Part shown: positions 1-64,000 of the stretch, piece after piece
How the letters are laid out: each line of letters opens with the position of its first letter
Numbering within the stretch: position 1 is the stretch's first letter
Assembly (NCBI GenBank): GCA_003856375.1
Contig: CP034120.1
Span: forward strand, 310,001-374,000
Length of the DNA stretch: 64,000 nucleotides
Source: Glaciecola amylolytica
GTDB taxonomy: Bacteria; Bacteroidota; Bacteroidia; Flavobacteriales_D; Crocinitomicaceae
Reading direction: 5' to 3'
The notes under the pieces: generated by a model
What the model saw: only the letters and a program-made list of their open reading frames with translations
What the model was told of the DNA's origin: nothing
Databases searched by the model: none
Program-made: the position numbers and the translations under genes

Positions 1-2
1 TT

Positions 3-25
3 GCCATATCGCAATATTGCGAACC
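3..25. repeat. 23-bp dispersed repeat with perfect palindromic core, copy 1
   Basis: The 23 bases are identical to 9566-9588 and in the same orientation. Positions 9-22 form a perfect 14-bp palindrome (TCGCAATATTGCGA). Similarity stops abruptly 3' of base 25. The 5' extent cannot be judged because the window begins here. Both copies are intergenic. Confidence 0.8.
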
Positions 26-290
26 GACCGCTATGACTGGGTTGTAGAGCGGAAATGTGCCCGTTGATGATTTTAATCGTGTCCGAAATGTCAATTTGTT
101 AATCTGCCATTTGGCAAACCGTAGTCTATCAGGCCAAAATTACCAACAGCTATTACTGAAATAATCGATTTTCATGACTGATCCCCTGCTTCCAAAATTG
201 ACTCTTATGATCTAATCGGATGAAAAGAAGGTCTTCAAGGATCAACCGATTTTACCGCGTTTTAGCGATAAGAATCTGACAAACAATCGT

Positions 291-298
291 TATTTTTG
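291..298 (+). promoter_or_regulatory. Promoter -7 box (TATTTTTG)
   Basis: Exact match to the Bacteroidota -7 consensus TAnnTTTG, 21 bases before the ATG at 320. No clear -33 TTG is seen. Its place argues that the in-frame TTG at 296, which lies inside the box, is not the start codon. Confidence 0.55.
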
Positions 299-319
299 CA
301 GCACTTTTTTATAGAAATA

Positions 320-1330
320 ATGATTGAAACTGATATAATAATAATTGGTGCAGGTCCGGTCGGACTTTTCACCGTTTTCGAAGCAGGGTTATTGAAGTTA
401 CACTGCCATTTAATAGATTCATTACCGCAACCGGGAGGGCAATGTTCGGAGATTTATCCGAAAAAACCCATTTACGATATTCCGGGATTTCCATCCGTTT
501 TGGCGGGTGATCTGGTTGATAATCTGATGGAGCAGGCTGCTCCGTTCAAGCCGGGATTCACTTTGGGTGAAGCAGCAATGACCATCGAAAAAACGGAAGA
601 CAACAAGTTTATCGTAACAACTGTTAAAGGAACAAAGCATTTGGCTCCGATTGTAATGATTGCAGGAGGATTGGGAGTTTTTGAACCGCGTAAACCACCT
701 ATTTCGAACATCGTTGATTTCGAAGATAAAGGAGTGGAGTACATCATCAAAGATCCGGAATTTTACCGCGGAAAACGTTGTGTAATTGCCGGAGGAGGTG
801 ATTCTGCGTTGGATTGGTCGATTTTCCTTGCTGAAAAGAAAATTGCAAAAGAAGTGGTTTTGGTACACAGAAGTGCCTCTTTCCGCGGACATTTGGATTC
901 CGTTCAGAAAGTAATCGATATGGCAGGAAGCGGTCAGATTACTTTGATTACAGAAGCTGAAGTTGTTGGTTTGGAAGGAGCTGATTCGTTGACTCACGTG
1001 AAAATTGAACACAATTCACAAGGAGAAATTCTTCGTGAAACGGATCACTTCATTCCATTGTTCGGATTGAAACCTTCTTTGGGGCCAATTGCAGATTGGG
1101 GGCTGGAAATCGAAAAGAATGCAATCAAAGTGAATACCTTGGATTATTCTACAAATATTCCGGGAATATATGCAATCGGTGATGTCAATACCTACGAGAA
1201 CAAACTGAAATTGATCCTGTGTGGATTTCACGAAGGAACCTTGGCTGTTCAGTCTGCGTTTGCACGAATTCATCCGGATAAGAAAAATATTCTGAAGTAC
1301 ACAACCGTAAACGGAGTACAGGGATTTTAA
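320..1330 (+). CDS. Ferredoxin-NADP reductase, thioredoxin-reductase-like type
   Basis: Predicted 336-residue soluble FAD/NAD(P)H oxidoreductase that would move electrons between NADPH and ferredoxin or flavodoxin. An N-terminal FAD-binding GAGPVG motif (residues 10-15) and a second dinucleotide motif in GGGDSALD (near residue 165) mark the two Rossmann domains. The conserved GDVNTYENKLKLI stretch binds FAD near the C-terminus. The redox-active CxxC of thioredoxin reductase is absent, which points to the TrxR-like ferredoxin-NADP reductase family. The ATG at 320 is chosen over the TTG at 296 because the latter sits in the promoter. It is a single gene closed by a strong terminator. Confidence 0.9.
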   Translation: MIETDIIIIGAGPVGLFTVFEAGLLKLHCHLIDSLPQPGGQCSEIYPKKPIYDIPGFPSVLAGDLVDNLMEQAAPFKPGFTLGEAAMTIEKTEDNKFIVTTVKGTKHLAPIVMIAGGLGVFEPRKPPISNIVDFEDKGVEYIIKDPEFYRGKRCVIAGGGDSALDWSIFLAEKKIAKEVVLVHRSASFRGHLDSVQKVIDMAGSGQITLITEAEVVGLEGADSLTHVKIEHNSQGEILRETDHFIPLFGLKPSLGPIADWGLEIEKNAIKVNTLDYSTNIPGIYAIGDVNTYENKLKLILCGFHEGTLAVQSAFARIHPDKKNILKYTTVNGVQGF

Positions 1331-1352
1331 GGTTGAAAATAAATTATTTGAA

Positions 1353-1389
1353 AAGCAGGGGTGGGAAATTTTCCGCCCCTGCTTTTTTT
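1353..1389 (+). terminator. Rho-independent terminator
   Basis: GC-rich stem AAGCAGGGG pairs with CCCCTGCTT across a TGGGAAATTTTCCG interior that pairs further, followed by a run of seven T. It ends the reductase transcript. Confidence 0.9.
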
Positions 1390-1488
1390 GGTATAATTTT
1401 TAGTGTTACTAAACGTTAAAAAAGAAAAGAGCTGCTAAACCTTTCTTTGTTTTGTAGTTCCTATTAGCAATGAATTAAATCTCAAAAT

Positions 1489-2217
1489 ATGAAAATCGTT
1501 ATCGCAATTGCATTAGTTGTCAGTACAGGTTCTTTGACAAATGCTCAAACCCTGGGAAAAGTCCTTTCAAAAGGAAAAGAACAACTGACTACCACGCCTG
1601 GCAAAGGTTCACTAACAAACGACGAAGTAATCAGCGGTTTGCGCGAAGCGTTGACAACAGGCGCGAAATCCGCAGCGAGTTCAGCAGGTTTGACGGACGG
1701 TTTTTATAAAAATCAAAAAATCTTTATTCCATGGCCTGCAGAGGCGAATGAAATGAAAGACAAATTGGTGAAATTAGGAATGCAAAGTCAGGTGACACAA
1801 TTTGAAGAATCAGTGAATCGTGCGGCTGAAGAGGCTGCAAAAAGTGCTTACGATGTATTTGCTGCTGCAATTACAGGAATGACGGTTGGCGATGGTTTTG
1901 CGATCCTGAACGGAAGTGATACGGCTGCGACACATTATTTGCGTGAAAAAACAACGGCTACATTGACAGAGAAATTCAGACCGATTGTAAAAACGGCAAT
2001 GGATAAGGTGCGTGTTACCGAATATTGGAATCCTTTGGTTACGAAATACAATAAAATACCACTGGTTACAAAGCAAAATCCGGATTTGGAAGCGTATGTT
2101 ACCGCGAAAGCAATTGACGGATTGATGTTGCTGATCAGCGAGCAGGAAGCGAAGATCCGTAAAGATCCGGCAGCTCAGGTAACGGCTTTACTTCAAAAAG
2201 TATTTGGAAAAAAATAA
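1489..2217 (+). CDS. DUF4197 domain protein, exported
   Basis: 242 residues. An N-terminal signal peptide (about residues 1-19, ending TNAQ) is followed by a helical, Ala/Lys-rich body matching the DUF4197 family by its features: TNDEVISGLREALTTGA near residue 43, IFIPWP near residue 80, and a C-terminal AQVTALLQKVFGK. The family is found in proteobacteria and Bacteroidota as a periplasmic or lipoprotein-like protein without known function. There is no lipobox cysteine here. It has its own terminator upstream (1353) and a likely one downstream (2277). Confidence 0.85.
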   Translation: MKIVIAIALVVSTGSLTNAQTLGKVLSKGKEQLTTTPGKGSLTNDEVISGLREALTTGAKSAASSAGLTDGFYKNQKIFIPWPAEANEMKDKLVKLGMQSQVTQFEESVNRAAEEAAKSAYDVFAAAITGMTVGDGFAILNGSDTAATHYLREKTTATLTEKFRPIVKTAMDKVRVTEYWNPLVTKYNKIPLVTKQNPDLEAYVTAKAIDGLMLLISEQEAKIRKDPAAQVTALLQKVFGKK

Positions 2218-2267
2218 GAATCCAACGAAACGGGCTGAGAAAGAAAGTTTTCCAGAACAGTTTTCCG

Positions 2268-2275
2268 TAATTTTG
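2268..2275 (+). promoter_or_regulatory. Promoter -7 box (TAATTTTG) for the rhodanese gene
   Basis: Exact TAnnTTTG match placed between the DUF4197 stop and the rhodanese ATG at 2329. No -33 box is evident. The terminator-like hairpin at 2277 begins one base after it, so the hairpin would form at the extreme 5' end of the new transcript. Confidence 0.45.
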
Positions 2276-2276
2276 T

Positions 2277-2306
2277 AAAGCGATCAGTTTGGTCGCTTTT
2301 CTTTTT
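2277..2306 (+). terminator. Rho-independent terminator
   Basis: AAAGCGATC pairs with GGTCGCTTT (one G-T wobble) around a 5-base loop, followed by a T-rich tract. It probably ends the DUF4197 transcript, overlapping the start of the next one. Confidence 0.7.
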
Positions 2307-2328
2307 AATTTTAATCTAAAAGAAACCA

Positions 2329-2646
2329 ATGAAAAGTATTACAGTTACAGAATTGAAGTCCTGGATGGACTCAAATGAAGATTTTCAATTGATCGATGTG
2401 CGTGAGCCATACGAAAATGATATTTGTACCTTAAGCGGAGTCTTGATTCCGATGAATAATGTTCCTGCTGAATTCGGACAGATTGACCAAAACAAGAAAG
2501 TAGTTGTTCATTGCCGTTCAGGAAAACGAAGTGCAAATGTGATTCAATTTCTGGAGCAGCAGCACGGATACACAAACCTATACAATCTGGAAGGCGGAAT
2601 CCTTGCATGGATCGAAGAAGTGGATCCTTCCATGGAAGCATATTAA
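2329..2646 (+). CDS. Single-domain rhodanese-like protein
   Basis: 105-residue cytoplasmic protein of one rhodanese domain. The active-site loop VVHCRSGKRSA carries the catalytic cysteine (C62), which in this family accepts a sulfane sulfur; the N-terminal LIDVREPYEND and C-terminal LEGGILAW motifs are typical. Length is normal for a stand-alone GlpE/PspE-like domain. Sulfur donor and acceptor cannot be told from sequence. Transcribed alone from 2268. Confidence 0.9.
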   Translation: MKSITVTELKSWMDSNEDFQLIDVREPYENDICTLSGVLIPMNNVPAEFGQIDQNKKVVVHCRSGKRSANVIQFLEQQHGYTNLYNLEGGILAWIEEVDPSMEAY

Positions 2647-2649
2647 TGT

Positions 2650-2717
2650 AAAATTGAAAATTGAGAATGGAAAAGTGAGCAGCAAAGCTTTTCAGTTCTT
2701 CAATTTTCCATTCTCAA
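2650..2717. repeat. Inverted repeat of the AAAATTGAAAAT type
   Basis: TTGAGAATGGAAAA (2661-2674) is perfectly inverted at 2704-2717. The left flank carries AAAATTGAAAA, a motif that recurs in the rpsH-rplF spacer near 55665. There is no T-run, so it is probably a dispersed intergenic repeat rather than a terminator, although it could stop transcription before the kinase gene. Confidence 0.6.
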
Positions 2718-2723
2718 TGATCG

Positions 2724-4067
2724 TTGAATCGCAAAACAATTAATACCGTTATTATTCTTGGGATACTCTCATTATTGAGTGTTCTGAGTATTCAATTGTT
2801 CTGGATTCACAAAACAACGGAAGCGCAGCGGATTACTGTTCAGATTCAGGCACGCGAAGACAGTTTGAACCTGAAACAGTTTTCGGAAAGAGCACATATT
2901 GCTTTGAGAGATGTACTCAAGGAACTCAATACGCATGATGATATCAGCGCCAATCTGTACGGAGCAGTAAAACAGATTCGCTCGAATTATTTTTCGGTGG
3001 ATATTGAAGAAGAATTACATCCTTATTATCTGGAGCAATTGCTCAAAAGGGAATTTGATAATCAGAGTCTGAATCAGGACTTCGTTTACGGGATTTACGA
3101 TTGTTACTCCGATTCGATTGTCTTCGGAAACATGATTAAATACACGAAAGATTCTTCTTATTCCGTGATGGCAAATGATTCGATCAGAAAAACGTCGAAT
3201 CAGCTGAAATGGAAAAACGACGGGCATTATTTTACGGTGCTTTTTCCAAAAGTCAGGTCTTCATCTATCGACATTGAACGAACGAATGTTTCTCCCTGGA
3301 TTTACCTTTTCGTGATTTTGCTTTTGCTCTTCCTGTTCTTTTTGTTTACACTGAATGTGATCTTGAAGCAAAAGCGTTTGTCGGAAGTGAAAACCGATTT
3401 CATCAACAACATGACACACGAACTCAAAACACCGATTTCAACCATTGGTCTTTCGAGTGAATTGCTCTTGCGGGGAGATTTCAAAGAAGATCCGGATCGT
3501 TTGAAGCGTTATGCCGAGATTATTTACAAGGAAAATAAACGTCTTGAAAATCAGGTGGAGCGCGTTTTGAATGTGGCAAAACTGGATAAGGAAAAGCTTG
3601 CTTTGAAAAAAGAATCCTGCTCGATTCACGATTTGATCCTGGAAGCAAAAGACAGTTTTGATATCAATCAAACAGATCAGGGAGGTGAAATCGATTTGGT
3701 GCTGGATGCTGAAAAAGATGTTCTGATGGTGGATGAGGTTCACATCACCAACGTGGTCTACAATCTGCTCGACAATGCGGTGAAATACTGCAACGTGATT
3801 CCGCAAATAGTCATCCGAACGTGGAATGATTCGCAATCCTTTTATTTATCGATTTCTGATAATGGAATCGGAATGAAGCGGGATGACATTAAAATGATTT
3901 TTGATAAATTCTACAGAGTCCCGACCGGAAACATACACGATGTAAAAGGATTCGGGCTTGGCTTGTATTACGTGAAGCTGATTGTGGAAGAACACGGCGG
4001 AACTATTCAGGTGAAAAGCCAACCGGGAAAAGGAACTACTTTCCAGATGAAATTCCCGTTGAAGTGA
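2724..4067 (+). CDS. Membrane sensor histidine kinase
   Basis: 447 residues. Two transmembrane helices (about 7-29 and 190-214) enclose a periplasmic sensor region of about 160 residues without a recognised fold. The cytoplasmic part has HisKA and HATPase_c domains: NNMTHELKTP with phospho-acceptor H232, N-box NVVYNLLDNAVKYC, ISDNGIGM and GFGLGLYYVK. The TTG at 2724 is the likely start because the first helix begins a few residues later and no in-frame ATG exists nearby. No response regulator is adjacent, so its partner is presumably elsewhere. The signal is unknown. Confidence 0.88.
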   Translation: MNRKTINTVIILGILSLLSVLSIQLFWIHKTTEAQRITVQIQAREDSLNLKQFSERAHIALRDVLKELNTHDDISANLYGAVKQIRSNYFSVDIEEELHPYYLEQLLKREFDNQSLNQDFVYGIYDCYSDSIVFGNMIKYTKDSSYSVMANDSIRKTSNQLKWKNDGHYFTVLFPKVRSSSIDIERTNVSPWIYLFVILLLLFLFFLFTLNVILKQKRLSEVKTDFINNMTHELKTPISTIGLSSELLLRGDFKEDPDRLKRYAEIIYKENKRLENQVERVLNVAKLDKEKLALKKESCSIHDLILEAKDSFDINQTDQGGEIDLVLDAEKDVLMVDEVHITNVVYNLLDNAVKYCNVIPQIVIRTWNDSQSFYLSISDNGIGMKRDDIKMIFDKFYRVPTGNIHDVKGFGLGLYYVKLIVEEHGGTIQVKSQPGKGTTFQMKFPLK

Positions 4068-4146
4068 GAATCGGTTATAGTTGGTGAAGTCTGAGTCTCA
4101 GTCCGGGCAGAAAGCCTGTAAGGCGTATTCCGAAGGAAAAACAATC

Positions 4147-4154
4147 TATCTTTG
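4147..4154 (+). promoter_or_regulatory. Promoter -7 box (TATCTTTG) abutting the LuxE-like gene
   Basis: Exact TAnnTTTG match with only five bases between its last G and the ATG at 4160. If transcription starts at the usual distance, the mRNA would be leaderless or nearly so. No -33 box is visible. Confidence 0.5.
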
Positions 4155-4159
4155 TACTT

Positions 4160-5134
4160 ATGCAAGGGCTTAGTAATCGCATTTTTTCCATCCGAACAGA
4201 AGAGGATTTCAACAAGTGTGCACTGGAAGTGTTTCATTTCCAAAAAGAGCATGTTCCTGTTTACAAAACATACCTGGAGCTGATTCGCAGGCCGGAACCA
4301 ACGCATTATTCAGAAATCCCGCATTTACCGATTGCTTTTTTCAAAACACATCAGATTCTTGCTGAAGGAAAAGAAGTGGAGCAGGTTTTTAAAAGCAGCG
4401 GAACAACCGGAATGGTTCGCAGTGCGCATTTTGTAGCGGATTTGTCTCTTTACGAGCGGTCTTTTGTTCCGACGTATGAACAGTTTCTCGGAAAACTGGA
4501 CGATCAGATCATTTATGCTTTGCTGCCGAATTATGTTTCGCAGGGAGAATCCAGTTTGGTTTACATGGTCGATAAATTGATCGCGAAAACCAATCACACC
4601 TTGTCCGGTTATTATTTAGACAGCTCAGAAAGTTTATTGGAAGCAATTGCGGAAGGAAGAAAAACCGGAAAGAAACTGGTTTTGTTTGGTGTTTCGTATG
4701 CTTTACTGGATCTGGCAGAACTGAAACCTGATCTGCACGATGTAACGGTGATCGAAACCGGCGGAATGAAAGGGAAACGCAAGGAAATGACCAAAGAAGA
4801 AATGCATCGGGAATTGATTGCAGGCTTTGGTTGTGAATACATTGCCTCCGAATACGGAATGTGCGAATTACTCTCGCAAGCTTACAGCGATAAGGACGGA
4901 TTATTTGAATTACCTCCGTGGATGCATATTTCACTGCGTGAAGTCAATGATCCTTTCGAGCGTCTGACCAAAGAAAAAACCGGCGGAGTAAATGTCATGG
5001 ATTTGGGAAACTTGTATTCCTGTGCTTTTATAGAAACCCAGGATTTGGGCCGGATCGAAAACGGAAAACTCCGCTTGATGGGGCGTTTTGATCATTCAGA
5101 CATTCGTGGATGTAACCTACTCGTTGCCGAGTAA
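4160..5134 (+). CDS. LuxE-like acyl-protein synthetase / acyltransferase
   Basis: 324-residue soluble protein related to LuxE, the adenylate-forming enzyme that activates fatty acids in bioluminescence operons. The ATP-binding loop KSSGTTGMVRSAHF lies near residue 80; VIETGGMKGKRKEMTKEEMH near residue 200 and SEYGMCELLSQAY near residue 233 are the other adenylation motifs. No luxC, luxD or luciferase gene is nearby, so light production is not implied. Stand-alone LuxE-family proteins occur in Bacteroidota, sometimes associated with surface polysaccharide or lipid synthesis; the acyl substrate here is unknown. Confidence 0.82.
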   Translation: MQGLSNRIFSIRTEEDFNKCALEVFHFQKEHVPVYKTYLELIRRPEPTHYSEIPHLPIAFFKTHQILAEGKEVEQVFKSSGTTGMVRSAHFVADLSLYERSFVPTYEQFLGKLDDQIIYALLPNYVSQGESSLVYMVDKLIAKTNHTLSGYYLDSSESLLEAIAEGRKTGKKLVLFGVSYALLDLAELKPDLHDVTVIETGGMKGKRKEMTKEEMHRELIAGFGCEYIASEYGMCELLSQAYSDKDGLFELPPWMHISLREVNDPFERLTKEKTGGVNVMDLGNLYSCAFIETQDLGRIENGKLRLMGRFDHSDIRGCNLLVAE

Positions 5135-5256
5135 AGTTCAAAGGAGTTTAAGCAGGTTTAAAAGTGAAATATTCCTTCATTGAATAATTTGAACTCTTTC
5201 AGGGATCTTGTTATCCGTAATTCAGCATTCGCAATTCATCATTGATAATTGTTTCG

Positions 5257-5264
5257 TATTTTTG
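5257..5264 (+). promoter_or_regulatory. Promoter -7 box (TATTTTTG)
   Basis: Exact TAnnTTTG match 21 bases before the ATG at 5286. It lies downstream of the alternative in-frame start at 5208 and so supports the shorter protein. An AGTTCAAA/TTTGAACT inverted repeat (5135-5142, 5188-5195) lies upstream. Confidence 0.55.
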
Positions 5265-5285
5265 AATAAAGTCACTCAGAATAAA

Positions 5286-6479
5286 ATGGATTCGACCATT
5301 CATCATATCATCCGTACACGTTCCAGCGAATTATTTGATAAAGTCAAAGGATATCGGGAGCACATGCATCGTTTTCCCGAATTGTCGTATGCGGAATACA
5401 ATACCATGAGTTTTGTTGCACAGCAACTGGAGAAAATCGGAATTCCATATCAAAAGGAAGTGGCCGGAACCGGAATCTTAGGAATAATCCGTTCCGACAA
5501 GCACACAGACTCTGCATCTTGTATCGGTTTGCGTTCGGAATTGGATGCTTTGCCGATTACGGAACAGAATAATTGCGCTTACAAGTCGACGAACGAAGGT
5601 GTGATGCATGCCTGCGGACACGATGTGCATACGGCGATTTTACTTGGAGCAGCTGAAATCATTTGGGAAAACAGAGCTTTACTGGAGCATCCGGTTAAAT
5701 TGTTTTTTCAACCCGGTGAAGAGAAAAATCCCGGAGGAGCTTCTTTGATGATTGCCGACGGAGCTTTGCAAAATCCACCTGTTCATGAAATGTATGCACT
5801 TCACGTATTTCCGGAAATGGAAGTCGGGAACGTAGGATTCAGACCAGGTTTGTACATGGCTTCCTGCGATGAAATTTATATTACCATTAACGGAAAAGGT
5901 GGTCATGGTGCAACACCGCATCAAACCATTGATCCGATTATGATCGGTGCACAACTACTTACCGGACTGCAGCAAATCGTCAGCCGGAAGTGTGATCCGA
6001 AAGTTCCCTGCGTTTTGTCCTTCGGGCATTTTGAAGCACTTGGAGCAACGAATGTTATTCCTGAAAAAGCAATTTTGAAAGGAACCTTCCGAACCATGAA
6101 TGAAGCTTGGAGAAAAGAAGCGCTCGAAATGATTGCCGGACATGTTCACGCAACCTGTCAGCAATTCGGAGCTACGGCAGATCTGGAAATTTCGAAAGGA
6201 TATCCTTATCTGGAAAATGATCCCGTTTTGACCGAGAAGATGATTCACAGAAGTGAAAAATTCTTTGGAAAAAGCAATGTGGAAGCATTACCGATCCGCC
6301 TGACATCTGAAGATTTTTCGTTCTATGCACAGGAAATTCCGGTTTGCTTCTTCCGTTTGGGAGTTCGAAATGAGGATTTAGGCATCATTTATGGAGTGCA
6401 TCACCCGAAATTTGATATTGACAGTAAAGCATTGATTGTTGGAATGCAGGCAATGTGTTTAGCAGCATTTGAATCATAG
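5286..6479 (+). CDS. M20 family metal-dependent amidohydrolase
   Basis: 397 residues. Peptidase M20D-type hydrolase, a family that includes N-acyl-amino-acid amidohydrolases, hippurate hydrolase and IAA-amino-acid hydrolases. Metal-binding motifs: HACGHDVHTAILLG, FFQPGEEKNPGGA and HHPKFDID near the C-terminus. The dimerisation domain starts near GKGGHGATPHQTIDPI. No signal peptide with the ATG at 5286, so cytoplasmic. First gene of a probable + strand operon with the DUF4230 pair (3-bp gap to the next gene). The acyl-amino-acid or peptide substrate cannot be predicted. Confidence 0.9.
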   Translation: MDSTIHHIIRTRSSELFDKVKGYREHMHRFPELSYAEYNTMSFVAQQLEKIGIPYQKEVAGTGILGIIRSDKHTDSASCIGLRSELDALPITEQNNCAYKSTNEGVMHACGHDVHTAILLGAAEIIWENRALLEHPVKLFFQPGEEKNPGGASLMIADGALQNPPVHEMYALHVFPEMEVGNVGFRPGLYMASCDEIYITINGKGGHGATPHQTIDPIMIGAQLLTGLQQIVSRKCDPKVPCVLSFGHFEALGATNVIPEKAILKGTFRTMNEAWRKEALEMIAGHVHATCQQFGATADLEISKGYPYLENDPVLTEKMIHRSEKFFGKSNVEALPIRLTSEDFSFYAQEIPVCFFRLGVRNEDLGIIYGVHHPKFDIDSKALIVGMQAMCLAAFES

Positions 6480-6482
6480 CCT

Positions 6483-7058
6483 ATGAAAAATTGGTTGTTT
6501 TTTATTCTGGTTTCCTTTTTAATCGTTTCCTGCGGGGAAGATAAAGAGGTGCATGAAACAGAAGTGTACCAGATCCGGTCGATAGGAACGCTTTCCACCA
6601 CGGAGTATACGCTTGGAAAAATCATTAAATGGAATGATGATGGCGAATGGTATAAGTTTGGCGACCGGAAAATTTTATTGAGCTGTAAAGCTACCGTGAA
6701 AGCCGGAGTGAATCTGAATGCGATCAAAGATTCCGATATTGAAGTGAAAGGAAAAAAGATTACCATTCAGCTTCCACCTCCTGAAATTGTTTCTTTTGAA
6801 ATGAACCCGGATTTGATTCGCACAGAAATGACTGAAGTGAACGGATTCCGGTCAAACTTCTCACAGGACGATAAGGCAAAGGCTTTGCAAAAAGGAGAGG
6901 AATCCATTCGGAAAGATTTGAAAAAACTGAATATTTTAGACGAAGCAGAACGCAATGCAAAAACATTTCTTGTTGATTTTTACAAGAACCAGGGATTTGA
7001 ACAAGTAATCGTACATGAAACTCCAAAGGATAAAAGAAATACGAACACTGATCGTTAG
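6483..7058 (+). CDS. DUF4230 lipoprotein
   Basis: 191 residues. The signal peptide ends in a lipobox, LIVSCGED, with lipidated Cys17. The rest matches DUF4230: a strand-rich region with LLSCKATVKAGVNLN and IEVKGKKITIQLPPPEI, then a charged helical tail. Family function is unknown; members are small membrane-anchored envelope proteins. Its 3' end overlaps the next gene, another DUF4230 protein, by 44 bases in a different frame, so the two are probably translated together. Confidence 0.85.
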   Translation: MKNWLFFILVSFLIVSCGEDKEVHETEVYQIRSIGTLSTTEYTLGKIIKWNDDGEWYKFGDRKILLSCKATVKAGVNLNAIKDSDIEVKGKKITIQLPPPEIVSFEMNPDLIRTEMTEVNGFRSNFSQDDKAKALQKGEESIRKDLKKLNILDEAERNAKTFLVDFYKNQGFEQVIVHETPKDKRNTNTDR

Positions 7059-7674
7059 ATTGGCACTTGTTGCACTTATAGTATTTGCAGGATACTGGAT
7101 CTATAAGTTGTTTTACAAGGGAGAATCTAAAGATGAAATAGTGTTGGACGAAACACCGTTGAAGGTGGAGCAGATTCGTTCCATTTTGCAATTGAACACC
7201 CTGAAGTTTCAGGATGAAGCAGTTGTGGATACGGTCGAATATTACAAATCGGATACCGAAGCACTTTTCGGTTCTCTGGATAAAATGATGGATGTAGATC
7301 AGTTGAAACACGGTTTGAGCGGAGACGGAATCAGAAGACGCCTCACGTTGATCATGAAGGGAGAGCTGCTTTACGGAGTGGATTTACAACGAAAAGATTT
7401 TCAGTTTATATCAAAAGAAGATTCACTGATCATTCTCATTCCTAAACCCGAATTGCTTTCCATTGCACTCAATCCGAAGGGAACAGAAGTGTATATCGAA
7501 AACGGGGAATGGAAAGATTACGAACGGATGTCTTTGCAGCGCAAGGCCAGAAACAAGATGATTGCATCTGGAAACCGTTTGAAATTGGCGGAACGCGCAA
7601 AAGCTCCTTTGGAGAAAGCGTTGAGAGCTTTGGTGAAAACGGATAAAGTATTACTAATCAAATTTGAAAAATAG
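7015..7674 (+). CDS. DUF4230 membrane-anchored protein
   Basis: 219 residues with one N-terminal transmembrane helix (about 12-33) and a C-terminal DUF4230 domain: LTLIMKGELLYGVDLQRKDF, then SLIILIPKPELLSI, then an Arg/Lys-rich helix. It is a divergent paralogue of the lipoprotein just upstream, with which it overlaps by 44 bases. One member is lipid-anchored and the other helix-anchored, suggesting a two-part envelope assembly (inference). The next gene begins immediately after its stop. Confidence 0.83.
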   Translation: MKLQRIKEIRTLIVRLALVALIVFAGYWIYKLFYKGESKDEIVLDETPLKVEQIRSILQLNTLKFQDEAVVDTVEYYKSDTEALFGSLDKMMDVDQLKHGLSGDGIRRRLTLIMKGELLYGVDLQRKDFQFISKEDSLIILIPKPELLSIALNPKGTEVYIENGEWKDYERMSLQRKARNKMIASGNRLKLAERAKAPLEKALRALVKTDKVLLIKFEK

Positions 7675-9042
7675 ATGAGAAGTGTTTTGGGAATTTTAGT
7701 TGCTGTTTTTAGCTTCTCGCTCTCTTTTTCTCAAGCCGATTCAAGCAAATTGCAATTCGTGTTTGTGGGAGATATCATGCAGCACGGCGGGCAAATTGCC
7801 GGAGCTTACCATGCAAAGAAAGATGCTTACGATTACCGCGATTGCTTCCAATTTGTGAAGCCGATTATTCAAAAAGGAGATATTTCGATTGCCAATCTGG
7901 AAGTAACACACGCCGGAAAACCGTACAAAGGCTATCCGCAGTTTTCTGCCCCTCCTGAATTGTCTGAAAGTTTGGTCGATGCCGGATTCAATGTGATCGT
8001 CACAGCAAATAATCACAGTTGTGACGGCGGATCAAAAGGTGTTGTCAAAACGCTGGATGTATTGGACCGATTGGGGGTGGCGCATACGGGAACGTTTCGG
8101 AACAAGGAGGAACGAAACAAGAATTATCCTTTGCTGGTAAAGAAAAACGGATTCAAAGTAGTGATACTGAATTATACTTACGGAACAAATGGTTTGACCG
8201 TTGCGGCTCCTTTGATTATCAATTACATTGACAGCGCTGTGATGCTTGCCGATTTCAAAAAGGCTCGTGAAATGAAGGCCGACTTGATTGTCTGCACGTT
8301 GCATTGGGGAACGGAATACCAATCACTTCCGAATGCCTATCAAAAGAATTGGGAGAAATTCTGTTATGAAAACGGAGCAGATATGGTCATTGGCGGCCAT
8401 CCACACGTATTGCAGCCGGTAGAAGTGAAAGAAGTGGGAGGAGAAAAGAAATTGACTGCCTGGTCGCTTGGAAATTTCGTTTCAAATCAGCGCGACCGAT
8501 ACAAGGATGGTGGAATGATCCTGATGGCAGAAGTTGGGAAGAAAGAAGGAAAAACAGTTTTAGGAAATGTGGAACACGTGTTCACCTGGGTTTATCCGCG
8601 TCAGGAAGCTGTTGTGAAACCGTTCTATATTTTGCCGGAATTCAATTACGCAGCTTATCGTTCCGATTTCTTTGACCCGGCTTCCAAAGAAAAGTATGAG
8701 TTGTTTTTTGCAGATTCGAAAGCTTTGTTTAAAGAACATTCCAAAGGAATTACAGAATATTCCGTGAGTAAGGATGACGTGATTGCCAAGTATTACGGAA
8801 AGCTGTTGAAAGGATATTACGCCCAGGAATATCCGGTTGAAGTTTATAAGAATGCAGATATTATTGAGCCGGGTTTCAAACCTTTGATTCATAAGGTTCT
8901 TGGAGCTGATGGTGAATACCATTGGGTTGTAGGCTATTTTGAAACTGAATCGGATGTGAAAAAAGCGCATGTTCCCGAAGCATTTATTGCTCGGCCTAAA
9001 TGTGTGTTTATTTCACCAACAGAATATAAAATCATTCCATGA
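7675..9042 (+). CDS. CapA-family phosphoesterase-fold protein, exported
   Basis: 455 residues with a signal peptide (about 1-20, SLSFSQ). The PGA_cap metallophosphatase-like domain spans about residues 26-260: FVGDIMQHGG, IANLEVTHAGK, TANNHSCDGG, CTLHWGTEYQ and GGHPHVLQPVE carry the presumed metal ligands. CapA relatives take part in poly-gamma-glutamate capsule formation, but no capB or capC is here, so the role is open. The C-terminal about 150 residues have no recognised domain. The ATG follows the preceding stop directly and the stop overlaps folA, so it is operonic. Confidence 0.87.
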   Translation: MRSVLGILVAVFSFSLSFSQADSSKLQFVFVGDIMQHGGQIAGAYHAKKDAYDYRDCFQFVKPIIQKGDISIANLEVTHAGKPYKGYPQFSAPPELSESLVDAGFNVIVTANNHSCDGGSKGVVKTLDVLDRLGVAHTGTFRNKEERNKNYPLLVKKNGFKVVILNYTYGTNGLTVAAPLIINYIDSAVMLADFKKAREMKADLIVCTLHWGTEYQSLPNAYQKNWEKFCYENGADMVIGGHPHVLQPVEVKEVGGEKKLTAWSLGNFVSNQRDRYKDGGMILMAEVGKKEGKTVLGNVEHVFTWVYPRQEAVVKPFYILPEFNYAAYRSDFFDPASKEKYELFFADSKALFKEHSKGITEYSVSKDDVIAKYYGKLLKGYYAQEYPVEVYKNADIIEPGFKPLIHKVLGADGEYHWVVGYFETESDVKKAHVPEAFIARPKCVFISPTEYKIIP

Positions 9043-9542
9043 AAACAGCATTAATCGTTGCAATGGACAACGAACGAGGAATTGGTAAGAACAATGATTT
9101 GATGTGGCATTTGCCGGCTGATATGAAGTTTTTCAAAGAAACCACAAGCGGTCACATCGTAGTAACGGGTCGAAAGAATTACGATTCCATTCCGGAAAGA
9201 TTCCGGCCCTTGCCCAATCGGGAAAATGCGGTTCTGACCAGAAATGCCGGATATGAAGCCCCCGGAGCATTGATTTTCTCTTCCTTACAGGAATGTTTGA
9301 AGCATTATGAAAATGAAACGGAAAGAACGGTTTTCATTATCGGAGGAGGCCAGATTTACAAGGAAGCAATGAATGCCGATGTAATTGATGAGCTATTGAT
9401 TACGCATGTGGATCATGTTTACGGTGCAGAAACCTTTTTTCCTGCGTTTGATGAATCGGAGTGGAATGTGGAGACGATTTTTGAGCAGGAGAAGGATGAG
9501 AAGCATGAAGTAGGGTTTGTGGTGAAAAAGTATACGAAGTAG
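9039..9542 (+). CDS. folA: Dihydrofolate reductase
   Basis: 167 residues. Reduces dihydrofolate to tetrahydrofolate with NADPH. Typical motifs: ALIVAMDNERGIGKNNDLMW at the N-terminus, LPADMKFFK, HIVVTGRKNYDSIP (NADPH site) and FIIGGGQIYKEA. The start overlaps the CapA-like stop (ATGA), indicating translational coupling. Length is normal. It is the last gene of the + strand run; the 282-base spacer beyond holds the second palindromic repeat. Confidence 0.95.
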   Translation: MKTALIVAMDNERGIGKNNDLMWHLPADMKFFKETTSGHIVVTGRKNYDSIPERFRPLPNRENAVLTRNAGYEAPGALIFSSLQECLKHYENETERTVFIIGGGQIYKEAMNADVIDELLITHVDHVYGAETFFPAFDESEWNVETIFEQEKDEKHEVGFVVKKYTK

Positions 9543-9565
9543 TCTTGGAAACTCTTCGTTAATTC

Positions 9566-9588
9566 GCCATATCGCAATATTGCGAACC
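9566..9588. repeat. 23-bp dispersed repeat with palindromic core, copy 2
   Basis: Identical to 3-25, with the palindrome TCGCAATATTGCGA at 9572-9585. It lies 23 bases after the folA stop and has no T-run, so it does not look like an ordinary terminator. Confidence 0.8.
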
Positions 9589-9699
9589 CCTTGTATTTCC
9601 GATAGATTTCAGTGGTTTTTTTCAGATTGAGGTATCGAGGGAAGTGAAGCATTTTCCTTTGTTTTAACAAAAATCATCATATTCGGCTGTTGCGTATGT

Positions 9700-9722
9700 G
9701 TGAACTTTTTCGTTATGATATT
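9700..9722 (+). repeat. Near-copy of the topB start region
   Basis: These 23 bases match 10746-10769 at 22 of 24 aligned positions (one gap, one substitution). The other copy contains the topB start codon; here the frame runs ATG ATA TTT TAG and stops. The two copies flank the secreted-protein gene in direct orientation. Confidence 0.5.
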
Positions 9723-9736
9723 TTAGATCAAAGTTG

Positions 9737-9744
9737 TACTTTTG
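9737..9744 (+). promoter_or_regulatory. Promoter -7 box (TACTTTTG)
   Basis: Exact TAnnTTTG match 80 bases before the ATG at 9825, giving a leader of roughly 75 bases. No clear -33 TTG. Confidence 0.45.
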
Positions 9745-9824
9745 GTAAAGTAAGAACTAAGAAGTTGGTTTTTTTGTTTGACTGACTCCTTGATCTGAAT
9801 GTTGTTATCTACAAAACTTAGCTT

Positions 9825-10667
9825 ATGAAAAAGATCTTAAATCATTCTTTGTTGTCGTTTTTTCTATGCGCCTTCGTTGCACAATCCGGCAATGCACAAT
9901 CGACTTTAGCAGTAAATTGTTATGATACAGATACTCCTTTTAATTCTGTTTCCCTGGATGAAAACATTGTTGAATATGGATTGGTAACTCCTGAACCCGG
10001 ATTTTATGTGGTCGTTTTTGACCAAAGTTCGTGTGCAGCCTGGGGAACCAATTACAATGGCGCAAATCCGGATCATTCCTTCGGAAACTATAACGAAGCC
10101 AACGGACGTTCAAGAGTGGAATATTATTTCTACTTCAAGTATTCGGATTCTGTTCAATTGGCGGGAATGTTAAACATGCTGCAACAAATTCCAAACGGAC
10201 ATGCGATCGTAATCTATACACCGATCAGTTACGATTATGCAGTGGTGAACGCTGTGAATTCGAATTTGACTCTGGAGTTGAAGAATCGCTGGACTCCGAA
10301 TGTTATTGAGGGAAATCAGGTGATGATTCTCTATGGAGAGCAGGGTTCGCCAAATTCGTATGTGGAGGAAACAACCTTGAACGCACAACAGATTTCATTC
10401 AGTACAACGATTTGTGATCCGTTAGGTATTGACGAATCGCTTATTTCTGCCAAACTCTTTGTAGCGAAGACCGGAAGAACTTTTGAGTTAAATCCGGAAT
10501 TGGGTGTTCAGGAGTTAGGAGTTTTTGATGCTATGGGAAAACAAATTCCATTTACTCAAAACGGAAATAAATTGCAATTCGGTGAAGAACTGAGCGATGG
10601 AATTTACCTGTTCAGGGGTCGTGCAGGAGGAAAAATGTTCCAAAGCAAGCAGTTGATTTCCTTCTGA
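9825..10667 (+). CDS. Secreted protein of unknown function, possible T9SS tail
   Basis: 280 residues with a signal peptide (about 1-24, SGNAQ). The central region is aromatic-rich without a recognised domain. The last about 75 residues resemble a Por-secretion (T9SS type A) sorting domain, with VFDAMGKQIPF, then LSDGIYLFRGRAGGKMFQSKQL, but the usual YPNP entry motif is missing, so the match is weak. Likely exported across the outer membrane or held at the surface. Flanked by direct near-repeats (9700 and 10746). Confidence 0.7.
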   Translation: MKKILNHSLLSFFLCAFVAQSGNAQSTLAVNCYDTDTPFNSVSLDENIVEYGLVTPEPGFYVVVFDQSSCAAWGTNYNGANPDHSFGNYNEANGRSRVEYYFYFKYSDSVQLAGMLNMLQQIPNGHAIVIYTPISYDYAVVNAVNSNLTLELKNRWTPNVIEGNQVMILYGEQGSPNSYVEETTLNAQQISFSTTICDPLGIDESLISAKLFVAKTGRTFELNPELGVQELGVFDAMGKQIPFTQNGNKLQFGEELSDGIYLFRGRAGGKMFQSKQLISF

Positions 10668-10745
10668 TTCTGTTTGACTATTCAGAACTTGGGATTTTTG
10701 TTCAAATCTCCCTGTTGTTAATGCTTGTGTTTTCCCTATAAAAAG

Positions 10746-10769
10746 GTGAACTTTGTCCGTTATGATATT
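10746..10769 (+). repeat. topB start region, second copy of a near-repeat
   Basis: Matches 9700-9722 at 22 of 24 aligned positions. Includes GAACTTTG (10748-10755, one base off the -7 consensus) and the topB ATG at 10762, so promoter and start codon are both part of the duplicated block. Confidence 0.5.
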
Positions 10770-12885
10770 GTGTATTGCCGAAAAGCCCTCCGTAGCCAGA
10801 GATATCGCAGAAGTGATTGGAGCCAAACAGCGCCATGACGGTTTCTACGAAGGAAACGGATATTGGGTAACCTGGACTTTCGGGCATCTTTGCACGCTCA
10901 AAGAACCACACGATTATCACGAAAAATGGAAATACTGGAAGTTGGAAGACTTACCGATCATTCCTGAAAAATTCGGAATCAAGCTCATAGATGATTCCGG
11001 AGTCCGGAAACAATTCTCTGTGATTGAAAAACTGGTTTCTGCATGCGATGAGGTTATCAACTGCGGCGATGCCGGGCAAGAAGGAGAATTGATTCAGCGC
11101 TGGGTACTTTCCAAAGCGAAATGCAAGGCTCCGATGAAACGTTTGTGGATTTCGTCGCTGACGGAAGAAGCTATCCGGGAAGGTTTTCAGGCTTTGAGAA
11201 CCGGAGAACAATATCAGAATCTGTACGCAGCAGGAAGCGCAAGAGCAATCGGTGATTGGCTTTTGGGAATGAATGCAACGCGTTTGTTTACGAAGAAATT
11301 CGGACAGGGAAAAGCAACTTTGTCAATCGGAAGAGTACAAACCCCGACTTTGGCGATGATCGTAACCCGGCAAAAAGAAATTGAGGCGTTCCGCTCAGAT
11401 GAATACTGGGAATTGAAAACCCTGTATCGTGAAACGGAATTTTCTGCAACGATTGACCGACTTCAATCTCAGGAAAGAGCTGATAAAGGTCTGTCATATT
11501 TGCTGGAACATCCTTTTGAAATTACCTCTTTCGAACAAAAAGAAGGGAAAGAAGGAAATCCGCGTTTGTTTGATTTGACTTCCCTGCAGGTTGAATCCAA
11601 TAAGAAAATCGGAAACTCTGCAGAAGAAACCTTGAAGATTATTCAAAGTTTGTACGAGAAAAAATTGGTTACTTATCCAAGGGTTGATACTACTTATCTG
11701 AGTGAGGATTTACATCCGAAGATCGACGGGATCATGAAAAGAATGACCCATTATTCGCGTTTCACGGAATCCATTCTGGCAAAACCAATTCCAAAACTCA
11801 AAACTGTTTTCGACGATAAAAAAGTGACGGATCACCACGCGATTATTCCTACAGGAGTTCAACCGAGTGGAATCAGCCATCCCGAACAGCAAATCTATGA
11901 TATGATCGCACGTCGTTTCATCGCTGCGTTTTATCCGGAATGTAAAGTTTCGAATACAACAGTTCTTGGAAAAGTAGGTCAGATCGAATTTAAGGCAACC
12001 GGAAAACAGATTATTGAACCCGGGTGGCGCGTTGTTTGGGAAGAAACCAAAGAAAGCGATTCCGAAGGGAAAAAAGCTGTTGAAAAACCGGAACAAACGA
12101 TGCCTCATTTCGAAGAAGGTGAAAGTGGTCCGCATCAGCCGTTTATTCATCAGGGGAAAACGAGTCCGCCGAAACCATACACCGAAGCAACCTTGCTCAG
12201 AGCAATGGAAACTGCCGGAAAGATGGTGGATGATGAAGAACTGCGCGACATGATGAAGGAAAACGGAATCGGTCGTCCGGCAACGCGTGCGAATATTATC
12301 GAGACCTTGTTCAAGCGGAAATACATTGAGAAAAAACGAAAGAACCTCATTGCAACAACTACCGGTGTTGGCCTGATTGATACGATTCAGAATGAATTAT
12401 TGAAAAGTGCGGAACTTACCGGGCAATGGGAACGAAAACTGCGTTTGATTGAAAAAGGAGAATACGATCTGGAGCAGTTCAAACGCGAACTGATGGTAAT
12501 GGTTCGTGAATTGACTGATGAAGTGATTTTTTCTCAGGCTCCGGTCAGAATTCAACTGCATACCGACCAACCGGTTGAGGTCGTGAAGGAGAAAAAGGAA
12601 CGTAAAAAAGCCGAGAAGCAAAATATTTCCGATCTGGATTGCCCGAAATGTAAAAGCAACAAGTTGATGACCGGAAAAACGGGAGTTGGCTGCAGTAACT
12701 TCAAAGTTTGCGGATTTATGATTCCGTTTGAGATCCTGGGTAAAAAACTGACGGATAAACAAATGATTGATCTCCTTTCCAAAGGGAAAACCACCAAAAT
12801 GAAAGGATTATTGATTCCCGGATCACATCAGGTAATAGAAGGTTCGATTGCCTTGGATGAAAGCTTTAACGTAACGGTTGTTTAA
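10762..12885 (+). CDS. topB: DNA topoisomerase III (type IA)
   Basis: 707 residues. Relaxes and decatenates DNA by single-strand passage. Toprim domain at the N-terminus (ILCIAEKPSVARDIAEVIG, CGDAGQEGELIQRW), SIGRVQTPTLAMIV, and the active-site tyrosine in TYPRVDTTYL (Y305). The C-terminus has a zinc-ribbon-like CPKCKSNKLMTGK region with further cysteines (GCSNF, VCGF). The ATG at 10762 is preferred over the TTG at 10753, which overlaps a promoter-like box. Stops of topB and the convergent LytTR gene overlap by four bases. Confidence 0.93.
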   Translation: MILCIAEKPSVARDIAEVIGAKQRHDGFYEGNGYWVTWTFGHLCTLKEPHDYHEKWKYWKLEDLPIIPEKFGIKLIDDSGVRKQFSVIEKLVSACDEVINCGDAGQEGELIQRWVLSKAKCKAPMKRLWISSLTEEAIREGFQALRTGEQYQNLYAAGSARAIGDWLLGMNATRLFTKKFGQGKATLSIGRVQTPTLAMIVTRQKEIEAFRSDEYWELKTLYRETEFSATIDRLQSQERADKGLSYLLEHPFEITSFEQKEGKEGNPRLFDLTSLQVESNKKIGNSAEETLKIIQSLYEKKLVTYPRVDTTYLSEDLHPKIDGIMKRMTHYSRFTESILAKPIPKLKTVFDDKKVTDHHAIIPTGVQPSGISHPEQQIYDMIARRFIAAFYPECKVSNTTVLGKVGQIEFKATGKQIIEPGWRVVWEETKESDSEGKKAVEKPEQTMPHFEEGESGPHQPFIHQGKTSPPKPYTEATLLRAMETAGKMVDDEELRDMMKENGIGRPATRANIIETLFKRKYIEKKRKNLIATTTGVGLIDTIQNELLKSAELTGQWERKLRLIEKGEYDLEQFKRELMVMVRELTDEVIFSQAPVRIQLHTDQPVEVVKEKKERKKAEKQNISDLDCPKCKSNKLMTGKTGVGCSNFKVCGFMIPFEILGKKLTDKQMIDLLSKGKTTKMKGLLIPGSHQVIEGSIALDESFNVTVV

Positions 12886-13604
12886 ACGTGCATCAATCGC
12901 TGCATCAGCAAATCTTTCCGTGATTTGGATACGGGAATTTGCGCTCCGTTTTCCAAAACCAATGTGTTGTATTCCTTCTGAAACTTTTTAATGTATTTCA
13001 AATTCAGTAAAAACGAGTGGTGAACCCGCATAAACTTTGATTCCGGAAGCATCGTTTCGAACACTTTCAGATTCTTGGAGCTGGTGATGTGCTCCGTCGT
13101 GGTTTGAATCATCGTATATTTTCCGTCTGCCTTGAGGTAAATGATATCTTCGATCTTTAAGAAAATAATGGAATCCAAACCGGTGATTCCGATCAGATCC
13201 GGATTGACGCGGGGATCGTCATTTCTACTATTTCCTGATTCCGTCATCTGTAGATCTACATCACGAATCCGTTGAATGCAATTGCGCAGATCCGATGAAT
13301 TGATCGGCTTTAGCAAATAATCAAAAGCTCCCTTTCTGATTGCCGAAATGGCGTGTTCATCATAAGCTGTAATAAAAACTACCTTTGTTTCGAATGGAAT
13401 TTCATCCACCAGATCAAAACTGGTTCCAGCCTGTAATTGAATGTCTAAAAATGCAACATCAATGGCCATTTCATCGAAAACTTGTCGTGCTTCTTCGGTT
13501 GTGGCAACGCTTGCTGCTATTTCGATGTCCGGGTCGATTTTATTTAGCAAGGCAGCCAGACCTTCTCTGCTGATTCGAATATCGTCTAAAATTAGAGCTT
13601 TCAC
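12882..13604 (-). CDS. LytTR-family response regulator
   Basis: 240 residues: receiver domain (about 1-120) with acidic pocket D7/D8, phospho-acceptor D54 (VAFLDIQL) and LLKPIN lysine, then a LytTR DNA-binding domain (about 140-240; IIYLKADGKYTMIQT, MRVHHSFLLNLKYIKKF). It lies 16 bases downstream of the propeller-type histidine kinase and is surely its partner. Targets are unknown; LytTR regulators often bind paired direct repeats. Its stop overlaps that of topB. Confidence 0.93.
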   Translation of the reverse strand: MKALILDDIRISREGLAALLNKIDPDIEIAASVATTEEARQVFDEMAIDVAFLDIQLQAGTSFDLVDEIPFETKVVFITAYDEHAISAIRKGAFDYLLKPINSSDLRNCIQRIRDVDLQMTESGNSRNDDPRVNPDLIGITGLDSIIFLKIEDIIYLKADGKYTMIQTTTEHITSSKNLKVFETMLPESKFMRVHHSFLLNLKYIKKFQKEYNTLVLENGAQIPVSKSRKDLLMQRLMHV

Positions 13605-13620
13605 GTGTTTGAGTGTTGAA

Positions 13621-16608
13621 TTAGATTTCTATCATTTCTTCATTAATCAACGGAATCTTAAAAATGACCGTTGTTCCGCTGTTTTCAGGTTTGTCAATGA
13701 TCTCAAAGATAACGGAATAATGATATTTTGCTTTCAATAAATTGATCTTGTCCAGAACCATGTTCCAACCATGCGAAATGTGATTTGCACGATAGGTATT
13801 GATTCGTTTTGCTTCTTGTCGACCAATTCCGTTGTCTTCGATCCGCAGGATAATGAGATCGTCTTCCAGTTGACCTTCAATGATTAATTTTTTAGCGCCT
13901 TTTTTATGTGTCAAACCATGAACAATAGCATTTTCTACTGTCGGCTGAATCAGCAAGGTCGGAATTTTCAGATGAAGCAGGTTTTCGGGAATATGAACCT
14001 CCACTTCGAGACTTTCTTCAAAACGGAAACGCTCCACCGAAATGTAGGATTTCAGCAGTTCGATCTCGTCCCGTAAAGTAATAAAGGAATTGTCGCTTTG
14101 CTGCAGAAATTTCCGAAGCAAAATAGAGAAATCGCTCAATGCATATTCTGCTTCTTCCTGTTTGCCCATTACAATCAGGTATTGAATGTTATTCAAACAA
14201 TTGAAGATGAAATGCGGATTCATTTTGGCCTGAATTGCTTTCAGTTTCAACTCAAACATGGTGTTTTTGTGTTCACTGTCTTTGAGCTCCTGATCTTTCG
14301 ATACCTGAATCCGTTTGTAGGTCAGCAGGAATATCAATAGAAACACCAACCCGAAAGCCAGTAGCCTGAACCAAAGCGTTTCATAAACGTGCTTCTGAAT
14401 TTTAAATTCATAAACCACTTCATTCGGATTCCCGTCATTGAAACCGTCGATTCCGCGCATATACACTTTGTACTCGCCGGGAGGAAGCATTTTGAAACTG
14501 ATCATTCCCTGTCTTGTTGGAGTACTCCATTCTTCTTTGATATCGGGCCCTACAAGTTTGTACTGGTAATGGAGATTATAGAATTGGGTGAAATTCGGAC
14601 AGTAAAATTGAATATTAATGGTGTGTGTATTCCGGGGGAAAACATGATTGGTCAGTTTTTGCACTTCGTCATTTACGATCACTTCTTTTAGAAAAGGTTT
14701 CAATTCCCGGTACTTCGGAATCTCAAAAAAACTGGTTAATACTCCCTGAATCGTTGGAAAGTAAAAATGCTTTTGATCCTTCGTGTAATAGTTGTTCTGA
14801 AATCCGCCATTGAATTCCGTATTCAGGATTCCATCGTCCTGACTCAGGCGAAAGGGGATTAAAAAATTAATTTTCTGAGTAATGAAGTCTTCGATCTTTT
14901 GCTCGTTGATCACGTAAAGACCGTGATTGGAAGAAATATACAGATTCCCTTTTTTATCCGGAGCCAATGTGAAAATATCGTTGTCCAACAGGCAGTTTTT
15001 CATTCTGTTGAGAGGAAGCAGGCGTTTGAAATCCCAGTAATACAATCCGCCGCCATACGTTCCGATCAAAACAGTTCCATCCTTTTTTTCATAAAAGCAA
15101 CGCACTTCTTTTCCGTTCAATCCGTTGCGAATACTGAATTGCCTGATGAGTTTCAGTTCTTCTGAAAAGATGTAGAATCCGTGCTCCCCTCCAACCAGGA
15201 TGTTTCCGTTTTTCATTTGGTAGAAACAAACAATCAGTCCCATTTTTAATGATGTGAAAAGCGGATGAATGCTGTTTTTCGTTTCTCCGAATGCAATTCC
15301 GTTTTCTGTTCCGATCCAGATCCGCTTCTTTCTGTCTTCGAAGATTGCATGTACGATCGGACTTGGAAGCTGCTGCCGGATGTGTCTGATTAAGCGCTTG
15401 TTTTTCAGAATCTGGATTCCTTTTCCCCATGTTCCGGCCCAAATCTCACCATTGATCTTGGACAGACAGGAAAATTGAGTCGGATCCTCGTAGTAGGGAG
15501 AGATTTTGCCCCATTTGAAATTGAAAATGGTCGAGTAGGTTCCACCAACCAACAGATTGTTGTTGTATTCGATGATTGAATTTAAGGATGATTCCTTCAG
15601 CACATCTTCATTATAAAAAGTAATGCAATGCTTGAGTTTTAACTGCAACAACCCTTTATCATTGCTTCCGGCAAAGAGGAAATTTTCTTCTTTATTAAAA
15701 AATAAGGATAAAATGATCTTTGAAGGCAGATTGGAATTTAAGGATTGATAAATCGGATGGTATTTGTTTTGATAAAGAATGCCTTTGTGCGAAGAAAGAA
15801 AAATTTCTCCGTGCGGACTGAAAGCCATATCGGTGAAGTAATAGCCATCGGTTACTTCATTGAATTTTTCAAGAGTCAATTTCCCTTTTGAGTAAGTGGC
15901 AACATGGTTAACTCCCAGTAAATAAATCTTTCCGGTATATGGGTTTACCTTGCAGCGATTGTAAACTTCCGTGCTGATTTGAACCCATTTGTTGCTTACC
16001 AGGAGATATGTTCCTGTTTTATTCGTGAAGAATGGTTTTTGATCCATGATTCCGATTCCACAAAAATCATCATCGACTGGAACTTTTGAAATAAACCTGC
16101 TTTTCGAAGAACCAATCCTGGCAATTCGGATTTCACCTTTCAGATCGGCATAAATGATCGAGTCATGGTAAAATGAGGCGTGAATAAAATTTTTACTGAT
16201 GCATTTGGTTACCGGTGAAATCTGATAAAACTCCGATTTATTATTCAGGCCATAGAGTTTATTTGTTTTTTGATCAAGATACAACTCAATGCAGAGTATT
16301 TTCCGGCTTTCATCCGTTGGATTGATATCGGTGAAAGTCTGACCATTGAATTCAACCAATCCATTTGCAGTTGCTATCAGCATGTTTCCTGTTTTGTCGG
16401 AAATCATGGTGGGAATCTGATGCTGGGGAATACCGTCTTCCGTTCCGAAAACACGAATAGTGAAAGGAGCATCTGATTTCAATGTGGACTCAACCAATTT
16501 TCCAAGTGATTGAGAATAAATGAAATGACCATTGTGTATGATGAATACCGACAGAAGCAGTGCTCTAATTGACTGCTTTTCAAGTAGGTATTTCAGAATG
16601 GTTCCCAT
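13621..16608 (-). CDS. Two-component sensor with propeller repeats and LytS-type kinase
   Basis: 995 residues. N-terminal signal or anchor, then a long periplasmic beta-propeller region (about 40-620) with repeats such as GTWGKGIQIL, IWIGTENGIAF and VLIGTYGGGLYYW, a Y_Y_Y-like domain (about 640-735), one transmembrane helix (about 743-763), and a cytoplasmic His_kinase domain. MNPHFIFNCLNNIQYL carries H799; the HATPase motif is RIEDNGIGR. The organisation matches regulators that sense external ligands, often glycans, in Bacteroidota. A TACCTTAG box (16613-16620, one base off the -7 consensus) abuts the start. Confidence 0.9.
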   Translation of the reverse strand: MGTILKYLLEKQSIRALLLSVFIIHNGHFIYSQSLGKLVESTLKSDAPFTIRVFGTEDGIPQHQIPTMISDKTGNMLIATANGLVEFNGQTFTDINPTDESRKILCIELYLDQKTNKLYGLNNKSEFYQISPVTKCISKNFIHASFYHDSIIYADLKGEIRIARIGSSKSRFISKVPVDDDFCGIGIMDQKPFFTNKTGTYLLVSNKWVQISTEVYNRCKVNPYTGKIYLLGVNHVATYSKGKLTLEKFNEVTDGYYFTDMAFSPHGEIFLSSHKGILYQNKYHPIYQSLNSNLPSKIILSLFFNKEENFLFAGSNDKGLLQLKLKHCITFYNEDVLKESSLNSIIEYNNNLLVGGTYSTIFNFKWGKISPYYEDPTQFSCLSKINGEIWAGTWGKGIQILKNKRLIRHIRQQLPSPIVHAIFEDRKKRIWIGTENGIAFGETKNSIHPLFTSLKMGLIVCFYQMKNGNILVGGEHGFYIFSEELKLIRQFSIRNGLNGKEVRCFYEKKDGTVLIGTYGGGLYYWDFKRLLPLNRMKNCLLDNDIFTLAPDKKGNLYISSNHGLYVINEQKIEDFITQKINFLIPFRLSQDDGILNTEFNGGFQNNYYTKDQKHFYFPTIQGVLTSFFEIPKYRELKPFLKEVIVNDEVQKLTNHVFPRNTHTINIQFYCPNFTQFYNLHYQYKLVGPDIKEEWSTPTRQGMISFKMLPPGEYKVYMRGIDGFNDGNPNEVVYEFKIQKHVYETLWFRLLAFGLVFLLIFLLTYKRIQVSKDQELKDSEHKNTMFELKLKAIQAKMNPHFIFNCLNNIQYLIVMGKQEEAEYALSDFSILLRKFLQQSDNSFITLRDEIELLKSYISVERFRFEESLEVEVHIPENLLHLKIPTLLIQPTVENAIVHGLTHKKGAKKLIIEGQLEDDLIILRIEDNGIGRQEAKRINTYRANHISHGWNMVLDKINLLKAKYHYSVIFEIIDKPENSGTTVIFKIPLINEEMIEI

Positions 16609-16647
16609 GCTGCTAAGGTAACACTACTAAATTAATTTTCACGAAAT

Positions 16648-17271
16648 CTATAGTTCGTTGATTTCTGTTGAATCATTGAAAGTAGACTCGATTAAATTTC
16701 GCGCAACGGTTGAGGCATGAATACTTTTGTATTTTTTCGCTTTCCCGAATAAAAACGGATTGATCAGGAAGCTTAGAGCTGTGAGTATTTTCTCACTCGC
16801 CCGGAATTCTTTTCTGGGACCTACTAAAAATGAAGGCCGGATAAAAATCGTGTGAGGAATTTTCAGCGCCATAACACCTTGTTCCATTTCGCCCTTTGTT
16901 CGTAAGTAGAAATTGGACGACTGCGCATTTGCTCCGATAGATGAAACAATCCCGATTCTTTCTGCTCCGGATCGTTTACAAAAATCTGCAAATGCAATCA
17001 CATAATCGCGGTCGATTTCCTGTTGTTTGGCTTTACTTCCTGCTTTGCGAAGTGTTGTTCCAAGTGCACAAAATCCGATATCAATTTTTTCCGCGACATT
17101 AATTTGGTGTAACTGATCAAAGGAGATAATGACAAGCTGCATTTTCGGATGTCCGAAACCAAGTGGATTCCGACTTAAGACCAATACTTTTTCGACTTCA
17201 GTCTTATTTAGAAGTTGAATCAGAAGCTCATTTCCGACCAAGCCGCTTGCTCCTGAAATACAAATTGTCAT
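16648..17271 (-). CDS. TIP30/HTATIP2-like NAD(P)-binding oxidoreductase
   Basis: 207 residues of one Rossmann domain. ICISGASGLVGNELL at the N-terminus binds the dinucleotide; CALGTTLRKAGSKA, DRDYVIAFADFCKRSGA and FYLRTKGEMEQ are characteristic of the atypical short-chain dehydrogenase group that includes TIP30 and YwnB-like proteins. Substrate unknown. It is the second gene of a two-gene - strand operon, nine bases after the GyrI-like gene. Confidence 0.85.
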   Translation of the reverse strand: MTICISGASGLVGNELLIQLLNKTEVEKVLVLSRNPLGFGHPKMQLVIISFDQLHQINVAEKIDIGFCALGTTLRKAGSKAKQQEIDRDYVIAFADFCKRSGAERIGIVSSIGANAQSSNFYLRTKGEMEQGVMALKIPHTIFIRPSFLVGPRKEFRASEKILTALSFLINPFLFGKAKKYKSIHASTVARNLIESTFNDSTEINEL

Positions 17272-17280
17272 AATCCGATA

Positions 17281-17736
17281 TTAGTTTGTTGCAATGAAAA
17301 TTGAAACCTCAGATTCATCTCCTCTTCGTGAGCGGTGATCATACACCTCGTAATCATAAGTATAACTTCGATTGAGTGTTTCATCCTGTTTCCAGATATT
17401 TTGCCAGGTGTCAACAATAGCTTGAGGCAAATCACCTTTCGCCAGAAAAGGCTGAAAACTTCCTCCTTCAAATTCTCTTCCTGTAAGACCTTCCGGAATA
17501 TCTTCCAAAGAATTCACTTTTAAGCCAAGCAGACAAGTGTATTTTCCGGTGTGATCACTTTCATAATCGGTATAAATACAAACAATATCAGGATTGAGTT
17601 GATGAGGAATTTTGGAAAGCAGATCTTCAGAAATAAATTGTCCCCAAAGTGCCCCGATGGCTGTGGAAGCCTCTCCGTTTTGATTAGAGGTTTCGGCAGA
17701 AATACCGATGAATTTGAATCCTTTTTGCTGAATCAT
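17281..17736 (-). CDS. GyrI-like small-molecule-binding domain protein
   Basis: 151 residues matching the AraC effector-binding (GyrI-like/SOUL-type) domain: ALWGQFISEDL near residue 30, CIYTDYESDHTGKYTCLLGLKV, FLAKGDLPQAIVDTWQNIW and YDYEVYD. There is no DNA-binding domain, so it is a free-standing effector-binding protein. Such proteins bind, and some hydrolyse or sequester, small hydrophobic compounds; the ligand is unknown. First gene of the operon with the TIP30-like protein. Confidence 0.85.
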   Translation of the reverse strand: MIQQKGFKFIGISAETSNQNGEASTAIGALWGQFISEDLLSKIPHQLNPDIVCIYTDYESDHTGKYTCLLGLKVNSLEDIPEGLTGREFEGGSFQPFLAKGDLPQAIVDTWQNIWKQDETLNRSYTYDYEVYDHRSRRGDESEVSIFIATN

Positions 17737-18082
17737 GAAACGTTAGTTAATTGAAGTTTTGAATATAATCATTTTACGGAATGAATAAATAAGAGACCCT
17801 TTTTTATTTGGTTATCATCTTTTTACTGGCAGACACATTCCCAAAATTCAGATTCAAAGCAGAATTGATCCGATTTTTTTTGCGGAAAAACAAATTTGAT
17901 TAATGAGTATAAAATATTGATAATCAGATTTAAAAACGATTACAATTGATTGTAAACGAAAAACATTCGACAGTAATTAGTTAATAACCGAAAATGATTT
18001 TTGACCTGTTTCAACTTTGCAACATCAAATCGGTTGAAAATCAATCGAATCAAAATTTTACAAACGTTTAAAACAAACAAAG
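17737..18082. other. AT-rich divergent intergenic region before the ssb cluster
   Basis: 346 bases without a credible gene on either strand. It must hold promoters for the - strand GyrI-like operon and the + strand ssb operon; no exact TAnnTTTG box is obvious, though CAACTTTG occurs near 18013-18020. The most distinctive element is the TTACAAT/ATTGTAA dyad at 17940-17955. Confidence 0.5.
17940..17955. promoter_or_regulatory. 16-bp dyad, candidate operator
   Basis: TTACAAT and ATTGTAA are perfect inverted 7-bp arms separated by two bases, about 130 bases before the first ssb. Symmetry and size fit a dimeric repressor or activator site. No regulator can be named. Confidence 0.4.
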
Positions 18083-18439
18083 ATGAACACGCTAAAAAAC
18101 AAAGTGAATTTAATTGGCCGCATCGGGGCGAAACCCGTTGCCCAGGTTTTCGAATCGGGAGCAAAGAAAATCCGCTTATCGGTAGCAACTAATGAGCGAT
18201 TCAAAGATAAAAAAGGTGATTGGGTGGATAACACACAATGGCATACTGTTATTGCATGGGGAAAATTGTGCGATCGGGTGGAGAAAGTATTAGACAAAGG
18301 TTCCGAGGTCGTGATTGAAGGTAGAATAGTGAATCGTACTTATGAGACGAAAGAAGGTGAAAAGCGTTTTTCGACAGAAATTGAGTTAAATGAATTCGTT
18401 TTGCTGAGTTCAAAAAAACAAGAAATTGCTAATTCTTAA
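18083..18439 (+). CDS. ssb: Single-stranded DNA-binding protein, copy 1 of 3
   Basis: 118 residues forming one OB-fold: KVNLIGRIGAKPV, KKIRLSVATNERF, TQWHTVIAWGKLCDRVEKVL, KGSEVVIEGRIVNRTYE. It would coat single-stranded DNA in replication or repair. It lacks both the Gly/Pro-rich linker and the acidic tip (DDDIPF-like) through which full-length SSBs recruit partner proteins. First of three tandem paralogues, four bases before the next start. Confidence 0.9.
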   Translation: MNTLKNKVNLIGRIGAKPVAQVFESGAKKIRLSVATNERFKDKKGDWVDNTQWHTVIAWGKLCDRVEKVLDKGSEVVIEGRIVNRTYETKEGEKRFSTEIELNEFVLLSSKKQEIANS

Positions 18440-18443
18440 GATT

Positions 18444-18794
18444 ATGGATACTACTATTAAACAAGATCAGATTCTGCATATGAATCACGTGAATATTATC
18501 GGTAAAATCAGCTCCGACCCAAAAGTGAGTCTTTTACCCGGCGGACGGAAAGTGGTGAATTTTTCACTTGCGACGAAGGAACATTATCTTGATAAAGAAG
18601 GAAATCTTCAGGTAAAACAAGATTGGCACCGGTTGACGGCTTTCGGAAGATGGGTAAGTGTTTTGGAAGAGTTGTGCACAAAAGGAATAAATGTGGCGGT
18701 GGAAGGTAGATTGGTGAGCCGTTTTTATAGAACGGAGTCAGGTGAACGGAAGATGTTTTCGGAGATCGAAGTGAACGACTTAATAATTCTGTAG
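18444..18794 (+). CDS. ssb: Single-stranded DNA-binding protein, copy 2 of 3
   Basis: 116 residues from ATG 18444; an internal ATG at 18480 (MNHVNIIGKI) would give the standard SSB beginning and 104 residues, so the true start is uncertain. A TTG-initiated form from 18426 is unlikely. OB-fold motifs: NIIGKISSDPKV, RKVVNFSLATKEHYLD, QDWHRLTAFGRWVSVL, KGINVAVEGRLVSRFY. No acidic tail. Clearly diverged from copies 1 and 3, so not a recent duplication. Confidence 0.85.
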   Translation: MDTTIKQDQILHMNHVNIIGKISSDPKVSLLPGGRKVVNFSLATKEHYLDKEGNLQVKQDWHRLTAFGRWVSVLEELCTKGINVAVEGRLVSRFYRTESGERKMFSEIEVNDLIIL

Positions 18795-18797
18795 AAC

Positions 18798-19109
18798 ATG
18801 CTTAGAAACCAAGTTACCCTGGTGGGGCGTCTGGGATCAGACGCCACCATCACCACTTTTGAAAACGGATCTATGGTTGCCCGATTTCAGTTTGCAGTGG
18901 ATAAACAAAAGAAGCAAGTTGAATCCGACCCTGTTGCGTTGTATCGCATGTTTGCCTGGGGAAATACCGCAAGTTTTTTAACGAATTATTGTCGGAAGGG
19001 AAGCCATCTGGCTGTTTCCGGGAGATTAGTCAACAGAACGTATGTAGATAGGGATGGGAGCACAAAACGCGTTACTGAAGTGGAGGTGAGGCAAGTCGTT
19101 AAGTTTTAG
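18798..19109 (+). CDS. ssb: Single-stranded DNA-binding protein, copy 3 of 3
   Basis: 103 residues of OB-fold alone: NQVTLVGRLGSDATI, MVARFQFAVDKQKK, LYRMFAWGNTASFLTNYC, KGSHLAVSGRLVNRTYVDR. It ends at VRQVVKF with no tail. Begins three bases after copy 2 and is followed by a good terminator, so the three genes form one transcription unit. In the family, tail-less SSBs can bind DNA but not partner enzymes; a role in competence, DNA protection or modulation of the main SSB is inference. Confidence 0.88.
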   Translation: MLRNQVTLVGRLGSDATITTFENGSMVARFQFAVDKQKKQVESDPVALYRMFAWGNTASFLTNYCRKGSHLAVSGRLVNRTYVDRDGSTKRVTEVEVRQVVKF

Positions 19110-19145
19110 ATGCCCATAATGAATAGTTTCTTAACGATATGCAGT

Positions 19146-19177
19146 AAGCGGGGATCAATTTGGTTCCCGCTTTTTAT
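19146..19177 (+). terminator. Rho-independent terminator of the ssb operon
   Basis: AAGCGGG pairs with CCCGCTT around an interior that pairs partly (CAA/TTG), followed by TTTTATTT. Lies 37 bases after the third ssb stop. Confidence 0.8.
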
Positions 19178-19262
19178 TTCTTCCGCTGAACTACATTCTT
19201 AGCCATTCATCTCGTTTGTGTAACGTTTCGCATTTTTTTTATTAAACCCAAAAATTTCCGTC

Positions 19263-19270
19263 TAATTTTG
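19263..19270 (+). promoter_or_regulatory. Promoter -7 box (TAATTTTG) of the outer-membrane protein gene
   Basis: Exact TAnnTTTG match. The TTG that would open the longest frame (19268) is the tail of this box, so translation must begin downstream; the in-frame TTG at 19292 then gives a classic signal peptide. Confidence 0.55.
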
Positions 19271-19291
19271 TGTCATCTAATACCTTGGACA

Positions 19292-22054
19292 TTGAAAAAA
19301 ATTGTACTTCTATTTTTCTTCCTGATTTCTTATCTGGGATACTCCCAAAACATGCAAATCAAGGCAAATGTAATAGACACGAATTCGCAAACTATTGTAC
19401 GAAATGCAGTGGGAGTTGTGAAACGGGTTCGTGATTCTGTTTTACTGGATTTTAAGCGATCGGATAAATACGGTCATATCGAATTCAATCTTCCGATCGA
19501 TACGATCGAATTTACCGTTATTCACCCTGATTACGGAGTTTTCAGGTCTTTTTTCTTCGGGTCGAAAGAAAACAACGCCTTTATTCTCGATACTTTGGCA
19601 ATGCCGGATAAAAGTACGGCTTTGGATGAGGTCCTCATTTACGCCAATCGAAATCCTATTTATTACCGGGGAGACACCTTGGTATATGTGGCCGATTCTT
19701 TCAAAGTGAAAGAAAATGCGGTTGTAGAGGATTTGATCCGGAAACTTCCCGGAATGACCATTGATGAAAATGGTAAGATTAAAAATCAAGGAAAGGAAAT
19801 CGGGCAAGTGCTTGTAGACGGAGATGAATTCTTCGGAAACGACCCTACGATTGCAACGAAAAACCTTGCAGCAAAAGGAGTTCAAACCGTTGAGGTTTAT
19901 GAAAAGGATGCTGAAGACGGCAGTGATGAAAAGGTTCAGGTTCTGGACTTGAAACTGAAGGAAGAAGCCAAGAAGGGATATTTCGGGAAGGCCAGTCTCG
20001 CCGGTGGACTCGATAAATTTACTCCTTCCAATCGTGGGTTTTACGAAGGAGAAATGCTCTTCAATTCCTATAACAAAAACCAGAAACTGGCGGTGTACGC
20101 TTTAGGTTCAAACACACCTAAAACAAATATCAACGGAAGCGATTTGTTTAAGTTCGGATTGTCAGAAGGTCGTGATTGGATGGCTGAAAATGATGATTTA
20201 CAATCATACAGCGGAGACGGTCAAAATGAGAATGAAGGAATTCCGAATACTTTTAAAGGTGGATTCTATTTGGATCAGAAATTTAAAAAAGGAGCAAAAG
20301 TCCGTTTGAATTATGCCTTTTCTCAATATGAAGTTAAAACACAATCAAACAGCCGTTCGCAATATTTATTGACGGATACATCTTATACAACTGATTTGAA
20401 CAGCTATACCAAAGAATCGTACATGCAGCATCAGATTGGAATTAAGTATTCTCAGCAAATCGATTCCCTGACTCGTTTTGAATTGGAGCCAAAACTGCAG
20501 TTGAATAAAACGGATCAGAATTCTTTGTCAAGAACAGATTTCTTGTCTCAAACGGATACTTTAACACGATACACATCGATTGACAATGGAAGTGAGGCTA
20601 CCGGAACAAACCTGAATACAACGTTCAGATTGTTTAAGGATTTCAAAAAGAAAAACAGAAAGTTGATTGCGCGCTATAACTTTGTTGGGACAGACAATAG
20701 ATCGGATGGTACATTATTATCCGGTGGACGAAATGTATTGGCTAATGAGGTAGATACTACTGTAACCTTTAATCAGGAAAAAGAAAACAGAAGTAATTCA
20801 ATGGCTCATACGGCTTATGCAGATTACATCGAACCACTTGGAAAACGATTTAAATTGGAATTTGATTATGAATTTTACCGGAATAACAATAGTCAAAGAA
20901 AAACAACTTTGAATCCTGTGAACGGAGAATTTGTTGAAGTAGATACACGATTTTCCAATCAGTTTAAAACAGACAGACAACAACACAGAGCCGGTGCATT
21001 TTTGATTTATGAAAATCCGAAATTGAGAGTTTCTGTAGGATCAAGATTCAGAACAATTTCAATCGACAACAGAAACGTATTCACCGATTCTTTAATCAAG
21101 CAGGATTTGAATAACATTTTACCGAGAGTTGTCTTCAGATATAAGTTCAGTCAAACTACGCGATTAATGATTCAGTACAACACCAACTCCAGTTTGCCGT
21201 CGATTGATCAGTTGCAGCCGGTTTTAAACAATGCAAACCCGAACTTTATCCAAATTGGTAACTCAGGGTTGAGACCGAATTACACGCATACGATAACGGG
21301 TAATTTCAATACCTGGAAAGGCTTATCAGGATTCTATATGTATTCAGGATTCAGTTACTCACACATTAAAGATAACTTCAGTACGAATACTGTATTTACT
21401 CCTATCGGTGGATCGATTTCTCAGGCCATTAATGTGAAAAATTCTGATTTTCTTTATTACTGGGCCGGAGCAGGAATTCCGATCAAGAAAGTGAAAGATT
21501 TGAATTTGCAGGTTAATGCAAACGGAAACTTTACTTCTACGATGAACCAGATCAACTTCCAGGATAACGATACGCGAAATACCGGAATCGGATCAGATGT
21601 GTCTTTGAATTACAATGGTGATACCCTGCGTTTCGAAATCGGTGGAGGAGTAGACTACAACATTCCGTATAACTCGTTAACAAAACAAACATCGAATCAA
21701 CCGTACACAACGTATAATTTCAGAGCTCAGGTTGATTGGACTTTACCGTTCAGATTGGTTATCAAATCGGATGCGACTTACAACATCAATACAGGTCGAA
21801 CAAACGGTTACAACATTAACTATGTGATTTGGAATGCTTCTATTCAGAGATCTTTCCTGAAAACAGGAAACTTATTGTTTGGAATTGAGGCTTACGATAT
21901 CCTGAATCAAAACATCAGTAACTACCGTACCGTGAATAACAACGTGATCGTCGATCAGAGAACAAACATTATCCGTCGTTATTTCATGGCAAAATTAACG
22001 CTTAGATTCAATAACTATAAAACAAAAGAAGATGAAGGGAATGGCTGGTATTAG
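19292..22054 (+). CDS. Outer-membrane beta-barrel protein, TonB-receptor-like
   Basis: 920 residues from a TTG start, giving signal peptide MKKIVLLFFFLISYLGYSQ. An N-terminal carboxypeptidase-regulatory-like domain (about 25-110) is followed by a plug-like region (VVEDLIRKLPGMTI, QVLVDGDEFFGNDP near 145-190) and a long barrel of alternating polar/aromatic strands to the C-terminus. It belongs to the Bacteroidota outer membrane beta-barrel family related to TonB-dependent receptors; no separate TonB box is recognised. Cargo is unknown. Its end overlaps the GLPGLI gene by 23 bases, a common pairing in this phylum. Confidence 0.85.
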   Translation: MKKIVLLFFFLISYLGYSQNMQIKANVIDTNSQTIVRNAVGVVKRVRDSVLLDFKRSDKYGHIEFNLPIDTIEFTVIHPDYGVFRSFFFGSKENNAFILDTLAMPDKSTALDEVLIYANRNPIYYRGDTLVYVADSFKVKENAVVEDLIRKLPGMTIDENGKIKNQGKEIGQVLVDGDEFFGNDPTIATKNLAAKGVQTVEVYEKDAEDGSDEKVQVLDLKLKEEAKKGYFGKASLAGGLDKFTPSNRGFYEGEMLFNSYNKNQKLAVYALGSNTPKTNINGSDLFKFGLSEGRDWMAENDDLQSYSGDGQNENEGIPNTFKGGFYLDQKFKKGAKVRLNYAFSQYEVKTQSNSRSQYLLTDTSYTTDLNSYTKESYMQHQIGIKYSQQIDSLTRFELEPKLQLNKTDQNSLSRTDFLSQTDTLTRYTSIDNGSEATGTNLNTTFRLFKDFKKKNRKLIARYNFVGTDNRSDGTLLSGGRNVLANEVDTTVTFNQEKENRSNSMAHTAYADYIEPLGKRFKLEFDYEFYRNNNSQRKTTLNPVNGEFVEVDTRFSNQFKTDRQQHRAGAFLIYENPKLRVSVGSRFRTISIDNRNVFTDSLIKQDLNNILPRVVFRYKFSQTTRLMIQYNTNSSLPSIDQLQPVLNNANPNFIQIGNSGLRPNYTHTITGNFNTWKGLSGFYMYSGFSYSHIKDNFSTNTVFTPIGGSISQAINVKNSDFLYYWAGAGIPIKKVKDLNLQVNANGNFTSTMNQINFQDNDTRNTGIGSDVSLNYNGDTLRFEIGGGVDYNIPYNSLTKQTSNQPYTTYNFRAQVDWTLPFRLVIKSDATYNINTGRTNGYNINYVIWNASIQRSFLKTGNLLFGIEAYDILNQNISNYRTVNNNVIVDQRTNIIRRYFMAKLTLRFNNYKTKEDEGNGWY

Positions 22055-22763
22055 AATAATCATCCTTCTGGGAATATTGTTTCTGGGAGGAACCGCACAA
22101 GCTCAATTGGTCCGTGAAGGTAAGATTACTTACGAGCGAAGAACGAACCTTTGGAAGATCTTTGAAGACGACCGTATGCGGCAGTTTGTAGGAGAGAAGA
22201 ACAAGATCAAAGTCGAAGAGTTTTCTCTTTACTTCAATGATAGTGTATCGTTGTTTTCATACATCACTCCTGAACAGCCGGATCCTCAGAGTTGGTTAAC
22301 GATGAAAAACACCGTCTACAACTTGTTTACAAAAGGACAACGTTTTGTATACATGGATATGATGGGAAATTCAATGACTGTTGGTGATTCTCTGGTAAAA
22401 CATCGCTGGAAAATCACGGATAAAACCCGGAAAATTGCAGGATATGAATGTACTCGTGTAATCTGGCAAAAGAATGATACCACCCGCATTTATGCCTGGT
22501 ATACAACGGATATTATTCCGACTGTAGGACCTGAGAATATTCAGGGCTTACCGGGAGCTGTTCTCGGATTGGCTACTGAAGACGGAAGTATCGTTTATTT
22601 CGCTAAAAAGGTAGATATTATTGCTCCGACTCCGGAACAAATTGCACAACCAAAGAAAAAAGGAAAGCAATATACCGAAGCGGAACTGATTGCGGAATTA
22701 AAAAAGAAATTGGAAGGTCAGCCTTTCGGAGATCAGATTATTACCGGAATGTTCTATTGGTAG
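22032..22763 (+). CDS. GLPGLI family protein
   Basis: 243 residues with a signal peptide (ending GTAQAQ near residue 25). The family signature appears as GPENIQGLPGAVLGL near residue 175, together with ITDKTRKIAGYECTRVIW and IYAWYTTDI. Function is unknown; GLPGLI proteins are exported and usually encoded next to TonB-receptor-like proteins, as here, suggesting joint work at the outer membrane. The start overlaps the barrel gene in another frame. A bidirectional terminator follows. Confidence 0.9.
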   Translation: MKGMAGIRIIILLGILFLGGTAQAQLVREGKITYERRTNLWKIFEDDRMRQFVGEKNKIKVEEFSLYFNDSVSLFSYITPEQPDPQSWLTMKNTVYNLFTKGQRFVYMDMMGNSMTVGDSLVKHRWKITDKTRKIAGYECTRVIWQKNDTTRIYAWYTTDIIPTVGPENIQGLPGAVLGLATEDGSIVYFAKKVDIIAPTPEQIAQPKKKGKQYTEAELIAELKKKLEGQPFGDQIITGMFYW

Positions 22764-22785
22764 ATTCTTCCTTACAAAGGAACAA

Positions 22786-22820
22786 AAAAAGCCGGGGTGA
22801 AATTTTCGCTCCGGCTTTTT
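22786..22820. terminator. Bidirectional rho-independent terminator
   Basis: AAAAAGCCGG pairs with CCGGCTTTTT with inner GGTGAAA/TTTTCGC pairing. A-run on the left and T-run on the right serve both the GLPGLI gene (+) and the convergent helicase gene (-). Confidence 0.85.
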
Positions 22821-22823
22821 GTT

Positions 22824-25130
22824 TTAGTCAATATCAATAACTGTTAGTTTGGCAAATTTGAGAAGCAGTGTCTTCGCTCCTGCATGGGGAAAGAAGATTG
22901 TAGCTTTTCGATCAACTCCGCTTCCTTCCAGTTTGGTTACTTTTCCTTTCCCGAATCGTTCGTGTTCTACGTTGTAGCCCACTTTAATATCGATGTTAGC
23001 ATCACCGGTACCGCTCTTTGAATTCAATTCAGACATGCTTTTCAAGCTTTTTGGAGCAGAAGAAGCTGCATTTCCTGGCATTCTGTTCAATCCGCCGGTG
23101 AAAGGTCTGTCAAAGCCACCTCGACCGGAATTCAATGAACGTCCGCCGGCTTGCGGAGCACCATAAGCTGTTTCAAAACTCAGATAATTCGGATCGATCT
23201 CTGAAATGAATCGGCTCGGTTCGGAAGTAATCAGATTTCCCCATTGGAAACGGGAAGCTGCATATGAAATCGTGCAATTTTTCTCCGCACGTGTTACGGC
23301 TACATAAAACAAGCGTCTTTCTTCCTCCAATTCCGTTCGGGAATTAATGGAAAGTTGTGAAGGAAAGAGGTTTTCTTCCAATCCGACCAAATAAACGTGT
23401 TTGAATTCAAGTCCTTTACTGGAGTGAATGGTCATCAAACTGATCTTGTTTTTGTCTTCTTCCTTTTCGTTGTCAGCATCTGTCAAAAGTGCTACATCAA
23501 TCATGAAGTCGGATAAGGTTGCGGGCTCGTCTTCTCCTTTTTGAACCGTGAATTCCTTGATCGCAGCCAATAATTCCTCGATGTTTTGGTAGCGTTCCAC
23601 TTCTTCCGGACCTTTGTCTTTTTCGGAATATAATTCCTTCAGAATCCCGGAGCTTTTTGCAATGGTTTGAGCCAATTGATAAGCATTCTGAGAATTCAGC
23701 TGGGCAGTGAAACTTTGAATCATGATTACGAACTCGGAAATCTTCTGTTTTGTTGCACCCGGAATTGACACCGGATATTTTCCAAATTCGGAGATCACTT
23801 CCCAAATGGAAATATCGTAGTTGTTTGCGGCAATGATGATATTTTCCCAGGATGTTTTCCCGATTCCTCTTTTCGGATAATTGATCACACGTTTAAGAGC
23901 CTCTTCGTCTTTCTGATTGGCTGTTAAACGGAAATAGGATAAGATATCCTTGATTTCTTTGCGCTGATAGAAAGAAAGTCCGCCGTAAATTTTATACGGA
24001 ATATTCATCTTTCTCAAGGCTTCCTCAAATGCACGCGATTGGCGGTTTGTTCTGTAAAGAATAGCAAAATCCGTCCAATCTCCGCTTTCCTGATGTTTCA
24101 CATCAAAAATCTTATTGGCGATGATTTTACCTTCTTCGTTATCGGTCATTGCGCGGATAACACGAATCGGGTTTCCCTTGTCATTATCCGTCCAGACACT
24201 TTTCTTGATCTGTTCCTTATTCTTTGAAATCACACTATTGGCCGCCTCAACAATACTTTGGGTGCTTCGGTAGTTTTGCTCCAGTTTGTAGAGTTTGTAA
24301 TCCGGATAATCGTTCCGGAAATTGAGGATATTCTGAATGTTTGCGCCGCGGAATGAATAGATACTTTGCGCATCGTCTCCAACCACACAAATGTTTTCAT
24401 AAACAGCCGCAAGTTTCTTCACAATCAAATACTGAGCGTAGTTGGTATCCTGGTACTCATCCACCAAAATGTATTTGAATTTATGCTGATAGTAAGAAAG
24501 TACATCCGGAAAATCGCGTAAGAGCACATTGGTTTGGAACAAAAGGTCATCAAAATCCATTGCTCCGGCTTTAAAACATCTTACGGAATAAGCTTTGTAA
24601 ATTCTTGCCAAATCAGGCCGCTGACTGCTCTTGTCTTCGTCCATGATTTCAGGATTTCGGGCGTAATCATCCGCAGAAAGCAGGTTGTTTTTCGCTGCAG
24701 AAATCCGTCCGTAAACCATGCTTGGTTTGTAGATCTTATCATCCAGATTCAATTCCTTGATAATATCCTTCAGCAAGCTCTTGGTATCTTGTGTATCGTA
24801 AATGGTAAAATTCTGTGGATATCCCAACCGGTCCGCATTGATCCGGAGAATTCGTGAGAAAACGGAGTGGAAAGTTCCCATCGTAATGTTTTTAGCCTCA
24901 CTTGAACCCACAATCGACGCGATCCGCTCAGTCATTTCTTTCGCAGCTTTATTGGTAAAGGTCAAAGCCAGAATGTTGAATGGGTCTACTCCCCGGTCGA
25001 TCATGTAAGCAATACGCATTGTCAGAACGCGTGTTTTTCCCGAACCAGCTCCGGCAATAACCATCGTTGGCCCTTCAAAATTCTCTACCGCAACACGTTG
25101 ACTTTCGTTTAATCCGTTTAGATAATCCAT
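22824..25130 (-). CDS. pcrA: UvrD/PcrA-type ATP-dependent DNA helicase
   Basis: 768 residues of a superfamily 1 3'-5' helicase. Q-motif LNESQRVAVENFEG, Walker A AGAGSGKTRVL (K32), VDEYQDTNYAQ, VGDDAQSIYSFRGA, LEQNYRST, SLMTIHSSKGLEF and VAVTRAEK cover the canonical motifs. After a Gly/Ser-rich linker (about 660-715) the C-terminus has VGYNVEHERFGKGKVTKLEG, the Tudor-like domain typical of PcrA rather than UvrD of enterics. Acts in DNA repair and removal of recombinase or RNA polymerase from DNA. Confidence 0.93.
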   Translation of the reverse strand: MDYLNGLNESQRVAVENFEGPTMVIAGAGSGKTRVLTMRIAYMIDRGVDPFNILALTFTNKAAKEMTERIASIVGSSEAKNITMGTFHSVFSRILRINADRLGYPQNFTIYDTQDTKSLLKDIIKELNLDDKIYKPSMVYGRISAAKNNLLSADDYARNPEIMDEDKSSQRPDLARIYKAYSVRCFKAGAMDFDDLLFQTNVLLRDFPDVLSYYQHKFKYILVDEYQDTNYAQYLIVKKLAAVYENICVVGDDAQSIYSFRGANIQNILNFRNDYPDYKLYKLEQNYRSTQSIVEAANSVISKNKEQIKKSVWTDNDKGNPIRVIRAMTDNEEGKIIANKIFDVKHQESGDWTDFAILYRTNRQSRAFEEALRKMNIPYKIYGGLSFYQRKEIKDILSYFRLTANQKDEEALKRVINYPKRGIGKTSWENIIIAANNYDISIWEVISEFGKYPVSIPGATKQKISEFVIMIQSFTAQLNSQNAYQLAQTIAKSSGILKELYSEKDKGPEEVERYQNIEELLAAIKEFTVQKGEDEPATLSDFMIDVALLTDADNEKEEDKNKISLMTIHSSKGLEFKHVYLVGLEENLFPSQLSINSRTELEEERRLFYVAVTRAEKNCTISYAASRFQWGNLITSEPSRFISEIDPNYLSFETAYGAPQAGGRSLNSGRGGFDRPFTGGLNRMPGNAASSAPKSLKSMSELNSKSGTGDANIDIKVGYNVEHERFGKGKVTKLEGSGVDRKATIFFPHAGAKTLLLKFAKLTVIDID

Positions 25131-25135
25131 AAGAA

Positions 25136-25143
25136 CAAAGATA
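25136..25143 (-). promoter_or_regulatory. Promoter -7 box for the helicase gene
   Basis: CAAAGATA on the + strand reads TATCTTTG on the - strand, an exact TAnnTTTG match with only five bases between its final G and the pcrA ATG. Suggests a leaderless or nearly leaderless mRNA. No -33 box is seen. Confidence 0.45.
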
Positions 25144-25190
25144 GCAACATTGCTTTATTATTCCGATCGGATGTTTTCCTCAGGATACAA

Positions 25191-25220
25191 ATTGCGTCAT
25201 TTTTATTCCTGATTGCGTCA
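25191..25220 (+). promoter_or_regulatory. Tandem direct repeats, candidate AraC-family activator site
   Basis: ATTGCGTCA occurs at 25191-25199 and again at 25212-25220: perfect 9-bp direct repeats exactly 21 bp apart, i.e. on the same face of the helix. The second ends two bases before the -33 TTG of the siderophore promoter. That is the arrangement of AraC-family class II activator sites, and an AraC-type gene lies at the operon's far end. A partial ATTGC at 25149 is in phase (42 bp upstream of the first). Confidence 0.6.
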
Positions 25221-25222
25221 GC

Positions 25223-25250
25223 TTGTTCTCGTATCGTGAATCTAGCTTTG
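25223..25250 (+). promoter_or_regulatory. Siderophore operon promoter
   Basis: TTG (-33) at 25223-25225, 17-bp spacer, TAGCTTTG (-7) at 25243-25250. Both boxes fit the Bacteroidota sigma-A consensus. The TTG opening the longest frame of the next gene is this -33 box, so the ATG at 25280 is the real start. I found no convincing Fur box. Confidence 0.7.
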
Positions 25251-25279
25251 CCGGCATAATACTTTTAAGTCAAACAAAG

Positions 25280-26782
25280 ATGATTGACACACTATTCCAA
25301 CATTGGACGGATGTTAAAACAACGAATTTTCTGAACAGAGATTCGGGAGATGAATACCGGGAGCAAATAGAAAAAGCAGTTTCTCTGGTTCTGGGATTTT
25401 TGAATAATGAACAGTTTCTCAGCGGGGAGTCGGCAGAGTTTTACCATTCGCTTAAGAATGAGCTGGCATTGAACCCTCATGAAAATGTGAGTCTGGAAAC
25501 GGCACTTTCTGTTTTGAAAGAGTCTTTTCTGGATCATACGGTTGCTTATCATCATCCGAATTACGTAGCACATTTAAATTGTCCGGTTTTGCTGCCGGCT
25601 TTGGTTGGTGATGTCATTTCCGGATCTGTAAATACTGCAATTGAAACCTGGGATCAGGCTACAACAGGAGTTTATATCGAGAAAGAAGTCATTCAATGGA
25701 CAGGGGCTACTTTGGGCATGAAAGCCGATTTTGACGGAATTTTTACTACCGGCGGAACCCAATCTAATTTAATGGCTTTGCTGATGATCCGGGATCATTA
25801 TGCGTTGACAAAATTCAATTGGAATGCAAAAGAAAAAGGCTGGAATCCTGAAATTTCCAAGTTTCGCGTTTTTTGTTCGGAGAAAGCACATTACAGTTTC
25901 CGTAAAAATGCTGCTTTGCTTGGAATGGGGTATGAATCGATCGTTCCGGTTAAAACGGATGATCGTTTTCGAATGGATGTTCAGGAGCTTAAAAACGCCA
26001 TTGAATTCGAAAAGTCTCAGGGGAATATTCCGGTAGCTGTGGTAGCTACATTGGGAACAACTGACTTTGGAAGTTTTGATCCGTTGAAGAGTATTGCAGA
26101 GATAACAGGAGAAAATGAGCTTTGGCTTCATGTTGACGGGGCATACGGAGGCTTTTTCGCACTGGCTGATCAATTTGAATCCAAATTCGAAGGGATGGAA
26201 TATGCCGATTCCTTAACGGTAGATTTTCATAAGTCGTTGTTCCAACCGCTTTGTGCAAGCGCTTTCCTGCTCAAAAAACCGGAATGCTTCAAGTACGTTT
26301 CTTACTATGCGGATTATCTCAATCCGTTGGAGAATAAAAATGACCTGACACCTGATTTGGTGGAGAAATCTCTTCAGACAACCCGCCGCTTTGACGCCTT
26401 AAAAGTTTGGCTTTCCCTGAAAGTGGTCGGAGAAAAGAAACTGGGTGAATACTTACTGAGAGTACATGAAATTATTCAGGAAACCTATCATCGGGCGAAA
26501 CTCGATCCCAATCTGGAATTCATTCATGAGCCGGAGTTATCGACACTGGTTTTTCGCTTTGTTTTTCAGAATCAGGAAGATGAAAACTGTCCGGATATGG
26601 TAAATAAATTCATTCGCAGTTCTCTGTTTAACGAAGGCGCGGCTTCTGTTGCAAGCACCCGCGTGGATGGGAAATTGTATCTGAAATTCACACTGTTGAA
26701 TCCGGAATCTTCGGCGGATCATCTTCTGGGAATCCTGGATCTTATCAAACAAAAAGGCTTCGAATACCAACAAAAAAACTGA
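25280..26782 (+). CDS. PLP-dependent decarboxylase (siderophore diamine formation)
   Basis: 500 residues, group II PLP decarboxylase related to L-2,4-diaminobutyrate and DfoJ-type lysine decarboxylases. GGTQSNLMALL, LHVDGAYGGFF and the PLP-binding TVDFHKSLFQPL (K318) are clear. In desferrioxamine-type pathways the homologue turns lysine into cadaverine, the substrate of the N-hydroxylase. The gene context (N-hydroxylase, acyltransferase-synthetase fusions) supports this, but ornithine to putrescine or diaminobutyrate to diaminopropane cannot be excluded. First gene of the operon, three bases before the next. Confidence 0.88.
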   Translation: MIDTLFQHWTDVKTTNFLNRDSGDEYREQIEKAVSLVLGFLNNEQFLSGESAEFYHSLKNELALNPHENVSLETALSVLKESFLDHTVAYHHPNYVAHLNCPVLLPALVGDVISGSVNTAIETWDQATTGVYIEKEVIQWTGATLGMKADFDGIFTTGGTQSNLMALLMIRDHYALTKFNWNAKEKGWNPEISKFRVFCSEKAHYSFRKNAALLGMGYESIVPVKTDDRFRMDVQELKNAIEFEKSQGNIPVAVVATLGTTDFGSFDPLKSIAEITGENELWLHVDGAYGGFFALADQFESKFEGMEYADSLTVDFHKSLFQPLCASAFLLKKPECFKYVSYYADYLNPLENKNDLTPDLVEKSLQTTRRFDALKVWLSLKVVGEKKLGEYLLRVHEIIQETYHRAKLDPNLEFIHEPELSTLVFRFVFQNQEDENCPDMVNKFIRSSLFNEGAASVASTRVDGKLYLKFTLLNPESSADHLLGILDLIKQKGFEYQQKN

Positions 26783-26785
26783 TTT

Positions 26786-28120
26786 ATGGAACAAAATAAT
26801 TCTTACGACTTTATTGCAATTGGTGTCGGACCATTCAATCTGGGACTTGCAGCGCTTACTAATCCGATCAAGGAACTGAATGGACTTTTTATTGATCGGG
26901 CAGAAACCTTCGACTGGCATCCGGGAATGATGCTTGAAAGTACCACACTTCAGATTCCGTTTCTGGCAGATTTGGTGACTTTGGCAGATCCTACGAATCC
27001 GTTCAGCTTTCTGAATTACGCGAAGGAAACCGGTAAAATCTATTCGTTTTACATCCGGGAGAATTTTCTCTTGCTGAGGAAAGAATACAATCAATATTGC
27101 AATTGGGTGATTCAAAAATTGCCGAATGTCTGCTTCGGGATTGAAGTTTCTCATATTGAATTTGATCAGCAAAACAACATCTATGTCGTTGAAACGCGCA
27201 ATGTCTCTACGAATGAGTTGAAAGTTTTTCGCACAAAAAAAATCGTGTTGGGAACAGGAACAACACCTTTTATACCTGAAAATTGCAGAGATCTGAAAGA
27301 CCGCCTGATTCATAATGCGCATTACCTTCATCACAAAACCAGGATTCAAAGTAAAAAACGGATTACGGTTGTTGGTAGCGGACAAAGTGCTGCTGAAGTT
27401 TTTTACGATCTGCTTCAGGATTCGGATACTTACAACTATGAGTTGAATTGGATTACGAGATCTGCCCGGTTTTTCCCCATGGAATATACCAAATTGACAC
27501 TGGAAATGACTTCTCCGGAGTACGTGGATTACTTCTATCATCTTCCGGATGAAACACGTGAGAAACTCAATAAAAATCAGAAGAATCTCTATAAAGGAAT
27601 CAATCAGGATCTGATAGCCGAAATATTCAATCTCTTGTATACGAAACAACTCGACGGGGATTTAAAAGTAAGTCTTCGCACCAATTCCGAATTGTATCAG
27701 ATCAATGAAAAAGACGGAGTGTTTGAACTCACTTTTCATCAGCAGGAACAAAACAAGTTTTACCGTCATGAAACGGATGAGGTTATTCTTGCTACCGGTT
27801 ATCATTACCAACAGCCGGCTTTTATTGAAGGAATCAAAGACCGAATCAATTGGGATGAAAAAGGGCGTTACGCGGTTTCGCGCGATTATACGATTGACTT
27901 AAACGAAAATGAAATCTTTGTTCAGAATGCGGAACAGCATACGCATGGATTTGTGACTCCGGATCTTGGGATGGTTGCTTACCGCAATTCAATCATCATC
28001 AATCAGCTTCTGGGACGGGAATACTACGCTGTGGAGAAGAAAATTGCATTCCAGCAATTCGAAGTGAATGCAGAAGAAGAGGTTTTTATAGATGCTTTAC
28101 AACTGCAGCATGAGTCTTAG
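26786..28120 (+). CDS. Diamine/lysine N-hydroxylase of the IucD/SidA/PvdA family
   Basis: 444 residues. FAD- and NADPH-dependent monooxygenase that would hydroxylate a terminal amine, giving the N-hydroxy group of a hydroxamate. FAD motif GVGPFNLGLAAL (about 12-23), FDWHPGMMLE, LQIPFLADLVTLADPTNPFSF, NADPH motif VVGSGQSAAEVFYDL and C-terminal ATGYHYQ are family hallmarks. Following a decarboxylase, the likely substrate is the free diamine, as for DfoA. Overlaps the exporter gene by 11 bases. Confidence 0.92.
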   Translation: MEQNNSYDFIAIGVGPFNLGLAALTNPIKELNGLFIDRAETFDWHPGMMLESTTLQIPFLADLVTLADPTNPFSFLNYAKETGKIYSFYIRENFLLLRKEYNQYCNWVIQKLPNVCFGIEVSHIEFDQQNNIYVVETRNVSTNELKVFRTKKIVLGTGTTPFIPENCRDLKDRLIHNAHYLHHKTRIQSKKRITVVGSGQSAAEVFYDLLQDSDTYNYELNWITRSARFFPMEYTKLTLEMTSPEYVDYFYHLPDETREKLNKNQKNLYKGINQDLIAEIFNLLYTKQLDGDLKVSLRTNSELYQINEKDGVFELTFHQQEQNKFYRHETDEVILATGYHYQQPAFIEGIKDRINWDEKGRYAVSRDYTIDLNENEIFVQNAEQHTHGFVTPDLGMVAYRNSIIINQLLGREYYAVEKKIAFQQFEVNAEEEVFIDALQLQHES

Positions 28121-29294
28121 AACTTTTTTGGTTTCAATGACCTTCATTGCGGTAGTCAGTGATTATCTGCTGCATCCGTTTTATCCTCATTTCTTTGCTT
28201 TGCGCTTTCAGGTTGAAGACAGCAGGCATGTTGGTTATTATTTTTCAGCACTTTGTCTGGTCGTAATGATCGCGTTTCCGTTTTGGGCTTTTATTGCCAA
28301 ATGGATTACAGAACTCTGGATCTTGATTTTCACACAGTTTTGCGCCGGAATTCTGGCTCTCTATTGTTTATGGACCGATTCACTGGTGTTGTTCTGGGTT
28401 GTTTCGCTGGTGATGGTGTTTTTCAAAGGAAGTTATCTTTTGGTTTATCCCTATACGTTGAAAGTTGTTCCTGAAACGGAACATCACAACACGATCGGAT
28501 TGTTGTCCGTGATTGTTCACATGGGAAGTATTCTGGGAGCATTGATCGGTGGTTTTGTTGTTGGATTTGTACATCCTGCAAAAGCTTTTCTGGTAATGGC
28601 AGCGGGCGATTTTATCCAGATGGGAATGAGTTTTTACCTCTTGCGCAGCAAGCGTTTTCAATTGGATAATCTGCAGAAAGAAACACAGGATTCGGTTGGT
28701 GAAGGAAAATCGCACCTGAATTATTTTCTTTTGAAATTGGCATTGGTTACGATGCTCCTGTATTTCAGTGATTACCTGATCCGGCCATTTTTTACCAGAT
28801 ACTGGGAAAGTGTTTCCGTTTACAATTCAAACCTGATTTCAGGGTGTATTTATGCCATTCCGGGATTTATAGCCCTGATTGCCCTGTGGTATAACGCGAA
28901 GTCGGAAAAACCGCTGCTTCTGAACAAACAACTCCTAACAGCGCTGATGTTGGGAATGATCGGTTTGGTACTGCAAGGAATTCCGAATGAATGGACGCTG
29001 ATAAGCGGAAGAATGATTTATGGCTGGGCGCTGTTTCAGGCAACGGTCAAATTCGACGTGCTTTTATTCCAGAATACCACTCCGGAGCGCTATGCTCTGG
29101 ATTACAGTAAGGTTTATTTGGCTCAAAGTTTCGGAGTTCTGGTAGCTTCTTCCATGAGTGGAATTCTGGTTTCCCTTGTCGATTATTCGATACCGTTTCC
29201 TTTTGCAGCTTTGGGGTTTGCACTCACATTGACGCTGTTTTTAGTGTTTTTCGTCCGGTTTAAGAATGCAATCGGTAAAGAAGTGAAGATATGA
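28110..29294 (+). CDS. MFS transporter, probable siderophore exporter
   Basis: 394 residues with about 11-12 hydrophobic helices covering nearly the whole chain. It fits the major facilitator superfamily by size and pattern (a loop after helix 6 near QLDNLQKETQDSVGEGK). An ATG at 28092 in frame is an alternative start, adding six residues. Its place inside the biosynthetic operon, overlapping the gene before (11 bases) and after (4 bases), argues for export of the finished siderophore; import of the iron complex or fragments is less likely but not excluded. Confidence 0.85.
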   Translation: MSLRTFLVSMTFIAVVSDYLLHPFYPHFFALRFQVEDSRHVGYYFSALCLVVMIAFPFWAFIAKWITELWILIFTQFCAGILALYCLWTDSLVLFWVVSLVMVFFKGSYLLVYPYTLKVVPETEHHNTIGLLSVIVHMGSILGALIGGFVVGFVHPAKAFLVMAAGDFIQMGMSFYLLRSKRFQLDNLQKETQDSVGEGKSHLNYFLLKLALVTMLLYFSDYLIRPFFTRYWESVSVYNSNLISGCIYAIPGFIALIALWYNAKSEKPLLLNKQLLTALMLGMIGLVLQGIPNEWTLISGRMIYGWALFQATVKFDVLLFQNTTPERYALDYSKVYLAQSFGVLVASSMSGILVSLVDYSIPFPFAALGFALTLTLFLVFFVRFKNAIGKEVKI

Positions 29295-31699
29295 AAACGC
29301 TTTATTCAAAAATAGAAGGCTTGGGAGAAATCAGGATCCGGCCATTTGACCCGGAAAAGGATACGGATTTTCTGCATCAGTGGGCCAATCAGGAATATGC
29401 TTATTTCTGGGGACTTCAAAAAACCACCCGCGAGGAAGTGTATCTGGAATATCAGCGTTTGACGGAACAGCAGGAATACGAGATTTATGTCGGTGAGTGG
29501 AATCAGAATCCGTTGTTTCTTTTTGAAAGCTACAATCCTGATTTTGATCTGATCCGGGATTACTACGAAGTTCAGTCCGGAGACCGAGGAGTACACATCA
29601 TCGTTGCTCCGGTATCTGTTCGTGTTCCCAATTTCACCTGGCATGTATTTACAATCATTGCAAAATTTCTTTTCACGGATGCATCTACCCTAAGAATCCT
29701 GGTTGAGCCCGATATCCGGAACAAGAAAATGTTTGCTCTTTGCGAACGAATTGGTTTCAGATTGGGAAAAGTGGTAGAGCTGCCGCATAAAACCGCTCAA
29801 CTGGCTTATCTGGAAAGAAGACATTTTCAACAAATTATTTCAACAACAATTATTCAAAAACGCAGTAGCATGAATACCATCGATAACTCCTTGTCTCCAC
29901 AAACGGCTGCAAAACATATTCAGCAGCATTTTTCGGAAAAGGCCAATATTGCTTTGATCAAAAAAGCATTGACAGAGTTTAGCCACGAACAATTGATAAA
30001 ACCTGTTCTACAAACAAATAGCGGAATCCTGAATGAATACATCGTTCAGAGCGATGACCCGGAAATCACTTATCAATTCACAGCAAAACAAATGCTGCTC
30101 AATCATTTGCAGATTCGCCCCGATTCAATCCGTAAGATTGAGAAGGGGGTTGAGAAAAGTCCGGATGCGGTGCTTTTTATCAAAGAATTCCGGAAGCAAT
30201 TGGGTTTGTCCGATAAGCAATTACCGGTTTATCTGGAAGAAATCATCAGCACCCTTCACGGCAGCATGTACAAATTAGCCAAGGGAAATCCACCGGCTGA
30301 AGAACTGGTGCATGCTTCGTTTCAGACAATTGAGCAAAGCATGACGGAAGGACATCCGTGTTTTGTAGCCAACAACGGACGAATTGGTTTCGACAGTGGA
30401 GATTATCGTGCCTACGCTCCGGAAGCAGGAAATTCTTTCTCACTCTTATGGCTGGCAGGAAATGTGTCGCGTGTAAAGTTTAGCGGTTCGGAGGAATTAA
30501 CGTATGATCAGGTGATTACTCAGGAGTTGAGTGAGCATGAGATCAGCTATTTCAATGAAATAATACGAAGTAAAGGGTTGGATCCGAAGGATTATCTTTT
30601 TCTGCCGATTCATCCCTGGCAGTGGTTTAATAAACTGGTACACATTTACACTCCTGAACTTGCAGCCGGAAATCTGATTTGTCTGGGATATGGTGAAGAT
30701 CAGTATTTGGCGCAGCAGTCGATCCGAACGCTTTTTAACACCTCGAATCCGCATAAGTTTTATACAAAATCCGCATTGTCTATCCTGAATATGGGCTTTA
30801 TGCGCGGGTTGCCGCATTATTATCTGGGGACGGCTCCGGTGATGGCGCTTTGGCTGGAAAACCTGCTTTACAACGATTCTTTCCTTGCAGAAAACGGTTT
30901 TCGAATGTTGAGTGAAGTTGCCTCTGTAAGTTACGTAAATCCTTATTTCGAAGAGTTTGGACCGCACAATGATTATAACAAAATGCTGGCATCGCTTTGG
31001 AGAGAAAGTCCGGTGAAAGACCTGAACGAAAATGAGCAGCTTCTTACCATGGCGGCGCTTGTTCATGTGGACCAGAATGACCGGGGCTTACTTCCTGAGT
31101 TGATTCTGGCTTCAGGATTGAGTGTTGAAAACTGGCTGAGCGCTTATTTTGATGCGTATCTGATTCCTTTGCTGCATTGTTTTTATCAGTATGATCTTGT
31201 TTTTATGCCGCATGGAGAAAACATTATTCTGAAATTGGAAAACCATATTCCGAAGCATATTTTCCTGAAAGACATCACGGAAGAAGCATGTATTTTGAAT
31301 AAAGAGGCCGTATTACCGGAAGCATTGAACCGAATGATAACGGATGTGCCGGAAGATCTGAAACTGCTTTCCGTTTTTATAGATGTTTTCGATGATTTTT
31401 TCCGTTTCATGACTCCGATTCTCGATGAACAAATGGGCTTTCCGGAAAGTGTTTTCTGGAAAACGCTGGCCGATTCTATCAGAAGCTATCAATCGCGTTT
31501 CCCGGAGTTGAAAGAGAAGTTTGAGCAATACGATCTTTTTGCGGACGAATTTCTTTTGTCTTGTCTGAACCGCTTGCAGATAAACAATAACCGGCAAATG
31601 ATTGATCTGGATGATCCGGTTGCACGACTACAATTTACAGGAAAATTGGAAAATCCGCTTTCAGCATTTAAACAGGTATTTATTCCGGTTGAAAACTAA
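29291..31699 (+). CDS. GNAT acyltransferase-IucA/IucC siderophore synthetase fusion, copy 1
   Basis: 802 residues in one open frame. Residues 1-185 are a GNAT domain of the AlcB/RhbD/IucB type (GVHIIVAPV, LVEPDIRNKKMFALC, ELPHKTAQLAYL), which would acylate the N-hydroxyamine with, for example, succinyl-CoA. Residues about 205-800 are an NRPS-independent siderophore synthetase: MTEGHPCFVANNGRIGF (E353), PIHPWQWFNK (H441), RTLFNTSNPHKFY, FMPHGENIILKLENH, LKDITEE. M194 in the linker may mark a former separate start. The same architecture is known in DfoC. It would form amide bonds between N-hydroxy-N-acyl diamines, giving linear or cyclic hydroxamates. Confidence 0.92.
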   Translation: MKTLYSKIEGLGEIRIRPFDPEKDTDFLHQWANQEYAYFWGLQKTTREEVYLEYQRLTEQQEYEIYVGEWNQNPLFLFESYNPDFDLIRDYYEVQSGDRGVHIIVAPVSVRVPNFTWHVFTIIAKFLFTDASTLRILVEPDIRNKKMFALCERIGFRLGKVVELPHKTAQLAYLERRHFQQIISTTIIQKRSSMNTIDNSLSPQTAAKHIQQHFSEKANIALIKKALTEFSHEQLIKPVLQTNSGILNEYIVQSDDPEITYQFTAKQMLLNHLQIRPDSIRKIEKGVEKSPDAVLFIKEFRKQLGLSDKQLPVYLEEIISTLHGSMYKLAKGNPPAEELVHASFQTIEQSMTEGHPCFVANNGRIGFDSGDYRAYAPEAGNSFSLLWLAGNVSRVKFSGSEELTYDQVITQELSEHEISYFNEIIRSKGLDPKDYLFLPIHPWQWFNKLVHIYTPELAAGNLICLGYGEDQYLAQQSIRTLFNTSNPHKFYTKSALSILNMGFMRGLPHYYLGTAPVMALWLENLLYNDSFLAENGFRMLSEVASVSYVNPYFEEFGPHNDYNKMLASLWRESPVKDLNENEQLLTMAALVHVDQNDRGLLPELILASGLSVENWLSAYFDAYLIPLLHCFYQYDLVFMPHGENIILKLENHIPKHIFLKDITEEACILNKEAVLPEALNRMITDVPEDLKLLSVFIDVFDDFFRFMTPILDEQMGFPESVFWKTLADSIRSYQSRFPELKEKFEQYDLFADEFLLSCLNRLQINNNRQMIDLDDPVARLQFTGKLENPLSAFKQVFIPVEN

Positions 31700-31711
31700 G
31701 AGTTTATAGTT

Positions 31712-34063
31712 ATGACGACGTTATTTTCTAAAAAAATAAAAACAATCGGAGAACTTACCATCAGACCGATAAATCTGGCGGATGATGCTTCATTCATCTA
31801 CGAGTGGGTGACGCAACCATATGCAGAATACTGGGGAATGCAGCATTACTCGAAAGAAGAGTTTTTGGAGTGTTACGAAGCGCTTTTATCTCCGGAACAT
31901 TACAATGCATACATCGGAGAAAGGAACGGGATTCCTGTTTTTTTAGTAGAGCAGTACGATCCGGCTTACGACCTTCTGAATGAACACATACATATTCAAA
32001 AAGGGGATACGGGAATGCATATTTTGCTTGCTCCGCCGGTGGAATACATTCCCGGATTCTCCTGGTTTGTGTTTCGAACGGTAATGGAATTCCTGTTTTC
32101 GGATTCGGGAACGAAAAGAGTAGTGGTTGAACCGGATGTCAGAAATGATAAAATTCATAAACTCAACAAAAAAGCGGGATTCATCTATAAAAAACACATT
32201 TCATTTCCGCATAAAACTGCCTGGCTTGCCATTTGTAATCGCTTTGATTTCGAGGCTGCTCTTCAATCGATAAATGATTTGGAGACAGCGGAATACCTTC
32301 CTTCGTCCTTGGCGTGGAATAAAGTCAACCGGAATCTGATTAGAAAAGCCATCAGTGAAACGGCACATGAATTGATTCTGGAACCGGAATTAGTGGAAGA
32401 GCATACGTTTGGAAGTCAATACCGTTTGCAGGTAGCTGATGGAGTAAGTTATTATTTTGATGCCATTATTCGCTCTCTTGAACATTGGGATGTGGACTCT
32501 TTGAGTATTTCCCGGATAGAGAATGGTCGGGAGACGAAGCTGGATGCGCTTCGGTTTATTCAGGAATTTCAGCATGAATTAGCTATTCCGGATGAATTTT
32601 TACCGACGTATCTGGAAGAAATTACCAATACGCTTCAAAGCAAAGCCTATTTGTCAGAACACGAAAAGTTCTCAGTATCGGAGCTTGTTGATCGCGATTT
32701 TCAGGAGATTGAACATGCAATGACAGAAGGGCATCCGTGTTTTATAGCGAACAGCGGGCGCATCGGATTTGGTAATTCGGATTTTTTCAATTACTCACCG
32801 GAAGCATCCGAATCCTTTCGTTTGGTTTGGCTTGCTGCGCACAAAGATTTCACCACATTTACAGCTGTGTCAGAATCCTACGTGGATTTTATAAAACGCG
32901 AACTTTCGGAAGAAGATCTGGCTGCTTTTTCCAGGCAGCTTCACGATAGAGGGTTGGAAGAAAACGAGTTCTGGTACATCCCTGTTCATCCGTGGCAGTG
33001 GGACAATAAGATCAGCAGGATTTACACCCCGGATTTATGTTCGGGGCGTTTGATTTATCTTGGAGAAAGCAGTGATCAGTATTCTCCTCAGCAATCTATC
33101 AGAACGCTTTTCAATACCAGTGATTCGAAGAAGCATTATGTCAAAACAGCACTTTCAATTTTGAACATGGGTTTTCTGAGAGGACTTTCTGCTCATTACA
33201 TGAAAAGTACTCCTGCAATTACCCAATGGATAACGGACTATTTGCAGGCCGATCCGGAATTGAAGCTTTGTGGATTTCAAATGCTGGATGAGCTTGCTAC
33301 GATCGGCTATGAAAGCGAAGTATATGCTCCGTTGGGTTACCGTCATCCGAATAATAAAATGTTGGCAGCATTGTGGAGACAAAGTCCGGCTGAAAAATTA
33401 AAACCGGGACAAAAGGCTTTTACGATGGCTTCCTTACTTCATCTGGATACCAATAATCAATCATTTCTGATGCAGCTGATTCAGCGTTCCGGAAAATCTG
33501 CCGATGAATGGATTGAAGCATATCTGAATGTTTACCTGCGGCCATTGATTCACTGTTTGTATCAATATCATCTCGTTTTTATGCCACATGGAGAAAATTG
33601 CCTGCTTGTTGTGGAGGAAGGGCTTCCTGTTGGTTTGTTGATGAAAGATATTACCGAGGAGATTATGTTGTTCGATGAAGAACTTCCATTGAATGCATCC
33701 GTTGAACGCGTACGAACCAAAGCAAGTGATGAAATGCAGGTGCTTGCAATTTATACAGATGTATTTGATTGTTTTTTCCGCTTTTTGACAGCAATCCTCG
33801 AAGCGCATGGTGCTTATCCTTCGACGTTGTTTTGGAACAAAGTCTCCGAATGTATCCTGAATTACCAGAAAGCACATCCGGAATTGGATTCTGAGTTTAA
33901 AAGACTGGATCTTTTCCGGGAAGTTTTCAAACGGGTTTGTCTGAACAGGCTGCAATTGAGTAACACCAAAAACATGCTCGATTTGTCCAATCCGATAGAA
34001 AGTCTAAAAGCGGAGGGCTTCCTTTTGAATCCGTTGTATGCAGCAATAACTGAAACTGTTTAA
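31712..34063 (+). CDS. GNAT acyltransferase-IucA/IucC siderophore synthetase fusion, copy 2
   Basis: 783 residues, a full-length paralogue of the preceding gene in the same domain order. GNAT domain about 1-178 (GMHILLAPPVEY, VVEPDVRNDKIHKL, SFPHKTAWLAI); synthetase about 195-780 with MTEGHPCFIANSGRIGF (E339), PVHPWQWDNK (H426), RTLFNTSDSKKHY, FMPHGENCLLVVEEG, MKDITEE. All motifs visible in copy 1 are kept, so both look active. The linker is shorter and the two are clearly diverged, suggesting different acyl groups or different condensation steps rather than a recent duplicate. Confidence 0.92.
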   Translation: MTTLFSKKIKTIGELTIRPINLADDASFIYEWVTQPYAEYWGMQHYSKEEFLECYEALLSPEHYNAYIGERNGIPVFLVEQYDPAYDLLNEHIHIQKGDTGMHILLAPPVEYIPGFSWFVFRTVMEFLFSDSGTKRVVVEPDVRNDKIHKLNKKAGFIYKKHISFPHKTAWLAICNRFDFEAALQSINDLETAEYLPSSLAWNKVNRNLIRKAISETAHELILEPELVEEHTFGSQYRLQVADGVSYYFDAIIRSLEHWDVDSLSISRIENGRETKLDALRFIQEFQHELAIPDEFLPTYLEEITNTLQSKAYLSEHEKFSVSELVDRDFQEIEHAMTEGHPCFIANSGRIGFGNSDFFNYSPEASESFRLVWLAAHKDFTTFTAVSESYVDFIKRELSEEDLAAFSRQLHDRGLEENEFWYIPVHPWQWDNKISRIYTPDLCSGRLIYLGESSDQYSPQQSIRTLFNTSDSKKHYVKTALSILNMGFLRGLSAHYMKSTPAITQWITDYLQADPELKLCGFQMLDELATIGYESEVYAPLGYRHPNNKMLAALWRQSPAEKLKPGQKAFTMASLLHLDTNNQSFLMQLIQRSGKSADEWIEAYLNVYLRPLIHCLYQYHLVFMPHGENCLLVVEEGLPVGLLMKDITEEIMLFDEELPLNASVERVRTKASDEMQVLAIYTDVFDCFFRFLTAILEAHGAYPSTLFWNKVSECILNYQKAHPELDSEFKRLDLFREVFKRVCLNRLQLSNTKNMLDLSNPIESLKAEGFLLNPLYAAITETV

Positions 34064-34066
34064 GAA

Positions 34067-35161
34067 ATGAATAAAACTCAGCCAACCCGCATTGAGGGAA
34101 TCGATTTTGCAAGAGGGATCAGCATTTTTATGGTCATTCTGGTTCATACACTCTGGATGAACGGAACCATTCCGGTTCAGGAAGGTTGGTTGGGGAATAT
34201 CATCCATTTTATCGGTAAAGGAACAGGAATGTTTCTGATAACGATGGGAGTTTCTTTCATGGTTTCCCGCAATAACAGCGCGCTTCGCTCCATACGAAGA
34301 GGAGTTTTGTTGCTGTTGACGGCATATACCATGAATTTTCTGAAGTTTGTGCTTCCGGTTCTGGTGAATGTGATGCCGGAAGATTTTATCCGGGCTTACG
34401 GCTGGCACTCTCCGCTGAATTCGGATCAATACATTTACTTGATAACTACCGGAGATATTTTGCAGTTAGCCGGATACGCTTTATTGATCATGGGACTGAT
34501 GCGGAAATTCTGTTCAAACAAATATGTGTATTTGATTGCTGCAGGTGTCGTAATTATCTCACCGATTTTTCTGAGGGGACTGCACACAGGATATGTTGTG
34601 ACGGATTATTTTTTGGATTTGCTTTGCAGCAATAACTGGCATATTTATTTTTCACTTTGCCCCTGGATGTCCTTTATTTTTGTCGGGATGTTCTTCGGGG
34701 CTTTGTATGTGGAGAAAGGAAGAAGTCTTCGAGCGTTTCATTCCATGCTGCCGGTCGGATTGGTTTTATTCATCGCTGGAATTGGCTTTCTATTGATGAA
34801 TTTCGATTTCCATTTCGGTGATTTCTATCATTTAGGACCCGGTGGAAGCATTTATTTGATTGGGTTTAATTTACTGCTGATTCGTCTGGCTTTTTTCACT
34901 GTAAAAGCGATGCCGTTCAACAAACTCAAAAGAGTTGTTTATTACATGAGCAGCAGGGTAACGAGTTTATACTTCATTCAATGGGTATTGATTTGTTGGG
35001 GAATGGCCCTTTTCGGATACCAGAAACAGCCTGAAATGATCGTTATTCTGTTGATGATTTTCTATGCTGTTCTGACATTTTCGGTTCAAAAGGTAATGGA
35101 CAGAATACTTTTGTGGATGAAGAGGAAAAAACAGATAGAAACACCGGTAATCGTTCAATAA
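34067..35161 (+). CDS. Multi-pass membrane acyltransferase (HGSNAT/acyltransferase-3-like)
   Basis: 364 residues with about 10 hydrophobic helices. The N-terminal RIEGIDFARGISIFMVILVH matches the beginning of heparan-alpha-glucosaminide N-acetyltransferase-like (DUF1624/DUF418-like) and acyltransferase-3 membrane proteins, whose histidine in helix 1 is functionally important. Three bases after the second synthetase, so part of the operon. It may acylate the siderophore at the membrane or aid its release; this is inference from location. It is the last gene before the convergent regulator (16 bases between the stops). Confidence 0.75.
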   Translation: MNKTQPTRIEGIDFARGISIFMVILVHTLWMNGTIPVQEGWLGNIIHFIGKGTGMFLITMGVSFMVSRNNSALRSIRRGVLLLLTAYTMNFLKFVLPVLVNVMPEDFIRAYGWHSPLNSDQYIYLITTGDILQLAGYALLIMGLMRKFCSNKYVYLIAAGVVIISPIFLRGLHTGYVVTDYFLDLLCSNNWHIYFSLCPWMSFIFVGMFFGALYVEKGRSLRAFHSMLPVGLVLFIAGIGFLLMNFDFHFGDFYHLGPGGSIYLIGFNLLLIRLAFFTVKAMPFNKLKRVVYYMSSRVTSLYFIQWVLICWGMALFGYQKQPEMIVILLMIFYAVLTFSVQKVMDRILLWMKRKKQIETPVIVQ

Positions 35162-35177
35162 GTTCTTCCCCTGAGAA

Positions 35178-36176
35178 TCAGTTTTGATCTCTGAACTGGC
35201 TTGGAGAAATCCCGGTGTGTTTGCGGAAAGCACAGGTGAAATGCGTTGCGTTTTTGTATCCTACTTTTTCCGCAATGAGATAAATCGGGTCCTGAGAGAA
35301 TTGAAGAAACTCTTTGGCCTTTCGAATGCGCTGTTCCATTCCGTAAACAGAGATCGTCATTTTAAACACGCGTTTGAATTCGCGTTTTAGTGTGTTTTCA
35401 TTTTGCCCGATTTTACTTGCCAGTTCTTTAATGGTCCAATGTTTATCCGGGTGCTGCTGAATCAGACATCGTACTTCCTGTAATTGTTTCAGAATATTCG
35501 ATCTGTAAGAAACCGAGGAGCAAAGCGGCTTTTGTTTTTGATCAAAATGAAGCATCAGCAATTCCAGGATTTTGCTTTCCAGGAAAATGCGTTTGAATAT
35601 TCCCATGTGCTGATCCTGCAGAATCTCATTGAGGATGGAATACTTTTCAGGATTGATGTATGAAGTCATGTCAATAATCTGCTGATATTCGGCTAAAAGG
35701 ATTAATTGATGCTTGATCAGAAATTGAAGGGAAAGCGTAAACTTGATTTCAAACCAGTTCTGACCGGGAGGAAAATGGATTGTTCCTCTGGCTTTTTGAA
35801 AATATCCCCAGTAAGTATCCATCGTTTCCAACACACAGGATGCTGCTTCATCGTCTGCTGAAATGATCTGTTCTCCGTCAATCAGGTAGGAAAGTACAAT
35901 GGTGGCTTTGTCATAATTGAAGACAGCCGTCAGCGGATTTTTAAGAATTGTTCGGGTGATTTCAACCGCAACGCCCGGGAAAAAATAGGCGTGCTGCTTT
36001 CCTGTTCCAAAAGCAGGATTCAGAGTGAGTTCGTCATGATCTAGTCCGGGATAAGAGTTCCGGACGTTCAGCAGGAAAATTTCATCCGGTTCTCTTAGTA
36101 CTTCTTTTGTTTCAAGAAATAGTGAGTGGTTTATCGGTTTGGAAGATTGTATCGAATAGTTTTTTGAAATAGTCAT
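35178..36176 (-). CDS. AraC-family transcriptional regulator
   Basis: 332 residues. The C-terminal about 100 residues hold the paired helix-turn-helix: WTIKELASKIGQNENTLKREF and YLIAEKVGYKNATHFTCAFR, ending GISPSQFRDQN. The N-terminal about 220 residues are a sensor region with no named fold. The type resembles PchR/YbtA-like siderophore activators, which sense the ferric siderophore in the cytoplasm. Convergent with, and 16 bases from, the siderophore operon; the direct repeats at 25191-25220 are its likely site (inference). Confidence 0.88.
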   Translation of the reverse strand: MTISKNYSIQSSKPINHSLFLETKEVLREPDEIFLLNVRNSYPGLDHDELTLNPAFGTGKQHAYFFPGVAVEITRTILKNPLTAVFNYDKATIVLSYLIDGEQIISADDEAASCVLETMDTYWGYFQKARGTIHFPPGQNWFEIKFTLSLQFLIKHQLILLAEYQQIIDMTSYINPEKYSILNEILQDQHMGIFKRIFLESKILELLMLHFDQKQKPLCSSVSYRSNILKQLQEVRCLIQQHPDKHWTIKELASKIGQNENTLKREFKRVFKMTISVYGMEQRIRKAKEFLQFSQDPIYLIAEKVGYKNATHFTCAFRKHTGISPSQFRDQN

Positions 36177-36362
36177 AAAGCATCTACAATCGTACTACAA
36201 GGTTATAGTAAGAAGAATTGGTATGCAATACGATCTTTTTGGTATTTAACAGCGAGAACTACCTTTTGTTAGGTATTTCACCTTTCAAAGAATAAATTAA
36301 GAAATTGAAAAATAAAATCTGCAATCGCAGGGATAGATAGGAACGTAAAAGAAGATTCCTGT

Positions 36363-36370
36363 TATTTTTG
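36363..36370 (+). promoter_or_regulatory. Promoter -7 box (TATTTTTG) of the fucosidase gene
   Basis: Exact TAnnTTTG match 22 bases before the ATG at 36393, without an evident -33 box. The spacer to the divergent AraC gene also holds a TACCT/AGGTA inverted repeat near 36262-36277. Confidence 0.5.
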
Positions 36371-36392
36371 ACTTCAATCGAAGAAAAAGATC

Positions 36393-37826
36393 ATGAAGAA
36401 ATTCCTTTTCCCTGCATTTGTTTTCCTTTCCGTTTCCTTGTTCGGACAAAACGATGGAATTCATCCGGTTTCAAACACTTACCAGAAACCGACGGATCCC
36501 TTGGTATTGAAAAAACTGGAGCAGTGGCAGGATCAGAAATTCGGTGTGATTATTCACTGGGGTTTGTATGCTGTTCCCGGAATAGTGGAATCCTGGTCGA
36601 TTTGTTCTGAAGATTGGATTACCAGAGATTCAACGTCAGATTATGACGCGTATAAACGTTGGTATTGGGGTTTGAGTAAGGAATTGAATCCTGTGAAGTT
36701 TAATCCGGAAAAGTGGGCGGATATTTCGAAGAAAGCAGGAATGAAGTACCTGGTTTTTACAACCAAGCATCACGACGGATTTTGTATGTTCGATACCAAA
36801 CAAACGGATTTTAAGATCACCGCCGGACCTTTTGCTTCAAATCCTCAATCGGATGTATTGAAACATGTGTTTGATGCTTACCGGAAAGAAGGATTCATGA
36901 TCGGAGCTTATTTTTCAAAACCCGACTGGCACAATGAAAATTACTGGTGGCCTTTGTACGCAACGCCAAATCGCAACAATAACTACGATACCAGAAGGCA
37001 TCCGTGGCGTTGGGAACAGTTCCAGAATTTTACCTACAATCAGATTCAGGAAATTGTCACCGGATATGGAGGTGTAGATATTTTGTGGTTGGATGGAGGC
37101 TGGGTGAGACCCATGAATACGATTGACGAGGAAGTTTTGATGTGGGGAGCACCGATTCCGCAATGGGATCAGGAATTGAATATCGGGAAAATTGCGGGAA
37201 TGGCACGTTCACACCAACCGGGAATGATTGTGGTTGACAGAACAGTTCAGGGACCGTATGAAAATTACCAAACTCCGGAGCATACCATTCCAGAAAAACG
37301 TATCGACAATCCGTGGGAAACATGTATGCCGCTTTGTACGAATTGGGGCTACGTGCCGAATGATGAAATCAAGTCGATGGAAAGAGTTATCCGGACCTTG
37401 GTAGAAGTGGTTGCCAAGGGCGGAAACCTGTTGCTGGGTGTTGGCCCGAAAGCAGACGGAACGATTCCTGAAAATGTAGAGCAGCGCTTGCTCGAAATCG
37501 GAGCGTGGATGGATACAAACAAGGAAGCAATTTATGAAACGCGTTCACTGGATTACTATCAGGAAGAATCGGTTTTCTTTACTGAAAATCTGAAGAAAAA
37601 GAAAATCTATGCTTTGGTTGTTTCGAATGAATCATTCCTGAAAACCAAAACGGTTTCCTGGTCGGTGCATCTTCCGAAGAAAGGAACCACGATGATTTAT
37701 CTTCCGACGGGAGAAAAGGTAAAATGGAAAATCAGTGACGAACAGGTTTTTGTTCAACTTCCGGAATCGATCATCCGTTCGAAATCCGGAAATCCTGTCT
37801 GGTCTTTCGCTTTTGAGGCGGAATGA
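36393..37826 (+). CDS. Alpha-L-fucosidase, GH29
   Basis: 477 residues with a signal peptide (about 1-18, SVSLFGQ). Retaining GH29 fucosidase: KFGVIIHWGLYAVPG, YLVFTTKHHDGFCMF and the nucleophile D234 in DILWLDGGW; the C-terminal about 90 residues form the small beta-domain. Releases terminal L-fucose from glycans, in the periplasm or outside. Convergent with a GH3 glycosidase (three bases between stops), but there is no SusCD pair, so it is not a complete utilisation locus. Confidence 0.93.
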   Translation: MKKFLFPAFVFLSVSLFGQNDGIHPVSNTYQKPTDPLVLKKLEQWQDQKFGVIIHWGLYAVPGIVESWSICSEDWITRDSTSDYDAYKRWYWGLSKELNPVKFNPEKWADISKKAGMKYLVFTTKHHDGFCMFDTKQTDFKITAGPFASNPQSDVLKHVFDAYRKEGFMIGAYFSKPDWHNENYWWPLYATPNRNNNYDTRRHPWRWEQFQNFTYNQIQEIVTGYGGVDILWLDGGWVRPMNTIDEEVLMWGAPIPQWDQELNIGKIAGMARSHQPGMIVVDRTVQGPYENYQTPEHTIPEKRIDNPWETCMPLCTNWGYVPNDEIKSMERVIRTLVEVVAKGGNLLLGVGPKADGTIPENVEQRLLEIGAWMDTNKEAIYETRSLDYYQEESVFFTENLKKKKIYALVVSNESFLKTKTVSWSVHLPKKGTTMIYLPTGEKVKWKISDEQVFVQLPESIIRSKSGNPVWSFAFEAE

Positions 37827-37829
37827 GGG

Positions 37830-40469
37830 TTATTTGACTTCCAGATCAATCTTCAAAGGCAAATCTCTGGAGGAAGATCCGATCATAATCCGGAAAATTC
37901 CGGGTTCTACAATAGGCTTCAATTCCTCATTCAATTGTTCCAGTAATTCGGGAGTGATTTCAAATACAACTTCTTTCTCTTCCCCGGCTCTCAGATGAAC
38001 ACGTTGAAACCCTTTCAGTTCCTGAACCGGCCGGACAATTGAACTCAGAACATCTTTGATATACAACTGAACGACTTCGTCACCATCGTGTCTTCCGGTG
38101 TTTTTGATTTTGAATCGAACACTTGCTTTTTCGGTTCCTGAAATGCTTGAACGATCCAGGCGCATATCGGAATATTCAAATTGAGTGTAACTCAAACCAA
38201 ATCCGAAGGGGAAGAGTGGTTGACCACTTAAATTATTGTAATCGTTTCCACGTCCGGTTGGCTGATGGTTGTAAACCAAGGGAAGCTGAGCTTCATTCAT
38301 GGGAAAGGTAATGGGCAATTTTCCGCTTGGATTCACTTCACCGAAAATGAAATCCGAAACAGCCCGACCGCCTTCTTGTCCCGGATACCAAAGCATTGCG
38401 ATCGCTTCCGTTTCATTCATCCAGTTTTCCATCGTAACGGCGCTTCCTCCTACGATCAATACAACAACCGGTTTTCCGGTAGCATTCAGCGCTTGAATCA
38501 ATTCTTCCTGATGTCCGGGAAGTTTCAATGATGCCCTGTCGAGAAATTCCCCTTCTGTAATTCCGGCTACAACGATTGCCACATCAGCCTTTTTAGCAAG
38601 CTTGACACTTTCATCAATCTTTTTCTTCCAGTCAGTATCGATCGTTGCATTCCAGATCAGTTTGATCTTTCCTTCTCCCTGAGTTTCAAGGAACTCAACG
38701 CGAATGGCATATTTTTCTCCTTTTTTGAATTTGTAATCAATCAGATCGGCGTGGTAAGATTGTTTGTTCCAGCGGTCGATCAGAAGTTCGTCATTGAGAT
38801 ACAAACGGAAGCCGTCGTTTCCCTCTAGCCCGATTTGAAATTCTCCGCTTTTCGGAGCCGTTAATTCCCCGGTCCAGCGCACACTGTAATGATCTGCATT
38901 CAATTTTTCGTGAGGAGAATACAAAGTCCAGTGAAAATCGATTGCTTCGTTTCTTGTTTCATGAACCGGTTCGCCATTCAATGCCGTATTGTTGAAATAG
39001 GCCGCTTTTAAACCCGGTTTTCCGTTTGACGCCAGGTGGTTGGCTGCAATGGTTTCAAAGAGGTCCGAATTTCTGCTTGCACCTTCAGAATAAAGAATGG
39101 TTGTTTTCTTTCCGGCATGTTCAATAATTTCATTCAGGATTCTCTTTTTTTGATAACCCGGCCCGCTGTATCCGCCCAATCGTGCTTCCACGGCATCTGC
39201 TCCAAAAATGGCGATGGTTTTTGTATTGTATGAAAGTGGAAGCGTTTTTTGCTCGTTTTTCAATAGAACAATCGATTCCCGGGCAACCTTGCGCGCCAGC
39301 ATTTTTCCTTCCGAGTGAAGAGCTTGTTCGTCAATTTGTTCTGAGATATAAGGATGCTCAAACAATCCGAGTTCAAATTTTGCCCGGAGTACGCGTGCTA
39401 CAGCATCATTCAAACGGTTGCTGTCGACCAGGCCATTTGCGAAAGCAGGATAGAATAAGGACGAATGATTGACATCTGTTTGAAAAATCACATCCATTCC
39501 CGCATTGATGGCGTGAGCGCCGCTTTCGGCATAATCTTTTGCTGTTCGGTGTAATACCAGTTCGCCGCCAACTGCGTTTGCATCTGAAATGACAAAACTG
39601 GTGAATTTCCATTCGTTCTTCAGTTTTTCTGTCAGAAGCCATTTGTTGGAAGAACAGGCTGTTCCGTTCAATGAATTATAGGCCGTCATAAGGGAACGGG
39701 CATTTCCGGTTTGGATCACTTGTTTGAAAGGAACAAAATGCGTTTCCTCTAATGAGCGCTCACTTAAATGAATCGGATAACTGTCGCGGCCTCCGTCACC
39801 GACATTTGCTACGAAATGTTTTGGAGTAGTGATAATTCCCTGCGATTCGAATGAACGAACGAAGGCCAATCCCATTTGTGTTGTCAAAAAAGGATCTTCA
39901 CCATACGTTTCTTCTGTGCGTCCCCAACGAACATCAGTAGCAAGATTGATAACCGGCGACAGAATTTGTTTGATTCCGCGAACACTGCATTCTTTGGCAA
40001 TGTGTCCGGTTGCTTGTCGGATTAATGTGGTGTCCCAGGTCGCAGCCATTGCAATCGACTGCGGAAAACTGGTTGCATCGCTTCGCACCAAACCGTGCAA
40101 TGCTTCATCAAAAGGAATGATTGGAATTCCCAATCGGGTCTTTTCTATAAAAAAGCGTTGAGCATTGTTGATTTTTCGGGCCAGAGTAGTGGCATTATCA
40201 GAAGTGTTGTAAGAAAGAAGCTGTCCGCCGGCATCTCCCTGAGCAGCAGCGCTGAGTTGAATGCCGAAAATTCCGTGTTGAAACAAAGGCGCATTGCTGG
40301 AATCCAGATCAGCGGGAACCATGAAGACCTGCCAGAACTTTTCTTCCAAAGTCATGCGGTTTAGCAAATCATTTACGCGGGTCTCAAGTGTTTGAGTTGA
40401 ATCTTTGTAAAGTTGCCCGAATGCAGTTGAAACAGAAATTGCAAAGAGAAAAAATAGGAGATGCTTCAT
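37830..40469 (-). CDS. GH3 beta-glycosidase with PA14 insert
   Basis: 879 residues with a signal peptide (about 1-19, STAFGQ). GH3 N-domain (about 30-370) with nucleophile D296 in FVISDANAVGG and HFVANVGDGGRDSYP, GH3 C-domain interrupted by a PA14 carbohydrate-binding domain (about 485-610; AAYFNNTALNG, GNDGFRLYLNDELLIDRW), then a fibronectin III-like tail (VQLYIKDVLSSIVRPVQELK). Probably a beta-glucosidase or beta-xylosidase; specificity cannot be read from sequence. PA14 inserts are known in this family and narrow substrate length. Confidence 0.92.
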   Translation of the reverse strand: MKHLLFFLFAISVSTAFGQLYKDSTQTLETRVNDLLNRMTLEEKFWQVFMVPADLDSSNAPLFQHGIFGIQLSAAAQGDAGGQLLSYNTSDNATTLARKINNAQRFFIEKTRLGIPIIPFDEALHGLVRSDATSFPQSIAMAATWDTTLIRQATGHIAKECSVRGIKQILSPVINLATDVRWGRTEETYGEDPFLTTQMGLAFVRSFESQGIITTPKHFVANVGDGGRDSYPIHLSERSLEETHFVPFKQVIQTGNARSLMTAYNSLNGTACSSNKWLLTEKLKNEWKFTSFVISDANAVGGELVLHRTAKDYAESGAHAINAGMDVIFQTDVNHSSLFYPAFANGLVDSNRLNDAVARVLRAKFELGLFEHPYISEQIDEQALHSEGKMLARKVARESIVLLKNEQKTLPLSYNTKTIAIFGADAVEARLGGYSGPGYQKKRILNEIIEHAGKKTTILYSEGASRNSDLFETIAANHLASNGKPGLKAAYFNNTALNGEPVHETRNEAIDFHWTLYSPHEKLNADHYSVRWTGELTAPKSGEFQIGLEGNDGFRLYLNDELLIDRWNKQSYHADLIDYKFKKGEKYAIRVEFLETQGEGKIKLIWNATIDTDWKKKIDESVKLAKKADVAIVVAGITEGEFLDRASLKLPGHQEELIQALNATGKPVVVLIVGGSAVTMENWMNETEAIAMLWYPGQEGGRAVSDFIFGEVNPSGKLPITFPMNEAQLPLVYNHQPTGRGNDYNNLSGQPLFPFGFGLSYTQFEYSDMRLDRSSISGTEKASVRFKIKNTGRHDGDEVVQLYIKDVLSSIVRPVQELKGFQRVHLRAGEEKEVVFEITPELLEQLNEELKPIVEPGIFRIMIGSSSRDLPLKIDLEVK

Positions 40470-40473
40470 AGAA

Positions 40474-40481
40474 CAAAATTA
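40474..40481 (-). promoter_or_regulatory. Promoter -7 box of the GH3 gene
   Basis: CAAAATTA on + reads TAATTTTG on -, an exact TAnnTTTG match four bases before the start codon. Predicts a leaderless or nearly leaderless mRNA; no -33 box seen. Confidence 0.45.
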
Positions 40482-40633
40482 CATTATTAGAATGGAAAGC
40501 GATTATACGGAATGATGAATTTAAACCGGATGAAATTAGATGAGAACTTCCTAAGAAGGGAGGTGTTTAAACAGCGGATTTATTTCCGTCTTTCAAAAGA
40601 AAATCATACATTCAATGAGTTAAACGGAATACT

Positions 40634-41551
40634 GTGAGAAATCTTTTACTAAGCTCCATTCTTTTCTTGTTGGCTCCATTAAGCTTTTCGCAATTAATGC
40701 GGAGTGAGGTGTATGATTTCAGTATTGGGGATTACTTTGGTTTGGAGAATAAAGCAGATGGCCCAAATTCAGGAATGATGACCGTGCGTTATCAAATGAT
40801 TCATATCCTTACGAAGGAACTTTCGGTTACAGGTGATTCCGTTACCTATTCCGCTCAAAGACAATTGTATGTTCCGGAACTACCGGATGGAAGTGGCGGA
40901 ACTATTCCTCCAAGTTATTCAATAGATACTTTCACCTTTATGCATAAACAGTTAAACACGCCCTATTCACCGGAAATCTGGGATGATGTTTTTGGAAATA
41001 CTGTTACGCAATTTTGGGATAGCGACACCAATGAGTGTTACAATTCAATGGATACGATCATTCCTTCTCCTTTATGCATAAATAATTCCGGGCAAGCGTA
41101 TCATTTCGGAATGCACATTCATAACATGGATTCTTGTAGTCTTGAACCGTACATTTCTGATTACTATGCCTATTCACACGCAGGTGGCCCGTATGGAGGA
41201 TTTGAACAACCGGGTGATCCATCGCATTGGAGTTATTTGATAGATATCTTTTATGTTTCACATAATGGAGTTGCGTGTGGTCAGTTTCCTGAATTCTTTT
41301 TAAGTACCACTGAACTTTCAGTCCCAACGCTTACCATCTATCCAAATCCTGCCTCCGATGTATTGAACATCGAAGGCTTAAAGACTCAATCCACCGCTCG
41401 TATTTGTGAGTTGAACGGAGCCGTTTTACGTGATAAGATTCCGGTGATCAACAACCAGATAAACATTGATTTTTTGCAACCCGGATTTTATTTACTTCAT
41501 CTTCAGGGCGAAAATAGTGCCTCCTTTGTTAAGAGGTTTTCTAAATTATAA
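40634..41551 (+). CDS. Secreted protein with T9SS sorting domain
   Basis: 305 residues from a GTG start that gives a clear signal peptide (about 1-20, APLSFSQ). The last about 75 residues are a type A T9SS sorting domain: LTIYPNPASDVLNIEG, CELNGAVLRDK, FLQPGFYLLHLQGENSASF. The middle is of unknown fold and contains cysteines (CYNSM, SPLCIN, CSLEP, CGQFPEF) that may form disulfides. Exported through the type IX system and released or attached to the surface. Divergent from the GH3 gene. Confidence 0.85.
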   Translation: MRNLLLSSILFLLAPLSFSQLMRSEVYDFSIGDYFGLENKADGPNSGMMTVRYQMIHILTKELSVTGDSVTYSAQRQLYVPELPDGSGGTIPPSYSIDTFTFMHKQLNTPYSPEIWDDVFGNTVTQFWDSDTNECYNSMDTIIPSPLCINNSGQAYHFGMHIHNMDSCSLEPYISDYYAYSHAGGPYGGFEQPGDPSHWSYLIDIFYVSHNGVACGQFPEFFLSTTELSVPTLTIYPNPASDVLNIEGLKTQSTARICELNGAVLRDKIPVINNQINIDFLQPGFYLLHLQGENSASFVKRFSKL

Positions 41552-41578
41552 ATCCGATTGTTTTACTCCAGAGTCATT

Positions 41579-41612
41579 TTTGCATCACAACAAATTGAGT
41601 TTGGTATATTTG
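41579..41612 (+). promoter_or_regulatory. Promoter with -33 TTTG and -7 TATATTTG
   Basis: TTTG at 41579-41582, 22-bp spacer, TATATTTG at 41605-41612, 15 bases before the ATG at 41628. It rules out the long upstream extension of the reading frame. Confidence 0.6.
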
Positions 41613-41627
41613 AAAAAAACAACATCA

Positions 41628-42236
41628 ATGAGTACCTTAACCAAACGCGAATTAAGAAAAGCAGCTTATCAAATGATCTTTAAGGAAGGGAAATCCCATC
41701 AGGAAACATTTGATAAGCTGCGGGAAACGAAATCAATGGCTTCAGATGATCTTGCGGAGTTGATTGCAAAAATTCCATCGCGTCAAAAGCTGAAAGAACA
41801 GAACGTTTTGAATTATGCTTTCATTGGTTTACTCTCTGCTATAATTATTTTGAGAGGTCTGTCTTTAGCAGGACTTGGCAGCACGGATATGGGCATCTTG
41901 TCAATTGCCCTTCTTATCGCATTCATCGTTCCCGGAATTGGAATATATGGAGCTTTAGCGGGTAAAACGGAACTTTATTTCTCCACAGGCGCACTATTGT
42001 TGATTACAATTATACGAACGATCACCAATCAGAATTTTTCGAATGATCCATTAAATTATGTTTTCACCATTCCGATTGTTCTTGCTTCCGTATTGGCATT
42101 TTATCTTCCTTCAAAATTGAAGACTTCATACAGAAAAACAATAGAACGAAAGGAAGTGGACGGTGTTGTGAAGCCAGTAGCAATTTATCAATTTGAAGAA
42201 AACCGATTCTTCAGAGAGGATCTATTGGATAGCTAA
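41628..42236 (+). CDS. Four-helix membrane protein of unknown function
   Basis: 202 residues from ATG 41628. A charged cytoplasmic N-terminus of about 65 residues (LTKRELRKAAYQMIFKEGKS) precedes four hydrophobic helices (about 68-155) and a soluble tail. No domain recognised. The frame stays open upstream into the previous gene, but the promoter at 41579 and the unlikely composition of that extension favour this start. Monocistronic by appearance. Confidence 0.7.
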   Translation: MSTLTKRELRKAAYQMIFKEGKSHQETFDKLRETKSMASDDLAELIAKIPSRQKLKEQNVLNYAFIGLLSAIIILRGLSLAGLGSTDMGILSIALLIAFIVPGIGIYGALAGKTELYFSTGALLLITIIRTITNQNFSNDPLNYVFTIPIVLASVLAFYLPSKLKTSYRKTIERKEVDGVVKPVAIYQFEENRFFREDLLDS

Positions 42237-42289
42237 TAAAAACCTTCCACAAAAAAGATTAAAAAAAGAATTCGGCATAGAATAGTTTC

Positions 42290-42297
42290 TATCTTTG
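42290..42297 (+). promoter_or_regulatory. Promoter -7 box (TATCTTTG)
   Basis: Exact TAnnTTTG match 80 bases before the ketoacyl synthase ATG at 42378; -33 box not evident. Confidence 0.45.
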
Positions 42298-42377
42298 TTT
42301 AAGTGCCCCTTCCTCCACAGGAAAAACAATATCCCCAAAAAACTCCTGTAATTAGTTAATTAACAGTTAAGTTAAAA

Positions 42378-43439
42378 ATGAAAAGTGTAATTACAGGTAT
42401 CGGGCGCTACATCCCGTCTATTGTTAAAACGAATGCTGATTTCATGATTCATCAGTTTTATGATGAGCATCAGAATAAAATCAACCTGAAACCTGAAGCC
42501 ATTGCCCAAAAATTTGAATCCATTACCGGAATTGAAGAACGACGCTACGCAACATCGGATTTGAATTGTTCGGATATGGCAACGATTGCTGCAGAAGATG
42601 CCATTCAGGATGCAGCTTGTGATCGTGAAACAATTGATCAGATTATCGTAGCACATAATTTCGGAGATGTTATCAAACATACCATTCAGACGGATATGAT
42701 TCCTTCCATTGCTTCCAGGGTAAAACATCATTTAGGAATCAAAAACCCCAATTGTGTAGCTTATGACCTGATATTTGGTTGTCCGGGTTGGTTGCAGGGA
42801 TTGATTCAGGCGCATGCATTTATTCAGGCAGGCATGGCCAAGAAATGTCTGATCATTGGAGCAGAAGCATTGAGCCGTGTATTGGATCCGTATGATCGCG
42901 ACAGTATGATCTTTTCGGATGGGGCAGGAGCAACGATTCTCGAACTGCAAAATTCCGATTCAGGAATCTTGTCATTTAGTGCACAAAGCCATTGCGAAGA
43001 TGAGGTAACTTATCTGAATCTCGGCAAATCAAACTTTCCTGAATCCGATCCGCGAATTCGCTATGTGAAAATGAAAGGGCGGAAAGTATATGAGTATGCA
43101 ATCAGAAATGTGCCGCTTGCGATGAAAGATTGTTTGGATAAAGCAGGTGTTTCGATTACGGATGTGAAAAAGATCTTCATTCATCAGGCAAATGAAAAGT
43201 TGGATGAAGCCATTGTCCGCGAATTGTTCAAATTGTATGGTATTGCTGAAATGCCCGAACATTTGATGCCGATGAATATTCATAAACTGGGAAACAGTTC
43301 GGTTGCGACTATTCCTACGCTTTTGAGCATGGTGAAACGCGAAGAAATGAACGGATACAAAATCACGGAAGGAGATATCGTTCTGTTTGCTTCTGTTGGA
43401 GCCGGAATGAACATCAACGCCGTTTGTTACCAGGTTTGA
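42378..43439 (+). CDS. 3-oxoacyl-ACP synthase III-like protein (FabH family)
   Basis: 353 residues of thiolase fold with the Cys-His-Asn triad of the FabH group: C135 in FGCPGWLQG, H269 in IFIHQANEKLDEAIV, N306 in HKLGNSSVAT. It would condense an acyl-CoA starter with malonyl-ACP or a related nucleophile. It stands alone without fabD, fabG or acpP, so it may make a special starter (branched chain, or ketone/olefin precursor) rather than being the housekeeping enzyme. The substrate is not determinable. Confidence 0.88.
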   Translation: MKSVITGIGRYIPSIVKTNADFMIHQFYDEHQNKINLKPEAIAQKFESITGIEERRYATSDLNCSDMATIAAEDAIQDAACDRETIDQIIVAHNFGDVIKHTIQTDMIPSIASRVKHHLGIKNPNCVAYDLIFGCPGWLQGLIQAHAFIQAGMAKKCLIIGAEALSRVLDPYDRDSMIFSDGAGATILELQNSDSGILSFSAQSHCEDEVTYLNLGKSNFPESDPRIRYVKMKGRKVYEYAIRNVPLAMKDCLDKAGVSITDVKKIFIHQANEKLDEAIVRELFKLYGIAEMPEHLMPMNIHKLGNSSVATIPTLLSMVKREEMNGYKITEGDIVLFASVGAGMNINAVCYQV

Positions 43440-43493
43440 TTGCAACCATTCAGGTTTTTTTTCGTCATAAGATTGTATATTAACTACTTGCTT

Positions 43494-44429
43494 ATGAAAA
43501 AGATCCTGCTATTCCTGTTTGTCTGCATCAATTTTTCAACTTTTTCTCAAACGAATTGGATTAAAGGAAATGCAGTTTGGCATTACGAGTATTTTAACAC
43601 CATGCAAAATGGGGCTTTAAGAATAGAGACAATTGGAGATACAATCATTCAGGGACATGTTTGTAAGGAATTGAAATGTGACTTGCATTCTAAATTGTCA
43701 GGCGCAAATGGAAGTTTTACGCACTTAATTGATACAGAATACAAGTTTATTTATTTCGAACAGGATACCGTTTGGTATTTGAAAGACAATGTTTTCTTTG
43801 TTTTGTATGATTTTACAGCAGTTCAGGGGCAGTTCAGACAATTGGAATTATCCGATTTTGGTACTCCGCCTGAATGCAACGACAGTTCCTATCTCTTTAT
43901 TGATAGCGTGTATTCCGGTTTTTTGAACGGACAAAGTGCCATGTTCTATGAAACACGTGATTCCAGTCTGAATTCAAGAGGACATGGAGGGTTAGTAAAT
44001 TCGCGTTTTGGTATGATGTCATCAGATTTTGCACCTACTCATATTTTCTTTCCTTCTTATGGTTGGTGTGATCAAGAATCCTCATATGAAGGAGCTATGT
44101 ATAGATTGCTATGTTTTCAGGATGATTCCCTGATATACAATCCTGGAAATGTGGATTGTGAATATTATACTTACCTCGGTTTGGATCAGTTATCAATGGA
44201 AAAAACAACGATTTATCCGAATCCGACTACCGGTAATCTGAATATATTATCGGATGTACCCGTTTCGAATATTGAAGTTTTTGATTCTTACGGAAGACGT
44301 TGCATCACTCAATCTCCGAATCTGACATTAGTAGAACTGGATTTATCGGGATTGAATTCAGGAATGTATCTGCTGAAGATCACAACCAACACCAATGAAG
44401 TAACAATCAAAAGAATCCAACGGAACTAA
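43494..44429 (+). CDS. Secreted protein with T9SS sorting domain
   Basis: 311 residues from ATG 43494; the frame opens at a TTG at 43440 but only the ATG gives a proper signal peptide (about 1-18, STFSQ). The C-terminus is a type A T9SS domain: TTIYPNPTTGNLNIL, EVFDSYGRRCI, LDLSGLNSGMYLLKI. The central part (WHYEYFNTMQNG, IQGHVCKEL, FYETRDSSLNSRG) has no named domain. Surface or secreted protein of unknown role, closed by a good terminator. Confidence 0.85.
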   Translation: MKKILLFLFVCINFSTFSQTNWIKGNAVWHYEYFNTMQNGALRIETIGDTIIQGHVCKELKCDLHSKLSGANGSFTHLIDTEYKFIYFEQDTVWYLKDNVFFVLYDFTAVQGQFRQLELSDFGTPPECNDSSYLFIDSVYSGFLNGQSAMFYETRDSSLNSRGHGGLVNSRFGMMSSDFAPTHIFFPSYGWCDQESSYEGAMYRLLCFQDDSLIYNPGNVDCEYYTYLGLDQLSMEKTTIYPNPTTGNLNILSDVPVSNIEVFDSYGRRCITQSPNLTLVELDLSGLNSGMYLLKITTNTNEVTIKRIQRN

Positions 44430-44450
44430 ATAGAAATAGAACACAATATT

Positions 44451-44479
44451 AAAAAGCAGCATCAAGGTGCTGCTTTTTT
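44451..44479 (+). terminator. Rho-independent terminator
   Basis: AAAAAGCAGCA pairs with TGCTGCTTTTT around a 6-base loop with a T-run; 21 bases after the T9SS protein stop. Confidence 0.9.
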
Positions 44480-44558
44480 GTTTGGATGAAGCAAGATTTT
44501 TTTTTCGCAGCTCTCTGATGTTTGTCTGGTGACTAACAGCAAGTTTAAGAGATAATCG

Positions 44559-44566
44559 TATTTTTG
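44559..44566 (+). promoter_or_regulatory. Promoter -7 box (TATTTTTG)
   Basis: Exact TAnnTTTG match 29 bases before the ATG at 44596; no -33 box evident. Confidence 0.5.
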
Positions 44567-44595
44567 CCGGCATACTTTTAACACTTTCCTCAATC

Positions 44596-45045
44596 ATGAA
44601 ACTAATCACACTTTGGTCAATTATCATCAAAATCTTCGGAGTTTACTTTGCGTACAGCGCCATCATGATGCTCATTTTTGGTTTGGCAGCATTTAATATG
44701 GATCATGTAGGTCCTGCCGGATTGGTTGTTTTTATTGTCGAGGCGATTTTTGCTTACCTGTTTTTGCTCCGAACAGATTTTGTTATTCAGCGGTTTCGCC
44801 TGGAAGAATCCATTCCAGAAAAGAGAATCGATGCAACTATTGAAAGTAGCAAAATTTTACAGATTGCGATTGCAGTTATTGGAATTTACTCTTTGACTCA
44901 AAGTATACCGGAGTTTTTTGGGAATTTAGAGATGTTTACGTCTAAGATCACATTGTTGTCGTTGTTGAAAGTAATTCTGGGTTTTCTGTTGGTGACTAAA
45001 AGTTCTGCGCTCGAGCGATGGGTTTCTGAACATCAGAGAAAGTAG
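44596..45045 (+). CDS. Small membrane protein of unknown function
   Basis: 149 residues with four predicted hydrophobic helices (about 5-30, 38-58, 88-108, 118-135) and short charged loops (RFRLEESIPEKRID). No recognised domain, no signal peptide cleavage site. Single gene with its own -7 box. A 6-bp ATAGCG/CGCTAT inverted repeat follows the stop. Confidence 0.7.
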   Translation: MKLITLWSIIIKIFGVYFAYSAIMMLIFGLAAFNMDHVGPAGLVVFIVEAIFAYLFLLRTDFVIQRFRLEESIPEKRIDATIESSKILQIAIAVIGIYSLTQSIPEFFGNLEMFTSKITLLSLLKVILGFLLVTKSSALERWVSEHQRK

Positions 45046-45079
45046 AAGATTAAGATAGCGCTCATTAAACGCTATTGCG

Positions 45080-45292
45080 ATGAAAAAGGCCGGGTTTTCT
45101 GTTTTCCCGAATCCTTCTGAGGGAAAGATAGAAATCAATGTGCCCGGAACAACACTAAAGGAGTTTAAAACGAATCTGACTTTAATGGAAATTGATTTAT
45201 CGGAATTGCCTTCTGGAACCTATTATCTGAATATTGAAAATTCGGATGGTAAGCAAGTCATCAAACCGATTCAATTTTCAGGAAGACGATAG
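45080..45292 (+). pseudogene. Orphan remnant of a T9SS sorting domain
   Basis: A 70-codon frame reads MKKAGFSVFPNPSEGKIEI, then LMEIDLSELPSGTYYLNIE and KQVIKPIQF: the first and last thirds of a type A T9SS sorting tail. The middle strand (the usual VxxxDxxGR part) is missing and there is no signal peptide or cargo, so it cannot be an exported protein by itself. The best reading is the decayed 3' end of a lost T9SS gene. A terminator still follows it. Confidence 0.65.
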
Positions 45293-45316
45293 AGAAAAAT
45301 GATTAAAAATTGTGGG

Positions 45317-45338
45317 CGGCTTTTTTGAGCCGTTTTTT
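45317..45338 (+). terminator. Rho-independent terminator
   Basis: CGGCT pairs with AGCCG around a 6-base loop, followed by six T. It separates the T9SS remnant from the ribosomal promoter. Confidence 0.7.
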
Positions 45339-45410
45339 CATTTTAAGTTTTCTCAATATTATTTCATCAACATTAATTTGTTCAAAAACAGCACTTTTTT
45401 AGCGAAACTC

Positions 45411-45440
45411 TTGCATTGTAAGTTTTTCTATCTATCTTTG
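45411..45440 (+). promoter_or_regulatory. Promoter of the str ribosomal operon
   Basis: TTG (-33) at 45411-45413, 19-bp spacer, TATCTTTG (-7) at 45433-45440: a near-ideal Bacteroidota promoter. Leader to rpsL is about 60 bases and AT-rich. Confidence 0.8.
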
Positions 45441-45504
45441 CACCCCTCAAAGTGTGTTCTTTGGGGAAAACTATATTTATTAATTATCAAAATTTGAGTA
45501 CTGT

Positions 45505-45885
45505 ATGCCAACTATACAACAGTTAGTGCGAAAGGGAAGGACTGCGGTAGTAAAGAAGTCAAAGTCAGCGGCTTTGGATTCTTGTCCGCAGCGCAAAGGA
45601 GTATGTGTACGTGTGTACACCACTACACCTAAGAAGCCGAACTCTGCAATGCGTAAAGTAGCGCGTGTTCGTCTTACCAACGGTAAAGAAGTGAATGCTT
45701 ACATCGGTGGTGAAGGTCACAACTTACAAGAACACTCCTTGGTTCTTGTGCGTGGTGGAAGGGTTAAAGATTTACCGGGGGTTCGTTACCACATCGTTCG
45801 TGGTGCGGAAGATACTGCAGGTGTTGAAGGCCGTTCACAACGTCGTTCTAAGTACGGAACAAAACGTCCAAAAGCTAAGAAATAA
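45505..45885 (+). CDS. rpsL: Ribosomal protein S12
   Basis: 126 residues, normal length. Decoding-centre protein of the 30S subunit. The conserved [18 protein letters not shown] and [13 protein letters not shown] loops are intact and carry the lysines whose mutation gives streptomycin resistance, so the protein looks wild type. First gene of the str operon, 15 bases before rpsG. Confidence 0.97.
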
Positions 45886-45900
45886 TAAAACTTTGAAGAG

Positions 45901-46371
45901 ATGAGAAGAAGAAAAGCGAAAAAGATAGCCATACTCCCAGATCCAAAGTTTAATGACGTTGTAGTAACGAAATTCGTTAACAACTTAATGTATTCTGGTA
46001 AAAAGAATTTGGCATTTAAAATTTTCTACGATGCGTTAGAAATCGTAGACAAGAAATTAGAAGATCAAGAAGGATTGGAAGTGTTCAAAAAAGCATTGGA
46101 AAACGTAACTCCATCTGTGGAGGTTCGTTCCCGTCGTGTTGGTGGAGCTACTTTCCAGATCCCTACTCCGGTTCGTGAAGGACGTAAGCAATCATTAGCT
46201 ATGAAATGGTTGATTGGTTATGCTCGTAAACGTAATGAGAAGTCAATGGCAGGTAAACTTGCTTCAGAAATCATCGCTGCTTCGAAAGAAGAAGGTGCTG
46301 CTTTCAAGAAGAAAGAAGATACATTGCGAATGGCTGAAGCAAACAAGGCGTTTTCACATTTTAGATTCTAA
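45901..46371 (+). CDS. rpsG: Ribosomal protein S7
   Basis: 156 residues, normal length. Primary 16S rRNA-binding protein organising the 30S head; in E. coli it represses the str operon. Recognised by [34 protein letters not shown] and [11 protein letters not shown]. Ends three bases before fusA. Confidence 0.97.
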
Positions 46372-46374
46372 GAA

Positions 46375-48480
46375 ATGGCAAGAGATCTTAAATACACAAG
46401 AAATATTGGTATCGCAGCTCACATTGATGCTGGGAAAACTACCACTACTGAACGTATTTTATACTACTCAGGTGTAAACCACAAAATTGGTGAGGTACAC
46501 GACGGTGGTGCTACAATGGACTGGATGGAGCAAGAGCAAGAGCGTGGTATTACCATTACTTCTGCTGCTACAACAGTAAATTGGAAATATAGAGGAGATA
46601 ATTACCATATCAATATCATTGATACCCCGGGACACGTTGACTTTACAGTTGAGGTGAATCGTTCGTTACGTGTATTGGATGGTTTGGTTTTCTTGTTTTC
46701 AGCAGTTGATGGTGTTGAGCCTCAATCTGAAACAAACTGGCGTTTGGCAAATAACTACAACGTTCCGCGTATCGGGTTTGTAAACAAAATGGACCGTCAG
46801 GGAGCTGACTTCCTGAATGTTTGTAACCAGGTAAAAGAAATGTTGGGTAGCCACGCTTTGCCATTGCAAATTAACATCGGTGACGAGGATAACTTCAAAG
46901 GAGTTGTTGACTTGATCAACTTTAAAGGAATCGTTTGGAACGAGGCTGACCAGGGAATGACTTTCCAGGAAGTTGAAATTCCTGCTGATATCGTTGACGA
47001 AGCAAGACGTCTTAGAAGCGAATTGTTGGAAGCAGTTGCTGAATTTGATGAAACTTTGATGGAGAAATTCTTCGAAGATGAGAATTCATTGACTGAAAGA
47101 GAGATTTTGAATGCATTACGTGCAGCTACAATCTCAGGAAAAGTAGTTCCGATGATGTGTGGTTCATCTTTCAAAAACAAAGGTGTACAAGCAATGTTGG
47201 ATATGGTAATGGAAATTCTTCCTTCACCTTTGGATAACGGTTCTATTGTTGGAACTAACCCAAAGACTGATGAAGAAGAAGTTCGTTTGCCGTCTTACGA
47301 TGCTCCGTTTGCTGCATTGGCGTTTAAAATTGCAACTGACCCATTCGTAGGTCGTTTGTGTTTTATCCGTGCTTACTCAGGTAAATTACCTGCTGGATCT
47401 TACGTTTACAATACTCGTTCTAATAACAAAGAGCGTATCTCTCGTATCTTCCAGATGCACGCTAACAAGCAAAATCAAATTGATGAACTAGGTGCTGGAG
47501 ATATCGGTGCAGTAGTTGGATTTAAAGATATTCGTACAGGAGATACATTGTGTGCTGAAGGGCATCCGATCGTATTGGAATCTATGAATTTCCCTGATCC
47601 GGTTATCGGTATTGCAATTGAGCCTAAAACTCAGGCAGATGCTGACCGTTTATCAAATGGATTGAATAAATTGGCTGAAGAGGATCCGACGTTCCGTGTG
47701 AACACAGACGAGGAGTCAGGACAGACAATTATCTCAGGAATGGGTGAGTTACACTTGGATATTATCGTTGACCGCTTACGTCGTGAGTTTAAGGTTGAAG
47801 TAAACCAGGGAGCTCCTCAAGTAACATACCGTGAGGATATTACAGTTCCTGTTGAACACCGTGAGCAGTACAAAAAACAATCTGGTGGACGTGGTAAATT
47901 CGCGGACATTTTGGTTAAAATTTCTCCGCAAACGGATATCGAAAAAGTTGGTTTGGAATTCGTGAACAGCATTAAAGGTGGTAACATTCCTCGTGAATTT
48001 ATCCCTTCTGTTGAGAAAGGTTTCAAAGAATCTATGAAGAATGGAGTTTTAGCTGGATTCCCTGTTGAAGCAATGAAAGTAGAGTTGATTGATGGTTCAT
48101 TCCACGCGGTCGATTCAGATTCATTGTCGTTCGAGATGGCTGCTAAAATGGCTTACCGTCATGCACTTAAGAACTGTAAACCAATCTTGTTGGAGCCAAT
48201 CATGAAATTAGAAGTGATTTGTCCGGAAGAAAACATGGGTGACATCGTAGGTGACTTGAACCGTCGTCGTGGTATGATGAAAGGTATGGATGACAAAGCA
48301 GGAGGTAAAGTTGTTAAGGCTGACGTTCCTTTGTCTGAAATGTTCGGATACGTAACACAATTGCGTACGTTGTCTTCAGGACGTGCAACATCTTCAATGG
48401 AATTCTCGCATTACGCAGAAGCTCCTAAGAACGTTGCAGAAGAGGTTATAGCTAAAATCAACGGAAAAGTTTCCGCTTAA
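46375..48480 (+). CDS. fusA: Elongation factor G
   Basis: 701 residues, full length. GTPase driving ribosomal translocation. G1 [18 protein letters not shown]2 [12 protein letters not shown]3 [10 protein letters not shown]4 [10 protein letters not shown] are intact; domains II-V follow. No tuf gene follows fusA here; rpsJ comes next, as is usual in Bacteroidota. Confidence 0.97.
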
Positions 48481-48492
48481 TACAAACGAGTA

Positions 48493-48798
48493 ATGAGCCA
48501 AAAAATTAGAATTAAATTAAAGTCGTACGATCACAACTTGGTTGACAAATCGGCGGAAAAAATCGTTAAAACGGTTAAAGCAACAGGAGCAGTAGTTAGT
48601 GGTCCAATTCCACTTCCAACTCACAAACGTATTTACACGGTATTGCGTTCACCACACGTTAACAAAAAAGCGCGTGAGCAATTCGAATTGTGTTCTTACA
48701 AACGTTTGTTGGATATCTACAGTTCTTCTTCCAAGACTGTTGATGCGTTAATGAGATTAGAACTTCCTTCTGGAGTTGATGTAGAAATTAAAGTGTGA
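48493..48798 (+). CDS. rpsJ: Ribosomal protein S10
   Basis: 101 residues, normal length. 30S head protein, elsewhere also a transcription antitermination factor (NusE). Motifs [21 protein letters not shown] and [26 protein letters not shown]. Followed by a long hairpin instead of running straight into rplC. Confidence 0.97.
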
Positions 48799-48805
48799 TG
48801 AAATA

Positions 48806-48843
48806 CTCAGTTGGGGCGAGAAATTTTTCGCCCCAACATTGAG
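48806..48843 (+). other. Long hairpin between rpsJ and rplC
   Basis: CTCAGTTGGGGCGA pairs with TCGCCCCAACATTGAG (one base unpaired) around an 8-base loop. The stem is as strong as a terminator's but has no T-run (ATTGAGATTTAC follows), so it fits an RNA-processing site, a leaky terminator or a regulatory element splitting the transcript. Confidence 0.7.
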
Positions 48844-48886
48844 ATTTACATCACTTTAATAATTTATAATTTATAATTAGTAAAGT

Positions 48887-49501
48887 ATGCCTGGAATTAT
48901 TGGTAAAAAAATCGGGATGACTAGCATCTACAGTGTCGAGGGTAAGGCAACACCATGCACAGTAATAGAAGCTGGTCCTTGTGTAGTGACTCAGGTTAAA
49001 ACACAAGATCGAGATGGGTACGAGGCAGTTCAATTAGGATTTGGAGAGCGTAAAGAAAGAAACACTCCAAATGCATTGAAAGGTCACTTTAAAAAAGCAA
49101 ACACGACACCAAAATCTAAATTGGTGGAGTTTAAAGGCTTTGACGGACTTAACCTTGGAGATGTTGTTGACGCAACAATGTTCGAAGAAGGAGAATTTGT
49201 TGGAATTGCTGGAACATCTAAAGGTAAAGGTTTCCAAGGGGTTGTAAAACGTCATGGTTTCGGTGGAGTTGGTCAATCAACACACGGTCAGCATAACCGT
49301 TTACGTGCTCCGGGTTCAATTGGTGCTTGTTCATATCCGGCACGTGTATTCAAAGGAATGCGCATGGCTGGACAAATGGGTAACAAACGCGTAACTGTAG
49401 AGAACTTGGAAGTATTGCGTATTTTGGCTGACAAAAATTTAATCGTAGTTAAGGGTTCTATTCCGGGACCTAAAGGTTCAACCGTAACAATTCAGAAATA
49501 A
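48887..49501 (+). CDS. rplC: Ribosomal protein L3
   Basis: 204 residues, normal length. Early-assembly 23S rRNA-binding protein near the peptidyl transferase centre; central loop [20 protein letters not shown] and [13 protein letters not shown] are diagnostic. It is preceded by an AATTTAT-type tandem tract (about 48857-48875). Stop and rplD start overlap as TAATG. Confidence 0.97.
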
Positions 49502-50127
49502 TGGAAGTAAAAGTAATTGATAGCAAAGGAAAGGCTACTTCCAAAAAGGTAACCTTGTCGGATGGAATTTTTGGAATCGAACCAAACGATCACGCAATTT
49601 ATTTAGATGTTAAGCAACATTTGGCGAATCGTCGTCAAGGAACGCACAAATCTAAAGAAAGAGCTGAGATCGCTGGATCTACCAGAAAACTGAAAAAACA
49701 AAAAGGTACGGGTGGTGCTCGTGCTGGTAGTGTTAAATCTGGTACACGTGTAGGTGGTGGACGTATTTTCGGACCACGCCCTCGTAACTACCACTTCAAG
49801 TTGAATATCAAGTTAAAGCGTTTGGCACGTAAATCTGCGTTCGCTTATAAAGCAAAATTGGATTCAATTTTAGTTGTGGAAGATGTAGCTATTGCAACAC
49901 CAAAAACAGCAGAATTCAAATCGATGTTATCGAACTTGAACTTGTTAAACGAGAAGGTGTTGATGATCGTTGGAGCTGGTAACGACAATGTTTACTTGTC
50001 TTCACGTAACTTACAACGCGTTAAAGTTGTATCTGCTGATTCCGTTAACACATACGATGTGTTGAACGCGAAGAAAGTTGTATTAACAGAAAGTTCAATC
50101 GAAGTAATCGAAAAGATTCTAAACTAA
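49501..50127 (+). CDS. rplD: Ribosomal protein L4
   Basis: 208 residues. Lines the exit tunnel with its extended loop (KKQKGTGGARAGSVKSGTRV, GGGRIFGPRPRNY). In E. coli it autoregulates the S10 operon. Coupled to rplC by a one-base overlap. Confidence 0.97.
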   Translation: MEVKVIDSKGKATSKKVTLSDGIFGIEPNDHAIYLDVKQHLANRRQGTHKSKERAEIAGSTRKLKKQKGTGGARAGSVKSGTRVGGGRIFGPRPRNYHFKLNIKLKRLARKSAFAYKAKLDSILVVEDVAIATPKTAEFKSMLSNLNLLNEKVLMIVGAGNDNVYLSSRNLQRVKVVSADSVNTYDVLNAKKVVLTESSIEVIEKILN

Positions 50128-50130
50128 TTG

Positions 50131-50427
50131 ATGATGAGCACAATTATCAAAAAGCCAATCATTACTGAAAAAGCAACTGCCGCTAATGATAACGGTAGCT
50201 TCGCTTTCGAAGTAGATCGCAAGGCGAATAAATTGGAAATTAAAAGCGCTGTCGAAAAGATGTACGGAGTTCACGTTGTGAATGTACGCACACTCACTTA
50301 TGGCGGTGGAAAATCCTCTACGAAATTTACGAATAGAGGTGTCGTTGAGCAAAAAAGTCGCGTATGGAAAAAAGCCATCGTAACTGTTGCCGAAGGAGAA
50401 ACGATTGATTTGTTTAATAATTTTTAA
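50131..50427 (+). CDS. rplW: Ribosomal protein L23
   Basis: 98 residues from ATG 50131; ATG 50134 is equally possible (one residue shorter), while the TTG at 50128 is less likely. Tunnel-exit protein that docks trigger factor and SRP. IIKKPIITEKAT, RKANKLEIKSAVEKMYGVHV are typical. Confidence 0.95.
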   Translation: MMSTIIKKPIITEKATAANDNGSFAFEVDRKANKLEIKSAVEKMYGVHVVNVRTLTYGGGKSSTKFTNRGVVEQKSRVWKKAIVTVAEGETIDLFNNF

Positions 50428-50437
50428 GTAAAAACTG

Positions 50438-51262
50438 ATGGGTCTTAGAAAATTTCAGCCTATTACTCCAGGGCAAAGACACAAGATCAACAGTACTTAT
50501 GCTGAAGTAACAACGAACGTTCCTGAAAAGAGCTTAGTTGCGAAGAAAAGCAAGTCTGGTGGTCGTAACAATGATGGTCGTATGACCATGCGCTACATCG
50601 GTGGTGGACACAAGCAAAAGTATCGTATTATTGACTTTAAACGCGAGAAGCACGGAGTGCCTGCGGTAGTTAAGACAATTGAATACGATCCAAACAGAAC
50701 TGCTCGTATCGCATTGCTTTATTATGTGGATGGAGAGAAACGTTATATCGTTGCTCCTGAAGGATTGAAAGTAGGTGATACTGTTGTCTCTGGTGCAGGT
50801 GCCGCTCCAAATGTTGGAAACGCATTATTTTTATCCGATGTTCCTCTTGGATCTGTGATCCATAACATTGAGTTGCAACCTGGAAAAGGTGGAGCAATTG
50901 CTCGTGGAGCAGGAACATATGCTCAATTGAACGCTCGTGATGGTCGCTTTGCGATTATCAAATTGCCTTCTGGTGAGACTCGTATGATTTTGACTACTTG
51001 TATGGCTACAATCGGAGCTGTATCGAATGGAGAACATTCATTAGTAGTTTCTGGTAAAGCTGGTCGCTCACGCTGGTTGGGTCGTCGTCCACGTGTACGT
51101 GGTGTTGTGATGAACCCGGTAGATCACCCGATGGGTGGTGGTGAAGGGCGTAACGCCGGTGGTCACCCTCGTTCTCGTAACGGTATGCCTGCTAAAGGAT
51201 ACAAGACGCGTTCGAAAAAGAAGTATTCAGATAAGTTTATCATCGAGAGAAGAAAGAAATAA
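50438..51262 (+). CDS. rplB: Ribosomal protein L2
   Basis: 274 residues, normal length. Needed for subunit association and peptidyl transfer. The catalytically important C-terminal block [20 protein letters not shown] with its conserved histidine is intact. Confidence 0.97.
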
Positions 51263-51265
51263 GGT

Positions 51266-51544
51266 ATGAGTCGTTCGTTGAAAAAACCACCTTTTGTACA
51301 CTATAAGTTGACAAAAAGAGTGGATGCAGCACAAGAAAGCGGAAGCAAGGCAGTAATCAAGACTTGGTCTCGCGCTTCTACAATCACACCTGACATGGTT
51401 GGGTTGACGTTTGCAGTGCATAACGGGAATAAGTTTATTCCTGTGTTTGTAACAGAAAACATGGTTGGTCACAAGTTAGGGGAATTTTCTCCTACACGTA
51501 ACTTCCGTGGGCATGGTGCTAACAAAAAGGATAAAAAAAGATAG
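51266..51544 (+). CDS. rpsS: Ribosomal protein S19
   Basis: 92 residues. 30S head protein near the A-site finger. [33 protein letters not shown] and [17 protein letters not shown] are diagnostic. Starts three bases after rplB. Confidence 0.97.
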
Positions 51545-51559
51545 TAAAATTCAAGTGAC

Positions 51560-51955
51560 ATGGGCGCTAGAAAGAAATTAAGAGCTGATCAGATCAAAGA
51601 AGAGAATAAGTCAATAGCTTTTGCTAAGTTGAACGATTCTCCGATTTCACCTCGTAAAATGAGATTAGTTGCAGATCTTGTACGTGGATTAGAAGTAAAC
51701 AAAGCTCTAAACATATTGCAACACAATGCGAAAGACGCATCGTTAAGTTTATCCAAGTTATTGCGTTCAGCAATTGCTAACTGGGAAGCTAAAAACGAAG
51801 GTAAGAGCATTGAGGATGAAAAATTAGTGGTGAAATCTATTGAAGTAGGTAGTGCTGGTATGTTGAAGCGTATTCAAACTGCACCTCAAGGTAGAGCTTA
51901 CCGAGTTCGTAAAAGATCAAACCACGTGACTATCGTTGTTGATGGTTCTAAATAA
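51560..51955 (+). CDS. rplV: Ribosomal protein L22
   Basis: 131 residues, about 15-20 longer than the E. coli protein because of an N-terminal extension ([18 protein letters not shown]). [20 protein letters not shown] and the tunnel hairpin [17 protein letters not shown] are present; the hairpin is the macrolide-sensitive region. Confidence 0.96.
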
Positions 51956-51966
51956 TTGTAAAGGAA

Positions 51967-52722
51967 ATGGGACAAAAGACGAATCCAATTGGTAATAGAC
52001 TAGGTTTCATCCACGGATGGGAATCTAACTGGTACGGTGGAGATAATTACAAAGACAAAATCGTTGAAGACGATAAAATTCGTAAGTATCTGCACGCTCG
52101 TTTATCCAGAGCAAGTATTTCGAAAATCATCATCGAGCGTACCCTCAAGCTCGTTACTGTAACAATCAACACGGCTCGTCCGGGTGTGATTATCGGTAAA
52201 GGTGGTCAAGAAGTAGACAAACTGAAAGAAGAGTTAAAGAAATTGACGAAAAAAGAGATTCAGATCAATATCTTCGAAGTGAAACGTCCTGAATTGGATG
52301 CTCGCTTGGTAGCTGATGGAATCGCTCGTCAAATCGAAGCTCGTATTTCATTTCGTCGCGCAATCAAGATGTCTATCGGTTCAACCATGAGAATGGGTGC
52401 TGAAGGGATCAAAGTGAAAATTTCAGGTCGTTTGAATGGAGCTGAAATGGCTCGTTCAGAAATGTACAAAGATGGACGTACTCCGTTACATACGTTCAGA
52501 GCTGATATCGATTATGCAGTAGGTGAGGCATTGACTACTTACGGTTTGATCGGGATCAAAGTATGGATCTGCAAAGGTGAAGTTTACGGTCGTCGTGATC
52601 TTTCTCCAAATGTTGGAATGGCTGCTCAAGGAGCGAAAGGTGGTGCGCCATCTGGAGACCGCGACAGAGGAAACCGTCGTCCGGCAGGTGGAAAAGGTGG
52701 AAACAACCGTAAAAAGAAGTAA
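51967..52722 (+). CDS. rpsC: Ribosomal protein S3
   Basis: 251 residues. N-terminal type II KH domain with [13 protein letters not shown] and C-terminal S3 domain, forming the mRNA entry side of the 30S subunit. A Gly/Arg/Lys-rich tail of about 35 residues (from AAQGAKGG) extends past the core, a common variable feature. Confidence 0.97.
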
Positions 52723-52745
52723 AAACACATTAAAATTTTCAGAAG

Positions 52746-53174
52746 ATGTTATCTCCAAAGAGAACCAAATTTAGAAGAGTTCAAAAAGGTCGTAATCGTG
52801 GTGAAGCACAACGCGGAAGCACAATTGCATTCGGATCTTTTGGACTAAAAACATTGGAGCCAGGATGGATTACATCACGCCAGATCGAAGCTTCCCGTAT
52901 CGCAGTTACGCGTTACATGAAGCGTGAAGGTAAGGTGTGGATCCGTATCTTCCCTGACAAACCGATCACATCGAAGCCTGCAGAGGTTCGTATGGGTAAA
53001 GGTAAGGGAGCTCCTAGTCACTGGGTGGCAGTTGTTAGACCAGGTCGTATTATGTTCGAGGCAGACGGAGTACCTTATGAAGTTGCTAAGGAAGCACTTC
53101 GTTTAGCAGCTCAGAAACTTCCAGTGAAATGTAAGTTTATCGTGCGTAACGATTATGTTATACCAGGAAAATAA
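52746..53174 (+). CDS. rplP: Ribosomal protein L16
   Basis: 142 residues, normal length. Binds near the A-site tRNA elbow on the 50S subunit. [39 protein letters not shown] and [16 protein letters not shown] are diagnostic. Confidence 0.97.
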
Positions 53175-53181
53175 TTGAAGC

Positions 53182-53376
53182 ATGAAAAAGGAAGATTTAA
53201 GTAAACTTTCAGTTGAAGATTTGAAGAAACAAATCGCAAGTGCAACAGAAGCGTTAGGGAAAATGAAAATCGGACATAAAGTTACTCCATTGGAGAACCC
53301 GATCGTAATTCGTAACAACCGCAAGGCAATTGCACGTTTGAATACTGAATTAACAAAACGTGAGAATCAAGCATAA
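53182..53376 (+). CDS. rpmC: Ribosomal protein L29
   Basis: 64 residues, normal length. Two-helix protein at the tunnel exit beside L23. [20 protein letters not shown] and [16 protein letters not shown] fit the family. Its stop forms TAATG with a possible upstream S17 start. Confidence 0.95.
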
Positions 53377-53402
53377 TGCTTGATTCGTTAAAGAAGCTTG
53401 AA

Positions 53403-53660
53403 ATGGAAAAGCGTAATTTAAGAAAAGAACGTATCGGGACTGTTACCAGCGATAAGATGGAAAAATCTATCGTAGTTTCTGTAGAAAGAAAAGTAAAACA
53501 CCCGAAATATGGTAAGTTCGTCAAAAAAACTACTAAATTTGTGGCCCACGATGAAAATAACGACTGTAACATTGGTGACACCGTTAAGATCATGGAGACT
53601 CGTCCCTTGTCTAAAAACAAGAATTGGAGATTAGTAGAAATTTTAGAAAGAGCTAAATAA
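53403..53660 (+). CDS. rpsQ: Ribosomal protein S17
   Basis: 85 residues from ATG 53403, which begins [12 protein letters not shown] as in related species. The frame is open to an ATG at 53376 that overlaps the rpmC stop (TAATG), as rplC/rplD and rplX/rplE do; that start would add nine residues. OB-fold rRNA-binding protein: [33 protein letters not shown]. Confidence 0.93.
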
Positions 53661-53672
53661 TAATTAGTTGCA

Positions 53673-54041
53673 ATGATACAACAAGAATCAAGACTTGCAG
53701 TTGCCGATAACTCCGGAGCAAAAGAGGTGTTATGTATCCGCGTATTAGGCGGTACAAAACGTCGTTATGCTTCTGTAGGAGATAAAATCGTCGTAGCTGT
53801 TAAGAGCGCAATGCCCTCTGGAGCCGTAAAAAAAGGATCGGTTGCCAAGGCGGTTGTTGTAAGAACACGTAAGGAGGTTCGCCGACCAGACGGTTCTTAC
53901 ATTCGTTTCGATGATAACGCTTGCGTTATCTTGAATCAGGCGGGGGAGATGAGAGGAACCCGTATTTTTGGACCAGTAGCTCGTGAGCTTCGTGAAAACA
54001 ATTACATGAAAATTGTTTCACTTGCTCCCGAAGTACTTTAA
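53673..54041 (+). CDS. rplN: Ribosomal protein L14
   Basis: 122 residues, normal length. Forms an intersubunit bridge. [20 protein letters not shown] at the N-terminus and [20 protein letters not shown] are nearly invariant in the family. Confidence 0.97.
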
Positions 54042-54052
54042 TCAGTGAAGTC

Positions 54053-54370
54053 ATGCAAAAGAAATTACACATCAAAGTAGGCGACACTGTTAAAGTATTG
54101 AGCGGTGAGTCTAGAGGTCAAGAAGGAACAGTATTGACTATTGACAGAAACAAAGAACGTGCTACCGTTGGTGGAGTGAACATGGTGAAACGCCACACGA
54201 AACCAAGTGCGTCCGAGCCACAAGGCGGGATCGTCGAAAAAGAAGGAACTATTCATATTTCCAACTTAATGGTGGTTGTTAAAGGACAAGCTAGCCGCAT
54301 CGGACGTAAGGAAAATGCGAAAGGTAAATTAGTTCGTTATTCTAAAAAATCAGGAGAGGAGATCAAGTAA
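54053..54370 (+). CDS. rplX: Ribosomal protein L24
   Basis: 105 residues, normal length. Assembly initiator at the tunnel exit. KOW motif in [20 protein letters not shown], then [20 protein letters not shown]. Overlaps rplE by one base (TAATG). Confidence 0.97.
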
Positions 54371-54921
54371 TGAGTTATTCACCAAGATTAAAAAAACAGT
54401 ACAGAGAGGAAATTATTCCTGCACTTACTGAGAAATTTGGGTACAAAACCATTATGCGTGTACCTAAGTTACAAAAGATCGTAATCAGCCAGGGATTGGG
54501 TGATGCGGTTGCTGATAAGAAAGTTGTTGACAATGCGATTGCAGATGTATCTCGTATCGCAGGTCAAAGAGCAGTAGCTACGATGTCTAAAAAAGACGTA
54601 TCGAACTTTAAATTACGTAAAGGAATGCCAATTGGTACTAAAGTGACTTTGCGTGGTGATAAAATGTACGATTTCTTAGATCGTTTTATTGCTGTAGCTT
54701 TACCACGTACTCGTGATTTCCGTGGAGTTAATCCAAAAGGATTTGACGGACGAGGTAACTTCAATTTAGGAGTTAAAGAGCATATCATTTTCCCTGAAAT
54801 CGATATCGATAAGGTAAGCAAGATTTTAGGAATGGATATCACTTTTGTTACATCAGCTGAAAGCGACGAAGAAGGAAGAGCATTGCTTGATGCATTCGGA
54901 TTCCCTTTCATTAAAAAATAA
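54370..54921 (+). CDS. rplE: Ribosomal protein L5
   Basis: 183 residues, normal length. Binds 5S rRNA and contacts the P-site t[41 protein letters not shown] and [20 protein letters not shown] are diagnostic. Confidence 0.97.
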
Positions 54922-54925
54922 GAAG

Positions 54926-55195
54926 ATGGCTAAGGAATCAATGAAAGCGCGTGAGCGCAAAAGAGAAAAAATGGTAGCAAAATACGCAGCTAAAAGAGCT
55001 GAGTTGAAAGCTGCCGGAGATTGGGATGCATTACAACAATTGCCTGCGAACTCATCTAAGGTTCGTGTACACAATCGTTGTGGGTTGACTGGTCGTCCTC
55101 GTGGTTATATGCGTCAGTTCGGTGTTTCACGTGTTACTTTCCGTGAAATGGCATTGGCTGGTAAAATCCCGGGAGTTAAAAAAGCAAGTTGGTAA
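54926..55195 (+). CDS. rpsN: Ribosomal protein S14, zinc-free type
   Basis: 89 residues from ATG 54926, four bases after rplE; the frame opens inside rplE but the standard beginning [15 protein letters not shown] fixes the start. The C-terminal [20 protein letters not shown] has one cysteine only, so it is the zinc-independent (C-minus) form. Confidence 0.97.
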
Positions 55196-55200
55196 AAGTC

Positions 55201-55221
55201 TCCCGATAAAGGTTATCGGGA
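55201..55221 (+). other. Hairpin between rpsN and rpsH
   Basis: TCCCGATAA and TTATCGGGA are perfect 9-bp arms with a 3-base spacer, five bases after the rpsN stop; no T-run. Could be an RNA-processing or protein-binding site, or a short dispersed palindrome. Confidence 0.6.
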
Positions 55222-55258
55222 TTGAAACTCTACCGAGTAATTAATAAAAGAAAAGGAC

Positions 55259-55657
55259 ATGTATTCAGATCCTATTGCAGATTATCTAACACGAATTCGT
55301 AATGCGAATATGGCTCGTTTGAAAACGGTAGAAATTCCGGCTTCAAAAACGAAAAAAGCTATTACAGCAATCTTGTTTGATCAAGGTTACATCGCGAATT
55401 ACAAATTCGAAGAAGATGGAAAACAAGGTGTGATTAAAATCGCATTGAAGTATAACCAATCAACAAAAGTTCCGGCGATTACCAAGATAGACCGTGCGTC
55501 TCGTCCAGGTCTTCGTAAGTACTCAAGCGCGACAGAAATGCCACGTGTATTGAATGGTTTGGGAATCGCTATCGTTTCCACTTCAAGAGGGGTGATCACT
55601 GACAAAGAAGCAAGAAAAGAAAACGTGGGCGGAGAAGTTCTTTGCTACGTATATTAA
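55259..55657 (+). CDS. rpsH: Ribosomal protein S8
   Basis: 132 residues, normal length. Binds the central domain of 16S rRNA; in E. coli it represses the spc operon. [20 protein letters not shown] and [20 protein letters not shown] are diagnostic. Followed by an unusually long spacer. Confidence 0.97.
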
Positions 55658-55844
55658 AATGCAAAATTGAAAATGGAGAATTGAGAAGAAAGCCTTGTCA
55701 TTTTTCATTTTCAATTATCAATTAAGTAGAAACTAGAATGCAGATTTCTGAGCGCTAGGCAAGCAAAAAGATATGGGTATTGACTCGTATCTTTTATTGT
55801 TGTATTTTTGCGCTCGTTTTCGTAATTCGTAATTAAAATAAATA
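55658..55844 (+). promoter_or_regulatory. rpsH-rplF spacer with inverted repeats and a promoter
   Basis: 187 bases in an otherwise compact operon. It has an imperfect inverted repeat of the AAAATTGAAAAT type (about 55662-55729), a perfect AAAAGATA/TATCTTTT pair (55766-55773, 55788-55795) and a promoter: TTG at 55780-55782, 20-bp spacer, TATTTTTG at 55803-55810. The pair could act as a terminator for the upstream half, with the promoter restarting transcription at rplF. Confidence 0.65.
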
Positions 55845-56402
55845 ATGTCAAGGATAGGTAAATCCCCAGTAACAATCCCGAGTGGAGTTGAAGTAAAGGT
55901 GGACGGATCAGTTATTTCCGTAAAAGGAAAGCAAGGTACATTAGAGCAGTTGTTTGATTCAAACGCTGTTTCTTTGACTATCGAAGGTTCCGTGATCACT
56001 TTAAGCCGCGCGTCTGATGCGCCGGACCATCGTTCTAAGCACGGTTTATACCGCGCGTTGATTCAGAACATGGTTGTTGGTGTATCCGAAGGGTACAAGA
56101 AGGAATTGGAAGTAATCGGAGTAGGTTACCGTGCTACAGCAACTGGTCAGTTGTTGGAATTAGCATTAGGTTACTCTCACCCGATTATGATCGAGTTCCC
56201 GAAAGAAATTAAGGTATCTGCAGATACTCAAAAAGGTAAAGCTCCGGTTGTGACTTTAGAGTCACACGACAAGCAACTTTTGGGCCAGGCTGCTGCCAAA
56301 ATTCGTTCCCTTCGTAAACCAGAACCGTATAAAGGAAAAGGTATTCGCTTCATGGGCGAAGAGATTAGAAGAAAAGCTGGTAAATCTGCAGGTAAAAAAT
56401 AA
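55845..56402 (+). CDS. rplF: Ribosomal protein L6
   Basis: 185 residues, normal length. Two-domain protein near the sarcin-ricin loop. [20 protein letters not shown] at the start, then [20 protein letters not shown] and [20 protein letters not shown]. Probably the first gene of a separate transcript (promoter at 55780-55810). Confidence 0.97.
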
Positions 56403-56413
56403 TTTTAGAAGTT

Positions 56414-56767
56414 ATGGCATTTAGTAAAGTAAACAGAAGAGCAAAAATTAAGAGAAGAATCAGAAAGAAAATTTCTGGTACAACTTCGGTGCCTCGTCTA
56501 TCTGTATTCCGTTCAAACAAGCAAATTTATGCTCAGTTGATCGATGATACGAAAGGCATTACACTTGCGGCTGCATCTTCATACAAAAACAAAGCAACTG
56601 ATAAGAAAAGCAAATCTGATCAGGCAGCTGTTGTAGGTAAAGAGATCGCTGATAAAGCAGTTAAAGCTGGTGTAGAGTCAGTTGTGTTCGATCGTAACGG
56701 GTACTTGTACCACGGTCGTGTTAAATCATTGGCTGATTCAGCTAGAGAAGGAGGACTTAAATTTTAA
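56414..56767 (+). CDS. rplR: Ribosomal protein L18
   Basis: 117 residues, normal length. Binds 5S rRNA with L5. [32 protein letters not shown] and [20 protein letters not shown] are diagnostic. Confidence 0.97.
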
Positions 56768-56772
56768 TCATC

Positions 56773-57291
56773 ATGGCAGCAATTATAGGAAATAGAGTAA
56801 AAGCCTCAGATATTGAGCTTAAAGATAAATTGGTAGCTGTGAACCGTGTGACCAAAGTAACAAAAGGTGGTCGTACATTCAGTTTTTCAGCTATTGTAGT
56901 TGTTGGGGATGAAAACGGTATCGTAGGTCACGGTCTTGGTAAGGCAAAAGAAGTAACAGAAGCGATTACAAAAGGAATCGACGATGCGAAAAAGAACCTT
57001 ATTAAAGTTCCGATCCTGAAAGGTACAGTTCCTCACGCTCAAAAAGGAAAATTCGGTGGAGCAGAAGTTTTATTGAAACCTGCTACAAATGGTACAGGAG
57101 TTATCGCTGGTGGTGCGATGCGTGCAGTTTTAGAATCTGTAGGTATCCACAATGTATTGGCAAAATCTCAAGGATCATCCAATCCACATAACGTTGTTAA
57201 AGCAACTATCAATGCATTGGCGTCTATGCGCGATGCAGCAGCTGTTGCTCGTCAACGAGGAATTAGTATGGACAAAGTGTTTAACGGTTAA
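56773..57291 (+). CDS. rpsE: Ribosomal protein S5
   Basis: 172 residues, normal length. Accuracy protein at the back of the 30S subunit. [35 protein letters not shown] and [18 protein letters not shown] are diagnostic; the loop associated with spectinomycin resistance looks normal. Confidence 0.97.
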
Positions 57292-57302
57292 TAAAAAATA
57301 GT

Positions 57303-57479
57303 ATGGCAACAATTAAAATCAAACAAGTTCGCAGTGCTATCAAAACTCCGCATGATCAAAAAGCAACGATCGTGGCGTTAGGATTTCGCCGTTTGAACCA
57401 GGTAATTGAGAAAGAAGCAACTCCACAAATCCTTGGCATGATCAAGAAAGTTGGGCATTTGGTACAAGTTGTAGATTAA
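57303..57479 (+). CDS. rpmD: Ribosomal protein L30
   Basis: 58 residues, normal for this small protein. Starts ATIKIKQVRSAIKTPHDQKA, continues LGFRRLNQVIEKEATPQILG and ends GHLVQVVD. Lies 11 bases after rpsE and 20 before rplO, the expected place in the spc operon. Confidence 0.95.
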   Translation: MATIKIKQVRSAIKTPHDQKATIVALGFRRLNQVIEKEATPQILGMIKKVGHLVQVVD

Positions 57480-57499
57480 TACTTTAAAACGAATTATCC

Positions 57500-57946
57500 A
57501 TGAATTTAAATAATTTAACACCTGCGAAAGGATCCGTTCTATCTGACAAGAGAATCGGTCGTGGACACGGTTCTGGTGGTGGTGGTACTGCTACACGCGG
57601 ACACAAAGGAGCGAAATCTCGTTCCGGTTATTCTAAGAAAGTTGGTTTCGAAGGGGGACAAATGCCGTTACAACGACGTGTTCCTAAATTCGGATTCAAA
57701 AATATCAACAGAGTTGAATACAAAGCAATCAATTTGGATGCGATTCAATCTTTGGTTGAAAGAAAAAATGTAACTGATATTACTATCGAAGTACTACGTG
57801 AAAACGGTTTGGTATCTCGCAATGACCTGGTGAAAATCCTTGGTCGTGGAGAGCTTAAATCAAAAGTAACCATTAGTGCTCACAAGTTTTCTTCTTCTGC
57901 AAAAGCAGGAATTGAAGCTCAAGGTGGTAGTATTTCAGAAATCTAA
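57500..57946 (+). CDS. rplO: Ribosomal protein L15
   Basis: 148 residues, normal length. The Gly-rich N-terminal extension (RIGRGHGSGGGGTATRGHKG) threads into 23S rRNA; FEGGQMPLQRRVPKFGF is diagnostic. Confidence 0.97.
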   Translation: MNLNNLTPAKGSVLSDKRIGRGHGSGGGGTATRGHKGAKSRSGYSKKVGFEGGQMPLQRRVPKFGFKNINRVEYKAINLDAIQSLVERKNVTDITIEVLRENGLVSRNDLVKILGRGELKSKVTISAHKFSSSAKAGIEAQGGSISEI

Positions 57947-57947
57947 T

Positions 57948-57955
57948 TAACTTTG
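57948..57955 (+). promoter_or_regulatory. Possible internal promoter before secY
   Basis: TAACTTTG is an exact TAnnTTTG match just after the rplO stop and 14 bases before the secY ATG. No -33 box, so it may be fortuitous. Confidence 0.35.
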
Positions 57956-57969
57956 CCGACATTTTTTTT

Positions 57970-59313
57970 ATGAAACGGTTTATACAAAACATAAAAAACA
58001 TCTGGAAAGTAGAAGAGTTAAGAAAGCGTATCTTATTGACGCTTTTCTTAATTCTTGTGTACCGTATCGGATCGTTTATCATGTTGCCCGGTGTGAATGC
58101 TGACGCTGTATTGGCGAATGCATCCCGCAAAGGAGGCGACAATGTACTAGAATCTCTACTATCGATGTTCTCCGGAGGAGGATTCACCAACGTGTCTATT
58201 ATGGCACTTGGTATCATGCCTTACATTAGTGCATCGATCATTATGCAGTTATTGGGGATGGCAGTTCCTGCTGTTCAGAAAATGCAGAATGAAGGAGAAT
58301 CTGGTCGAAAACAAATCAATACGTATACACGTATACTGACAATTATAATTTGTGCTGTTCAGGCACCAAGTTATATTTCATTGTATGCTTCTAGTATCCA
58401 AGGTGCATTACCTGCTGATCAATCCATGCTATGGTGGACAACAGCAGTGTCTTGTATGGTTGCCGGTTCAATGTTTGCTGTATGGTTAGGTGAACGCATT
58501 ACAGATAAAGGAATTGGAAACGGGATCTCCTTGTTGATTACTGTAGGTATCTTGTCAAGACTCCCATCTTCTTTCTTATCTGAAATGGCTGCTAACAAAG
58601 ACTTTCCATTAAAGATTGTTTTGGAGATCATTGTCTTCATGTTGATTGTACTAGGAACAATTTTAGTTGTTCAGGGAGTTCGTAAGGTTCCTTTAAATAC
58701 AGCAAAAAGAGTTGTTGGTGCAAGAGCGGTAGACGAGCAGGGAGCAAGAAACTATTTGCCTTTGAAAGTAAATGCATCCGGTGTAATGCCGATCATTTTC
58801 GCTCAGGCAATTATGACTATTCCTGTGATGATTTTCTCCCAGCAAAAAGAAGGTGGAATGATTCAATATGCTTTGGGAGATACACATGGTGTACCTTACA
58901 ATGCATTGTTGGCGCTTTTGATTATCGTATTTACGTACTTCTACACTGCTATTATGATCAACCCACGTAAAATGGCTGATGATTTAAAGCGCAGTGGAGG
59001 ATTTATCCCTGGTGTTCGCCCGGGAGATGAGACTGCCGAGTATATTGACTCGTTGGTATCTCGTATTACATTGCCGGGATCTATGTTCCTTGCTTTGATT
59101 GCGATTTTACCATCCATAGCATATGCTTGTAATATTACTTCTGGTTTTGAGTATTTCTTCGGAGGAACTTCGTTGTTAATCATGGTGGGAGTAGTTTTAG
59201 ATACCCTTCAACAAATCGAATCTTATTTGTTGAACCGTCACATGGATGGTTTGATGGAAGGTTCCCGCGTTAGAGGAAGAAGAAGTATAAACGAAATGTC
59301 ATCAGGTTTCTAG
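57970..59313 (+). CDS. secY: Protein translocase subunit SecY
   Basis: 447 residues, about ten transmembrane helices. Channel of the Sec translocon that exports all the signal-peptide proteins in this window. GIMPYISASIIMQLLGMAVP, ITDKGIGNGISLLI and MADDLKRSGGFIPGVRPG are diagnostic. Cotranscribed with the spc genes, possibly with its own promoter. Confidence 0.97.
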   Translation: MKRFIQNIKNIWKVEELRKRILLTLFLILVYRIGSFIMLPGVNADAVLANASRKGGDNVLESLLSMFSGGGFTNVSIMALGIMPYISASIIMQLLGMAVPAVQKMQNEGESGRKQINTYTRILTIIICAVQAPSYISLYASSIQGALPADQSMLWWTTAVSCMVAGSMFAVWLGERITDKGIGNGISLLITVGILSRLPSSFLSEMAANKDFPLKIVLEIIVFMLIVLGTILVVQGVRKVPLNTAKRVVGARAVDEQGARNYLPLKVNASGVMPIIFAQAIMTIPVMIFSQQKEGGMIQYALGDTHGVPYNALLALLIIVFTYFYTAIMINPRKMADDLKRSGGFIPGVRPGDETAEYIDSLVSRITLPGSMFLALIAILPSIAYACNITSGFEYFFGGTSLLIMVGVVLDTLQQIESYLLNRHMDGLMEGSRVRGRRSINEMSSGF

Positions 59314-59316
59314 ATT

Positions 59317-59535
59317 ATGGCTAAACAGGCATCAATAGAACAGGACGGAACGATCATCGAAGCATTGTCTAATGCAATGTTTCGTGTCGAATTGGAAAAT
59401 GGACACGTGATTACGGCACACATTTCAGGTAAAATGAGAATGTTTTACATTAAGATTTTACCAGGTGACCGTGTGAAGGTAGAAATGTCTCCATATGATT
59501 TAACTAAAGGACGTATTTCTTTCCGCTACAAATAA
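59317..59535 (+). CDS. infA: Translation initiation factor IF-1
   Basis: 72 residues, normal length; single OB fold ([40 protein letters not shown]). Occupies the A site during initiation. Three bases after secY. Confidence 0.97.
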
Positions 59536-59569
59536 ATTGTAAGAAAGAACTCCGATAAAAAAGCAAAAG

Positions 59570-59686
59570 ATGAAAGTAAGAGCTTCAGTAAAAAAACGTA
59601 CTGCAGATTGCAAGATCGTTAAAAGAAAAGGAAGAGTTTACGTGATTAACAAGAAGAATCCTAAACTAAAACAAAGACAAGGGTAA
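59570..59686 (+). CDS. rpmJ: Ribosomal protein L36, zinc-free type
   Basis: 38 residues: [20 protein letters not shown], ending KLKQRQG. Only one of the usual Cys/Cys/Cys/His zinc ligands remains (C14), so it is a C-minus paralogue that does not bind zinc. Lies between infA and rpsM as expected. Confidence 0.95.
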
Positions 59687-59688
59687 TT

Positions 59689-60063
59689 ATGGCACGTATC
59701 GCAGGTATTGATCTACCAAAAAACAAGAGAGGTGTAATCGGTTTGACGTACATCTTTGGAATTGGTCGTAGCACGGCTAAGAAAGTATTAGTTAACAACG
59801 GAATTGATGAGAACATCAAAGTACAAGATTGGAATGACGATCAGATTGCTTTGATTCGTACTTCAATTTCTGAGATTAAGACTGAAGGACAGTTGCGTTC
59901 TGAAATCCAATTGAACATTAAGCGTTTGATGGATATCGGATGTACACGAGGAATTCGTCACCGTGCTGGTCTTCCATTGAGAGGTCAACGTACGAAAAAC
60001 AACTCTCGTACTAGAAAAGGTAGAAGAAAAACAGTTGCTAACAAGAAGAAAGCGACTAAATAA
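59689..60063 (+). CDS. rpsM: Ribosomal protein S13
   Basis: 124 residues, normal length. 30S head protein contacting the P-site tRNA and the 50S subunit. [31 protein letters not shown] and [20 protein letters not shown] are diagnostic. Two bases after rpmJ. Confidence 0.97.
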
Positions 60064-60072
60064 TAGTTAGAA

Positions 60073-60459
60073 ATGGCAAAAGCAAATCAAAAGAAGAAGA
60101 AACAAGTCAAAGTAGACGCAGCGGGTGAAGCGCATATTCAAGCTACCTTCAACAATGTGATTATTTCTTTGACAAACAACGCTGGTCAGGTTATTTCTTG
60201 GTCATCGGCTGGAAAAATGGGCTTCAAAGGTTCTAAAAAGAACACTCCGTATGCTGCACAAGTTGCTGCTGAGGATGCATCTAAAGAAGCACATGACTTC
60301 GGATTACGTAGAGTGCGTGTATTTGTGAAAGGACCAGGAGCTGGTCGTGAATCAGCAATCCGTGCAATTCACAATCATGGTATCGAGGTAATCGAGATCA
60401 TTGATGTAACTCCACTTCCGCACAATGGTTGTCGTCCACCAAAAAGACGTCGCGTTTAA
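60073..60459 (+). CDS. rpsK: Ribosomal protein S11
   Basis: 128 residues, normal length. 30S platform protein. [40 protein letters not shown] and the C-terminal [15 protein letters not shown] are diagnostic. Confidence 0.97.
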
Positions 60460-60478
60460 TATTCAGTATTTTTTAATC

Positions 60479-60530
60479 AAAAGGGGACAATGATTATCGA
60501 AGGAAAGCCTTAATTCATAATCCCCCTTTT
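60479..60530 (+). promoter_or_regulatory. Structured leader candidate upstream of rpsD
   Basis: Three nested stems: AAAAGGGG with CCCCTTTT (outer), GATTAT with ATAATC (middle) and AAGG with CCTT (inner, AAAG loop). The element fills the 84-base spacer before rpsD. In E. coli S4 represses this operon by binding mRNA, so an S4-binding leader is possible; a weak terminator (AT-rich tract follows) is the alternative. Confidence 0.45.
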
Positions 60531-60543
60531 ATATTTTTATAGT

Positions 60544-61152
60544 ATGGCAAGATATACAGGTCCAAAATCGAAAATTGCTCGTCGTTTCCGCGACCCTATT
60601 TTCGGTCCAGATAAAGCATTGGACAAAAGAAGCTACGGTCCGGGACAACATGGTCCTTCGAAGCGTAGAGGAGGAAAACAATCAGAATACGCAATCCAGT
60701 TGGGTGAAAAGCAAAAAGCGAAGTACACTTACGGGATTTTAGAGCGTCAATTCTCGAACTTGTTTAAGAAAGCATCTCGTATGAAAGGTATTACAGGTGA
60801 AAACTTGTTGCAATTGTGCGAAATGCGTTTAGATAACACAGTATACCGTTTAGGAATTGCTCCTTCTCGTCGTGCTGCTCGTCAGTTGGTAACTCACAAA
60901 CACATCGTAGTTAACGGAGAAGTGGTAAACATTCCTTCTTACACATTGAGAATTGGTGATGTTGTTAGCGTTCGTGAGAAATCAAAATCTTTGGAGGCAA
61001 TTACATCTTCATTGACTGCGTCAAACAAACGTTACGACTGGTTAGATTGGGATGCTTCTTTGAAAGTAGGAAAGTTTTTGAGTGTTCCTTCCCGCGACAT
61101 GATTCCTGAGAATATCAAGGAACAATTAATCGTCGAATTATACTCTAAGTAA
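60544..61152 (+). CDS. rpsD: Ribosomal protein S4, zinc-free type
   Basis: 202 residues, normal length. Nucleates 30S assembly; S4 RNA-binding domain [20 protein letters not shown] followed by [19 protein letters not shown]. The N-terminal zinc knuckle cysteines are absent ([20 protein letters not shown]), i.e. the C-minus type. Confidence 0.97.
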
Positions 61153-61169
61153 TAATTATAATCATTGAA

Positions 61170-61225
61170 TCGCAGCCAAAGGGTTTGATAGACTTTCTTC
61201 AATCCTTCAAGCCGCGCAACTGCGA
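61170..61225 (+). other. Possible structured spacer rpsD-rpoA
   Basis: TCGCAG (61170-61175) pairs with CTGCGA (61220-61225), enclosing an imperfect GGTTTGA/TCAATCC pair. Weaker than the neighbouring elements; may be chance. Confidence 0.3.
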
Positions 61226-61249
61226 AACAATTAAAAAGAAGAATATCAA

Positions 61250-62242
61250 ATGGCAATTTTAGATTTTCAAAAGCCTGACAAGGTAATTATGATCCAGTCG
61301 GACGAGCGTAAGGGACAATTTGAGTTCCGTCCGCTTGAACCGGGATACGGTATCACAGTAGGAAACGCATTGCGTCGTATCTTACTTTCTTCATTGGAAG
61401 GTTATGCTATTTCTTCAGTGCGTATCGAAGGTGTAGACCACGAATTCGCAACGTTGAAAGGTGTGGTTGAAGATGTTACTGAGATCGTATTGAATTTGAA
61501 ACAAGTTCGCTTCAAGCAACAAATCGAAGGAACGGATAATGAAACAGTTGTTGTTTCTATTTCCGGACAAGATAAGTTGACAGCTGGTGACTTGGGTAAA
61601 TTCACTTCAGGATTTCAGGTGTTAAACCCGGATTTAGTGATTTGTAACATGGAGTCTTCAGTGAAACTGGAGATGGAATTAACAATCATCAAAGGACGTG
61701 GTTACCTTCCTGCAGAGGAAAACAAAACTGGTAATTCTCCGTTTGGAACGATTTTCATCGACTCCATCTTTACACCTGTTGTAAACGTAAAATATACGAT
61801 TGAAAACTACCGTGTAGAGCAAAAAACGGATTACGAGAAATTGGTTTTGGAATTGACAACTGACGGATCTATTCATCCGAAAGATGCCTTGAAAGAAGCA
61901 GCAAAAATCTTGATTCATCACTTTATGTTGTTCTCCGATGAGCGTATCACTTTAGATAGTGAGGTGAAATCAGAAACAGAAGAGTTTGATGAAACATCAT
62001 TGCACATGCGTCAATTGTTGAAAACAAAATTAGTAGATATGGATCTTTCGGTTCGTGCTCTGAATTGTTTGAAAGCAGCAGACGTTGAAACATTGGGTGA
62101 TTTGGTTTCTTACAACAAAAATGACTTATTGAAGTTCCGTAACTTCGGTAAAAAATCATTGACGGAGTTGGAAGACTTAGTGGATTCTAAAGGATTGAAC
62201 TTTGGAATGAATGTAGCTAAGTACAAATTAGATAAAGATTAG
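61250..62242 (+). CDS. rpoA: RNA polymerase alpha subunit
   Basis: 330 residues, normal length. The N-terminal domain ([32 protein letters not shown]) dimerises and binds beta/beta'; the C-terminal domain from about residue 245 ([33 protein letters not shown]) contacts upstream DNA and activators such as AraC-type proteins. Confidence 0.97.
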
Positions 62243-62274
62243 TATCGCAAAATAAAAGTAATAATGTCGTAATA

Positions 62275-62311
62275 GGTGGTAAGAACGACGCGATTATAGT
62301 TCTTACTAACC
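62275..62311 (+). other. Hairpin between rpoA and rplQ
   Basis: GTAAGAAC and GTTCTTAC form a perfect 8-bp stem with a 12-base loop, extended by GGT/ACC across a small bulge. No T-run; 25 bases before the rplQ ATG. Candidate processing or regulatory element. Confidence 0.5.
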
Positions 62312-62335
62312 GTTACTTACGAAATTTAAGAAAAA

Positions 62336-62908
62336 ATGAGACACGGTAAAAAATTCAATCATTTAGGTAGACAAACTGCACACAGAGCTGCAATGTTATC
62401 TAATATGGCTTGTTCGTTAATCGAACACAAACGTATTTCAACTACTATCGCTAAAGCAAAAGCTTTACGTGTTTATGTTGAACCTATTTTGACAAAAGCG
62501 AAAGACGATACAACTCACAATCGTCGTACAACTTTCTCTTACTTGAAAAGTAAAGAAGCTGTATCTGAACTTTTCAGAACAATCGCTCCGAAAATTGCTG
62601 ACCGTCCGGGAGGATACACTCGTATTATCCGTACAGGTTACCGTTTAGGAGATAACGCTGAAATGTGTTTGATCGAGTTGGTTGATTTCAACGAAGTTTA
62701 CACTGCTGGTGAGAAAAAGACTACAACACGTCGTTCTCGTCGTGGTGGTGCAGCTGCAACTAAGAAAACTGACGCGGCTCCTGCTGCAGAAGTTGTTGAA
62801 GAGGCAGTAGTTGTTGAAGAAGTAAAAGCTGAAGAAGTTGCTCCTGAGGCAGCAGCTCCGACAGAAGAAGCAGATTCAACTGAAGAAGAAAAAAAGGATG
62901 AAGAGTAA
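62336..62908 (+). CDS. rplQ: Ribosomal protein L17 with acidic C-terminal tail
   Basis: 190 residues: the L17 core (about 1-125; [40 protein letters not shown]) plus an extension of about 60 residues rich in Ala, Glu and Val (from [18 protein letters not shown] onward) that ends EEKKDEE. Long L17 tails of this sort are frequent in Bacteroidota; their role is unknown. Last gene of the alpha operon. Confidence 0.96.
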
Positions 62909-62931
62909 TCATTTTTGTCTTTCAAAATAAG

Positions 62932-62969
62932 AAAAAGGGTATCCGTTTATTAACGAATACCCTTTTTTT
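62932..62969 (+). terminator. Terminator of the alpha ribosomal operon
   Basis: AAAAAGGGTAT pairs with ATACCCTTTTT, with inner CGTT/AACG pairing, followed by T-run; 23 bases after the rplQ stop. Confidence 0.9.
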
Positions 62970-62981
62970 ATAAACGATATT

Positions 62982-63011
62982 TTTGAAGTTGGAATAGAAA
63001 TCCTAATTTTG
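62982..63011 (+). promoter_or_regulatory. carA promoter
   Basis: TTTG at 62982-62985, 18-bp spacer, TAATTTTG at 63004-63011, 17 bases before the carA ATG. Both boxes match the Bacteroidota consensus. The short leader leaves no room for a pyrimidine attenuator. Confidence 0.75.
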
Positions 63012-63028
63012 CAAAAACATTTTAGTAT

Positions 63029-64000
63029 ATGGAAGAACGCAAGCCTGCGCTCCTGGTCCTGGAGGATGGAACAGTTTTTTATGGCAAAGCAACCGGAAAG
63101 ATAGGTACAACAACCGGAGAGATTGCCTTTAACACCGGAATGACCGGTTATCAAGAGGTGTTCACCGATCCTTCATATTACGGACAAATACTAGTCATGA
63201 CGACATCCCACATTGGGAACTATGGTGTAAATCCGGAAGAAGTTGAATCGGAATCGGTGAAAATTGCCGGACTAGTTACCAAAAAATTCGCAAACAACTT
63301 TTCAAGAGCTTCTGCTACATCCGGTTTACAGGAATACCTGGTAGAAAACGACAAAGTTGGAATCACGGACATCGATACAAGAGCATTGGTTCGTCATATT
63401 CGCCATAAAGGTGCAATGAACGCCATTATTTCATCTGAAATACTGGATGAGAAAGAACTTCTGAAACAAGTAAAAGAAGTTCCGTCGATGGATGGTTTGG
63501 AATTGTCTTCCAAAGTGGCTACAACAGTTGCTTACGAAGCAGGAGATTCCACTTCCCCAATGAAAGTAGCATTACTTGATTTCGGAGTGAAGAAAAACAT
63601 TATCCGTTGTTTGGTTGAGCGCGGATGTTTTGTGAAAGTCTTCCCGATGAATACCAGCGCTGAAGAACTGAAAGCATTTAATCCGGATGGATATTTATTG
63701 TCTAACGGTCCCGGAGATCCTTCTGCCATGCCAAACGAGATTGCTTTGGTAAAAGAATTGGTTGAATGGGGAACACCGGTATTCGGAATCTGCCTTGGAC
63801 ACCAGATCTTAGGATTAAGCCAGGGATTGAAAACAGAGAAAATGTTTAACGGCCACCGCGGAATCAATCACCCGGTAATGAACTTACTGACCGGAAAAGG
63901 AGAAATTACTTCTCAAAATCACGGGTTCGTGATCGCGAAAGAAGGAGTTCAATCCAATCCGCGAATTAAAGTAACTCACGAGCATTTGAATGATCAGACA
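63029..64000 (+). CDS. carA: Carbamoyl-phosphate synthase small subunit (3' end outside window)
   Basis: 324 codons are visible and the frame is open at the window end; the full protein is usually about 360-380 residues. Supplies ammonia from glutamine to the large subunit CarB for arginine and pyrimidine synthesis. N-terminal GEIAFNTGMTGYQEVFTDPS, GITDIDTRALVRHIR, and the glutaminase nucleophile C255 in FGICLGHQILGL; the catalytic His/Glu pair lies beyond the cut. Confidence 0.96.
   Translation, partial: MEERKPALLVLEDGTVFYGKATGKIGTTTGEIAFNTGMTGYQEVFTDPSYYGQILVMTTSHIGNYGVNPEEVESESVKIAGLVTKKFANNFSRASATSGLQEYLVENDKVGITDIDTRALVRHIRHKGAMNAIISSEILDEKELLKQVKEVPSMDGLELSSKVATTVAYEAGDSTSPMKVALLDFGVKKNIIRCLVERGCFVKVFPMNTSAEELKAFNPDGYLLSNGPGDPSAMPNEIALVKELVEWGTPVFGICLGHQILGLSQGLKTEKMFNGHRGINHPVMNLLTGKGEITSQNHGFVIAKEGVQSNPRIKVTHEHLNDQT

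Follow-up and report, generated by a model that had tools for sequence, protein, structure and literature searches.

The window analysed here, a 64-kb stretch of Glaciecola amylolytica DNA, carries two sets of acyltransferase (C) and synthetase (D) domains within one operon. We hold with about even confidence that this is a bsb-type (bisucaberin B/tenacibactin-type) NRPS-independent cluster gained as one block, in which C1/D1 performs acyl-capping and C2/D2 chain-building, so that an unsymmetrical, linear, capped hydroxamate would result. The locus consists of the following features:

25191-25220, forward strand: predicted operator preceding the operon, a pair of ATTGCGTCA copies that start at 25191 and 25212, 21 bp apart
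25280-26782, forward strand: bsbA-like PLP decarboxylase, predicted to convert lysine to cadaverine (PF00282, 207 bits)
26786-28120, forward strand: bsbB-like N-hydroxylase of the L-lysine/L-ornithine monooxygenase family (PF13434, 422 bits)
28092-29294, forward strand: bsbE-like predicted MFS exporter (PF07690)
29291-31699, forward strand: CD1, the first fusion, GNAT C1 and IucA/IucC synthetase D1, BsbCD1-type, 802 aa
31712-34063, forward strand: CD2, the second fusion, GNAT C2 and synthetase D2, equivalent to BsbC2 and BsbD2 joined, 783 aa
34067-35161, forward strand: HGSNAT-like integral membrane acyltransferase, with which the operon ends (PF07786, 61 bits)
35178-36176, reverse strand: AraC-family regulator, convergent to the operon and completing the unit (PF12833)

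The five genes from 25280 to 34063 are all intact and co-directional, with neighbours that overlap or are separated by no more than 12 bp, and the operon is longer than this interval, as the membrane acyltransferase gene starts 3 bp past CD2. The original prediction had described a decarboxylase, an N-hydroxylase, an MFS gene and two full-length GNAT-IucA/IucC fusions with EGHPC, HPWQW and PHKTA motifs; all of these are present, and the three motifs occur in both CD1 and CD2. A profile search found Acetyltransf_8, IucA_IucC and FhuF domains in both fusions with scores far over the cut-off, and each matches the solved DfoC structure (5o7o) along its entire length, at 777 and 748 bits. Identity between the two fusions is 42%, and the genome contains no IucA/IucC gene beyond these two. 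The top NCBIfam model of the decarboxylase is L-2,4-diaminobutyrate decarboxylase, with a score under that model's cut-off, and BsbA has been likened to the same family (PMC6164419). In the membrane acyltransferase, D13, R16, G17 and H27 are retained in at least 95% of 31 alignment rows.

The doubled C-D layout is already known as the bsb type, published in 2018 (PMC6164419), and the novelty first attributed to the two-fusion arrangement does not hold. The cluster cloned from Tenacibaculum mesophilum comprises bsbA, bsbB, bsbE (MFS), bsbCD1, bsbC2 and bsbD2 (PMC6164419). The window has the same genes in the same order, with decarboxylase, N-hydroxylase, MFS gene and both C-D sets in one operon. 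In the trees, where congeners represented T. mesophilum, the first set of the window is orthologous to CD1 and the second to C2/D2, and the D1 and D2 ortholog groups are shared with Tenacibaculum. The two clusters differ in that the second set of the window is a single fusion of 783 aa, as opposed to separate bsbC2 and bsbD2, in that the published description has no membrane acyltransferase or AraC gene, and in that the window cluster has no adjacent TonB receptor.

Comparison of 80 homologous loci yielded 26 with two C-type synthetases in one cluster (hereafter twin clusters). C2 and D2 are fused in 11 of these 26 other clusters and split in the remainder; because the fusion state varies within the group, it was not taken as defining the bsb type. 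Homologues of the membrane acyltransferase, the MFS protein and the AraC regulator are found in 25, 21 and 18 of the 26 twin clusters, respectively. In twin clusters without the MFS gene, an HGSNAT-like gene sits between the hydroxylase and CD1 instead (L045, L060, L074, L100 and L105). In Tenacibaculum loci the identity is 41-45% between C1 and C2 and 49-50% between D1 and D2; the published values for T. mesophilum are 44% and 50% (PMC6164419). Many clusters of this type have already been counted as bisucaberin B clusters in surveys (PMC10734526; PMC9323603), one of which lists 167 clusters so annotated automatically (PMC10734526).

Several loci depart from this distribution. A Flavobacterium-type twin cluster occurs in a Limnohabitans MAG (Pseudomonadota, L060), which suggests inter-phylum transfer or a misbinned contig, and in a Shewanella locus (L077, 7466-12361) an independent second C-D pair, split and diverged, precedes a normal fusion. 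Two IucA/IucC genes per Bacteroidota genome were also considered as a single pattern, which was rejected: the pattern is a mixture of twin C-type clusters and aerobactin-like clusters. The latter (L107, L108) likewise have two IucA/IucC genes per cluster, and differ in their C-terminal GNAT, synthetases of two types and other gene order.

The two copies are old. In the synthetase-domain trees, the D1 group has a support of 100, the D2 group 96 (resolved only in the smaller synthetase tree under a mixture model) and the single-synthetase group 99; the last takes in DesD, DfoC and AlcC, and both D1 and D2 fall outside it. A recent tandem duplicate was rejected, with the window D1 and D2 constrained as sisters (p-AU = 1.15e-6), which bears out the expectation that the fusions are diverged and do not represent a lineage-specific recent duplication. 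The trees place D1 and D2 in distinct ortholog groups that occur together, and show them to be two old paralogues. The closest relative of both window synthetase copies is Reichenbachiella versicolor (67% identity for D1 and 55% for D2). In the GNAT tree the C1 clade has a support of 98 and C2, a short domain, is unresolved; the sister test for the window C1 and C2 gave an AU P-value of 0.075 on this short domain.

The simplest alternative to divided labour is plain redundancy, in which C2/D2 alone make bisucaberin B and CD1 is inactive or dispensable. It draws on the published expression in Escherichia coli, where BsbD2 alone was sufficient for linear bisucaberin B, no macrocycle being formed, and BsbD1 yielded nothing detectable (PMC6164419). 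However, no twin cluster compared lacks D1, and in all 406 same-species-pair comparisons the D1 sequences are closer to each other than those of D2 (means 70% and 59%), so the copy without demonstrated function in 2018 belongs to the better-conserved group. Among 397 sampled Flavobacteriaceae genomes, a D1-type gene was found in five, with D2 about 2.4 kb away in all five, and no D2-type gene was found without D1. Furthermore, the 125 columns invariant in single-synthetase enzymes are mostly kept in the fusions, with some exceptions, and D1 retains the universally conserved core and differs at a coherent set of sites. The alignment thus agrees with the earlier expectation that neither fusion has lost core residues. 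Neither copy looks dead, and both appear to be under constraint, D1 being the more conserved; given this conservation of D1 and D2, a dead copy was judged unlikely, and redundancy as a whole is improbable.

Both copies carry fixed substitutions near the catalytic arginine (DesD Arg306). This arginine was identified from Arg306-to-Gln differences among solved DesD chains (two variants), and the fixed departures of D1 mostly lie at most 14 residues past it. The fixed residues of D1 are P508, L512, A515, M518, A519 and S547; in 7tgn numbering the departures are S323P, M327L, T330A, I333M, N334A and G362S, together with W88L in most sequences. The window fusions share domains, family and core motifs with DfoC of Erwinia amylovora, DesC/DesD and AlcC, which differ from them in having one synthetase per cluster, a macrocyclic product and Asn at DesD position 334. 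This position is Asn in 58 of 58 single synthetases, Thr in 29 of 29 D2 (Thr504 in the window CD2) and Ala in 30 of 30 D1. Ser or Thr is found there in IucC-type enzymes, which do not make macrocycles. One exception was observed in a Plesiocystis cluster (L163), where the D1 partner carries Asn. In the acyltransferase domain, the residues fixed in C1 are M147, F148 and C151, against I, H and N in C2 and most single enzymes. Clusters of Aeromicrobium and Nocardioides (L095, L096, L098 and L101) have an extra GNAT adjoining the fusion, which in L095 and L096 is also altered at the Asn position of the C1 signature. Because the residue signatures track clades, few independent events, not dozens, lie behind these correlations.

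Another possibility is a scheme in which both GNATs are succinyltransferases, the linear dimer comes from D2, and D1 sets chain length or closes the ring. Sharing a single monomer between two synthetases would be the simplest arrangement, and a single DesD is able to do both jobs (PMC9571020). However, co-expression of D1 and D2 in E. coli still gave no macrocycle (PMC6164419), and the known Tenacibaculum products are linear. Moreover, D1 lacks the Asn common to all single-synthetase homologues, and C1 is altered along with D1. We therefore consider it unlikely, and the separate macrocyclisation step proposed in the original prediction is not borne out. That the two sets differ in their diamine, with N-hydroxyputrescine going to C1/D1, N-hydroxycadaverine to C2/D2 and mixed products of the avaroferrin type as the result, is highly improbable: putrescine and cadaverine units are both known in the siderophore family (PMC6164419), but each cluster has a single decarboxylase and a single hydroxylase, and the Tenacibaculum products considered are cadaverine-based (PMC8767563, PMC12224167).

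We favour a division of labour with C1/D1 as acyl-capping module and C2/D2 as linear chain builder, because the siderophores published from Tenacibaculum are unsymmetrical linear hydroxamates with an acyl cap. They consist of an N-hydroxy-N-acylcadaverine end and N-hydroxy-N-succinylcadaverine (HSC) units (PMC8767563, PMC12224167), and tenacibactins K-M have a C15 acyl cap (PMC8767563). For T. maritimum, linear N-hydroxy-N-acylcadaverine and HSC siderophores are described, some of them N-acetylated at the amine end, and bisucaberin B was not detected (PMC12224167). These compounds have no gene assignment in the parts available (PMC8767563, PMC12224167). The product class predicted for the window cluster is alike (linear, cadaverine-succinate, acyl-capped), and the unsymmetrical or acyl-varied hydroxamate that had been proposed agrees with the published chemistry of Tenacibaculum.

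In the proposed pathway, lysine would be decarboxylated to cadaverine, which is then N-hydroxylated. C2 would succinylate N-hydroxycadaverine to HSC, and D2 would adenylate HSC and couple the units head to tail, leaving the ring open to give a linear chain. C1 would load a non-succinyl acyl group, from acetyl to fatty acyl, onto N-hydroxycadaverine, and D1 may couple this capped unit to HSC, yielding an unsymmetrical, linear, acyl-capped hydroxamate that the MFS protein would export. The two monomer types would match the two GNATs and two synthetases, the pockets of C2/D2 being near-canonical and those of C1/D1 changed. The HGSNAT-like membrane acyltransferase is a candidate for terminal N-acetylation, and may modify the free end in this or some other way. 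In the clusters of relatives, downstream genes encode an enoyl-CoA hydratase/isomerase, a fatty-acid-hydroxylase family protein, a nitroreductase and an alpha/beta hydrolase, which could tailor the acyl tail or end group.

More specifically, CD1 may be a dedicated acyl-capping module, with C1 using non-succinyl acyl-CoAs and D1 the capped unit, and the Asn-to-Thr change in D2 may block ring closure; this is a tentative proposal, which we put somewhat short of even. To our knowledge, such a dedicated role has not yet been described for any NIS fusion. The silence of BsbD1 would be expected under acyl-capping, because the 2018 assay supplied only HSC-forming genes and thus succinyl units. Streptomyces has a single promiscuous DesC/DesD set. 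Acyl desferrioxamines have been reported from Streptomyces as well (PMC12224167), and capped products from one set count against the capping role, since two sets are then not strictly needed. The uncapped T. mesophilum product, bisucaberin B, also counts against it (PMC6164419), as does the origin of the window from a genome outside Tenacibaculum.

No IucA/IucC gene was found in the 148 relatives searched, 13 of them of the same genus. In three congeners about 95-135 bp separate the flanking uvrD and fucosidase genes, against 11.3 kb here (window 25131-36392). The empty gap in the congeners indicates that the segment from the decarboxylase to the AraC gene arrived as one block, with an approximate right-hand border. 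No integrase was seen at the edges of the inserted block, and base composition of the block gave no sign of foreign origin, unlike the empty site.

The only two exact matches of ATTGCGTCA in the 64-kb window are those of the predicted operator. In 18 related clusters the decarboxylase is preceded by a CGTC-N17-CGTC repeat, and 13 of those 18 have a second one beside the AraC gene, mostly adjoining the TonB receptor (for example, L024 at 3388 and 15440, and L078 at 5757 and 20613). Clusters without the AraC gene nearly all have no such repeat. A spacing of two helical turns between the half-sites suits an activator of the AraC family, and the linked AraC protein would bind the 21-bp-spaced repeat and switch the operon on.

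In relatives, TonB receptor, DUF4374 and PepSY genes adjoin the cluster; a TonB receptor is absent beside the window cluster. About 160 kb away, the same genome has a receptor of 40% identity next to a DUF4374 gene. Its locus (L144, 6911-11615, at about 503 kb in the genome) also contains a divergent fatty-acid-hydroxylase-family gene and resembles the pieces that the window cluster lacks. A search near this locus found no operator half-site, so that gene similarity is what makes it a candidate for a link with the cluster. The receptor also occurs in four congeners without the siderophore cluster, which makes its role in uptake here uncertain.

The gene evidence supports a refined version of the divided-labour idea, which can now be put to sharp tests: the fusions are old paralogues, conserved side by side in the twin clusters surveyed, each with its own residue signature. 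The 2018 study singled out the doubled C and D genes as 'of particular interest', and its authors were unable to point to residues separating linear from ring-forming enzymes (PMC6164419). The Asn/Thr/Ala position by the catalytic arginine, together with the acyl-CoA preference of C1, offers cheap, specific tests of both questions. If CD1 is indeed a capping module, it would explain the doubling in bsb clusters and the acyl-capped products of the group, and acyl-capped siderophores would be tied to a cluster that is common in Bacteroidota and usually receives an automatic bisucaberin B label.
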